Below are positions 1 to 37,917 of a stretch of 37,917 bases of DNA, piece after piece. A model generated the notes under the pieces. It was not told the DNA's origin. It made no database searches and worked only from the letters and a program-made list of their open reading frames with translations. The position numbers and the translations under genes were made by a program. How positions within the stretch are numbered: the first letter of the stretch is position 1; each line of letters starts with the position of its first letter. The DNA comes from a virus, in the IMG/VR virus record IMGVR_UViG_3300025759_000250, positions 1 to 37,917 of that record, one strand, 5' to 3'.

Positions 1-1
1 G

Positions 2-586
2 AAATGTGCAAAGTATGTAGAGCTAGCAAGAGTACATTTTGATGCAGATGCAGAAAAAATTAGTGAGTTAGCGTGGGGGCAAGTAACCACACCATATGGC
101 GAAACTGTATCATCATCAGAATTTGGCACAAAAGCACACGAAGCATTAGAATTATACTTTGATGATGTCGAAGGTGATAAAAAATGGCGAGAGTTTGTGT
201 CGCAGGCATATGAGAACATTATCTCACAAGAAATAATACCCCAGAAAACAGAATTTCTGGTAAGTGACCATGATTTGCGTGTAGCAGGTTCGATAGATTT
301 GTTAGCAAAACAGAATGATATGTATGTTTTGTTGGATTATAAGTTCAGAAAATGCAAAGATAGAGGTAAATTCTATGATAGTGATTGTTATCAACTGTCG
401 ATAGAATCATTTTTTGTACAACAGTTGTACAATCTAAGTTATATACCAAAAGTATGTAGTGTATGTATAGATAATTCTAGTGGCGTACCATACTTTAAAT
501 GGTGGAGTAAAAAAAAGGTTGACAAGGGTATACAAGTTTTCTTAGATGCAAGAGATTTATATTTTACATTAAATAATATTAATTAA
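2..586 (+). CDS. PD-(D/E)XK nuclease, RecB/Cas4-type (5' partial)
   Basis: The frame is open from the first bases of the window, so the N-terminus is missing; an internal GTG at 197 is not the real start. The visible 194 residues carry the core of a RecB/Cas4-type PD-(D/E)XK exonuclease: an EFGTKAHEALELYF segment (the GxxxH motif near the start of the fold), then VAGSIDLL (acidic metal ligand), then LLDYKFRK (the D-x-K catalytic strand), followed by a Gln/Tyr-containing helix (YQLSIESFFVQQLY). Such phage nucleases resect double-strand ends to feed recombination. An ERF annealing protein and an endonuclease VII-like resolvase lie 2 kb downstream on the same strand, which supports a recombination role. 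The fold assignment is solid; the exact substrate is inferred. Confidence 0.8.
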   Translation, partial: KCAKYVELARVHFDADAEKISELAWGQVTTPYGETVSSSEFGTKAHEALELYFDDVEGDKKWREFVSQAYENIISQEIIPQKTEFLVSDHDLRVAGSIDLLAKQNDMYVLLDYKFRKCKDRGKFYDSDCYQLSIESFFVQQLYNLSYIPKVCSVCIDNSSGVPYFKWWSKKKVDKGIQVFLDARDLYFTLNNIN

Positions 587-599
587 ACCAAATAAAATT

Positions 600-776
600 A
601 TGGAACAAATGAAGATAACAAAAGATAATGCTCTAGCTATATTACTAGAGCTAACCCATCAAGCTGAGTTACGAATGAAAAACGGTAACTTTGATTTGAT
701 GAATGACATAGTTGAAGCTATGCAAGTAGAGCACAATGCAAGAATACAACTTGATGAAGTGGAGGTTACACAATGA
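600..776 (+). CDS. Hypothetical protein, 58 aa
   Basis: This short ORF starts MEQMKITKDN and ends LDEVEVTQ. It fills the gap between the nuclease and the next gene, and its TGA overlaps the following ATG (ATGA at 773-776), the coupling used across this phage. The protein is acidic and predicted mostly helical, with no cysteine pair or membrane segment. I recognise no family. Support comes from packing, coupling and a coding-like composition, not from homology. Confidence 0.6.
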   Translation: MEQMKITKDNALAILLELTHQAELRMKNGNFDLMNDIVEAMQVEHNARIQLDEVEVTQ

Positions 777-1051
777 AAACAACTACACCAAATCAATTCT
801 CAGAAACTTGGCTAGTCGATATGCTTATTAAAGATGGCGAGTTTGAATACTCTTCACAATATATCTTAGATGTAGGAACAACTAAAGGAGCACGAGGAGC
901 GTGGTTATTTTTTACAAGAGACCACGATTGGATTGAGTTCACAGATGAAGAAAATGGCATCGGAGAAGATGGTAGTGGCAGAATATTTGAAATCGGTATT
1001 AGTGCCATACCTAAAAAACATATTGACATACTAAGAAAATATATGTACTGA
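773..1051 (+). CDS. Hypothetical protein, 92 aa
   Basis: A small soluble acidic protein that begins MKTTTPNQFSETWLVDML and contains an aromatic-rich stretch (ARGAWLFFTRDHDWIEF). It is coupled to the upstream 58-aa gene by ATGA, and only 6 nt separate it from the next gene. No catalytic motif is visible. A 111-aa ORF on the opposite strand covers the same bases but is less plausible because every neighbour runs on the plus strand. Function unknown; its place in the replication/recombination arm suggests early expression. Confidence 0.6.
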   Translation: MKTTTPNQFSETWLVDMLIKDGEFEYSSQYILDVGTTKGARGAWLFFTRDHDWIEFTDEENGIGEDGSGRIFEIGISAIPKKHIDILRKYMY

Positions 1052-1057
1052 ACCATT

Positions 1058-1570
1058 ATGAATATATTTTGCATTGATAAAGACCCCTTACAATCAGCAA
1101 AATGGCTATGTGACCAACATTGTAACAAGATGGTATTGGAATCAGCACAAATGGTAGCAAACTGTTTTCCTTTAGATGTATTAGAAGATGCACCAAAGAC
1201 ACAAAAAGGTACACCTAGAAAATATAGCTATTGGAAACACCCTTGCTCCATATGGGCGAGAGAAACTATGGCTAACCTATCTTGGCTTTTACTACACTCA
1301 TTGGAGATGGAAGAAGAGCGTAAAGACAGAGGTTTCAATCCACACTTTTCAGCCGACTTTCTAAAGTGGGCTTTACTTAATATGCATCGCAGTAGTAATG
1401 ACCCAAGTTCAGAGCAAACAGAATTTGCCATTGCTATTAGCGACCATATGACTTGTCGTCAGCACCCCGATTTTGACAAATCAGATGTAGTCGGCAAGTA
1501 CAGATTATATTATAAATTAGATAAACCATTTGCTAGATGGACTAGCAATAAACCAAATTGGATAAAATGA
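1058..1570 (+). CDS. Conserved phage protein, possibly Pyr_excise (DenV)-related
   Basis: A 170-aa protein whose opening (MNIFCIDKDP, then CDQHCNKMVLESAQM) resembles the start of many phage proteins of the type MNIFxLDxDPxxxAxxHCDKHVxKMxLExxQ, some of which are annotated as pyrimidine-dimer glycosylase-like (Pyr_excise, T4 DenV-related). Shared features here are the Cys/His pair at residues 18-22, the K-M-x-L-E-x-x-Q helix, a KHPCSIWAR segment where the family typically has HPC-x-x-W, and a C-terminal Y-Y-K-L-DKPFARW region. If the relation holds, it would repair UV damage or bind DNA. I recognise the pattern from memory and could not align it, so the enzymatic role is tentative. The next gene starts within its stop codon. 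Confidence 0.55.
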   Translation: MNIFCIDKDPLQSAKWLCDQHCNKMVLESAQMVANCFPLDVLEDAPKTQKGTPRKYSYWKHPCSIWARETMANLSWLLLHSLEMEEERKDRGFNPHFSADFLKWALLNMHRSSNDPSSEQTEFAIAISDHMTCRQHPDFDKSDVVGKYRLYYKLDKPFARWTSNKPNWIK

Positions 1571-1788
1571 GCGAAGAAAGATTATATAAAGTATTAGTAA
1601 CAACTACAATCAAACATCAAGTATATTACAGTACCAAGTACAGGGAAACAGATGCCGATATTATTGAGGAAGTACTAGATAGGACTAATCATAACTATAA
1701 AAAAATAGATATGAATGATGTTATTACTGTTGAAGAAAGAGTAGAAGATATACAGGACGAAGGTTATACTTTTGTTGACGATGAGTAA
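1567..1788 (+). CDS. Hypothetical acidic protein, 73 aa
   Basis: I chose the ATG at 1567 (MSEERLYKVLV) because it forms an ATGA overlap with the upstream stop; an ATG at 1558 would add three residues inside the previous gene. The product is short and acidic, with a likely beta-strand start (LYKVLVTTTIKHQVYY) and an acidic end (DEGYTFVDDE). No known domain. The next ORF begins at its stop through a TAATG overlap. Confidence 0.6.
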   Translation: MSEERLYKVLVTTTIKHQVYYSTKYRETDADIIEEVLDRTNHNYKKIDMNDVITVEERVEDIQDEGYTFVDDE

Positions 1789-1994
1789 TGGCTAGAAAAT
1801 ATCTCATAACATTTACACACCACGAAATGCCATCAGATTACACAGGGAGCAGAACTCTCTGGGCAAATGATGAGAAACAAGCTATCTCATATCTGTTGGT
1901 AAACAGACCAGATAAAAATAATTCTGGTAACTTAAAAAAAGGTGGTGCGAGAGTAACAATAAAAGAAATATATGAAGTACCTACCCCAGAATAA
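1788..1994 (+). CDS. Hypothetical protein, 68 aa
   Basis: Begins MARKYLITFTHHEMP on a TAATG overlap with the preceding gene. The predicted start is a beta strand, followed by a polar region and a strand-like VTIKEIYEVPTPE. It overlaps the following resolvase gene by 23 nt. I recognise no family and see no catalytic residues; it probably belongs to the same early transcript. Confidence 0.6.
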   Translation: MARKYLITFTHHEMPSDYTGSRTLWANDEKQAISYLLVNRPDKNNSGNLKKGGARVTIKEIYEVPTPE

Positions 1995-2421
1995 AATAAA
2001 AGAATACAGGGAAAAGAATAAGCCTAAAAAATGTCCTATTCTGGGAGTTAAGATGACATATCCTGTATTAGACCATTCTCACGATAACTATATGGTAAGA
2101 GGCGTAATCGACAACTATGCTAATTTATTTTTAGGTAAAATAGAGAATGCACATAAAAGATTTTGCGGAAGTAGTAAATTAAGCTTGACACAAATATTAA
2201 AAAATGTCATAACGTATATCGAAACCGAACAAAAATCTATCTTGCACCCTGTCGGATTTAGGCAGATGACAAGATATTTCAAAAATCAAAACAAATTCCA
2301 ACAAGTCATATTAATGAAACAAGAGGGCATAACAAATGATGATATCAATAATTGTAATAATGCTCACGAAAGACTTTCACTATATAGATTAACTATCAAA
2401 AAGAAATGCAAAAATATATAA
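1972..2421 (+). CDS. Endonuclease VII-like Holliday-junction resolvase (His-Me finger), zinc-poor
   Basis: This 149-aa protein has the signature of phage recombination endonuclease VII: CPILGVKM, then LDHSH (Asp34, His35, His37), then MVRGVIDNYANLFLGKIENA with Arg43, Gly44, Asn51, Gly55 and Glu58, matching the usual DHxH...RGxxCxxCNxxxGxxEN pattern. These residues form the ββα-metal (His-Me) active site that resolves branched DNA before packaging. Unusually, the CxxC zinc ligands seen in most members are lost: only Cys21 remains and the second pair reads IDNYAN. The C-terminal half is helical and basic. It sits directly before erf, fitting a recombination operon. Fold call is confident; activity despite the missing zinc site is inferred. 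Confidence 0.75.
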   Translation: MKYLPQNKIKEYREKNKPKKCPILGVKMTYPVLDHSHDNYMVRGVIDNYANLFLGKIENAHKRFCGSSKLSLTQILKNVITYIETEQKSILHPVGFRQMTRYFKNQNKFQQVILMKQEGITNDDINNCNNAHERLSLYRLTIKKKCKNI

Positions 2422-2858
2422 CAAAAAAACTGCAAGAATTACAAGCAGTATTAAAATGTGGCAAGGGTAATTACAATGCTTTTGGCAAGTATGGATACAG
2501 AAGTATCGAAGATATTTGCGAGGCAATAAAACCCTTTTTGGCAAACATCAAAGTTTGCTTCTTAATGGACGATGAGGTAAAACAAATAGGAGAAAGATTC
2601 TATGTAGAGTCTACAATTACTATTGTATGTTCTGAATCGGGCGAGCGTATCTCAGTAAGAGCACAAGCAAGAGAACCAAATGATAAAAAAGGTATGGACG
2701 CTAGTCAACTTACGGGTGCAACTGCAACGTATGCTCGCAAAAGAGCTTTTCAAGGTCTGCTATTATTAGATAATAATGAAGATGCAGATTCATTAAATAA
2801 ACACGAAGATGATAAAAAATCTTCTAACAATAAAACAAAGGAAGATGACTTACTATGA
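2406..2858 (+). CDS. erf: ERF-family single-strand annealing recombinase
   Basis: The 150-aa product fits the ERF superfamily (phage P22 Erf type). It has an N-terminal helix, an FGKYGYRSIEDICEAIKPFL segment, a central beta region, and the hallmark KKGMDASQLTGATATYARKR followed by AFQGLLLLDNNEDAD. ERF proteins form rings that anneal complementary single strands during phage recombination and concatemer or circle formation. The last 20 residues are charged and probably disordered. It overlaps the resolvase upstream by 16 nt and the next gene by 4 nt (ATGA). It probably works with the upstream PD-(D/E)XK nuclease and the resolvase. Confidence 0.88.
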   Translation: MQKYITKKLQELQAVLKCGKGNYNAFGKYGYRSIEDICEAIKPFLANIKVCFLMDDEVKQIGERFYVESTITIVCSESGERISVRAQAREPNDKKGMDASQLTGATATYARKRAFQGLLLLDNNEDADSLNKHEDDKKSSNNKTKEDDLL

Positions 2859-3103
2859 GTGAGTACGTACAAAAAGAGGGTACAGGAGCTTCATTCCCTA
2901 ACAAAAAGAAGACATCGGAAAGTAGTCCACAACTATTAGGAACTATTACTATTCCAAAAGATATGGCGGGCAAGAAAGTAAATATTGCTTCTTGGCTAAA
3001 TGAAAAAGGTAGCTTAAAATATTACTCACACAAACTAAGTGAGATTAAAACTGAGGAGAAACCCAAGACAGAGGTAGACCTAAGTCAAGATATTCCTTTC
3101 TAA
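2855..3103 (+). CDS. Small protein with SSB-like C-terminal tip (DIPF)
   Basis: An 82-aa protein, ATGA-coupled to erf. It ends VDLSQDIPF, which matches the acidic-then-IPF tip used by bacterial SSB to recruit replication and repair proteins. The body (about residues 25-65) has short strands (LLGTITIPKDMAGKKVNIAS and SLKYYSHKLSEI) that could form a reduced OB-like fold, but I do not see the full 100-residue SSB domain. Position between erf and the exonuclease supports a single-strand-DNA or helicase-loading role. The tip is seen directly; the function is inferred. Confidence 0.65.
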   Translation: MSEYVQKEGTGASFPNKKKTSESSPQLLGTITIPKDMAGKKVNIASWLNEKGSLKYYSHKLSEIKTEEKPKTEVDLSQDIPF

Positions 3104-3116
3104 TTTACCATTATCT

Positions 3117-3884
3117 ATGCCAGTAACCAAGATAAACCGACTCTTTTGGGATATAGAAACATCTCCCAATGTCGGTTTATTTTGGCAAACTGGTTATAAA
3201 TTAAATATACAACACGATAGCATAGTCCAAGAGAGGGCGATTATGTGCATATGCTATAAGTGGGAGAATCGCAAAACAGTACACGCTTTGACTTGGGACA
3301 AGGGCGATGATAAGGAGATGATTAAGAAGTTCATCGATGTACTAAACACCGCAGATGAGATAGTAGCACATAATGGAGACAACTTTGATATTAAATTTTT
3401 TAACTCTAGGGTTATCTTTCATGATTTAGAACCCCATAGAGCACCCAATAGTGTAGATACACTCAAAATTGCTAGAAGAAAATTTAGATTTAACTCTAAT
3501 AGATTGGATTATTTAGGTAAGTTACTATTCGGAGAGGGTAAAATATCCACATCATACCAGTTATGGAAAGATATATTACTTAACAATAGCAAAAAGGCTA
3601 TGGCTGATATGGTAAAATATTGTAAAAAAGATGTAGTTTTACTTGAAAGAGTATTTAAAAAACTGCATAAATATGAGGAGAACAAAACACATACAGGTAT
3701 ATTAAATGGATATGACCCTTGGGTTTGCCCCGAATGTTCATCAACTGACGTTGTTAGAGATGGCGTTAAGGTTACAAAGATGGGTAAGAAATTCAGAATG
3801 AGATGTAAAGTATGTGCTAGGAATTATCTATTATCAGCAAGTAATGTAAAAAAATATCATGAGTTTAAAAAGTTTCAAAGATAA
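3117..3884 (+). CDS. DEDD 3'-5' exonuclease (RNase H-like) with C-terminal zinc ribbon
   Basis: 255 aa. Exo I is LFWDIETSP (Asp12, Glu14), Exo II is HNGDNFDIKFF (Asp91), and Exo III is YCKKDVVLL (Tyr168, Asp172), the DEDDy arrangement of the RNase H-like family often annotated as ribonuclease H-like or predicted 3'-5' exonuclease. After a linker there is a zinc ribbon, CPEC (Cys204, Cys207) and CKVC (Cys230, Cys233), with basic residues between, likely for nucleic-acid binding. It may supply proofreading or end processing, since no polymerase with its own exonuclease is visible here. The ATG at 3117 follows a 13-nt gap and places Exo I at the N-terminus as is normal. Confidence 0.82.
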   Translation: MPVTKINRLFWDIETSPNVGLFWQTGYKLNIQHDSIVQERAIMCICYKWENRKTVHALTWDKGDDKEMIKKFIDVLNTADEIVAHNGDNFDIKFFNSRVIFHDLEPHRAPNSVDTLKIARRKFRFNSNRLDYLGKLLFGEGKISTSYQLWKDILLNNSKKAMADMVKYCKKDVVLLERVFKKLHKYEENKTHTGILNGYDPWVCPECSSTDVVRDGVKVTKMGKKFRMRCKVCARNYLLSASNVKKYHEFKKFQR

Positions 3885-4068
3885 CCCAAACGAAATAAAG
3901 ATGAAGCAAATTATAGAGGGTATAGAAGTATTAAAGGATTTAACTGAATCACTATCAGATAACAGATTTGATGAAACTAATTCCATATTAGTGAAATCAA
4001 TAAAACAAACATCATACGCAATATCCATACAAATGAAGCAATTATATGACGGACTCAAAAACACCTAA
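3859..4068 (+). CDS. Hypothetical helical protein, 69 aa
   Basis: Starts MSLKSFKDNPNEIKM inside the last 26 nt of the exonuclease and overlaps the helicase start by 23 nt, so it fills the only gap between two firm genes. The sequence is almost entirely amphipathic helix (IIEGIEVLKDLTESL, then QTSYAISIQMKQLYDGL). A partner of the helicase is possible by position only. No family recognised. Confidence 0.55.
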   Translation: MSLKSFKDNPNEIKMKQIIEGIEVLKDLTESLSDNRFDETNSILVKSIKQTSYAISIQMKQLYDGLKNT

Positions 4069-5359
4069 CTCCCCACAAGCAGAAAGAATATTATTAGCCT
4101 GTTGCCTTAGAGAAGACGAAAAATTAGAAGAAGCTATCACCATAGTAAATGATGATGACTTTTACTATGAGAATAACAAAATCATCTTCTCTAGCATTAA
4201 GAAAATCTACAATGACAACAAACCCGTTGATGAATTATCATTAGTAGAGGAACTAAAAAGTAAGAATTTATTAGAGGAGATAGGTGGTGTATCATATATC
4301 TACTCTGTATTAGAATCTTGTGAAACAAGTGTGCAGTCGAAATCGTCTGCTATCATAATTAAAGAAAATTCTAATAAGAGAGAGATTATTAGAACGTCAA
4401 GATTAGCAATAGAGGCTATCGAGGAGGGTAATGATTATCAAACAGTATTAGGTAATATTGAGAAATCATTAGACTCACTAGATAGTGGAGAAATACAAAA
4501 TACAAAACTAGGTGCTAATGTAGATACTTTCCTGAGGTCATTGAAAGCGATGCAGGATGGCACTTATGTATCACATAAGACACCAACAGGAATATCTCAT
4601 CTTGATGATAAGTTACCTGAGGGTGGACTAGGAAGAGGAGAAGTTATGGTAATCTCAGCACCAACATCTTGTGGTAAATCTCAATTAGCATTGAACTTTG
4701 CCCTGAGAACAGCACTTGTAGAAAACAAAGGAGTTGCTATTTTCTCTTTTGAGATGCCTGCTGACCAGATAATGAAGAGAATGACGCAGATATCATCAGG
4801 TAAAAATATCAACCACAGCAATACAAAGCTAAATAAGGATCAGGATTTTACCGAATTGATGGAAGCTACGGAAAAACTTTGCAATTCTAATATACATATC
4901 ATCAACTATGTTAAGAATATCACGGAGCTGAAGGCGAGAAGCAGGCAGTTAAAAAGAAAACATAACATAGAATATATAGTTATAGATTATCTGCAACTCA
5001 TACCTTGGGATAGAAAGATGTCAAAGTGTGATGGCATAGCAGAAGTATCTCACGGTATCAAGCAAATGGCAATGGAACTAAATGTACCTGTTGTTCTTTT
5101 AGCACAGATAAACAGAGAGGGTGCAAAGAGTGGTAAACCTAATATTTATAGCCTAAAAGATAGTGGAGATGTAGAGAATGATGCAGACATTATTTTAATG
5201 ATGTATCCTAAAAATGGAGACATAGAAATGAGTAAAAAGCTTGACAAGAATGGGCAACCGTATGTAGAGTTAGAGTATAAATTGGTTAAGAACAGAGAAG
5301 GAGAAAGAGACACGAGTGGAACATTTGTATTTGACCATTATGTAGGAAGATTTTTATAA
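4046..5359 (+). CDS. dnaB: DnaB-type replicative DNA helicase
   Basis: 437 aa. The N-terminal helical domain (AERILLACCL...DDDFYYENNKIIFSSI) matches DnaB_N, which contacts primase. The RecA-like motor carries Walker A at about residues 205-212 (APTSCGKS, a common phage variant of GxxxxGKS), an FSFEMP segment, Walker B YIVIDYLQL (Asp314), the LAQINREG sensor region near 355, and a GDVENDAD segment. It forms a hexamer that unwinds the fork. It is slightly shorter than bacterial DnaB (about 450-470 aa), as is usual in phages. It is the last large gene of the plus-strand arm. No separate primase is seen in the window. Confidence 0.92.
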   Translation: MTDSKTPNSPQAERILLACCLREDEKLEEAITIVNDDDFYYENNKIIFSSIKKIYNDNKPVDELSLVEELKSKNLLEEIGGVSYIYSVLESCETSVQSKSSAIIIKENSNKREIIRTSRLAIEAIEEGNDYQTVLGNIEKSLDSLDSGEIQNTKLGANVDTFLRSLKAMQDGTYVSHKTPTGISHLDDKLPEGGLGRGEVMVISAPTSCGKSQLALNFALRTALVENKGVAIFSFEMPADQIMKRMTQISSGKNINHSNTKLNKDQDFTELMEATEKLCNSNIHIINYVKNITELKARSRQLKRKHNIEYIVIDYLQLIPWDRKMSKCDGIAEVSHGIKQMAMELNVPVVLLAQINREGAKSGKPNIYSLKDSGDVENDADIILMMYPKNGDIEMSKKLDKNGQPYVELEYKLVKNREGERDTSGTFVFDHYVGRFL

Positions 5360-5426
5360 GGGTGTGAGATGTCCGTAAGGCTCTCTGCTTTGTTTTAGCT
5401 TCATTTTGCAAAGTTTGGACACCCTT
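5358..5426 (+). promoter_or_regulatory. Structured RNA or terminator candidate after dnaB
   Basis: AAGGGTGT at 5358-5365 pairs perfectly with ACACCCTT at 5419-5426. Inside, CTTTG and CAAAG can form a second stem around a T-rich loop, and GTCC/GGAC offers an alternative pairing. The closing stem starts in the dnaB stop codon and is followed by a weak T/A run rather than a clear U-tract. It could end plus-strand transcription before the convergent late operon or act as a structured leader for the 56-aa ORF. No known riboswitch class is recognised. Confidence 0.4.
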
Positions 5427-5437
5427 TATTATTTATT

Positions 5438-5608
5438 ATGAAAGCAGAACTATCACTAGAAGAGTTAGAAACTAGGATTCATTTATACAGAGATGAATCT
5501 AGAACTATATCGCATAGAATTAATGCACTAACAGATAGAAGAAAAGAGATAAACGAGAGAATAAAAGAACTAAAAGAAAAAGCTAAGGTTGCGAAGTCCT
5601 CTGATTGA
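5438..5608 (+). CDS. Small coiled-coil protein, 56 aa
   Basis: MKAELSLEELETRIHLY... ending EKAKVAKSSD is one highly charged Lys/Glu/Arg-rich helix with heptad-like spacing. It is the last plus-strand gene, and its final 26 nt overlap, tail to tail, the end of the minus-strand late operon. No clear Shine-Dalgarno is seen just upstream. Function unknown. Confidence 0.5.
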   Translation: MKAELSLEELETRIHLYRDESRTISHRINALTDRRKEINERIKELKEKAKVAKSSD

Positions 5609-8600
5609 ACATTTGCATCTGTGCCTTTTGTTGGTCTAATCTTCTTTGCATCTCTCCTATCGTTAATCCGATACCTTCAAATTCTTTTTCTAGGTAATAT
5701 TGTAACTTTGCATCTTGGTTTGCAGTCATCGATAATTGCTTCCAACCATTTTCTGCAACCAATGCATATGGTAGCATCATACCAATTCTGTGTTTTAGCT
5801 CATCTTGCCCCGCATTCCTAGACATATATTTACCTAAGAAAGGATTAGAAGCAACAAGACCATATAGTTTGTTTTGAGTCATAGGTACTAAGTCTGAGAA
5901 AACAAACGTTGCACCCGCACTACTCATAACTGCTCTACCTCCCGCATCTCTTATTGCTTGTTCTGATGCATAATCTAATACATTAGCTACATCAATTTGA
6001 TTTCTGACTGTATTCTTACCAAGAATTTCTCTAGCATTATATCCAGTTGTTGTATTCTCTGCTAGAATATTCTTCATAGTTTGTGGGTCAAATAACTCTG
6101 CTGAAGCAAACTGTTCTCTACCTGTACCTCTCTTAGCCATTGTCTCAAGCTCATTGATAACGGCAGTCTTGATATTTTCTACCATCTCATTGTTGCCATC
6201 TTTATTAGCTTTTGCCATCCACCCCTTAAATGCTTTTATTGTAGCCTTATCAGCATTCAGTAACAAATCAGCAAACATACTAGGCTGTATGTTGAACTCT
6301 CCTGTTTTTATAACATGATTTAAAACAGAACTCGCTTCCATCTTTTTGACTTTTATCTGGTCATTAGCAATAGTTCTTAATTTTTTAATCATTGCGTCAG
6401 CTTGTGCTGGTGTCGAAGCACCCATAAGTTGTCTCACGTCACCTTCACTAAAAGTTTTTATCACAGAAGCATCAACTTTAGCTATATCATTTAACGCATC
6501 TATTCGTCTCACCTGTTCTCTCAATGCCTTATCATATGCTTTACCAGTAGGTAAGTTACCCATAGCATCTCTTTGTATGAATAATTGACCTACTGTATTT
6601 GTATCATATTTTATCGGGTTATTTGCACCAATCTTAAAAGTACCATCAGCACCAGACATCTGCATATATCTTTTTCTTAATATATTCAATGCACCACTTC
6701 TATCACTTGGGTCTAGTAATTTAATGTATCTATCTACCATACCTTTACCCGTGAGAATATTGTCGATAGCCTGTCCGCCAGTCATTAAGAATTTATCTGG
6801 GCTATTGGGATTATATTTTGCACTATAACCAGCACCTCTATCTAAAAGTTTATTACCGAAAAGATTAAAGAATGGCATATATTCTTTATTGTAATATGTA
6901 TTAGCTTCAAATAATTGCTTACCAGTATTTTCAAATCCTTTCTTAAACTGGGGCTTACCTCTTCTATCAAATGTATATACTGCATCATTTCTAAATTGTC
7001 TCAGATTGTTAGATATTTTTTCAGAAAGTATCATTTGTGATGTTTTATCACTACCTTTCATTGTAGATGAATAGTTTGCCTCATCTGCATATCTAGCAAT
7101 GATAGCATCTAATTGCTTCATATTAATAGTATTTGGCTTACCTTTTAACTTTTGTTTGGTTATACCCTTTATCTCCTGTAGACTCTTATATTGAGTTCCT
7201 AATGCACCATTAAGTGATGATAGTAATTGCTTTTGTACCTTCTTGGGCTGAGAACCTATAGCATTGAGTGCTTTATTTATCTGTTGGTATACACCAAACA
7301 TATTATATTGTAGCCCCTCATTGTCAGCTAATTTGTATGCTGTCTCATACTTAGTATCTTTTAGTGATTTCTTACCAAAGAATGATTTATCTAAAAGTCC
7401 TTGAAGTTGATTACCGCCTTGATCTGCTCTAAAAAATGTGTCTATGCCATTTTCTTTTAGTTTATTTTCAAGATTTTTTTGTAATGCTTTTTGCAATACT
7501 GGGTCACCATCTGCTATCTTTGTTGTTAAAATCTGATAATCTCTTACAATTTTCTTTTGTACATCCTCTACAACTTGTGCTATCTCTCTGCTACTACCTG
7601 TTTTCATAGCATTCTGTACATATAGTAGAGATTCCCTGATATTCTCAAAATTCTTTCTCATAGTATTTGAATACTGCGTAGAGAATTGGTCTATTAGGAT
7701 ACCTTGCTTGTTAGTTCGTGCACCAGATGCTATAAATATTTTTTGTGCATCCTTTAAAAATTCTTTATTTAATCTTTCTGTTGATGCTATGAGATTTTGT
7801 GCATACTTATCTATACCATTACCAGCAAATCCTGATATATATCTACCCGCTACTGGTAGTGCTATATCTATTGGTACTCCCATAGCACTTTGTTTTGCGT
7901 TATCTTTAGCTTGTTCTTTCAGAAATTGACCATAAGGCATCTTAACAGTATTTACTGTATCTTGTACAATTCTGTCGTAACCACCAACAACAATATCATT
8001 GATTGTTTGTGCTCCCATATCTGCTAGGAAACTAACTCCCGCTACTTGTGCACCTAATGTAAGTGGCTTAGTAGCACCCATAGTTGCAACATCTAATGCT
8101 ACACTTCCCTTGACCATAGCAAGTGTACCAAGAGTAGCACCCGCTCTATATATTTCTTCTGTAGCATCACCTATATCAGATGCAGAAAAGCCTTCAGAAT
8201 CTATAAACATATACTTAGGCTGACCATCTTGGTTTTGCGTATCTAATATCATGCGAGGTTTACCATCAACCTCCATAACCATGATATTTTCTTTACCGTA
8301 TTTATTTGTTACAGCATCATATTTTTCCTGAAAGTTGGCTCTCATATCTAAACCAGCTTTCATCCATAAATTTTTTAAAAATCCTGTGATACCAGAGCCA
8401 TTTACTCCTGAGCCTGCGTCTACTTGGTCTACTGGTACATCAAATACAAAAGCCATATCTTGCTCAAGTGATGCTGTAACTCCTCCACCATATGTATTAT
8501 CTTTTTTATTTTTAGCAAAAGATGTACCTGCTATGTTTTTGTATTCACCAGTTCTCACCCTATCGTAAGATGTTTGTCTTTGTTGCAAAACAATAGCATC

Positions 8601-8687
8601 CATATCCTCCTCTGTAGGTGGTGAGAAACCCTGAACTGTATACACATTTTTATTCAGGTCTTCAAATGTATAAGTATTTATGCTCAT
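5583..8687 (-). CDS. Large internal virion / DNA-ejection-type protein, 1034 aa
   Basis: Last gene of the late operon, ATGA-coupled to the 546-aa gene upstream. The N-terminal about 170 residues are polar (starting MSINTYTFEDLNKNVYTV); residues about 175-240 form a Gly/Ala/Val-rich hydrophobic stretch (GATLGTLAMVKGSVALDVAT and following) that could insert in membranes; the rest is long, helical, and Gln/Lys/Asn-rich. Size, position after the nozzle/fibre genes, and one hydrophobic patch in a helical protein are typical of podovirus core proteins ejected with the DNA. No transglycosylase motif is evident. Family identity is inferred from context. Confidence 0.6.
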   Translation of the reverse strand: MSINTYTFEDLNKNVYTVQGFSPPTEEDMDAIVLQQRQTSYDRVRTGEYKNIAGTSFAKNKKDNTYGGGVTASLEQDMAFVFDVPVDQVDAGSGVNGSGITGFLKNLWMKAGLDMRANFQEKYDAVTNKYGKENIMVMEVDGKPRMILDTQNQDGQPKYMFIDSEGFSASDIGDATEEIYRAGATLGTLAMVKGSVALDVATMGATKPLTLGAQVAGVSFLADMGAQTINDIVVGGYDRIVQDTVNTVKMPYGQFLKEQAKDNAKQSAMGVPIDIALPVAGRYISGFAGNGIDKYAQNLIASTERLNKEFLKDAQKIFIASGARTNKQGILIDQFSTQYSNTMRKNFENIRESLLYVQNAMKTGSSREIAQVVEDVQKKIVRDYQILTTKIADGDPVLQKALQKNLENKLKENGIDTFFRADQGGNQLQGLLDKSFFGKKSLKDTKYETAYKLADNEGLQYNMFGVYQQINKALNAIGSQPKKVQKQLLSSLNGALGTQYKSLQEIKGITKQKLKGKPNTINMKQLDAIIARYADEANYSSTMKGSDKTSQMILSEKISNNLRQFRNDAVYTFDRRGKPQFKKGFENTGKQLFEANTYYNKEYMPFFNLFGNKLLDRGAGYSAKYNPNSPDKFLMTGGQAIDNILTGKGMVDRYIKLLDPSDRSGALNILRKRYMQMSGADGTFKIGANNPIKYDTNTVGQLFIQRDAMGNLPTGKAYDKALREQVRRIDALNDIAKVDASVIKTFSEGDVRQLMGASTPAQADAMIKKLRTIANDQIKVKKMEASSVLNHVIKTGEFNIQPSMFADLLLNADKATIKAFKGWMAKANKDGNNEMVENIKTAVINELETMAKRGTGREQFASAELFDPQTMKNILAENTTTGYNAREILGKNTVRNQIDVANVLDYASEQAIRDAGGRAVMSSAGATFVFSDLVPMTQNKLYGLVASNPFLGKYMSRNAGQDELKHRIGMMLPYALVAENGWKQLSMTANQDAKLQYYLEKEFEGIGLTIGEMQRRLDQQKAQMQMFNQRTSQP

Positions 8688-10324
8688 TGAGGCTGTCCGT
8701 TAACCGAAGTTACTGTATATTTAGAGCCCGCAGGATTAGGTGGTGTAGGCGTAGGTGTTGGTTCAGGCTCTGGAGTAGGTTCAGGTTCTAAGTAATTTGT
8801 AGGATTCTTTTTCAATGTGATATAACCACCGCCATAATCATATGCTTTTGTGGGGTAATCCTCCTCAAATTTCTTTAAGCTATCCTCTACTAGATTCATT
8901 GTATTTGGTGCTATACCTAATGTTTCTATTGCTTTCTCGTCTGTTAACTTATACTTTCTTTTGTATTCTTCGTACTTAGCATACATTATGCGATTGCTTA
9001 AATAGCGATAATCAGTAACAGCTTGTTTAAGTTCTGCTCTAGAACCTAGTTGCCTATTCTGTAGCCCCTCTAGTTGACTCATCAATAAACCAATCTCAAC
9101 ATTTGATACTTGACCTAAACCTGAAGCACCATTCTCACTATTTTCTTTCATTGTCATGAGATAACCTAATGCTTCTCTACCTTGTAATACAGCTAAATCT
9201 GCTTTTATTTGAACACCAAATGTGGGTATCATTGAAAGGATTCCTGTATTACCCATATCACTTAATACCCCAGTTCCCATCATTCCTATATTTCCAATAG
9301 AGAAGTCATCATCTAAATTATCTATAATGCTCTGTACTTTCCTATTAGAGTTTAATAAGAATCTCATATCCTGTCCTAGCATAGAAGTAGTGCGAGTATT
9401 CTCATCCTTTTTAGCTTGTTCTATCTCTATTTTGTCTTCTGCATCACCTTTGTCTGTAATCAATCCAGATTCTTGTGCACCTGCTACATCAAGTTTACTT
9501 ATATCAGTACCACCACTAGCAAAGAAATCTGACTGAAATTCAGCAACAGACATTCTATTGCCCGCATCATATCGCTCTTGTGCGTTTTTATTTGCTGTTG
9601 CAGATGCTCCTAAATTTAACTTTTCTACTGCTTGGTCAGATTGTGCTTGTTGTGCCTCTAATAATTTTGCCTGTGCTAATGTATATTCTGTAGCACTTTT
9701 CTTTTTTGCTAAATCTATTTTAGCTTTGTTGGCTTCTAGTGCTAAATTATTTTGTTGAAATGTTTGTATAGCATTTGGGTTATTCGCTTGCAAATATGCC
9801 ATACCAATAGATGGGTCATATTCTATCTCACCAGTTTTCTTACCAGTTTTCTCATCATAGACTGCCTTAAAGGACATTGCAGTAGCCTCACCAGATGATT
9901 TCTCATTCTGTATACCTTGTAGTACAGCCTCTGCTTGTGCATCCTGTAAACCTCTTGCTGATGCATTTTGCTTCTCTGTTATATATGAATTAGTAACACC
10001 CGCTAACATCAAGTTATCACGGTCATTAGCTTTACCCTCCTTAAATCTATCATAAGCAAGACCTAACTCAGATTCATCATTCTCTAGGTATGTTTCTAAA
10101 CCTTGGTTAGCCTCTAATTGACCTAACACCATAGCTTGTGCATCTTGTGATAGTCTTTGCCTTTCTTGTATCTTAGCAAATTTTGCTCTATCTCTGTTAG
10201 CTTTAGCTAATTTTGCATTAGATAAGTTATCGATACCAGCTTTACCTAACTGCAATGTAGCAGATTGGTCGATTACACCCATTCGTGCATCCACACCACG
10301 AGGTTGATTTGTAAATTGTACCAT
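8684..10324 (-). CDS. Coiled-coil internal virion-type protein, 546 aa
   Basis: Starts 3 nt after the giant gene and is ATGA-linked to the 1034-aa gene. About residues 30-260 are Ala/Gln/Lys/Glu-rich and predicted coiled coil (LEANKAKIDLAKKKSATEY). A central Gly/Met-rich stretch (GNIGMMGTGVLSDMGNTGIL) is mildly hydrophobic, and a Pro/Glu linker (LEPEPTPEPEPTPTPTPP) near residue 520 precedes a short C-terminal tail. The composition resembles smaller ejection-core proteins of podoviruses. It might be a tail-tube or core component; I do not recognise an exact homologue. Confidence 0.55.
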   Translation of the reverse strand: MVQFTNQPRGVDARMGVIDQSATLQLGKAGIDNLSNAKLAKANRDRAKFAKIQERQRLSQDAQAMVLGQLEANQGLETYLENDESELGLAYDRFKEGKANDRDNLMLAGVTNSYITEKQNASARGLQDAQAEAVLQGIQNEKSSGEATAMSFKAVYDEKTGKKTGEIEYDPSIGMAYLQANNPNAIQTFQQNNLALEANKAKIDLAKKKSATEYTLAQAKLLEAQQAQSDQAVEKLNLGASATANKNAQERYDAGNRMSVAEFQSDFFASGGTDISKLDVAGAQESGLITDKGDAEDKIEIEQAKKDENTRTTSMLGQDMRFLLNSNRKVQSIIDNLDDDFSIGNIGMMGTGVLSDMGNTGILSMIPTFGVQIKADLAVLQGREALGYLMTMKENSENGASGLGQVSNVEIGLLMSQLEGLQNRQLGSRAELKQAVTDYRYLSNRIMYAKYEEYKRKYKLTDEKAIETLGIAPNTMNLVEDSLKKFEEDYPTKAYDYGGGYITLKKNPTNYLEPEPTPEPEPTPTPTPPNPAGSKYTVTSVNGQPQ

Positions 10325-10326
10325 AA

Positions 10327-13300
10327 TTAATTGTATTTATTACTACCGTATATAAGACTATTTAAAGCATCACCGTAATCTGGTTGCTTGAAACTTCCTA
10401 ATTGTACATTACTTGACCCAAAACTACTGTTTTGGTTACCATAGTAATTAGGTGTAGTAAATGCATTACCTTTTTTGCCATCAAAGAATGTGCCAAGTCC
10501 GCTTACTAAATCACCTACACCTCTAGTTATATTTCTCATCTGTGATGGGAAACTAGCTATTGAATCTAGTGCGTTAGTAACATCTTCTATGCCCAATACT
10601 AATGATTCATATTTATTAGGTTCATTTACCCTATCTACTAATGCCATTTCTCTTCTATATTCATTAAGCTGTCTATTTAGTAATGCCTCTTGTTCTTGGT
10701 TAGCAAAATTACTTGTACCAATATCTACCATATCAGCGAAACCAAGAGGTGTATTCATTGCATTTATTCCTGCCTCATATGGTGATTGTCTTGTAATCTT
10801 ACCTGCAATATCACCAGTAATAAATCTCTCAGAGTTCATTACATTCTGTATAGATGTGCTGAGATTTTGCTCATTCTGTCTCACGACATCATCCATTAAG
10901 TTATATTGCTCAAATCTAGTTATATCATCACTTGGTCTACCTCTAGATTTACCAAATGCAAATGCACCCTCTGATGCTAAATATTGCTCTCTAGTAGATG
11001 GACCTCCTAATGCACGAGACTCAAATCTATCCATCTGTGCCTCTAGCTTACCGAGTGCTTTAGATGCAGATGGTTGCGAGCCCATCATCGCATCTCTATA
11101 ATCAGCACCTAATAGATTAATATCATCTATATCAGTTTTTGTCTGTTCTCTCCTAATCTCAGCACCTAATTGTTGTGACCTAGGAGCAAGTTCTTCTTGT
11201 ACATCTAAGCTAAGGTTACCAGAGTCAATCTGATACTCTCTAAGATACTGTTGTACAGTAGGATGTGTTATACCAAATCCTCTTACTTCCTCAGCTTTTT
11301 CTGCACCGTGAGTATATCTTATTATACTATATACTGGATCGTTTTCTTTTATTTCTGCCATATTTACAAAGCTTCCGTTTATTATACCATTTGCGTCAAC
11401 GTTACTTTCCGCTGATGTGCCTGTTTGGTCAGGGAAAGTTACGTTCTGATTATTACCATCAAAAGGATTACCATCATTATTTTGTCCATCATCAAAACCA
11501 TTATCACCATTGTTATTTGAAGCATCATTTTGATTAGGGTCATCTGGGTAATCATCTAAATAATTGGGAATCCCATCTCCATCTGTATCTATAGTATTTG
11601 GGTCTACTGATACATTAGGGTCATTTATATCAAAATCAAATGCATCAAAGACACCATCTCCATCCGTATCGGTGGTGTTAGGGTCTGTTTGTACATCAGC
11701 ATTATTAGGGTCAAAATCGAATGCATCCATAACGCCATCACCGTCTGTATCTGTGACATCTTCGTTTAATGGATATTCATCTGAGTTGTCTCCTTTACCA
11801 TCGTTATCTTGGTCTTCCCATTCTGTACCATCGTTAGGAAAGCTGTCTATGCTATCTGCATATCCATCTCCATCTGAATCATATTTTAAATCAGGATTAT
11901 TAGGGTCAAAATCTGCATTATCTCCTACACCGTCACCATCTGTGTCAATGGATTCATTTGGGTCTTCAGGAAAATCATCAAAAGCATCAGCGACACCATC
12001 CTCATCAGCATCCAATACATCTTCATTTAATGGATACGGGTCAGAATTATCTCCTATACCATCTCCATCTTGGTCTTCTTGTTCATTAGGGTCTTCTGGG
12101 AAGCTATCTATACTGTCTGCATATCCATCACCATCGGTATCATATCTTAGGTCGGGGTTGTTGGGGTCGAAATCAGCATTATCCCCTACACCATCTCCAT
12201 CTGTATCTACAGATTCTGTCGGGTCATCTATAAAAACATCGAATGCGTTAGCAACACCGTCACCGTCATCATCTAAAACATCTTCATTTAATGGATACGG
12301 GTCGCTATTATCACCAATACCGTCTCCGTCAGAATCTTCAGACTCATTAGGGTCATCTATAAAGGCATCTAAATCATCTATAACCCCATCATTATCCTTA
12401 TCAAATGTACTTGGGTCTTCTACATTATCCCCTAAACCGTCACCGTCTTCATCCTCCCACTCGTCAGGATTATTTGGAAATAAGTCTTCATTATCTCCTC
12501 TGCCATCACCATCAGAGTCTACTGTTTCATTAGGGTTTTCTGGAAAGGCATCGAAAGCGTTAGCAACTCCATCGCTATCATCATCTAAAACATCTTCGTT
12601 TAATGGGTATGGGTCAGAATTATCACCAATGCCATCTCCATCAGAGTCTTCAGACTCTGTAGGGTCGTCTTTGAAGCTGTCTAAATCATCAATGACACCA
12701 TCATTGTCTCTGTCGAATGTACTTGGGTCTTCCTCATTGTCTCCTAAACCATCACCATCTTCATCTTCCCATTCATTAGGATTATTTGGGAACTGGTCGC
12801 TATTATCACCATAACCATCACCATCAGTATCTGTCGTCTCATTCGGGTTTAAAGGAAACTGGTCTGAGTTGTCGCCTACTCCATCTCCGTCTTGGTCTTC
12901 TGCCTCATTAGGGTCTTCTGGGAAATCATCTATCTCATCTGCGTAGCCATCTCCGTCAATATCAGAACTAAACGTTGGGTCATCTGGGAAGTCGTCTGCT
13001 CTATCGCCAACACCATCACCGTCACTATCTTTAGTCTCTAGTGGGTCTTCAGGGAACTCATCCTCGTTATCTCCAACCCCATCTTCATCCATATCATTCC
13101 ACTCATCAGCATCATCAGGGAATGCATCTGTATTATCCCCTATACCATCGCCATCTCTATCTGATTGTTCTCTTTCATTTAATGGAAAAGCATCTGCATT
13201 ATCGCCAACACCATCCCCATCAGAATCTTGTATTTCATTAGGGTCATCGTCAAAGGCATCCTCGTTGTCTCCAACCCCATCCCCATCACTATCTTTCGTC

Positions 13301-16300
13301 TCATTTGGGTCATCATCAAATGCATCCTCGTTATTTCCTACACCATCTCCGTCAGAATCTAATGTTTCTGTTGCATCATCAGGGAATGCGTCTGCGTTGT
13401 CACCTACTCCATCTGCATCAGAATCTTTTATCTCATTAGGATTATACGGAAATACATCTTCATTATCTCCTGTACCATCACCATCAGAATCTGTATCTTC
13501 ATCTGGGTCATTCGGAAAATCATCTATCTCATCAGGGGTATTATCTCCGTCAGTATCTAAATCGTATCTCTCGTCATCAGGGAAATCATCTATCTCATCT
13601 GGAACAGTATCACCATCTCTATCACTAAAGTAGTCAGGGTCGTCAGGGAAGTCATCTGCATTATCCCCTACACCGTCCCCATCAGAATCAGTTGTCTCAC
13701 TTGGGTCTATTGGGAAGTCATCCTCATTATCTCCTACTCCGTCAGAATCTTGGTCTTCCCATTCATCAGCATCGTTAGGGAAATCGTCTATACTATCATC
13801 ATAGCCATCCCCATCCGTATCGGTGTCGAAATTAGGGTCATCTGGAAAATCATCTGCATTATCACCCACACCGTCTCCATCGGAGTCAGTAGTCTCTGAT
13901 GAATCTTCAGGGAAATCATCATAAAAATCTGCTGTTCCGTCTCCGTCTGTATCATATTTAGCATTTGGGTCATCATCAAACTCATCTTCATTGTCCCCTA
14001 GTCCGTCTCCATCCGAGTCTATAGTTTCATCAGGGTCATTGGGGAAATCATCTTCATTATCTCCTAACCCATCTCCATCAGAGTCTATGGTTTCATCAGC
14101 ATCATCTGGGAACATATCTTCGTTGTCACCCATTCCATCTCCGTCACTATCAACTGTTTCATCAGGGTCGTCTGGGAACTCATCAGTATTATCTCCTACT
14201 CCATCCCCGTCTGAGTCAGTTGTCTCATTAGGGTCATCATCGAAAGCATCTGCATTGTCGCCCACTCCGTCTCCATCCGAGTCAGTTGTCTCATTAGGGT
14301 CGTCTATAAATTGGTCGCTATTATCACCTACACCGTCTCCATCGGTATCTGTCGTCTCATTCGGGTCGTCTATAAAGGCATCTGTATTGTCCCCTACGCC
14401 ATCGCCATCCGTATCGGTGGTTTCAGTCGGGTCTTCTGGGAAATCGTCTTCTGGGTCATCTACGCCATCATTATCGAAGTCTAGAGCGAACTCACCATCT
14501 TCATTATCTCCAATGCCATCACCATCTTGGTCTTCTGCTTCATTCGGGTCATTAGGGAACTCATCTATTTCATCTGCATAACCGTCACCATCTATATCTG
14601 AACTAAATTCAGGGTCATCTGGGAAGTCATCGGAATTATCTCCAACTCCATCTCCATCTGTATCTTTCCATTCATCTGGGTCTGTAAAGAAAGCATCTTC
14701 ATTATCGCCTACTCCATCACCATCTATATCATCCCATTCATTTGGGTCATCAGGAAACTCATCTTCTGCATCTATAGTACCATCATTATCTCTATCATTA
14801 GGATATGGGTCTTCACTACTATCGCCTAAACCGTCAAAATCTAAATCTTCAAATTCGTTAGGATTATTAGGGAAATCATCTAAATTATCACCAACACCGT
14901 CTCCATCTGTATCAGTTTGTTCTAGTGGGTCTTCTGGGAAATCATCTAAGTTATCGCCTACTCCATCTCCGTCAGTATCTGTTTGTTCTAAACTGTCGTA
15001 AGGAAAAGCATCTAATTCATCTGCTACACCATCTTGGTCAGTATCTGTGTCATAATTAGGGTCATCTGGAAAGTCATCCTCAGAATCTACAGTACCATCA
15101 TTATCTCTATCATCTAAATATTCATCTATAAAGTCATCAATACCATCGTTGTCAGCATCCCCTAACATAATATTAGGGTCATCGGGAGCTACATCATCTT
15201 GGTCATATACTCCATCGTTATCTTCATCGTGTATACCTAATCTTTTTTCTTCCGATATAAGGAAAGCGTCAAAATCCTCTCGTATAACCTCTTCTGGGTC
15301 GTATGGCATAGATGAAGGGTCATAAGGATTGAATCCGTAATCTCTAGTACCGAATTGATTTAAATAAGTATATGCTTCACCTTTTGTTATAGTACCATTA
15401 CGAACCATCTCAGCAAGTTTTGTATATTTTTCACTTAAACTTGCATATGGAGATATATCCTCAACACCCCTTAATGGAGCAGAAATTGACCCCTTTACTG
15501 GTACTTCTATGTTTTCACCTGTTGCTTCGTTATATGCATCTACTGCATCTTGCATAGCAGTATTATATATCTCATCATTGAAGAATGACATATTGTAAGC
15601 AAAATCATTGAATTCATTTATCGCACTAAAATTATCATATCTTGGGTCAGTAGCAGAAACTACAAAATCAGGTAAGGTATAGATTTGTTCAAAATCAGAA
15701 TCTAAAGGTATATTAGCTATACCACCCTCTGTAATAAAATCATAATCAGAGTTATTTGTTATACCATTTGCGAAATCATTAACGTAATCACTTGCTTTCT
15801 CATCATCCCAATTAGGATACATACTTTCGATATCAATCTCATTTAGGATATCTTGGCTTATTACAAATCCATTTGATAGTTCATAACCATCCTCTGTATT
15901 AGCCATATTATTGGCTAATTCTTGAAGGAAAGCATATGCCTGAGCATCATTTAAACCATAAATACTCGTACCAAAGTTGGATTCTATTGCCTCGTTTATA
16001 GCGTCTAAGCCTAGTTCTGTAACATTTTCTGTATTTATATTACTATAAAGCTCAGCTTGTATTTCTTCATTGCCATTAACTAAATTAATCCAAATATTTC
16101 TTAAATCATTTAAATCCTCTGGGTTAAAGTTTTCTGGGTCGTATCCAGCATCTTTGATAGCATTGTAATATTCACTAGCACTTCTAGGTCCTGCTAAATG
16201 TCCATATGCCCCCAGTATATTCGATGGTAAATCTACAATAGGTACACCATCCACAGTCCCAATCTGCATTGGGTCTCCACCACTAAATACTGCATCAAAT

Positions 16301-18309
16301 ATCCTATGAGATAATATAGGGGAAAATACTCTTTGCATTTTGAAGCCTGTATTCTTGAAGAATTGCTTAACGTTTGCTAATGCACCACGAATACCACCAG
16401 CTTCTAAATCTTCTTCATATGTATCATAACTTCCAGATTCTGCTATTTTTTGGAAAGTGCCATCTTTTTGCATTCTTCCTATTTGGTCAAACAAGTCTCC
16501 TGATGTTTCAGCATTTATGATACTATCAATGAAGTTATCACCACCTTCTATATAGTTTCTACCTGTGGGTAAAGTTGCATCTAATAGACCCGCAGGAACA
16601 AAAGGTTTTATGAAACTTAATGCATCTTCTATTTTATTAAATGCACCTCCACTTATCTCATTTAACCATACTGCTAAAGCATCTCCAACATACAAATTTG
16701 GAGGGTCGATATTAACATTTGCTACATCGCCACCTGTTAGGGTATTGTAAATATCTATACCAGTATTGGCTAATTTATTAGCAAAATTAGCAAAATTATT
16801 TATTGTGAAATTTATACCTTCTTGAGAAGCTAATAAAGCTGTCCCTTTTAACCCTCCAGATATAAGGTCACCCGCTGTTGCTAATAACCAAAGACTTTCA
16901 TGTCTTTCCCTATTGCCTGTTAAGCTTGGTGCAAAACCACCAGAGAGGTCATATGTTTGAATATTAGCCTCTTCTATCTTTTGGTTTAGTTCTTCTGGAC
17001 TAAAGTCTAATGCCTCATTCCACATACTATTTATGAAATTTTCTACATTAGGAGTGCTTTCGTAAGTACCATCTTCGTTTTCTTCAATATTAATATAATA
17101 TTGATATTCTGCACTATTGACATCTAAGCCCATGAGATATGACCCAAAAGAACTATCAGGAGTTATCTCAGGGGGAATTATCTCATCTGTTTGTTGTCCA
17201 GTCTCAGGGTCTACCGCATATTCATATTCTCTAATACCAAATAATTTTTCTCTAGCATCAAGTAATTCATTTTCTAATTCTTGTAATTTTTCTTGCCTAA
17301 CTGGCAAATCTTTATCGAATCCACGCTTATCTCCCCTATCTAAAAATTCTTTATAGTCTCGTAATCTCTTAATAGCTTGAGCATATTCAGCTTTCTCACG
17401 ATCCATTAACTCCTTAGTACCTAATTTCGATTGCCTATCATCTGTTGTACCATCAATTAAATCCTCTAATGTGCCTATATCGTTATCATAGAAGTCAGCT
17501 AGACTGTTATATAACTCTTGGTCGTGCCACATCTCATCAATGAAATCACGGTCATATCCCTCATTTTCCAAGAAATCATCATAGCGATGCATATCTTGTA
17601 AATCGGCTTCTGTTATATTTGGTGTTACTACAAAGTCAGGTAATTCATAATATGGTAAATCTTCATTATAATCCATTGCTTCATTAGCAATGAGTGCCTC
17701 ATCTATATTTGATATATCGTCCCTATTTAAAAAAGAATCACCTGCTTGGTCATTCCAGTTTTTTGGTAGTTCTGGTATATTGAAATTTTCTGGATTGTAA
17801 TAACTATCAGGGTCTAAATATTTTTCAGTATCTACAAAACCTCTATCGTTAAAGTCATCTAGTACTTCAAAGCCCAACTCTTCAGCCATGCCATAGTCTA
17901 GACCTAGGTCTAATCCCATTTCAAAACCTAATCCGTAAACATATGGGTCTTGTTCAAATCCATACATATCGATTTCATCGAAATCGTAAATCTCACCCAT
18001 CTCATCGTAATTACCTATATTAAATGAATAAAAATCATCTGATGATAGGTCGAAATCTACTAGGTCTTGTGTTAACTGAGATGCCTGATAAATTTCAGGC
18101 ATATTGTCGAAATCCCAACCTTCCCAGTTATCTATATCTGAATCACTAACATCTGGTCCAGCGTTAACACCACTATTGCCCTGATTATTAAGGAAATCAT
18201 CTAGAGACCCTTGTGGACCATTAAAATGCATAATAAACTTATTCTTAACTAAATAGTTAAAAATAAGTCTATCTAATTTTAAAAATAAACTATATACAGA
18301 TTTCAACAT
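10327..18309 (-). CDS. Giant virion protein with about 57 thrombospondin type 3 repeats, 2660 aa
   Basis: Three regions are visible. Residues 1-1020 are acidic, Asn/Tyr/Phe-rich and hold two LPDFVV motifs (near 222 and 905). Residues about 1023-2256 are some 57 thrombospondin type 3 units built on DxDGDGVGDNxD then FPDDPxE, each an EF-hand-like calcium site. Residues 2260-2660 are Gln/Asn/Arg-rich and helical, like phage internal or ejection proteins. It lies between the fibre-like gene and the two ejection-type genes, so it is probably a virion part, perhaps a calcium-stiffened rod or adhesin. Start uncertain: ATG 18309 forms TAATG with the gene before it, but its first 26 residues are basic and hydrophobic, unlike the rest. 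ATG 18231 (MHFNGPQGS) gives 2,634 aa and sits just after a hairpin. Confidence 0.75.
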   Translation of the reverse strand: MLKSVYSLFLKLDRLIFNYLVKNKFIMHFNGPQGSLDDFLNNQGNSGVNAGPDVSDSDIDNWEGWDFDNMPEIYQASQLTQDLVDFDLSSDDFYSFNIGNYDEMGEIYDFDEIDMYGFEQDPYVYGLGFEMGLDLGLDYGMAEELGFEVLDDFNDRGFVDTEKYLDPDSYYNPENFNIPELPKNWNDQAGDSFLNRDDISNIDEALIANEAMDYNEDLPYYELPDFVVTPNITEADLQDMHRYDDFLENEGYDRDFIDEMWHDQELYNSLADFYDNDIGTLEDLIDGTTDDRQSKLGTKELMDREKAEYAQAIKRLRDYKEFLDRGDKRGFDKDLPVRQEKLQELENELLDAREKLFGIREYEYAVDPETGQQTDEIIPPEITPDSSFGSYLMGLDVNSAEYQYYINIEENEDGTYESTPNVENFINSMWNEALDFSPEELNQKIEEANIQTYDLSGGFAPSLTGNRERHESLWLLATAGDLISGGLKGTALLASQEGINFTINNFANFANKLANTGIDIYNTLTGGDVANVNIDPPNLYVGDALAVWLNEISGGAFNKIEDALSFIKPFVPAGLLDATLPTGRNYIEGGDNFIDSIINAETSGDLFDQIGRMQKDGTFQKIAESGSYDTYEEDLEAGGIRGALANVKQFFKNTGFKMQRVFSPILSHRIFDAVFSGGDPMQIGTVDGVPIVDLPSNILGAYGHLAGPRSASEYYNAIKDAGYDPENFNPEDLNDLRNIWINLVNGNEEIQAELYSNINTENVTELGLDAINEAIESNFGTSIYGLNDAQAYAFLQELANNMANTEDGYELSNGFVISQDILNEIDIESMYPNWDDEKASDYVNDFANGITNNSDYDFITEGGIANIPLDSDFEQIYTLPDFVVSATDPRYDNFSAINEFNDFAYNMSFFNDEIYNTAMQDAVDAYNEATGENIEVPVKGSISAPLRGVEDISPYASLSEKYTKLAEMVRNGTITKGEAYTYLNQFGTRDYGFNPYDPSSMPYDPEEVIREDFDAFLISEEKRLGIHDEDNDGVYDQDDVAPDDPNIMLGDADNDGIDDFIDEYLDDRDNDGTVDSEDDFPDDPNYDTDTDQDGVADELDAFPYDSLEQTDTDGDGVGDNLDDFPEDPLEQTDTDGDGVGDNLDDFPNNPNEFEDLDFDGLGDSSEDPYPNDRDNDGTIDAEDEFPDDPNEWDDIDGDGVGDNEDAFFTDPDEWKDTDGDGVGDNSDDFPDDPEFSSDIDGDGYADEIDEFPNDPNEAEDQDGDGIGDNEDGEFALDFDNDGVDDPEDDFPEDPTETTDTDGDGVGDNTDAFIDDPNETTDTDGDGVGDNSDQFIDDPNETTDSDGDGVGDNADAFDDDPNETTDSDGDGVGDNTDEFPDDPDETVDSDGDGMGDNEDMFPDDADETIDSDGDGLGDNEDDFPNDPDETIDSDGDGLGDNEDEFDDDPNAKYDTDGDGTADFYDDFPEDSSETTDSDGDGVGDNADDFPDDPNFDTDTDGDGYDDSIDDFPNDADEWEDQDSDGVGDNEDDFPIDPSETTDSDGDGVGDNADDFPDDPDYFSDRDGDTVPDEIDDFPDDERYDLDTDGDNTPDEIDDFPNDPDEDTDSDGDGTGDNEDVFPYNPNEIKDSDADGVGDNADAFPDDATETLDSDGDGVGNNEDAFDDDPNETKDSDGDGVGDNEDAFDDDPNEIQDSDGDGVGDNADAFPLNEREQSDRDGDGIGDNTDAFPDDADEWNDMDEDGVGDNEDEFPEDPLETKDSDGDGVGDRADDFPDDPTFSSDIDGDGYADEIDDFPEDPNEAEDQDGDGVGDNSDQFPLNPNETTDTDGDGYGDNSDQFPNNPNEWEDEDGDGLGDNEEDPSTFDRDNDGVIDDLDSFKDDPTESEDSDGDGIGDNSDPYPLNEDVLDDDSDGVANAFDAFPENPNETVDSDGDGRGDNEDLFPNNPDEWEDEDGDGLGDNVEDPSTFDKDNDGVIDDLDAFIDDPNESEDSDGDGIGDNSDPYPLNEDVLDDDGDGVANAFDVFIDDPTESVDTDGDGVGDNADFDPNNPDLRYDTDGDGYADSIDSFPEDPNEQEDQDGDGIGDNSDPYPLNEDVLDADEDGVADAFDDFPEDPNESIDTDGDGVGDNADFDPNNPDLKYDSDGDGYADSIDSFPNDGTEWEDQDNDGKGDNSDEYPLNEDVTDTDGDGVMDAFDFDPNNADVQTDPNTTDTDGDGVFDAFDFDINDPNVSVDPNTIDTDGDGIPNYLDDYPDDPNQNDASNNNGDNGFDDGQNNDGNPFDGNNQNVTFPDQTGTSAESNVDANGIINGSFVNMAEIKENDPVYSIIRYTHGAEKAEEVRGFGITHPTVQQYLREYQIDSGNLSLDVQEELAPRSQQLGAEIRREQTKTDIDDINLLGADYRDAMMGSQPSASKALGKLEAQMDRFESRALGGPSTREQYLASEGAFAFGKSRGRPSDDITRFEQYNLMDDVVRQNEQNLSTSIQNVMNSERFITGDIAGKITRQSPYEAGINAMNTPLGFADMVDIGTSNFANQEQEALLNRQLNEYRREMALVDRVNEPNKYESLVLGIEDVTNALDSIASFPSQMRNITRGVGDLVSGLGTFFDGKKGNAFTTPNYYGNQNSSFGSSNVQLGSFKQPDYGDALNSLIYGSNKYN
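11540..15240. repeat. Thrombospondin type 3 coding repeat tract, about 57 units of about 66 bp
   Basis: Tandem degenerate units, mostly 22 codons (66 bp) but with indels, encode DxDxDGxGDN...FPxDPxE. Read on the plus strand, each shows a core such as CCATCTCCATC or CCGTCACCATC. Neighbouring copies differ largely at third codon positions, so the protein pattern is kept while the DNA has drifted. Higher-order duplications occur between 11.75 and 12.8 kb. The lack of constant repeat length and unique spacers rules out a CRISPR array. Confidence 0.92.
18238..18267 (-). promoter_or_regulatory. 14-bp AT-rich hairpin at the start of the giant gene
   Basis: CTTATTCTTAACTA (18238-18251) and TAGTTAAAAATAAG (18254-18267) are complementary at 13 of 14 positions with two A between. 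The hairpin ends 6 nt before the ATG at 18231 and lies inside the extended frame starting at 18309. It may control initiation of the giant gene or stabilise or process the mRNA. Confidence 0.45.
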
Positions 18310-19067
18310 TATTTGCCATAGACTGTGTAGTGTACTCTAGTTACACCCGCTGTATGTTCTATAACTAATGTTGTTGTATTTAATGATTTTACGTAAGCTT
18401 TATTATCTGCTAAAGCTTCATCTTTTTCTATATCCACATTAGCACTATACACACTAGCAAAATTTGAACCACCTGCACTAGAATCAGCAAATGTGATTGT
18501 AGTTGTCGTGGTTGTACTATCAGCGGGTGCTACTGCTCCTACCTTCATTACTAATGAGTTTGGTAGTAAAATTGTAGTACCTCTATTTCCCGTACCATCA
18601 GAAGAGCCATCACTTATTGTAGTTGGATTAAATCCAGCTAGTTTTACCGCATCTGAGTCTACATAATTCTTGATACTAACGTCTGTTGCTAATGTAGTTG
18701 CTGAAGCTCCAGATAGTGTATCACTATTGTTAATAGTTACCTCTGACGGTTGTGCCGAACTGCCAGATACATTACCGATAACTTTTAAATCTCCTATGTA
18801 TCTTAACTTACTGAACGTAACACCATCTGTTGTGCCTGTTGAGTCTTTTATATTTGCTGTAAGTACAGCATCTGTACCTAACTGCGTGCTACTTATACCT
18901 CCGCTTTTTACGCTTAGGATACCCGATGATGCACCAGTAGATACTGCTATTGTTTGATCGTCTACCGAATCTGTTGATATTTCAGCACCAGAAATTATTG
19001 CGTTAAGCGAAGATGCTGTAACCTGATTACCTGTGTTGAAATTCTGTGATGTTGTTAATTTTGCCAT
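18309..19067 (-). CDS. Tail fibre-like protein, 252 aa
   Basis: The protein is rich in Ser, Thr, Gly, Asp and Val with few charged Lys/Arg, and starts MAKLTTSQNFNTGNQVTASS, a form common in short fibre or fibre-hinge proteins of marine phages. The middle (GGISSTQLGTDAVLTANIKD) resembles fibre shaft sequence, and the C-terminus (TTLVIEHTAGVTRVHYTVYGK) looks like a beta-structured head. It is linked by TAATG to the nozzle gene before it and to the giant gene after it. Likely a receptor-binding or tail accessory part; no enzymatic motif seen. Confidence 0.55.
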   Translation of the reverse strand: MAKLTTSQNFNTGNQVTASSLNAIISGAEISTDSVDDQTIAVSTGASSGILSVKSGGISSTQLGTDAVLTANIKDSTGTTDGVTFSKLRYIGDLKVIGNVSGSSAQPSEVTINNSDTLSGASATTLATDVSIKNYVDSDAVKLAGFNPTTISDGSSDGTGNRGTTILLPNSLVMKVGAVAPADSTTTTTTITFADSSAGGSNFASVYSANVDIEKDEALADNKAYVKSLNTTTLVIEHTAGVTRVHYTVYGK

Positions 19068-21580
19068 TATATTGCTCTTTCTGTTGAATTAAATGCTATC
19101 GCCCCTGTTGTTTTAATTAATTTAAATTTTACTCTACCTAAGAAGTTATCGAATGTAAATTTTATACCATATCCTCTAGGATTTCCAATCCTACCTCTCA
19201 CAGAAACATCTTCATCTAGAGTAATGTTCTCACCGTTATTGTATGTGCGAACATTACCTAAATCTAGTGTGTAATCAGTATTTTCTGTTTGTGCTGTAAT
19301 ATCAAAGTAGTTTACATTCATATAATCACCACCTTGCACATGAAATTCAAAGTCTTTCCATTTTTTTCTATCTATTACTCCAGCATTATATAATCTTGTA
19401 GTTAATGAAGCAGGTATAGTTGATAGATTAGGTGTTGCCCCAACTGATGTAATAACTTGGTCTGCTGGTATAGTCATACCTTCTAGTTGATGTATAGCAC
19501 CTAATGATGATGTAGCATATACTGCCCTCTTATCACCCTCACCTGCAACGATTAAATCGAGCACCTCAAAATTTAGCGGGTTTCCTGAACCATCAACACT
19601 AGCTACCGTATCTACAGATTCCCATTGTCTATTTAAAAAGTTATAAACTAATATAGCATTATTGCCTGTAGCTAATACTGTATTACCATCTGAGTCTTTA
19701 GTATTTAGGGGTACTGCTAAATAATATCTATTATTGAAATAAACCCCTGTAGATTTATCCCACAAATCTTTATTTATATCATTCATTGTGAGATTTATAG
19801 ACTCAGATAATGGAACTTCACTACCTCTCAAGTTGTACAAATCCTCAAATGATAATCCATATACACCATTATCGGATAAAAATATTAATTCATTACCAAC
19901 TTGTATAATAGATTTTCTAGCCACAAGCCCTAGTTCTTGTGTGATTAATTGATTTACTGTATCCCTAAATCCTACACTATTAACATTCTGTATCAATGAT
20001 ATAGATTTTCTGTTAAATACTACTAATTTATCATCAGCAAATGAGAATAAGCCAACTAATGAATCATTATCGCCTGCCTGAGATGTTATAAATGTAGCAA
20101 AGGGTGTATCGAAGGTATCTGGTTTGAATGCACCTGAGATAAGTATCTCATCATCTACATTGCGTGATGTAAACACATCATCCGCTACGCCTGTAGAAAA
20201 GAAGTATGGTACAGCTAATCTATTAGAATGTGTAACACCAAACTCAGGTGCTGGCATATGTGTAAAACCTTGACCTGATGATAATCTCACGGTCAAATCT
20301 AGTGCAACACCATTACCCGCACCAGCAGTACCCACATTCGGTACACCTTCTGGTATATTAAATGTAAAATCTGTATCACTAGATGTTGCTATCTCATATG
20401 TATCACCAACTGTGAGTCCTGTCCCTCCTTTATCAACTATGCTTATGATATCACCTACTATAACCTTATCTGCACCTGAGTTACTTATAGTAACGGTACA
20501 AATACCATTTATTATAGTACAATCATTAGTTACACCTTTTAGTGTAGGTTGTGTATATGTTCCACTCTCAACCTTTGTGTAATCACTACAAACGATAGGA
20601 TTAGTAGTAGTAACATATGTTTCGTTGCCACCCGATAAAGCATATGTAAATGTTTTATCTCCTGTTTTAGTTATTTCTTTTTGTACACCATTTGGGTCTG
20701 TAGTTACTGCACCGCCTGAACCTGAACCAATAAGATTACTTATAGTTACCTTATCCCCTGTTTCTAAATGATGGTTAGTTACTGTTGTTACTGTGACCTT
20801 ACTTGTTGAATTGTCTAAAACAGCACTTGCAATATCTGAGATTTTTAAAGTATTTTCTAATGCTGTACTACCTTTTCTAAAAATATATGATTTATAAAAA
20901 GCCTGTATAGTATTAGAGTTTTCAGTTACTTGTACATTTATAGGGTAACCTATCTTAAATGAAACTGCGTCTGATATTCTTACACCAAATGCAGAGTCAT
21001 TAGATACTAATATTATATATTCCTTAGAGTCGTAATAAGCATCAGTATAATTAGCAGATGCGTAAGTAGCTGTTGTAAAGTTTTCTGAAAGATAAGGTGC
21101 TCCTACGGTTGCTGTGCCCGTTGGTGTACCTGAGACATTTGGAATAGTAATCGTTAGCTGTGTCGTAGATGTTACATTTGCTTTAAAATTACTATTATTA
21201 TTAAAATTAGTTAAGGGGTCTGTAAGACTTACACCTATTGTTGTACCATTTACAATCTCATGAGGACCTCCAAAATTTAAAGTAAGTACATCGCCAACTA
21301 GACTACTAGAACTTAATGAATTTGATACTACATTAGCATATAGATAAAAAGGTAATATAAATTCCGTATTAGTATCTAGCGTAACAGGATTTGATAATAT
21401 GCTTATACCTTTACGAACCTGTGCAACACCCTCTAGGTCAAATCTGAAGTTTTTAGCATCAGAAAATAAACCAGCTTTTAAATTATCTGGTCTTAGCCTG
21501 TTATTAAACCCAATAAAACTAGAATCATAATCCTCTAATTGTTTATCGTCTAATGTTCCATATGTCTGGTATCTTGGCAT
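19067..21580 (-). CDS. Tail nozzle / tubular protein B-like beta-propeller, 837 aa
   Basis: The opening (NNRLRPDNLKAGLFSDAKNF, then DLEGVAQVRKGI) is the typical start of podovirus nozzle proteins (P22 gp10 / T7 gp12 type). Later segments also fit: HSNRLAVPYF, SLVGLFSFADDKLVVFNRKS, a run ending LGLVARKSI, then ELIFLSDNGVYGLS and YNNRYYLAVPLN, which are propeller blades. An inserted Gly/Thr-rich region (about residues 230-410, with KVTVTTVTNHHLETGDKVTI) looks like tandem Ig-like or ubiquitin-activating-like beta modules. It would close the tail end of the virion. TAATG couplings exist on both sides. Recognition is by pattern, not alignment. Confidence 0.72.
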   Translation of the reverse strand: MPRYQTYGTLDDKQLEDYDSSFIGFNNRLRPDNLKAGLFSDAKNFRFDLEGVAQVRKGISILSNPVTLDTNTEFILPFYLYANVVSNSLSSSSLVGDVLTLNFGGPHEIVNGTTIGVSLTDPLTNFNNNSNFKANVTSTTQLTITIPNVSGTPTGTATVGAPYLSENFTTATYASANYTDAYYDSKEYIILVSNDSAFGVRISDAVSFKIGYPINVQVTENSNTIQAFYKSYIFRKGSTALENTLKISDIASAVLDNSTSKVTVTTVTNHHLETGDKVTISNLIGSGSGGAVTTDPNGVQKEITKTGDKTFTYALSGGNETYVTTTNPIVCSDYTKVESGTYTQPTLKGVTNDCTIINGICTVTISNSGADKVIVGDIISIVDKGGTGLTVGDTYEIATSSDTDFTFNIPEGVPNVGTAGAGNGVALDLTVRLSSGQGFTHMPAPEFGVTHSNRLAVPYFFSTGVADDVFTSRNVDDEILISGAFKPDTFDTPFATFITSQAGDNDSLVGLFSFADDKLVVFNRKSISLIQNVNSVGFRDTVNQLITQELGLVARKSIIQVGNELIFLSDNGVYGLSFEDLYNLRGSEVPLSESINLTMNDINKDLWDKSTGVYFNNRYYLAVPLNTKDSDGNTVLATGNNAILVYNFLNRQWESVDTVASVDGSGNPLNFEVLDLIVAGEGDKRAVYATSSLGAIHQLEGMTIPADQVITSVGATPNLSTIPASLTTRLYNAGVIDRKKWKDFEFHVQGGDYMNVNYFDITAQTENTDYTLDLGNVRTYNNGENITLDEDVSVRGRIGNPRGYGIKFTFDNFLGRVKFKLIKTTGAIAFNSTERAI

Positions 21581-21891
21581 TAAGCTATAGGTCTTCTAGG
21601 TGCAGAAGCGTCTGGTCTCATGTACATCTCATCTGACATGGGAGTTATATCAAATTCACCCCTAGGTCTAGTTCTAGAAAAAGCCTGTTGTGGAGGCATC
21701 TGTGTTTCCCTTGGTGCATTTCTAGAAGCTCTCATGTTCCTAGCTGTTACAGGAGGTCTTCCTGTGTTACCACTCATCATTCTATTATTCATCCTTCTAT
21801 TGAGGGATGCAGGGTTAGGTAAATTTCCATTTCTGCGGTCTGTACGCTTCATAATAGATTTACCTTGGGGCATATGATTAGGTGAGTGCAT
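21580..21891 (-). CDS. Basic, disordered small protein, 103 aa
   Basis: MHSPNHMPQGKSIMKRTDRR... is rich in Arg, Asn, Met and Pro and poor in hydrophobic residues, so probably unfolded alone. Its start overlaps the previous stop (TAATG at 21889-21893) and its stop overlaps the nozzle start. It belongs to a set of very basic small proteins in this part of the operon. A role in binding DNA or the tail channel is possible but not shown. Confidence 0.55.
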   Translation of the reverse strand: MHSPNHMPQGKSIMKRTDRRNGNLPNPASLNRRMNNRMMSGNTGRPPVTARNMRASRNAPRETQMPPQQAFSRTRPRGEFDITPMSDEMYMRPDASAPRRPIA

Positions 21892-21989
21892 TATTTCTTT
21901 TTTCCTTTCATCATTGCTCGACCTTTAGCTTTAGCTTTTTTTGATGGTCTACCAACTTTACTTCCGTATGTTCCTTTTCCGAATGGCAT
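21891..21989 (-). CDS. Tiny Lys/Gly-rich protein, 32 aa
   Basis: MPFGKGTYGSKVGRPSKK... ends MMKGKKK. An unusually good Shine-Dalgarno, AGGAGG, lies 8 nt before the ATG, and those six bases are also the Arg-Arg codons of the upstream PEP-CTERM protein. Its stop overlaps the next ATG. Short proteins starting M-P-x-G-K-G-T-Y-G-S are familiar from marine phages, usually unannotated. Function unknown; the charge suggests nucleic-acid or membrane-surface binding. Confidence 0.6.
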   Translation of the reverse strand: MPFGKGTYGSKVGRPSKKAKAKGRAMMKGKKK

Positions 21990-21991
21990 AA

Positions 21992-22270
21992 TTATTTCCT
22001 CCTTTTAATTAATGTGTATAACAATACCGCAAATCCAGCAAATAGAACATATGTTGAAGGTTCTGGTATTGCTAAATCAGCAGATAGTCTAAAATCTACT
22101 TCATCCCAATTATACTGTACTCCCTCGTACAATAATCCATCGTACTCAAATCTAGCCCATTCAGGTAGAGATGGTACATAAAAATAATTTAAATCTGTAT
22201 TTATACTAATAGACTCCCATTGTGGGTCTGGTTCTAGTATTAATTCTGGGTATGTAAGTTCGTGACTCAT
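21992..22270 (-). CDS. PEP-CTERM sorting-signal protein, 92 aa
   Basis: The C-terminus has the full tripartite PEP-CTERM signal: IPEPST at residues 68-73 (Pro69-Glu70-Pro71), a hydrophobic helix YVLFAGFAVLLYTLI (74-88) and the basic tail KRRK at the very end. In bacteria this signal is recognised by exosortase (EpsH/XrtA) and linked to exopolysaccharide or biofilm surface export. The N-terminal 67 residues are acidic and aromatic-rich (EPDPQWESI, YVPSLPEWARF) and show no N-terminal signal peptide, which normal substrates have. It is ATGA-coupled to a 50-aa membrane protein and lies near the holin. It may be a decoy, an exosortase substrate placed in the envelope, or an acquired host fragment. 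The motif is clear; the role is unknown. Confidence 0.75.
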   Translation of the reverse strand: MSHELTYPELILEPDPQWESISINTDLNYFYVPSLPEWARFEYDGLLYEGVQYNWDEVDFRLSADLAIPEPSTYVLFAGFAVLLYTLIKRRK

Positions 22271-22419
22271 TTCTTAAAAATATCTTTAAATTCTTTTAGT
22301 AACTTATTTATTATATTATTCTTAGGTAAGAACATTGCTATAATAGATATTATACCAACATAGGCAAGACCCATAGCCATGAGGTCATCTTTATAATTAT
22401 TTAGTATGTATTCTATCAT
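22267..22419 (-). CDS. Single-pass membrane protein, 50 aa
   Basis: MIEYILNNYKDDLMAMGLAY... has one membrane segment (about residues 15-31, LMAMGLAYVGIISIIAMF) followed by a Lys-rich amphipathic end (LLKEFKDIFKK). The start overlaps the 272-aa gene's stop by ATGA and its own stop overlaps the PEP-CTERM start the same way. Size, topology and place close to a holin make it a candidate lysis accessory protein (holin partner, antiholin or spanin-like), without sequence proof. Confidence 0.6.
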   Translation of the reverse strand: MIEYILNNYKDDLMAMGLAYVGIISIIAMFLPKNNIINKLLKEFKDIFKK

Positions 22420-23234
22420 TGTACTGGAGATACTGGTCTAATGCTTGAATGAGGCTTTATCTCATCGCCCATTGGCTCAAAAGGTGTTTCTACTATAGGT
22501 AATTCAGAGTTGACATTACTTGATTTTGCCTCAGAATCAGATGATGAATTACTTTCTGTTTCTTGAGACTCTGGCTTACCTTCAGTTTTTTGTTGTTGGT
22601 CTGACTCTTGCGTACCTTTGTTATCTTTTTCTGAATCGCTATTTTTAGATGAATTTTGCTCTTTTTGTTGTTGCTCTGTCTTTTGTGACTCTTGTGATTT
22701 ATCAGTTTGTTGTTGCTGATCGTTTTGAGCGGACTTTTCGGAGGAAGAATTATTGGAAGAAGCAGAAGTTCCTTGTTTGGTGTCCGAAGTCTCACCAGCT
22801 GGTTGAGAAGTCTGTTGTAGTTCGGAAACCTCAGCAACCTTCTCAGCAATAATCTCTTGTCCCCATATATGTAGATTATCGAAATCTACAAAGGAATCAA
22901 TGAAGTGTGGTACTTCAAACCTTTCTTCTATAACGTCTTGTGCTACCTCAGCTACAAAAACCTCAGTATAATCTTTAGCTAAATCTACTTGTGTAACAGC
23001 AGAAGAGCCTATAGCTATAGTACCAGCAGTACCTAGCTGTGCTACTTTGTCTACAACAGGTAGACTTTTTATTTGCTCAACAAGAGACTTTTTAAGCTGT
23101 TTACTACCTTCTTCAGCAGTTCTACGGACTTCCTTAATACTGTCTTTAATGTGCTCAGAATTGCCTTCATCCAAGATTTCGGACAAAGAATCACGCAATT
23201 CCCTGAGTTTATTTTTGGCAGTTTTGTTATCCAT
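22416..23234 (-). CDS. Helical protein with long Gln/Ser/Glu/Lys disordered tail, 272 aa
   Basis: Residues 1-60 form charged amphipathic helices (KLRELRDSLSEIL, then IKEVRRTAEEGSKQLKKSL). Residues about 65-90 are weakly hydrophobic (VDKVAQLGTAGTIAIGSSAV) and might contact a membrane. Residues about 145-245 are a low-complexity Q/S/E/K/N tract, and the last 25 are Pro-containing. A 118-aa alternative-frame ORF in this tract is an artefact of the composition. ATGA-coupled to the 50-aa membrane protein and 24 nt after the holin. It could be a lysis or envelope factor; unknown. Confidence 0.55.
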   Translation of the reverse strand: MDNKTAKNKLRELRDSLSEILDEGNSEHIKDSIKEVRRTAEEGSKQLKKSLVEQIKSLPVVDKVAQLGTAGTIAIGSSAVTQVDLAKDYTEVFVAEVAQDVIEERFEVPHFIDSFVDFDNLHIWGQEIIAEKVAEVSELQQTSQPAGETSDTKQGTSASSNNSSSEKSAQNDQQQQTDKSQESQKTEQQQKEQNSSKNSDSEKDNKGTQESDQQQKTEGKPESQETESNSSSDSEAKSSNVNSELPIVETPFEPMGDEIKPHSSIRPVSPVQ

Positions 23235-23258
23235 TTACATATATTGCATTTCATATTA

Positions 23259-23663
23259 TTATTTAACCGTTGATGAGCCAAAATAGAATGATACAATGGT
23301 GATGATTGATGTTCTGATTTCTGGTAAGATGACATATCCATGTAGGGTTTCATAAGTTGTTCCTTTTATAAATCCAAACCATTTGCTGTATTCTTTCGCT
23401 ACAGTAACACCATCGCCACTATGTGCCAGTATAAATGGTGCTATTACAACACCAAATAATACTACGACTACGATGAACCTTCGTACCCAAGCACCTCCTG
23501 CTCCGCCTCTTTTGTCTGCTTCATTAGCACTCTGTGTATGTGCCTCAGACTTCTTAATTAGGTTATCTACATTTGCTTGCTGTGCAGATACCATCGTTCC
23601 GATGAGTTTGAATATAAATCCACTCATCCCTCCTCCGAGCATTGCTAGTAATTCTGTTGGCAT
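23259..23663 (-). CDS. Holin, 3-TM type (GTA_holin-like)
   Basis: 134 aa with three hydrophobic segments: about residues 5-28 (LLAMLGGGMSGFIFKLIGTM), 63-82 (FIVVVVLFGVVIAPFILA) and 113-130 (RTSIITIVSFYFGSS). Between the first two is a polar helix (QQANVDNLIKKSEAHTQSAN), and an RRF pair precedes TM2. The C-terminal FYFGSS resembles the FYFG ending of the gene-transfer-agent 3-TM holin family. Holins pierce the inner membrane to time lysis. TAATG coupling to the 42-aa gene; the small membrane proteins on both sides fit a lysis cluster. Confidence 0.7.
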   Translation of the reverse strand: MPTELLAMLGGGMSGFIFKLIGTMVSAQQANVDNLIKKSEAHTQSANEADKRGGAGGAWVRRFIVVVVLFGVVIAPFILAHSGDGVTVAKEYSKWFGFIKGTTYETLHGYVILPEIRTSIITIVSFYFGSSTVK

Positions 23664-23791
23664 TATTTCTTTTTCTTTTTAGGAAATCCAGCTTTCATAT
23701 TAGCATATGCCTTAGGACTAATTGTTGATTTAGATTTAGGTCTGCTAGTTCCAGCTTTTTTTCTTTTGTTAATATTTCTATATAAACTCAT
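23663..23791 (-). CDS. Tiny Lys/Arg-rich protein, 42 aa
   Basis: MSLYRNINKRKKAGTSRPKS... ends KAYANMKAGFPKKKKK. About a third of its residues are Lys or Arg, and it has no hydrophobic core. The stop overlaps the holin ATG (TAATG), so translation of the holin may depend on this ORF. A role is unknown; it resembles other unannotated short basic marine phage proteins of the type KAYANMKAGFPKKKK. Confidence 0.6.
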   Translation of the reverse strand: MSLYRNINKRKKAGTSRPKSKSTISPKAYANMKAGFPKKKKK

Positions 23792-23810
23792 ATGACTACT
23801 TTCTTTTAGA

Positions 23811-24044
23811 TTAACATTTCCACCTTTTGAGGGCTAAATTCTTCCTTGTTGGTTTTCCGTCTTTCATCATCGGTCCTTTAACTCCACTCATACGAGCACA
23901 AAAAGATTTCTTCCTAGCCTTGTCTTTTCCTTTAGGGTTTGATGATGTTACAGGTGGTTTTAAATTAGCTCCTTCCGTTCTTTTAAAGTAATCCCTACCT
24001 TTCTGCGTTAATCCACCTTTACTACTTTTATGTTCCTTCCTCAT
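23811..24044 (-). CDS. Small basic conserved phage protein, 77 aa (DUF6321-like)
   Basis: The pattern KGGLTQKGRDYFKR, then GANLKPPVT, SNPKGKDKARKKSFCARM, SGVKGPM and KPTRKNLALKRWKC matches a short conserved protein seen in many marine myo- and podoviruses, which I believe is classed as DUF6321. It is strongly basic with two cysteines (Cys62-type position in FCARM and the C-terminal Cys). Function is not established. It starts on an ATGA overlap with the 51-aa membrane gene. Confidence 0.65.
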   Translation of the reverse strand: MRKEHKSSKGGLTQKGRDYFKRTEGANLKPPVTSSNPKGKDKARKKSFCARMSGVKGPMMKDGKPTRKNLALKRWKC

Positions 24045-24196
24045 TTATTATTAGTTATTTTATAAATAGATATGATTGTTAGTATACTAACAAGGACAGA
24101 ACAGAATATAGAAGCCAGAGAATCAACACTCTGTAAACTAAAACTAGCCCAAGTTCCAAACATAGATGCCGATAATCTCTGTATTATATCTTCCAT
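24041..24196 (-). CDS. Single-pass membrane protein, 51 aa
   Basis: MEDIIQRLSASMFGTWASFS... has one membrane segment near residues 28-45 (LASIFCSVLVSILTIISIYK) and a short polar end. It starts by TAATG on the stop of the 345-aa gene and ends by ATGA on the 77-aa gene. With the 50-aa protein and the holin it makes three membrane proteins within 2 kb. A lysis or envelope role is plausible by context only. Confidence 0.6.
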   Translation of the reverse strand: MEDIIQRLSASMFGTWASFSLQSVDSLASIFCSVLVSILTIISIYKITNNK

Positions 24197-25233
24197 TATA
24201 TTATTAAATCTCCACTACTATCAAAAAATTGTACAAAAGGTTGGTAGAATTGTACAGAGCCACTATTTATTTTAGGGTCTGCATCATCTAGATTTTGTTG
24301 GTTTTCTCCAAAAAACATATTGAATGTCATTTTCCTACCTGCTCCACTACCTGCTAATGTAACAGTTTTTTCTACCCTATTAAACTGTCTATGGTCGCTA
24401 GCACTTTTGTAATCTACGCTCTGTATATTGGTAGTATCATTCCATCTTCTTTTATCATCATTATCAATAAAGTCAGTTCTCAATCCAGACCAATTTTGTT
24501 GTGATATTAATCCTTGTGCTTGTGTTCCAGTAAGAAAAGTAAAACTATCTGCATCTCTTTTAACTGTAATAGCATTAATAGTAAATTGTGTAGGGTAAGT
24601 TAGATTTGTCCATTGTGCTATATATAAGCCACCACAATTTTTAGCTCTAAAATCATCATCACTTGGTACTTTTATAAGTGAACCAAACTTACAGGTAACT
24701 GCATTAGTTGGAATATCTACGGATTGTGTCCATTCATTTCTACACCAGCAGGTATTATCTGGAAAACTTCCAATAGTAGTTGATTCTGACATTCCTACTA
24801 AGGGGATTCTATTTGTTGCCCCATTTCCAGTATAACTCCTAGATTGATTGTTATTACTATTAGTCCCAGAGGTAACATTAAAAACACTACCTGCACCATA
24901 TAGTTTTAATACTTTAGGTGCGTCATTTAAATTAGGACCTCCAAAATCTTTAAATGCAGGAAAGTTTGCTAAAAACGAATTTCCAATAAATGTTTGTGTA
25001 TCTACAGTAGAAGTAAATAATTGACTAAGTCTTCCCCACTTATTGAAATATGTTGCACCTGCAAAACCAGTTCCTTCTGGTTTTGTTGCGGATACATCCA
25101 TAGTGGGGTTTTCTAATGCATTACCCGCAACAGATTTTATTAACTCATTATCACCAGCAGGCTTTCCATTAACAAATGCAGAGCCTATAGTTCCGTTGAG
25201 AACATTAACGTTTGCCTGTTGTGATATAGACAT
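24196..25233 (-). CDS. Putative tail/receptor-binding structural protein, 345 aa
   Basis: Rich in Asn, Thr, Ser, Gly and aromatic residues, with low Lys/Arg, as in beta-rich tail or fibre proteins. It begins MSISQQANVNVLNGTIGS. Distinct segments are KWGRLSQLFTSTVDTQTFIG, a Cys-Trp-Cys site (NTCWCRNEW) and a further GGLYIAQWTNLTYP. The C-terminus SVQFYQPFVQFFDSSGDLII is hydrophobic and could be an assembly contact. It is coupled by single-base overlaps to the genes on both sides. No catalytic motif; identity is by composition and position. Confidence 0.45.
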   Translation of the reverse strand: MSISQQANVNVLNGTIGSAFVNGKPAGDNELIKSVAGNALENPTMDVSATKPEGTGFAGATYFNKWGRLSQLFTSTVDTQTFIGNSFLANFPAFKDFGGPNLNDAPKVLKLYGAGSVFNVTSGTNSNNNQSRSYTGNGATNRIPLVGMSESTTIGSFPDNTCWCRNEWTQSVDIPTNAVTCKFGSLIKVPSDDDFRAKNCGGLYIAQWTNLTYPTQFTINAITVKRDADSFTFLTGTQAQGLISQQNWSGLRTDFIDNDDKRRWNDTTNIQSVDYKSASDHRQFNRVEKTVTLAGSGAGRKMTFNMFFGENQQNLDDADPKINSGSVQFYQPFVQFFDSSGDLII

Positions 25234-25541
25234 TAGTCAGTAAATTCTGAACAAGCAATAATTGCTGTACCACTAACTGCGTTAAAGATAGCTACTTTAG
25301 CTGTCTCAACGTGCCATGTGTAAGCATTGCCCGCATATAAAATATGACCTAGATTTGCATCAGGATTTTCACCATCATATGTTACATATACATCATTATC
25401 TTGTACATCAAATGATACATATAGTGTATCTTTGTCGAATGCACCAAATGGTGTATTGCCAGTTGTGCTAACTGATAGCATCTGCATATCAGCCATATTA
25501 GGGTTAATCCTAGGATATAAGTTTGTTACTTTTGAATTCAT
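25233..25541 (-). CDS. Small beta-rich virion protein candidate, 102 aa
   Basis: The protein (LYPRINPNMADMQMLSVSTT, then DTLYVSFDVQDNDVYVTYDG and GHILYAGNAYTWHVETAKVA) alternates short beta strands and polar turns like a small tail or decoration domain. Its start overlaps the stop of the 377-aa gene and its stop overlaps the next start. No family recognised. Confidence 0.55.
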   Translation of the reverse strand: MNSKVTNLYPRINPNMADMQMLSVSTTGNTPFGAFDKDTLYVSFDVQDNDVYVTYDGENPDANLGHILYAGNAYTWHVETAKVAIFNAVSGTAIIACSEFTD

Positions 25542-26674
25542 TATCTTGATTGTTTGTTGACGTAAGTCGAAAATCGTCTTGTCGCATTATTATTGTTTAC
25601 TATTATATCATTGCGTTCAAGTTGTACTGCGATGTCATCTTGTGCTGTTTCTTCCTCTAATAATGCTTTCTCTGTTTGACCATCCATACGAAGAAAATCA
25701 GCATATACTGTATGTACCATAAAGTTAAAAAATATGTTAGGTATACGTTGTGTATCTAAAATACCTGTAACACCATCAGGGGATGTTTTTAACATTAATT
25801 CAAATGGTTTTTTATATGTAACATATACGGAATCGCCTACTGTTTCACCTATAATGTGTGCTCCCTCGCTATCTACATAAAAATCGTATTCTTGTGCACC
25901 CTTATTGCCTAAAGCTTGTGTTTTATGAATCCTTATGTACTCGCCAATCTGACATTTTTGAAATGGATTAGGTTTATCTCCTCCACCTACACTTGCTACA
26001 TATGAAGCATTATATAAAGCTTCATTCCAAGGGACTAACTTATTACCCTTCATTGTAAATGTAGGGTCTTTAGCACCACTATAACTTAAACTCCATGTTT
26101 TTACTAAATGTGGATATGGTACTTCTTTTGTATAATTATATACCCCATTATCACCAGTTGCATCCATTCCAACAGCATATGTGGTAGTTGTAGCAAACCC
26201 AAGTATATTATTACTCATAGGTTCTGTAACATTCTGACCTCTTGGGTTTCCTACAGAGCCTTGTTCTGATGTATCATTTATAAAACCTTTTCTTATTAGC
26301 CAATCACCCGCATATGTATTGGTGAAATCTTTATATATTAAATATTCTCCATTCTGACCAGTAACAGCTTGGTCTATAGTGCTGAAAACAGGAGTTCCAT
26401 AATACATACCACACCAGTAAAAATCTAGTTCTACAGTTGTAGTGCTACTTGTATAAAACTTAACTGTGTAAACTCTTGGCATTACAAACCTTTCTTCAGA
26501 AGGTTGTAGGTACTCAAACCAAGATAAGCTTTTGTTATAAGCTTCAGAAAATCTCCTATTTGCAAATTTGAATATATTATCCTGTTCTCCTGATGTAAAT
26601 GTATTTACACCAGCCAAAGCTTGTACTGTTTGGAAGAGATCGGTATATGTCCTATAGTTTTTATAAGTTGCCAT
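25541..26674 (-). CDS. Neck / head-tail connector-type protein, 377 aa
   Basis: The N-terminal 50 residues (YTDLFQTVQALAGVNTFTSG, then NIFKFANRRFSEAYNKSL) form a helical module of the sort seen at the start of phage head-tail adaptor or tail tubular A-type proteins. The middle is beta-rich, and the C-terminal third (IFFNFMVHTVYADFLRMDGQ followed by LLEEETAQDDIAVQLERNDI) is helical. Its position after the capsid genes and before the nozzle agrees with an adaptor or tubular A role. Exact family not confirmed. Confidence 0.5.
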   Translation of the reverse strand: MATYKNYRTYTDLFQTVQALAGVNTFTSGEQDNIFKFANRRFSEAYNKSLSWFEYLQPSEERFVMPRVYTVKFYTSSTTTVELDFYWCGMYYGTPVFSTIDQAVTGQNGEYLIYKDFTNTYAGDWLIRKGFINDTSEQGSVGNPRGQNVTEPMSNNILGFATTTTYAVGMDATGDNGVYNYTKEVPYPHLVKTWSLSYSGAKDPTFTMKGNKLVPWNEALYNASYVASVGGGDKPNPFQKCQIGEYIRIHKTQALGNKGAQEYDFYVDSEGAHIIGETVGDSVYVTYKKPFELMLKTSPDGVTGILDTQRIPNIFFNFMVHTVYADFLRMDGQTEKALLEEETAQDDIAVQLERNDIIVNNNNATRRFSTYVNKQSR

Positions 26675-26982
26675 TACGCTTTATTCGGAGATAAATCTGA
26701 AAATTTCTTATTATAGTATTTTAAAAATTCTTTAGAATGGACTGTATCATGTCCATACTTGCTTGTGAGTCTAAAAAACTCTCTAGCTGGCATTGTAGCA
26801 ACGCATTTACCCAATACAGGGTGGGTTTTACCCTTCTGCTCTCGTGCTTCTTTCCTAGCTATATTGACTCTATCTACTTCGGTTCTTCTTTCTATTTCAA
26901 AACCGTTTTCTATTTCTTTAAGAAACTCACGGTCTATTTCACCATCTGAGTATCTTGGTAATTTTGTTATTATATCTGTCAT
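26674..26982 (-). CDS. Conserved small virion-region protein, 102 aa
   Basis: Helical and basic-acidic mixed: EIDREFLKEIENGFEIERRT, then RVNIARKEAREQKGKTHPVL, GKCVATMPAREFFRLTSKYG and KEFLKYYNKKFSDLSPNKA. I know similar short proteins from marine phages without a function. The start codon lies 3 nt after the U-tract of a strong terminator, and no Shine-Dalgarno is visible, so this gene must depend on read-through or an unseen promoter. Its stop overlaps the next gene by one base. Confidence 0.6.
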   Translation of the reverse strand: MTDIITKLPRYSDGEIDREFLKEIENGFEIERRTEVDRVNIARKEAREQKGKTHPVLGKCVATMPAREFFRLTSKYGHDTVHSKEFLKYYNKKFSDLSPNKA

Positions 26983-26985
26983 AGT

Positions 26986-27012
26986 AAAAAGTAGGGGGCT
27001 TTCGCCCCCTAC
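26986..27012 (-). terminator. Strong intrinsic terminator after the capsid genes
   Basis: GTAGGGGGC (26991-26999) and GCCCCCTAC (27004-27012) form a perfect 9-bp GC-rich stem. Read on the minus strand the loop is GAAA, a stable tetraloop, and five T follow at once. It ends transcription from the capsid/decoration genes and lies directly before the next ATG. Confidence 0.9.
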
Positions 27013-27029
27013 GACTAATTACATTATTC

Positions 27030-27509
27030 TTAGTTAGCGTTTAGCTTGTTAAGACTTAATTTAAACTCACCTGCGTTAATACCAGAGATAGCTGTACCTG
27101 CTGTAACACGAACAAATACGAAACCATCGGCACTATAAAGGTGACCAATAGTTGCATTTGTAGTTGAGCCACTCTCATCAACAGAGAGTTTAGCTCCTGT
27201 ATTACGGATATATCCTGCTGACCCTAAGTTATCGGAAGAGCTAACGATGAAGCTACCAATGTTACTAGAGTTGTCGTGACCGACAGCTATGTTGACATTT
27301 GCATCACCATCGAATGCTGTTACGATTTTAACTGTAGCATCTTGGATAATTTCCCCAGCACTAACTGGAATCTTGAAGGTTACTGCTGTTGCTGTAACTG
27401 TATCTGTACCTGCATCACTAGCACTAGCTGTGGTTACATCAGTATGATTGAATGTAACTTTATTTGTGTACTGCTGAATTGATGCTTCGTTGATTGTTAA
27501 TTCTGACAT
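27030..27509 (-). CDS. Putative capsid decoration protein, 159 aa
   Basis: A Thr/Ser/Ala/Gly-rich beta protein (VTFKIPVSAGEIIQDATVKI, then VNIAVGHDNSSNIGSFIVSS) directly after the capsid gene, where decoration or head-fibre proteins usually sit. It has the best Shine-Dalgarno of the window, TAAGGAGGT 8 nt before the ATG, whose TAA is the capsid stop codon. A strong terminator follows. These features imply an abundant product. No named family recognised. Confidence 0.55.
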   Translation of the reverse strand: MSELTINEASIQQYTNKVTFNHTDVTTASASDAGTDTVTATAVTFKIPVSAGEIIQDATVKIVTAFDGDANVNIAVGHDNSSNIGSFIVSSSDNLGSAGYIRNTGAKLSVDESGSTTNATIGHLYSADGFVFVRVTAGTAISGINAGEFKLSLNKLNAN

Positions 27510-27523
27510 AGTATTTTACCTCC

Positions 27524-28579
27524 TTATTGTGTGATTTTACCGTGTGCTTGTGGGTGATATACTCCTAGTGTTAGAGAGCAATCTACATAACCACGCTCAC
27601 CACCACCTAAGTTAGGTAGACGAGTTGAGCCCATAGGAATCAAGTCATGGATACCATAATACTCAGGATTGAGTAAGAAACCATCGTTGAAGTCAGTTTG
27701 TGCTGAGTTAGCGATAGTTGCTGGAGCAGTATCAGGATTCATATTAACGATTGAAACACGACCAAAATCTGATTCGTAGATTTCAACTGATAATTTAATC
27801 AATGCTGAATTGCCATCATAGTTAACACTTCTGATTGAAGGGTCAAATGAAGCTTGTGAATTTGAACTTGCATCTAGAGCAGGAACTGTTGTACCAAAAC
27901 GAGCAAAGTTAGAGATTGTCTTACGAAGACCTGTATCTGCAACTAATGTTAAGTTTTGTGTAGAACCAGTATGACGGTAGATAGTAGAGATAAGACTGTT
28001 AAGTGTTGTCTCTGTGAATGCACCTTCATCACCAATGTCATGTATTTGACCAGCATCTGGACGATAGTTTTCAGGAGTAGCAGGAGCACTATCTGTTTGT
28101 GCACCTGTTTGTATCCATTTACTTAATCCACGCATTTTGTAAGGAGTACCTTGACCATTCTCGATGGATGCATCTCCTGTTCCGATAATTGTAGCTTCAA
28201 CGTCACGTTTTAGCTCACGGATTGCTTTAGCTTCTGCTTGAGCAATCTTTGCAGGTCCAACAGAATCTACTGCATCCTGTAAGTCGGATACCATGTAATC
28301 TCTGCGGAATTTTTGAATATAGTTTCCAAGCCTAGCACGTCCCGCAAATTTGTCTGTGAAAGTCGATACGTCAGCACCCTCATCAATCCCTGTGGTGATA
28401 GGTGATGCTAACTCGTCAACAGTCCATTCGGCAAATGTTGCAGAAGCTTTTTGCTTAGAAGCAGATGAAAGGACTGGTGTTTCCTCTGGAGCAAGGATAG
28501 TTAAGACATCTGTCAAATCCTCACGGTTAGAAACAGCAGAACCTGTATTTGTTGTATCAAATGTATTTGAAAACGACAT
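27524..28579 (-). CDS. Major capsid protein, SU10 family
   Basis: 351 aa. The beginning SAVSNREDLTDVLTILAPEE, then TPVLSS, KASATFAEW and TVDELASP matches the SU10-type major capsid family (HK97 fold; formerly DUF5309), whose typical start is NREDLSDxIxxIxPxxTPF followed by a KxxxxxxEWxxD segment. Other matching parts are QKFRRDYMVSDLQDAVDSVG and LKRDVEATIIG. The protein forms the head shell. It lies after the scaffold gene and before the decoration candidate, the usual order. Single copy, full length, no insertion. Confidence 0.88.
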   Translation of the reverse strand: MSFSNTFDTTNTGSAVSNREDLTDVLTILAPEETPVLSSASKQKASATFAEWTVDELASPITTGIDEGADVSTFTDKFAGRARLGNYIQKFRRDYMVSDLQDAVDSVGPAKIAQAEAKAIRELKRDVEATIIGTGDASIENGQGTPYKMRGLSKWIQTGAQTDSAPATPENYRPDAGQIHDIGDEGAFTETTLNSLISTIYRHTGSTQNLTLVADTGLRKTISNFARFGTTVPALDASSNSQASFDPSIRSVNYDGNSALIKLSVEIYESDFGRVSIVNMNPDTAPATIANSAQTDFNDGFLLNPEYYGIHDLIPMGSTRLPNLGGGERGYVDCSLTLGVYHPQAHGKITQ

Positions 28580-28615
28580 AATTTTTACTTTCTAATTTTT
28601 AGTTTCTGATTTAAT

Positions 28616-28634
28616 AATTATCTATTAGATAATT
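28616..28634. promoter_or_regulatory. Small hairpin at the scaffold stop codon
   Basis: AATTATCT (28616-28623) and AGATAATT (28627-28634) form an 8-bp stem with an ATT loop, overlapping the scaffold stop. No U-tract follows on the minus strand, so it is more likely an mRNA-processing or stability element between scaffold and capsid than a terminator. Confidence 0.3.
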
Positions 28635-29718
28635 GCTGTGTTCTTAGAGTAATGAAATCATTTGTTCTGCCACTTTTTCTATATTGTTGTCTAAGATTTT
28701 CTGATTTCTTAGTTGTTGATGCACTTGTTTTCTCTGAACGAGCCGAAGATGGTGTTGACTTAGGAGGTGTTAATGTAGGAGATTTAGCTCCTGTTCCTTG
28801 GTCATTTAGTGGTTTTCTTTGATACATACTATTTGTAGCATGAGCTAATAAGTATGGTATCTGTGCACTAACTTCTCCACCCCTTTTAGTAATCGCTGTA
28901 AGTCTTGGGTCATTGAGCATTGCGTTATACATTTTATTCATATCGGATTTCTCATCCCCAACCCAAGGTAATTCAGTTCTTGCTTTTTCCTCGAATTGTT
29001 TTTTTGCAACGCCTATCTCATGCACCTTTTTTAACTTATGCATTTGTGCAGGAACATACTTTTCGTAGACATTTTTATTATGTCTCAGGCTTTTTCTCAC
29101 CTGTGCTTTTGTAAGTTCCTTACCTTTTACTGTAGCAATAATCTCATCTGGTGATGAATCACTATGGTCGAACAATAATTCATCTGCCCAATCTATTACT
29201 TGTTTAGCAGTTCTTGCCTCTTGTTGTAATTTCTTAGGGTCTGTTATTTTCGCTAGTGGATTATTTTTAACCTGAGGTGGTTCATTTTGTTGGCTTTGTG
29301 CCATCTGTGCCATCCTCGATTCTAACTCTTTGGCTCTCTCTTCTGCTTGTTTTCTCCTTGCAGTTAATTCGCCAAACCTAGCTACAGCACGACTACCGAG
29401 TTTCTCAGACATTTCTCTGAGTTCCTCATCGGACATTTCGTCTAGATTAAACTGTGAAAGAGCATCTTCTGAAGCTGAATCTACGGAAACCTCTTCTGTG
29501 GTACTCTGTTCCACATTATTAGTTTCTTCGACATTTGCTTCTTCAACAACAGGTACTTCTTCTGTAGCTTGTTCTGGTGTGCTTTCTACACTTTCAGCTT
29601 TAGCTTCTTCCGATTTACCTAAGCGTCTGGCAATAAAGTCTGACGCTGACATATTTGACTGTACCGTAGGGTTTGTTTCTACTGCTCCCTCGTTAGCAGT
29701 TATGATTTCTTCTGACAT
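28618..29718 (-). CDS. Head scaffolding protein, 366 aa
   Basis: The N-terminal 110 residues are very acidic (EEVPVVEEANVEETNNVEQS); the middle is coiled coil (ARRKQAEERAKELESRMAQM); and the C-terminus is basic (KKSENLRQQYRKSGRTNDF). This acidic/coiled/basic layout and the position between portal and capsid are typical of scaffolds, whose basic end binds capsid subunits during assembly. No protease motif is visible. Confidence 0.7.
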   Translation of the reverse strand: MSEEIITANEGAVETNPTVQSNMSASDFIARRLGKSEEAKAESVESTPEQATEEVPVVEEANVEETNNVEQSTTEEVSVDSASEDALSQFNLDEMSDEELREMSEKLGSRAVARFGELTARRKQAEERAKELESRMAQMAQSQQNEPPQVKNNPLAKITDPKKLQQEARTAKQVIDWADELLFDHSDSSPDEIIATVKGKELTKAQVRKSLRHNKNVYEKYVPAQMHKLKKVHEIGVAKKQFEEKARTELPWVGDEKSDMNKMYNAMLNDPRLTAITKRGGEVSAQIPYLLAHATNSMYQRKPLNDQGTGAKSPTLTPPKSTPSSARSEKTSASTTKKSENLRQQYRKSGRTNDFITLRTQQLSNR

Positions 29719-29781
29719 AATTTGTTACGCTTTTAACGCCTAGCGATGGCGATGTGTTTATTTTAACATATATGACAAGTA

Positions 29782-30006
29782 TTAGATTATATGTTCCCTA
29801 TGACGCTGTTTTAATTGCTCATATTGTGTCATAACTAATATTTGGTCATATGATAAAATTCTTCCTGCTATTTGCTGTACCTGCTCTAGGTCAGCATTGT
29901 GCAGTTCTGCTATACATTCTTCTCTGAGTAGATATATAGCGTTCATAAATTCTGCGAATTTAGGATTATTTGATAGGTGTTTAATTATTTCTTCTAGATT
30001 TTCCAT
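29782..30006 (-). CDS. Hypothetical helical protein, 74 aa
   Basis: MENLEEIIKHLSNNPKFAEF... is almost fully helical and charged, ending EQLKQRHREHII. It lies between the lysozyme-like gene (3 nt away) and scaffold (63 nt away). Similar small helical genes often occupy this place in podovirus head operons, without known function. Possibly a head assembly chaperone. Confidence 0.55.
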   Translation of the reverse strand: MENLEEIIKHLSNNPKFAEFMNAIYLLREECIAELHNADLEQVQQIAGRILSYDQILVMTQYEQLKQRHREHII

Positions 30007-30009
30007 AAA

Positions 30010-30627
30010 TTAATATAGCCCGTGCAAATTATGCTCTTCTGTTTTTTGCTTAAATAATTCCATATACTTTTTGGTAGCATCTATCCTCCTATCTAATGAT
30101 TTATCATTCTCTGGTCGCATAAAATGATGCAAAAAATATTCATTAATACCCTCTACTGTTGGTTGATATATATATTTTTCGCCTGTGTATTTATGTTTGC
30201 CCTCCTGTGCTATACCATTTAGTAAATTAAGCATTCTTTTTCCGTGTGTACCGCCATTATCTTCATATGGTTTAGTACCCTTACGGAGCATATCGACTAT
30301 ATAAATTATATTGCCATAGTGGTCATCCTGCAATCCAGCATCTGCTAGATATTCCTCGAACCTATCTCTAGTATTGCCAGTATACTGAAATAAACCTTTA
30401 CCTTTTCGCCTATTGTAAGTACCTACCTCTACCTTTTCAGGAGAAAATGTATCCCAAGATTCTACCTCAATGGTAGACATTAATAATGCATCGAACACAG
30501 GACCAAGACCAATATCCATATGAAATATCTCATTGAATGTTCTCTGGAAGTTCTCATCCCTACTCATATTTCTGCTCGTTCTTTGAGCCAATCCTTGAGT
30601 TGATATGTTTTGTGGTTGATTAAGCAT
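30010..30627 (-). CDS. Lysozyme-like muramidase, virion or lysis enzyme, 205 aa
   Basis: I chose ATG 30627 (MLNQPQNIST), 8 nt inside the portal end; an earlier in-frame ATG would add 45 residues lying wholly within the portal gene. Residues 50-65 (MSTIEVESWDTFSP) followed by KGKGLFQYTGNTRDRFEEYL (75-94) resemble the glutamate-then-GxxQWTGxRR core of phage tail-lysozyme-type muramidases, with Glu54 or Glu56 as candidate acid. The rest is helical (IIYIVDMLRKG, YFLHHFMRPEND). No signal peptide. Its place among head genes hints at a virion-borne wall hydrolase, but it is also the only endolysin candidate here. Confidence 0.6.
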   Translation of the reverse strand: MLNQPQNISTQGLAQRTSRNMSRDENFQRTFNEIFHMDIGLGPVFDALLMSTIEVESWDTFSPEKVEVGTYNRRKGKGLFQYTGNTRDRFEEYLADAGLQDDHYGNIIYIVDMLRKGTKPYEDNGGTHGKRMLNLLNGIAQEGKHKYTGEKYIYQPTVEGINEYFLHHFMRPENDKSLDRRIDATKKYMELFKQKTEEHNLHGLY

Positions 30628-32710
30628 TGATGCCTTGTGTATTGACATTACCCATAGCAGAAGGGTCAGTACCAATCCTACCAATTTGTGCATTCTCTTC
30701 TTGTGTAAGCATGAATTGATATTGTTCGGCATACTTCTTGATTCTATTCGCAAAAGCTTCATCTGTTTGCAATCTTCTAGCTACATCAGGTTGTTGTGAA
30801 TATTGTCCTAAGATATTTAATGCTAAAGAAGCCCCGTTAGGTCTAGCTGGCATCTCAATACCCGCAAATATTTTAGCTAAATCATCAGTAACATTCTTAA
30901 CCATTTCTTGTTGTGCTACTTCCTTAGGCTGTAAAATAGAATCTGCCATAACTGGGTCGATGGAATTAGCTAATACTTCAAGTAGTAAGTCTATATTTAC
31001 CCTACCATTTCTATCTAGTTTAGTAATCTCAATCATTTGACCAAGTTTCTTTTCTTGTATCTCACCCTGTGCGTTCAATACATCATATGATATCATAACA
31101 TCGTACATCTCATTTGGATTACCTTTGTTAAATGTCATATTATCAGGACTACCAGTTACTCTAAAGAATATCTCATCTGGTCCAAATCTTTGGAAACACT
31201 TAAAACACATCTTTAGAACATCTGCACAATGCGTGAGATACTTGTCTACTAAGAATTGTCTTCGTATATTAGATAATGGGTTCTCCATATCTAGCCCACA
31301 CATAGCATCCGCTTGAGTTTCTAGCGTTTCTTCTATCTCTATAGAACCTGTAGGCAATGGTGGTGTCGGACCAAACTCTAAATCACCCTTTCTTCGGTAT
31401 GGAATCATTCTTGCTGGTCCATAATCTGAAGGTGCTTGCCCTACTGGGTGCATTATCGGTGGTAAAGTGGCTAGACTATTCCTGTCTATGCGTGAGTCTC
31501 TTTCTACTTTTACTTGATTTTGTATTCCCCGTAATAGATCAGGAATAGTCGTAGTATCATAAAGTCTTTTACTATCCTCCGAAAGCTTAGTTACAACAAC
31601 TGGGAAGTCCTCGTAACCATTCATGAGCTCAAATTTAGCATATCCTTGTGCTTCTTCATTCCCACTAAATTCTTTGTGGAAGATTGTCTCATATATACCC
31701 TCTGCATTATCTTCTGGGTCTATGAGTCTTTGATAACCATGTACTATTTCTATTAGTTCATTAGCTTCATACACAGTATCCATAATAGAGCTACTTCTTC
31801 TGCCCTCTTGATTGACTTCTATGCTGTCAACATTAACGCCTCTGTATTTATCTATAACATAATGAACAAAATCTTCATCCCAGCCATCAGTAATTATTTT
31901 ATTTTCTAATTCCTGTGCTGTATAATACGTTCTCCAAAAGCAGTATGGTGCTCTTTGTGGGTCTGTAACATACGGAGGGAAGAAGAAATCACCATCTGGT
32001 GCTAGTGTTCTCACCTCTGGAGCATCTACTTGTCTTTTAACAACTGGTAGTTCTGCATAACCTGTCTCTCTCAGTTGCTTTAATGCTTTCTTTGCTCTCT
32101 TCTCATTGATGCCAGCAAATGTAGCACCTAATTGTTGTATTAATAAATCCTCTGATGTCTCATCTAAGAACATCTGTGCTGTCTCTGGAGACATTTGTGC
32201 TATCTGATTGATATCTAATTTTTGTAGAAATGTTCTATCTTCTCTTAACCATCCCACATATGTAATTAATATACCTCTTTCTAGTAAATAATTAGCACCT
32301 AGCTCCATCTCTTTGTTAAATCTTGGAATATATCCCGATGTTACCATCCATTTTAAGAAAGATGATACTGTTTTACCCCGTCCGATATCACCAATGTTGG
32401 TAGGGAATGCTTTGACATTTGCTCTGAGCATAGATGTTATGAACAATGACACGAGTCTAGTTATTCTCTCATCTATGGTATGTGCCTCCATATCTGCTGA
32501 ACCTTCCCAAGGGAATGCATCAGGACCATGTTTTCTATGGTCACGAGATTTACCTGCCCAATGATTTCGTCTATCATCATATGATGTGCGACACAAATCA
32601 AAATAGGTCTCTAACTCTGTTACTGTTTCACTATATGCATACCTTAATGTGTTGATATCGGGCTTGTCACTAAAGTATGTCAAAGACTTTGAAATATTAT
32701 CACTATCCAT
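30620..32710 (-). CDS. Portal protein, podovirus type, 696 aa
   Basis: It follows the TerL module and has portal-like features: an N-terminal region with NHWAGKSRDHRKHGPDAFPW then EGSADMEAHTIDERITRLVS, a PPYVTDPQRAPYCFWRTYYT segment, and the VKVERDSRIDRNSLATLPPI then MHPVGQAP block typical of large phage portals. The C-terminal 150 residues are helical and Gln-rich (barrel and tail). The portal ring is the DNA gate, the TerL docking site and the nucleus for head assembly. Size (about 700 aa) fits P22/podovirus-like portals. Confidence 0.82.
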   Translation of the reverse strand: MDSDNISKSLTYFSDKPDINTLRYAYSETVTELETYFDLCRTSYDDRRNHWAGKSRDHRKHGPDAFPWEGSADMEAHTIDERITRLVSLFITSMLRANVKAFPTNIGDIGRGKTVSSFLKWMVTSGYIPRFNKEMELGANYLLERGILITYVGWLREDRTFLQKLDINQIAQMSPETAQMFLDETSEDLLIQQLGATFAGINEKRAKKALKQLRETGYAELPVVKRQVDAPEVRTLAPDGDFFFPPYVTDPQRAPYCFWRTYYTAQELENKIITDGWDEDFVHYVIDKYRGVNVDSIEVNQEGRRSSSIMDTVYEANELIEIVHGYQRLIDPEDNAEGIYETIFHKEFSGNEEAQGYAKFELMNGYEDFPVVVTKLSEDSKRLYDTTTIPDLLRGIQNQVKVERDSRIDRNSLATLPPIMHPVGQAPSDYGPARMIPYRRKGDLEFGPTPPLPTGSIEIEETLETQADAMCGLDMENPLSNIRRQFLVDKYLTHCADVLKMCFKCFQRFGPDEIFFRVTGSPDNMTFNKGNPNEMYDVMISYDVLNAQGEIQEKKLGQMIEITKLDRNGRVNIDLLLEVLANSIDPVMADSILQPKEVAQQEMVKNVTDDLAKIFAGIEMPARPNGASLALNILGQYSQQPDVARRLQTDEAFANRIKKYAEQYQFMLTQEENAQIGRIGTDPSAMGNVNTQGINA

Positions 32711-32734
32711 TGGCTTTAAATTATATCATATGTA

Positions 32735-33118
32735 TCAAGCTTCCCCTTCGTACAGAGGAGTTTTTATATATTTATAGATTGTTGTATCACCCTCATTGGT
32801 TGCTTCGAGGTAAACCATCTTGCCTAGAAGCCTACCTTTGAGTTGTGGTGGTACTAATACTGCCACCTTAGCAGGTAACTCTCTAATATATACATAAATA
32901 TATCTAGGGTTAGGTGCATTTGCTATAACCTTACCTCTATATCGTATAGGCATCGGACTTAACATATCTAGTAAGTCTTGACCCTGTTCGTTTATCCATG
33001 TGTTTTTGCCTTTTCCAGTAACCATGTCCTCTTCTAAGCCCATAGTCACTTTCTCTTGTGCTGTTTCAAACGAAATCCCTAAGTCTTTCGCTATATCTGT
33101 TAATCTTCTCTTTGCCAT
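32735..33118 (-). CDS. Hypothetical protein with IF2-N-like start, 127 aa
   Basis: Residues 1-30 (RRLTDIAKDLGISFETAQEK) resemble the small three-helix IF2_N/HTH-like module. After a linker comes a beta-rich half (IRYRGKVIANAPNPRYIYVY, then VAVLVPPQLKGRLLGKMVYL). It is TAATG-coupled to TerL and 24 nt before the portal. A packaging accessory or DNA-binding role is possible; not recognised as a family. Confidence 0.5.
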   Translation of the reverse strand: MAKRRLTDIAKDLGISFETAQEKVTMGLEEDMVTGKGKNTWINEQGQDLLDMLSPMPIRYRGKVIANAPNPRYIYVYIRELPAKVAVLVPPQLKGRLLGKMVYLEATNEGDTTIYKYIKTPLYEGEA

Positions 33119-34776
33119 TAGTATCCCCCTTTATTTCTTAATGTTGCTTTTAGTTTATTTTTATCATAGTGATCTGGTCCTTCACCACCATTAGCCATGC
33201 GGAGATAACGAATCAGGTCAAAAAAGTCTTTTAATGCTTCATCGTTTTTACCATTGGAGTTGTAATTGATTAAACTATCTATAAGATTGCCACAATCCTC
33301 GTGGATGTAGCAAAGGGGTTTATTCACATTATCTATTTCCACATTCGGATTGTAGGTAAACCAATCATCTAGTGATGCTATACCTAAGCTTTCCATTCTA
33401 CCATCCGAGGGTACAAAGTTATACCCATAATCGTCAAATGATGTGAATAAGTCATCATTGTTTTCATTCTCCTTAGAGAAATACCTAGAGTCCCCGATTC
33501 TCTCAAATACTTCTATGTTGAGTTCATCCTCTATAGTCTTAAATAAGTCGCAGTATCCCTCTACGTTGTAGCCTAGCTTTTTAGAAGCAGGACCGTATCG
33601 CCATTTGGGATCGCCAAAGATTGCCCACTCTCCATGTGTATTACGGTCAGGGAATTCTCGCCTAATAAAGACCTCACCATTAGCATTAACTCCTGCCCAA
33701 ATGCAAGAGTAGTTTCTTGCTCCAGCGGGGTCAACCACTTGATAACAAGTAAATCGCTCCTTATCAGATATATCTGGAAAAGTTCTTCCGTATTTGTTTG
33801 GTTTTTCCGATAGTACATTAATTTCTGGTGTGAATAAAGGTAGGAGAGATGTCATAGACCTAACAGGTACACCATATGCTCTAACCAATATAGACTCTTC
33901 TGGTTTACCTCTGAGGTCTTTAGCTATTCTATCATACCCTCCAAATGGATTTTCGTCTGTATGTAGATAACATACTGATGCATCCATATTTGGGCTATAT
34001 TGCTCGATAGGAACTGGACGATTGTTAAGGAGTTCTGCCTCCTTAGTCTTTATAGTTTCCGCACCTTTTAGGTATTCTGCTATGAATGGTGTATAACCAT
34101 CAATAGGGGTAAAGCCTATAAGTAGCTTAGAGTCTCTAGTCGCCAATCTGAACCTTAATGTATTTACCAAACTTGCATCTCCTAGATACTCATCTAGCCA
34201 TGCACCTATATTGAGATACTTAGGTTGCTTAAACCCAAACTCGAATCCCTCAAGTATTGTCTGATTGTTAGTATATTGTGTATAAGTCTTGAAGTCTACC
34301 CTTGTCTTAGTATCAGGAAAGATAAAGCTACTGCCAGTAAACCCATTCTGCATACTAAAGTTGATATATCCCTCTATTCCCTTAGTCTTCTTCCTGAACT
34401 CTGTTGGCATCATCTCCCATATAGCAGACTGTTGAACCTTAACAGATGTATCAGCATTCTGACTGAAGCAAACTATATGACCATTTTCCGATTTGGTAAC
34501 AGCCTCCATAACTATCTTAGCACATCCAGTAGTTTTACCACTTCTATTACCACCAAGTGTTAGACACTCATTATATTTAGTTAACCCTTTTCGTATTCTA
34601 TCCCATCCCTCTAGGTCAAAACCATATCTAAGGGGGTCTTGCTGACTGAGCTCTATCTTCTTCTCGTGCAACCTGTGCATATCAGCTAGTAACTTAGGGT
34701 CGTGTTTAGCTAATAATAAGATATCCTCGTCAGAGGGAGTATCCATTAAGGGGTGTTTTGTAAAAGTAATCTCCAT
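33118..34776 (-). CDS. terL: Terminase large subunit
   Basis: 552 aa. The ATPase has Walker A at about residues 75-82 (GGNRSGKT) and Walker B near 187-195 (LNIGAWLDEYLG), followed by a coupling segment (LLIGFTPIDG). The nuclease half has an RNase H-like acidic set: VVDPAG near 350, RIGDSRYF near 430, and a late DFFDLIRYL near 525. It cuts the genome and pumps DNA into the head through the portal. TAATG overlaps join it to the methyltransferase before and the 127-aa gene after. Confidence 0.92.
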   Translation of the reverse strand: MEITFTKHPLMDTPSDEDILLLAKHDPKLLADMHRLHEKKIELSQQDPLRYGFDLEGWDRIRKGLTKYNECLTLGGNRSGKTTGCAKIVMEAVTKSENGHIVCFSQNADTSVKVQQSAIWEMMPTEFRKKTKGIEGYINFSMQNGFTGSSFIFPDTKTRVDFKTYTQYTNNQTILEGFEFGFKQPKYLNIGAWLDEYLGDASLVNTLRFRLATRDSKLLIGFTPIDGYTPFIAEYLKGAETIKTKEAELLNNRPVPIEQYSPNMDASVCYLHTDENPFGGYDRIAKDLRGKPEESILVRAYGVPVRSMTSLLPLFTPEINVLSEKPNKYGRTFPDISDKERFTCYQVVDPAGARNYSCIWAGVNANGEVFIRREFPDRNTHGEWAIFGDPKWRYGPASKKLGYNVEGYCDLFKTIEDELNIEVFERIGDSRYFSKENENNDDLFTSFDDYGYNFVPSDGRMESLGIASLDDWFTYNPNVEIDNVNKPLCYIHEDCGNLIDSLINYNSNGKNDEALKDFFDLIRYLRMANGGEGPDHYDKNKLKATLRNKGGY

Positions 34777-35279
34777 TATATCTCATTACCCCAGCAATCC
34801 CAGCCATCGTGCTTCTCTCTAGCAAATAGCTCTATCATAGGATTGTGAGACATCTCCTTTATTAAAGTTCTAGCTTCCTTAGGCTTCTTACTGTGCTTAG
34901 TCTTCTCTGCCCATAGCACACTTCTGACATTTCTCTTTATAGGTTTGAGGTTTCCCTTTACACCAAATAAACATATCTCATGTTGTCCCCTAAAATAATA
35001 GCCTAGACCAAAGCTTTCTTTTACCCATACGAAGTTAGTTACATACCTAAAGCCCCAAGACTCCATAACATCTAAACCATCCTTGAGAAAGTTGTTAGTA
35101 ACCCACATAAATAACCAACAATTATCATCGGCTATATCAGATACAGGTAGATTAGCTATATCTCCCGTCTTCATAAGACTATAGTGCCTATCAGCACCTC
35201 TCTTTATCTTACCACCACCAGCCTCTAACCAAGGTGGGTCAGCATATATAGTCTTATACTTCTTGTCGGGAAAGTTCAT
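34776..35279 (-). CDS. MT-A70 family N6-adenine DNA methyltransferase
   Basis: 167 aa. DPPW at residues 14-17 (IYADPPW) is the catalytic motif of MT-A70-type N6-adenine methyltransferases. WLFMWVTNNFL, FRYVTNFVWVKESFGLGYYF, GQHEICLFGVKG and the closing MIELFAREKHDGWDCWGNEI are also standard for the family, and the SAM pocket is formed by the IELFAR region. It has no separate target-recognition domain, so specificity is not readable. It sits between the TerS candidate and TerL with ATGA/TAATG couplings, so it is made with the packaging enzymes. Likely roles: protecting phage DNA from restriction or marking packaging sites. Confidence 0.88.
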   Translation of the reverse strand: MNFPDKKYKTIYADPPWLEAGGGKIKRGADRHYSLMKTGDIANLPVSDIADDNCWLFMWVTNNFLKDGLDVMESWGFRYVTNFVWVKESFGLGYYFRGQHEICLFGVKGNLKPIKRNVRSVLWAEKTKHSKKPKEARTLIKEMSHNPMIELFAREKHDGWDCWGNEI

Positions 35280-35509
35280 ATCATGGTTTTCTCATCATCA
35301 TCCTCGATGACTAACTCTATATCCTCCTTGTTCATCTCACTAGATGCCTCTCTAAACAACATCTTGCCTATATAGTATGTAGAATAATCATATTCCAATA
35401 TATCCTCGTCATCTAAGACCACTAATCCAAAATGCTGGAAGTGCTCTGATAGTATAGCCTGTGCTTTGTCAAAAGCCTCTTTCTGGTGTTTATTTAAATT
35501 ATTCGCCAT
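35276..35509 (-). CDS. Hypothetical acidic protein, 77 aa
   Basis: MANNLNKHQKEAFDKAQAIL is helical and the rest is acidic (LDDEDILEYDYSTYYIGKML, ending VIEDDDEKTMI). It overlaps TerS by 11 nt and the methyltransferase by 4 nt (ATGA). It resembles no family I know. Being locked between packaging genes suggests a packaging or methylation partner. Confidence 0.6.
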   Translation of the reverse strand: MANNLNKHQKEAFDKAQAILSEHFQHFGLVVLDDEDILEYDYSTYYIGKMLFREASSEMNKEDIELVIEDDDEKTMI

Positions 35510-36047
35510 CTTCTATTAAGTCTGCATTCTTGATTTGTTTTAATCTCTCTTCTACTGCCTTGATTGTATCCTTGTAATCATCTTGAGTATATACCTTTCT
35601 CTCCTCTGATATATTAGATACCTCACCACGAGCAGTAAGTGCTTCCCTAGATGAGTTAGCCATAGCAATAGATAAATCCTTTAAATCCCTAATACTGGGC
35701 TCGATATCACCACTCTCTACCCTAGTTCTTATATTCTCAACTAGGTCTTCAGATAGAGATGTCATATTAATATAGTTCTTCGCAGATAGCTTACCACCTA
35801 GCTCACGGAACTTATTCTTATAATCAGCATAGTCTACCAACGTATTTACAACAGTATCCCTGTCTAAACCATACTTTCTCACCATAGAGGTCTGTGATAC
35901 ACCAGTAGAAAACAAATATAGTATCTTTGCTACCTTATCTGGATTATAACGTGATAAAGATTTAATCCCCTGTACCTCTTTCTTCAATGCAATATCCTGT
36001 ATCGCAGAGTTGATTTCACTACTTAACTTTTCTTTTCCATTTTCCAA
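35499..36047 (-). CDS. terS: Terminase small subunit candidate (HTH protein), 182 aa
   Basis: First gene of the late operon, two small genes before TerL. Residues about 35-70 (DKVAKILYLFSTGVSQTSMV then RKYGLDRDTVVNTLVDYADY) form a helix-turn-helix of the sort found in small terminase subunits. Residues about 85-150 are helical (oligomer core), and the C-terminal 30 are charged, as TerS tails that bind TerL are. TerS would recognise the packaging site in phage DNA; the GATC-rich region just upstream is a candidate. A transcription regulator is the alternative reading. Confidence 0.6.
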   Translation of the reverse strand: MENGKEKLSSEINSAIQDIALKKEVQGIKSLSRYNPDKVAKILYLFSTGVSQTSMVRKYGLDRDTVVNTLVDYADYKNKFRELGGKLSAKNYINMTSLSEDLVENIRTRVESGDIEPSIRDLKDLSIAMANSSREALTARGEVSNISEERKVYTQDDYKDTIKAVEERLKQIKNADLIEDGE

Positions 36048-36056
36048 TATGGTAAA

Positions 36057-36101
36057 ACCTATACCCTTTATAATTATATGTCAATAATAAAATGTATAGG
36101 T
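36057..36101 (-). promoter_or_regulatory. Inverted repeat around a TATAAT box upstream of terS
   Basis: ACCTATAC (36057-36064) and GTATAGGT (36094-36101) are perfect inverted copies. Between them on the minus strand lie TTGACA (36084-36079) and TATAAT (36078-36073), though adjacent rather than 17 nt apart, so they cannot serve one promoter together. The late promoter and an operator probably lie here. The exact boxes are uncertain. Confidence 0.35.
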
Positions 36102-36239
36102 CTTACTAAATGGGAATATGAGTAACCAAGCCCTATCGGAAGTAAATTTTTTTAGACCCTACTTTATATATTGGCATAATTAAAAAGAAAAAAAAACATC
36201 AACCCCCTCCTCCCGTCTATATATATCGATTTTATTGCG

Positions 36240-36262
36240 TGAGATAAAATCTCATTATCTCA
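36240..36262. promoter_or_regulatory. Three TGAGAT copies, operator-like
   Basis: TGAGAT at 36240-36245, ATCTCA at 36249-36254 and again at 36257-36262 make one inverted pair plus one direct copy at 8-9 bp steps. Such short repeated half-sites between divergent-free promoters often bind a regulator. The surrounding 36048-36402 region has no convincing gene. Confidence 0.35.
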
Positions 36263-36284
36263 TTTAATATAATAAGAATTTATT

Positions 36285-36330
36285 GATCCTGACATGATCC
36301 TGACGTGTGAAAGCGATCCATTTTAAGATC
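36285..36330. promoter_or_regulatory. Cluster of four GATC sites, candidate pac or control site
   Basis: GATC occurs at 36285, 36296, 36315 and 36327. The first two are inside a direct repeat TGATCCTGAC (36284-36293 and 36295-36304). By eye only about ten other GATC exist in the whole window. The cluster lies 240 nt upstream of terS in DNA that encodes nothing else. A methylation-sensitive packaging, replication or promoter site is possible. Confidence 0.45.
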
Positions 36331-36402
36331 AATTATCGGTGCTGATTTTCTCTAGGCTAGCGTTATGCATTTAAGGGTTAGGAAAGGGTAAGATTAAGAC
36401 AT

Positions 36403-36438
36403 AAAAAAAGACCCTTAAAACGGTCTCTAAGGGTCTTT
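36403..36438 (-). terminator. Intrinsic terminator of the 97-aa gene
   Basis: TAAGGGTCTTT (36428-36438) pairs with AAAGACCCTTA (36407-36417) over 11 bp with a 10-nt loop; seven T follow on the minus strand (36409-36403). It ends the transcript of the gene at 36446-36739 before the terS promoter region. Confidence 0.88.
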
Positions 36439-36445
36439 AGTGTGA

Positions 36446-36739
36446 TTAGCTGAGTTTGATATTCAACTCATCTAATGCCGTGTCTATGACGTTGCTAACG
36501 TGTGCGGGTTCGTCTCCATAATGTTTTATGGGTTCGTAACTGTCAGCGGGTCTCTCTAAGTTTGAAGCCTCGACAAAGCGGTCTTTATCAAAGTTTCTAT
36601 TGTCTCTTTTTAGAAAGCTGAGCAATTGTCTCTTTAAATCTTCATTAAAGATTAATTGCCCGTCTTTAGTGTTATAATCGATTAAGTTATCTTTTAAGAT
36701 TTCGCTTAATTCATTATAGTGTTTGCGTGATAGTGACAT
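36446..36739 (-). CDS. Hypothetical protein, 97 aa, monocistronic
   Basis: MSLSRKHYNELSEILKDNLI... continues RQLLSFLKRDNRNFDKDRFV and ends NVIDTALDELNIKLS. The RKHYxxLxxILKxN opening and the DNxNFDxDRFxxA segment occur in small phage/plasmid proteins of unknown role. A good Shine-Dalgarno (AAGGAG, 8 nt from the ATG) and its own terminator show it is a separate, well-translated unit. It may be an early or regulatory gene. No catalytic residues evident. Confidence 0.75.
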   Translation of the reverse strand: MSLSRKHYNELSEILKDNLIDYNTKDGQLIFNEDLKRQLLSFLKRDNRNFDKDRFVEASNLERPADSYEPIKHYGDEPAHVSNVIDTALDELNIKLS

Positions 36740-36771
36740 AATATTTTCTCCTTTTTTTTGATTTATGAATT

Positions 36772-36868
36772 GATTCTAAAATTGCTTAGAATCGGTAAAG
36801 TTTTTTTAGGAGTTATGAGAAAGAACTATAAGTATAATTACACTTCAGTTTCTTTTTTCAAGATTTAA
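36772..36868 (-). promoter_or_regulatory. Leader of the 97-aa gene: hairpin and promoter-like boxes
   Basis: GATTCTAA (36772-36779) and TTAGAATC (36786-36793) form an 8-bp hairpin 33 nt upstream of the ATG. Farther up on the minus strand are TATACT/TATAGT-type -10 boxes around 36826-36836 and a TTGAAA about 19 nt before the first, which gives a weak sigma-70-like promoter. The hairpin could be an operator or an mRNA element. Confidence 0.35.
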
Positions 36869-36953
36869 ATTTAATCGTCATTCTGGAGCTTCGTCAGGGC
36901 TAAGACAAAATTTATCAATTTAAATATATATATAATTATAATGATTCATATTC

Positions 36954-37002
36954 GCCTTATATGACATTAGGCAAGGCGAGGCGATACGATATAAGGCAAG
37001 GC
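36954..37002. repeat. GC-rich repeat patch with 9-bp inverted repeat
   Basis: GCCTTATAT (36954-36962) and ATATAAGGC (36989-36997) are perfect inverted copies, and GGCAAGGC occurs at 36970-36977 and 36995-37002. It is a sharp GC-rich island in AT-rich intergenic DNA, between the VWA gene's terminator and the 97-aa gene's promoter. No coding frame fits. It may form a cruciform or bind a protein. Confidence 0.4.
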
Positions 37003-37004
37003 AA

Positions 37005-37039
37005 TAAAAAAGCCCGTAAATGGTCTTATACGGGCTTTT
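37005..37039 (-). terminator. Intrinsic terminator of the VWA gene
   Basis: TACGGGCTTTT (37029-37039) pairs with AAAAGCCCGTA (37008-37018) over 11 bp with a 10-nt loop; the minus strand then reads a run of six T with A/T after. It lies 20 nt after the VWA stop. Confidence 0.88.
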
Positions 37040-37058
37040 AAATGATATTATGATATGA

Positions 37059-37916
37059 CTATCGTTTCTTAATCATATACTCTAACAATCGCTTACTTAG
37101 ACTATATGGATTTGTATCGATTATAGACTTAGTAAAGTAACCGTTACAATGCTGACGAATGTATGAAATATCGTGCTCTTTACAAATGCAAGATGCGACT
37201 AATTCAACTCCGCTTTTACGATAACTTTCTTCATCGGGAATATTGCCCGTTAAGCAACCGTCAGTAAATAATAAGACTAAATCATTCTTCTTTAATTCGT
37301 CTTTATATTTGATGAGATTGTTCGCAAGATTTTCGTGATTCCCGCAAGGTTCTATTGATAATATTTCATTAATAGAATCATTATGGATTTCGTAATTATT
37401 TTGATTCCAAGATATAATAATTTTAGCATCAATAAGATTACGCTCCTTTAATAATTTGAGTGCGGAAATAAATTCTTTCCCGCCATTATGTTTCCAAGTA
37501 TCTGTCATAGAACCGCTGAAATCGACAAAGCAAATCATACTTAATTTTGACTTAGATTTGCCGAAGCTTCTAAAACAATTTTCTACACGTGAGATAGCAT
37601 TTTTTAGATGCAACTTATTGCCCGTTACTGATAATCTATTTTTAGATGATATAGCTTTTTTACATATAGGTTTAAGCCTACCAAATAGACGCTCACTCAT
37701 TGCCTTTTCTTCGGGTATCATATCATAGCCACGATTTGAGATATCGTCATAATCGCAATTAGATGTATCTCCCGAATCAGTATTTTTTGTACCGATACCG
37801 AAGCCCGCATTTTTAGCATTCGGGTCGGCTACACCATTTACAATATTTTGCTTATCATAGACCTTTGGAGCATTAATACCAAATGAATCTATCCACGCTT
37901 TTAAGATGCTGATTTT
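37059..37916 (-). CDS. von Willebrand A domain protein, CobT/CoxE-like (5' partial)
   Basis: The frame is open to the right edge of the window, so the start is missing; the ATG at 37721 is internal. In the visible 285 residues, about 1-65 are Asn/Asp/Gly-rich linker. A basic helical region (RLFGRLKPICKKAISSKNRL) leads into the VWA fold with MIDAS motif CFVDFSGSM near 132 and VLLFTDGCL near 219, completing the metal site. In CobT/CoxE/YehP-type proteins this domain works with an AAA+ MoxR/CobS ATPase; marine phages often carry CobS/CobT-like pairs of unclear function. A partner would lie beyond the window. Three Cys near the end (ASCICKEH, HCNGYF) are not an obvious zinc site. Confidence 0.75.
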   Translation of the reverse strand, partial: KISILKAWIDSFGINAPKVYDKQNIVNGVADPNAKNAGFGIGTKNTDSGDTSNCDYDDISNRGYDMIPEEKAMSERLFGRLKPICKKAISSKNRLSVTGNKLHLKNAISRVENCFRSFGKSKSKLSMICFVDFSGSMTDTWKHNGGKEFISALKLLKERNLIDAKIIISWNQNNYEIHNDSINEILSIEPCGNHENLANNLIKYKDELKKNDLVLLFTDGCLTGNIPDEESYRKSGVELVASCICKEHDISYIRQHCNGYFTKSIIDTNPYSLSKRLLEYMIKKR

Positions 37917-37917
37917 A

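What the first reader, a model, noticed from the sequence alone, without database searches (positions are those of the whole stretch)
21992..22270. Phage late operon encodes a protein with a complete PEP-CTERM sorting signal
The 92-aa product ends with IPEPST, a 15-residue hydrophobic helix and KRRK, the three-part signal recognised by bacterial exosortases. PEP-CTERM proteins belong to bacterial surface and exopolysaccharide systems; I know of no described role in phages. This one has no N-terminal signal peptide and sits in ATGA overlaps beside the holin and two small membrane proteins. It could be an exosortase decoy that blocks capsule or EPS export late in infection, a surface marker that stops superinfection, or a lysis factor that borrows host sorting. 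It also predicts an exosortase-bearing host.
Basis: partly seen in the sequence, partly recalled or inferred. Interest (0 to 1): 0.88.

Follow-up and report, generated by a model that had tools for sequence, protein, structure and literature searches.

The report
Phage protein with host-like PEP-CTERM tail
A family of marine phages, probably infecting Opitutales-type Verrucomicrobiota, carries next to its holin gene a conserved gene slot whose protein always ends in a tail that copies the host's own surface-sorting tag, so the phage apparently uses or targets the host's exosortase sorting system late in infection.

Summary
In detail: the 92-aa product (21992-22270, minus strand) ends in IPEPST, one transmembrane helix and KRRK, and passes the curated TIGR02595 cut-off. 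It is not chance. The gene is the third of a cassette (272-aa Ser/Gln-rich protein, 50-aa membrane protein, PEP protein) beside the holin. In 86 of 86 complete distinct proteins occupying this slot in IMG/VR contigs the product ends in (I/V)PE-x, a helix and basic residues; 56 have full PEP. P and E are the only invariant tail residues. The ectodomain is exchangeable: a short acidic one without signal peptide (as here), or an unrelated, exported beta-sandwich of about 200 aa with one, which shows that the motif faces the periplasm. Several indirect lines point to Opitutales hosts: a same-family phage contig in an Opitutae MAG with two exosortases and ten PEP-CTERM genes; PEPSTYxLxAG-coding sites in 8 of 145 Verrucomicrobiota genomes, all 8 in that order; none in 150 genomes of another phylum. 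Cleavage by exosortase is untested. The missing signal peptide and the drifting third proline mean it is not a textbook PEP-CTERM protein. Best reading: a late, envelope-anchored lysis/release protein that borrows the host sorting tail.

The parts
21992..22270 (-). PEP92: acidic 67-aa ectodomain without signal peptide plus PEP-CTERM-like tail
   Evidence: ORF and translation; 31 close viral homologues
21995..22069 (-). C-terminal tail IPEPSTYVLFAGFAVLLYTLIKRRK (residues 68-92): motif, helix, basic cluster
   Evidence: TIGR02595 17.5-19.1 bits against cut-off 16; AlphaFold helix 73-91
22267..22419 (-). TM50: 50-aa single-span membrane protein, ATGA overlap with PEP92 and with the 272-aa gene
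   Evidence: Adjacent to 58 of 59 PEP92-family genes; used as the anchor
22416..23234 (-). QS272: 272-aa protein with a helical, conserved N-terminal half, a Ser/Gln/Glu-rich low-complexity linker and a conserved C-terminus; no clear transmembrane segment (best KD19 about 1.0)
   Evidence: First gene of the cassette in all syntenic loci
23069..23254 (-). Out-of-frame overlapping ORF, 61 aa, CxxC plus cationic amphipathic helix, between the holin stop and the QS272 start
   Evidence: Present in 36 of 54 QS272 loci with a conserved start
23259..23663 (-). Probable holin, phrog_38283; 43% identical to a gene of Verrucomicrobia phage P8625
24041..24196 (-). 51-aa membrane protein upstream of DUF6321 and the holin; probable small lysis protein
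   Evidence: A hydrophobic 53-aa counterpart (MEEVITKSLVG...) lies directly upstream of the P8625 holin; C75C1 counterpart 29% identical
21891..21989 (-). 32-aa basic protein MPFGKGTYGSKVGRPSKKAKAKGRAMMKGKKK that bounds the cassette downstream; in phage C75C1 it follows the holin directly

Best explanation
PEP92 is a late phage envelope protein built on a host-type C-terminal sorting tail. (1) Its gene is coupled to TM50 and QS272 beside the holin (shown at sequence level). (2) The C-terminal helix inserts with the basic end in the cytoplasm, so that the acidic ectodomain and the PE(P) motif face the periplasm (inferred from charge in every family member and from slot homologues with a signal peptide). 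(3) The host exosortase, whose own substrates in Opitutales carry nearly the same tail, recognises the motif and holds, releases or hands on the ectodomain towards the outer envelope (inferred). (4) There it acts with QS272 and TM50 in the last step of infection, opening or remodelling the outer envelope or exopolysaccharide layer for lysis and release (inferred from the holin-linked late position and the absence of any spanin-like lipoprotein in the window).
For: Family-wide conservation of the tail: (I/V)PE in 86 of 86 complete distinct slot proteins, 56 with full PEP; P69 and E70 are 100% conserved while the rest of the tail varies. Modular ectodomain: short acidic or signal peptide plus beta-sandwich. 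Charge: ectodomain -8 to -24 and positive C-tail in all 43 distinct proteins examined. Cassette order kept, 52 of 59 with the 4-nt overlap, and it moves as a unit to either side of the holin. Host match: a phage contig with terL 59%, portal 70% and MCP 62% identity in an Opitutae MAG, which has 10 PEP-CTERM genes and 2 exosortases and tails such as VVPEPSTYALFAGAFVLMFAMQRRRR; PEPSTYxLxAG sites in 8 of 145 Verrucomicrobiota genomes, all 8 in the same order, reversed control 0, and 0 of 150 in another phylum (Fisher 1.6e-9 for 8/15 against 0/130). The phage profile itself finds PEP-CTERM tails in 15 of 87 genomes of that order and 0 of 90 control genomes. Holin relative in P8625, a phage of an Opitutae strain.
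Against: No signal peptide in this member, although Haft 2006 finds one in about 97% of PEP-CTERM proteins. The third proline has drifted in 30 of 86 slot proteins, mostly those with a signal peptide. Some members carry long C-terminal extensions after the helix (L023, L025, L038), atypical for exosortase substrates. The host assignment rests on MAG binning and tail similarity, not on infection; two cassette-less relatives of the holin fall in MAGs labelled Rickettsiales and Rhodobacteraceae. No function of QS272 or TM50 is known. Nothing here shows cleavage.
Confidence: 0.45

Rival explanations
1. Plain tail-anchored lysis regulator: PEP92 sits in the inner membrane next to the holin as an antiholin- or spanin-like partner. 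The PE(P)-helix-basic tail was copied from a host gene and serves only as a membrane anchor; exosortase is not involved.
For: Tight holin and TM50 linkage, sometimes a direct ATGA overlap with the holin (L058, L062); absence of a signal peptide; loss of the third proline and long C-tails in many members.
Against: P and E are the only invariant tail residues while the helix drifts freely, and PE survives exchange of the whole ectodomain; a mere anchor would not need them.
Confidence: 0.27
2. Superinfection exclusion or surface marking: the sorted ectodomain reaches the cell surface and masks or alters a phage receptor or the EPS layer, and may also stop progeny from sticking to debris.
For: Exchangeable ectodomain on a constant tail, as expected of a surface-exposed, diversifying factor; the alternative ectodomain models as a beta-sandwich whose weak fold matches include carbohydrate-binding modules and adhesins.
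Against: Late, holin-coupled position; the short ectodomain is strongly conserved rather than diversifying (dN/dS mostly 0.04-0.4); the model confidence is low (pLDDT 64).
Confidence: 0.16
3. Exosortase decoy or inhibitor: the tail occupies the host exosortase and blocks export of host PEP-CTERM proteins or EPS late in infection; variants lacking the third proline might bind without being cut.
For: Tail nearly identical to host substrates; PE kept while the third residue varies; many-to-one pairing of substrates and exosortase makes one enzyme a plausible target (PMC3237569).
Against: The ectodomain has invariant residues G45, Y53, W55, E57, R61 and the neighbours are always kept, which a decoy would not require; blocking sorting shortly before lysis gives little obvious gain.
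Confidence: 0.1

Closest known systems
PEP-CTERM / exosortase (EpsH, XrtA) sorting system, TIGR02595 / PF07589 with PF09721
   Same: Motif, transmembrane helix and basic cluster at the C-terminus; tail sequence nearly the same as Opitutales host substrates.
   Different: Encoded by a lytic-type phage beside its holin; no signal peptide in this member; the third proline is not required across the family; no exosortase is seen among the phage's genes.
Prophage-encoded sortase substrates such as SasX of staphylococci (own knowledge; papers that mention it as prophage-borne are listed)
   Same: Phage-borne protein with a C-terminal sorting signal read by a host transpeptidase.
   Different: Cargo of a prophage in a Gram-positive host, LPXTG/sortase, with signal peptide; here a late, lysis-linked phage gene in a host with an outer membrane and an exosortase-type signal.
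Phage-encoded envelope lipoproteins (T5 Llp; spanins Rz/Rz1 and unimolecular spanins; own knowledge)
   Same: Phage proteins that use host envelope-sorting routes, for exclusion or for outer-membrane disruption; spanins lie beside holin and endolysin.
   Different: No lipobox or signal peptide here; the anchor is C-terminal and of the PEP-CTERM type.

Membership tests
PEP-CTERM protein (TIGR02595 / PF07589) | C-terminal motif PEP, transmembrane helix, basic cluster | tested here: met
   IPEPST, helix 73-91, KRRK
PEP-CTERM protein (TIGR02595 / PF07589) | Score above the curated NCBIfam cut-off | tested here: met
   17.5 bits against 16; 19.1 bits in the genome-level search
PEP-CTERM protein (TIGR02595 / PF07589) | Score above the Pfam gathering score | tested here: not met
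   18.6 against 20.7 bits
PEP-CTERM protein (TIGR02595 / PF07589) | N-terminal signal peptide (about 97% of members, PMC1569441) | tested here: not met
   None in PEP92; a hydrophobic N-terminal signal is present in 32 of 86 distinct slot homologues, those with the other ectodomain
PEP-CTERM protein (TIGR02595 / PF07589) | Made in a cell with an outer membrane and an exosortase | tested here: inconclusive
   Likely Opitutales host; exosortase in 63 of 87 genomes of that order and 2 in the MAG that holds a relative of the phage; host not proven
PEP-CTERM protein (TIGR02595 / PF07589) | Exosortase-dependent cleavage or sorting | not testable with these tools
   Needs an exosortase mutant
Spanin (two-component or unimolecular) | Outer-membrane lipoprotein signal in one component | tested here: not met
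   No lipobox-bearing late gene in the window; the two pattern matches lie on the strand opposite to the genes there
Holin / antiholin | Membrane protein of the holin cassette that controls lysis timing | not testable with these tools
   Position fits; function untested

The most novel reading that the evidence does not exclude
A large group of marine verrucomicrobial phages exploits the host exosortase pathway: a dedicated, holin-linked gene slot carries exchangeable ectodomains on a constant tail that the host exosortase reads, giving the first viral substrates (or inhibitors) of exosortase and a new kind of late envelope or lysis factor.
Probability: 0.45. Interest if true: 0.86.

Novelty: new variant of a known kind. 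Interest (0 to 1): 0.7.

Why it matters
PEP-CTERM/exosortase sorting is widespread in environmental Gram-negative bacteria, yet its substrates and purpose are poorly understood. A phage that keeps this signal under strong selection in a short, compact gene offers a small, natural probe of exosortase function, gives a sequence handle for predicting exosortase-bearing hosts of uncultured marine phages, and suggests that envelope opening in Verrucomicrobiota may use parts other than classical spanins. The open-access papers searched here held no report of a phage-encoded exosortase signal, although that library is incomplete.

Tried and rejected
Chance match: rejected by family-wide conservation and by silence of TIGR02595 in P8625, C75C1 and six cassette-less relatives. 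Missed upstream start giving a signal peptide: rejected, a stop lies one codon upstream. Recent acquisition of a whole host gene: no relative of the ectodomain in genome contigs; in 87 genomes of the order the profile matches always run to the tail; the beta-sandwich ectodomain has no relative there either. Known phage family: no significant PHROG for PEP92, TM50 or QS272 and no significant INPHARED record. Structure: the PEP92 model is poor (pLDDT 61, pTM 0.29) and was not searched; the beta-sandwich model (pLDDT 64) gave no PDB match below E = 0.001 and one unnamed viral match. Host from the major capsid protein: uninformative, SU10-type capsids hit phages of many hosts. Host from the MAG labels of L119 and L120 (Rickettsiales, Rhodobacteraceae): not used; both are short contigs, and these genomes have no PEP-CTERM. 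RNA families and tRNAs: none in the window.

Full report
OBSERVATION. The window is an IMG/VR virus record of 37,917 bases. The ORF at 21992-22270 on the minus strand gives the 92 residues described. Its tail, residues 68-92, scores 17.5 bits with TIGR02595 against a curated cut-off of 16 and 18.6 with PF07589 against 20.7; searched over the whole record TIGR02595 gives 19.1 bits, E = 1.4e-4. No signal peptide is present or recoverable.

THE GENE BELONGS TO A CASSETTE. Scans of viral contigs returned 31 loci with close homologues. In these the order is holin, QS272 (272 aa), TM50 (50 aa), PEP92 wherever the contig reaches far enough. Of 59 PEP92-family genes, 58 lie next to TM50, 52 with the 4-nt ATGA overlap. 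In L058, L061, L062 and L063 the block lies just upstream of the holin instead, so it moves as a unit. Phage C75C1, the nearest annotated relative (terminase 73%, portal 69%, capsid 67% identity), has no cassette: its holin is followed directly by the small basic protein that in the window lies downstream of PEP92.

THE TAIL IS THE CONSTANT, THE ECTODOMAIN IS NOT. I took the gene that follows TM50 in every locus at hand: 88 distinct proteins. Two lack the motif, one a truncated ORF and one an inserted gene in L023, whose PEP92 follows later. All other 86 end in (I/V)PE-x, a hydrophobic helix and basic residues; x is proline in 56. Fifty-four have no signal peptide, like the window protein. Thirty-two have an N-terminal hydrophobic signal and an unrelated ectodomain of about 200 aa, modelled as a beta-sandwich between two helices (pLDDT 64). 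Its weak fold matches include carbohydrate-binding modules, adhesins and similar beta-sandwiches, none below E = 0.001. Because those versions look exported, the motif before their C-terminal helix should lie on the periplasmic face, which is where PEP-CTERM motifs and the proposed exosortase active site are placed (PMC1569441). The window protein should have the same topology: charge -13 before the helix and +4 after it, with the same sign pattern in all 43 proteins examined. That a 67-residue acidic N-tail crosses the membrane without a signal peptide is inference.

SELECTION. Among 33 distinct short-ectodomain proteins P69 and E70 are 100% conserved and P71 91%, while the helix residues vary; in the ectodomain G45, Y53, W55, E57 and R61 are invariant. 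Pairwise dN/dS is mostly 0.04-0.4 for ectodomain and tail alike. Both halves therefore matter, which speaks against a decoy that needs only the tail and against a bare anchor that needs no motif.

HOST. No infection data exist. Indirect lines agree. (a) The holin is 43% identical to one in P8625, which infects strain IMCC8625 of class Opitutae, related to Coraliomargarita. (b) An Opitutae MAG (G001) holds a contig of this phage family with terL 59%, portal 70% and capsid 62% identity, as well as a P8625-like contig. Terminase relatives occur in 12 of 388 genomes of that phylum and in 0 of 398 of the phylum of the Rhodobacteraceae-labelled MAG; apart from G001 the matches are weak. (c) That MAG has ten PEP-CTERM genes and two exosortases. 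(d) Its tails read VVPEPSTYALLGGLFALSFVAMRRRK or VVPEPSTYALFAGAFVLMFAMQRRRR, against LAIPEPSTYVLFAGFAVLLYTLIKRRK in the window and TVPEPSTYALLAGFAVLIFTMIKRRNK in L003. (e) DNA coding PEPSTYxLxAG occurs in 8 of 145 Verrucomicrobiota genomes, all 8 among the genomes drawn from the order of G001, never in the reversed-pattern control, and in 0 of 150 genomes of the other phylum. (f) The phage profile itself finds C-terminal tails in 15 of 87 genomes of that order and 0 of 90 controls; those inspected are host PEP-CTERM proteins. Exosortase is present in 63 of 87 genomes of the order. Binning of viral contigs is error-prone, so I put the host assignment at about 0.8. The tool does not name groups; I take the order of G001 to be Opitutales from its record title (uncultured Opitutae bacterium).

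MECHANISM. Shown at sequence level: cassette, ATGA overlaps, conserved tail, exchangeable ectodomain, match to the probable host's sorting signal. Inferred: topology, recognition by exosortase, role in the last step of infection. I favour an envelope-anchored lysis or release factor because the cassette is fixed beside the holin, because no lipobox-bearing late gene that could serve as an outer-membrane spanin was found in the window, and because QS272 has a long low-complexity linker that could bridge a gap. A plain anchor without exosortase remains the strongest rival, because the third proline is often lost and some members have long C-tails.

KNOWN OR NEW. PEP-CTERM sorting is known; searches of the open-access library held here turned up no paper on one encoded by a phage. 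The window protein fails one defining feature of PEP-CTERM proteins, the signal peptide (about 97% of members, PMC1569441; 'always' in PMC3237569), and narrowly fails the Pfam cut-off, so I do not file it as a standard member. I call it a phage-borne variant that works like one in its tail.

Noticed in passing
window 23069-23254, minus strand: A 61-aa out-of-frame ORF (MKCNICKWITKLPKINSGNC..., CxxC plus cationic amphipathic helix) starts between the holin stop and the QS272 start and runs inside QS272; 36 of 54 QS272 loci have it with a conserved start. A related 32-aa peptide stands alone about 155 nt after the holin in cassette-less phages, and a like sequence is fused to the PEP92 C-terminus in L023 and L025. 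Possibly a membrane-active lysis peptide encoded in overlap.
   Followed up: partly
window 10327-18309, minus strand: Giant 2660-aa protein with a long run of aspartate-rich DxDGDGVGDNxDxFPxDP repeats (thrombospondin type 3-like), probably calcium-binding; candidate tail or receptor-binding protein.
   Followed up: no
window 30010-30762, minus strand: Phage_lysozyme2 endolysin candidate whose ORF overlaps the portal gene by about 140 nt; an internal start MHKLVGLVLTLLLWVMSIHK would give a signal-anchor-like N-terminus.
   Followed up: no
L023:7452-8017: Two extra genes, each an N-terminal membrane helix plus coiled coil, are inserted between TM50 and PEP92 in this one locus.
   Followed up: no
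L119, L120 (contigs in MAGs labelled Rickettsiales and Rhodobacteraceae): L119 is a viral contig of this phage family and L120 carries a holin 60% identical; both sit in MAGs without PEP-CTERM. Either mis-binned or evidence that cassette-less relatives infect other hosts.
   Followed up: partly
window 1058-1570 (+) and 34776-35279 (-): Pyrimidine dimer DNA glycosylase and an MT-A70 methyltransferase, plausible for a surface-ocean phage.
   Followed up: no
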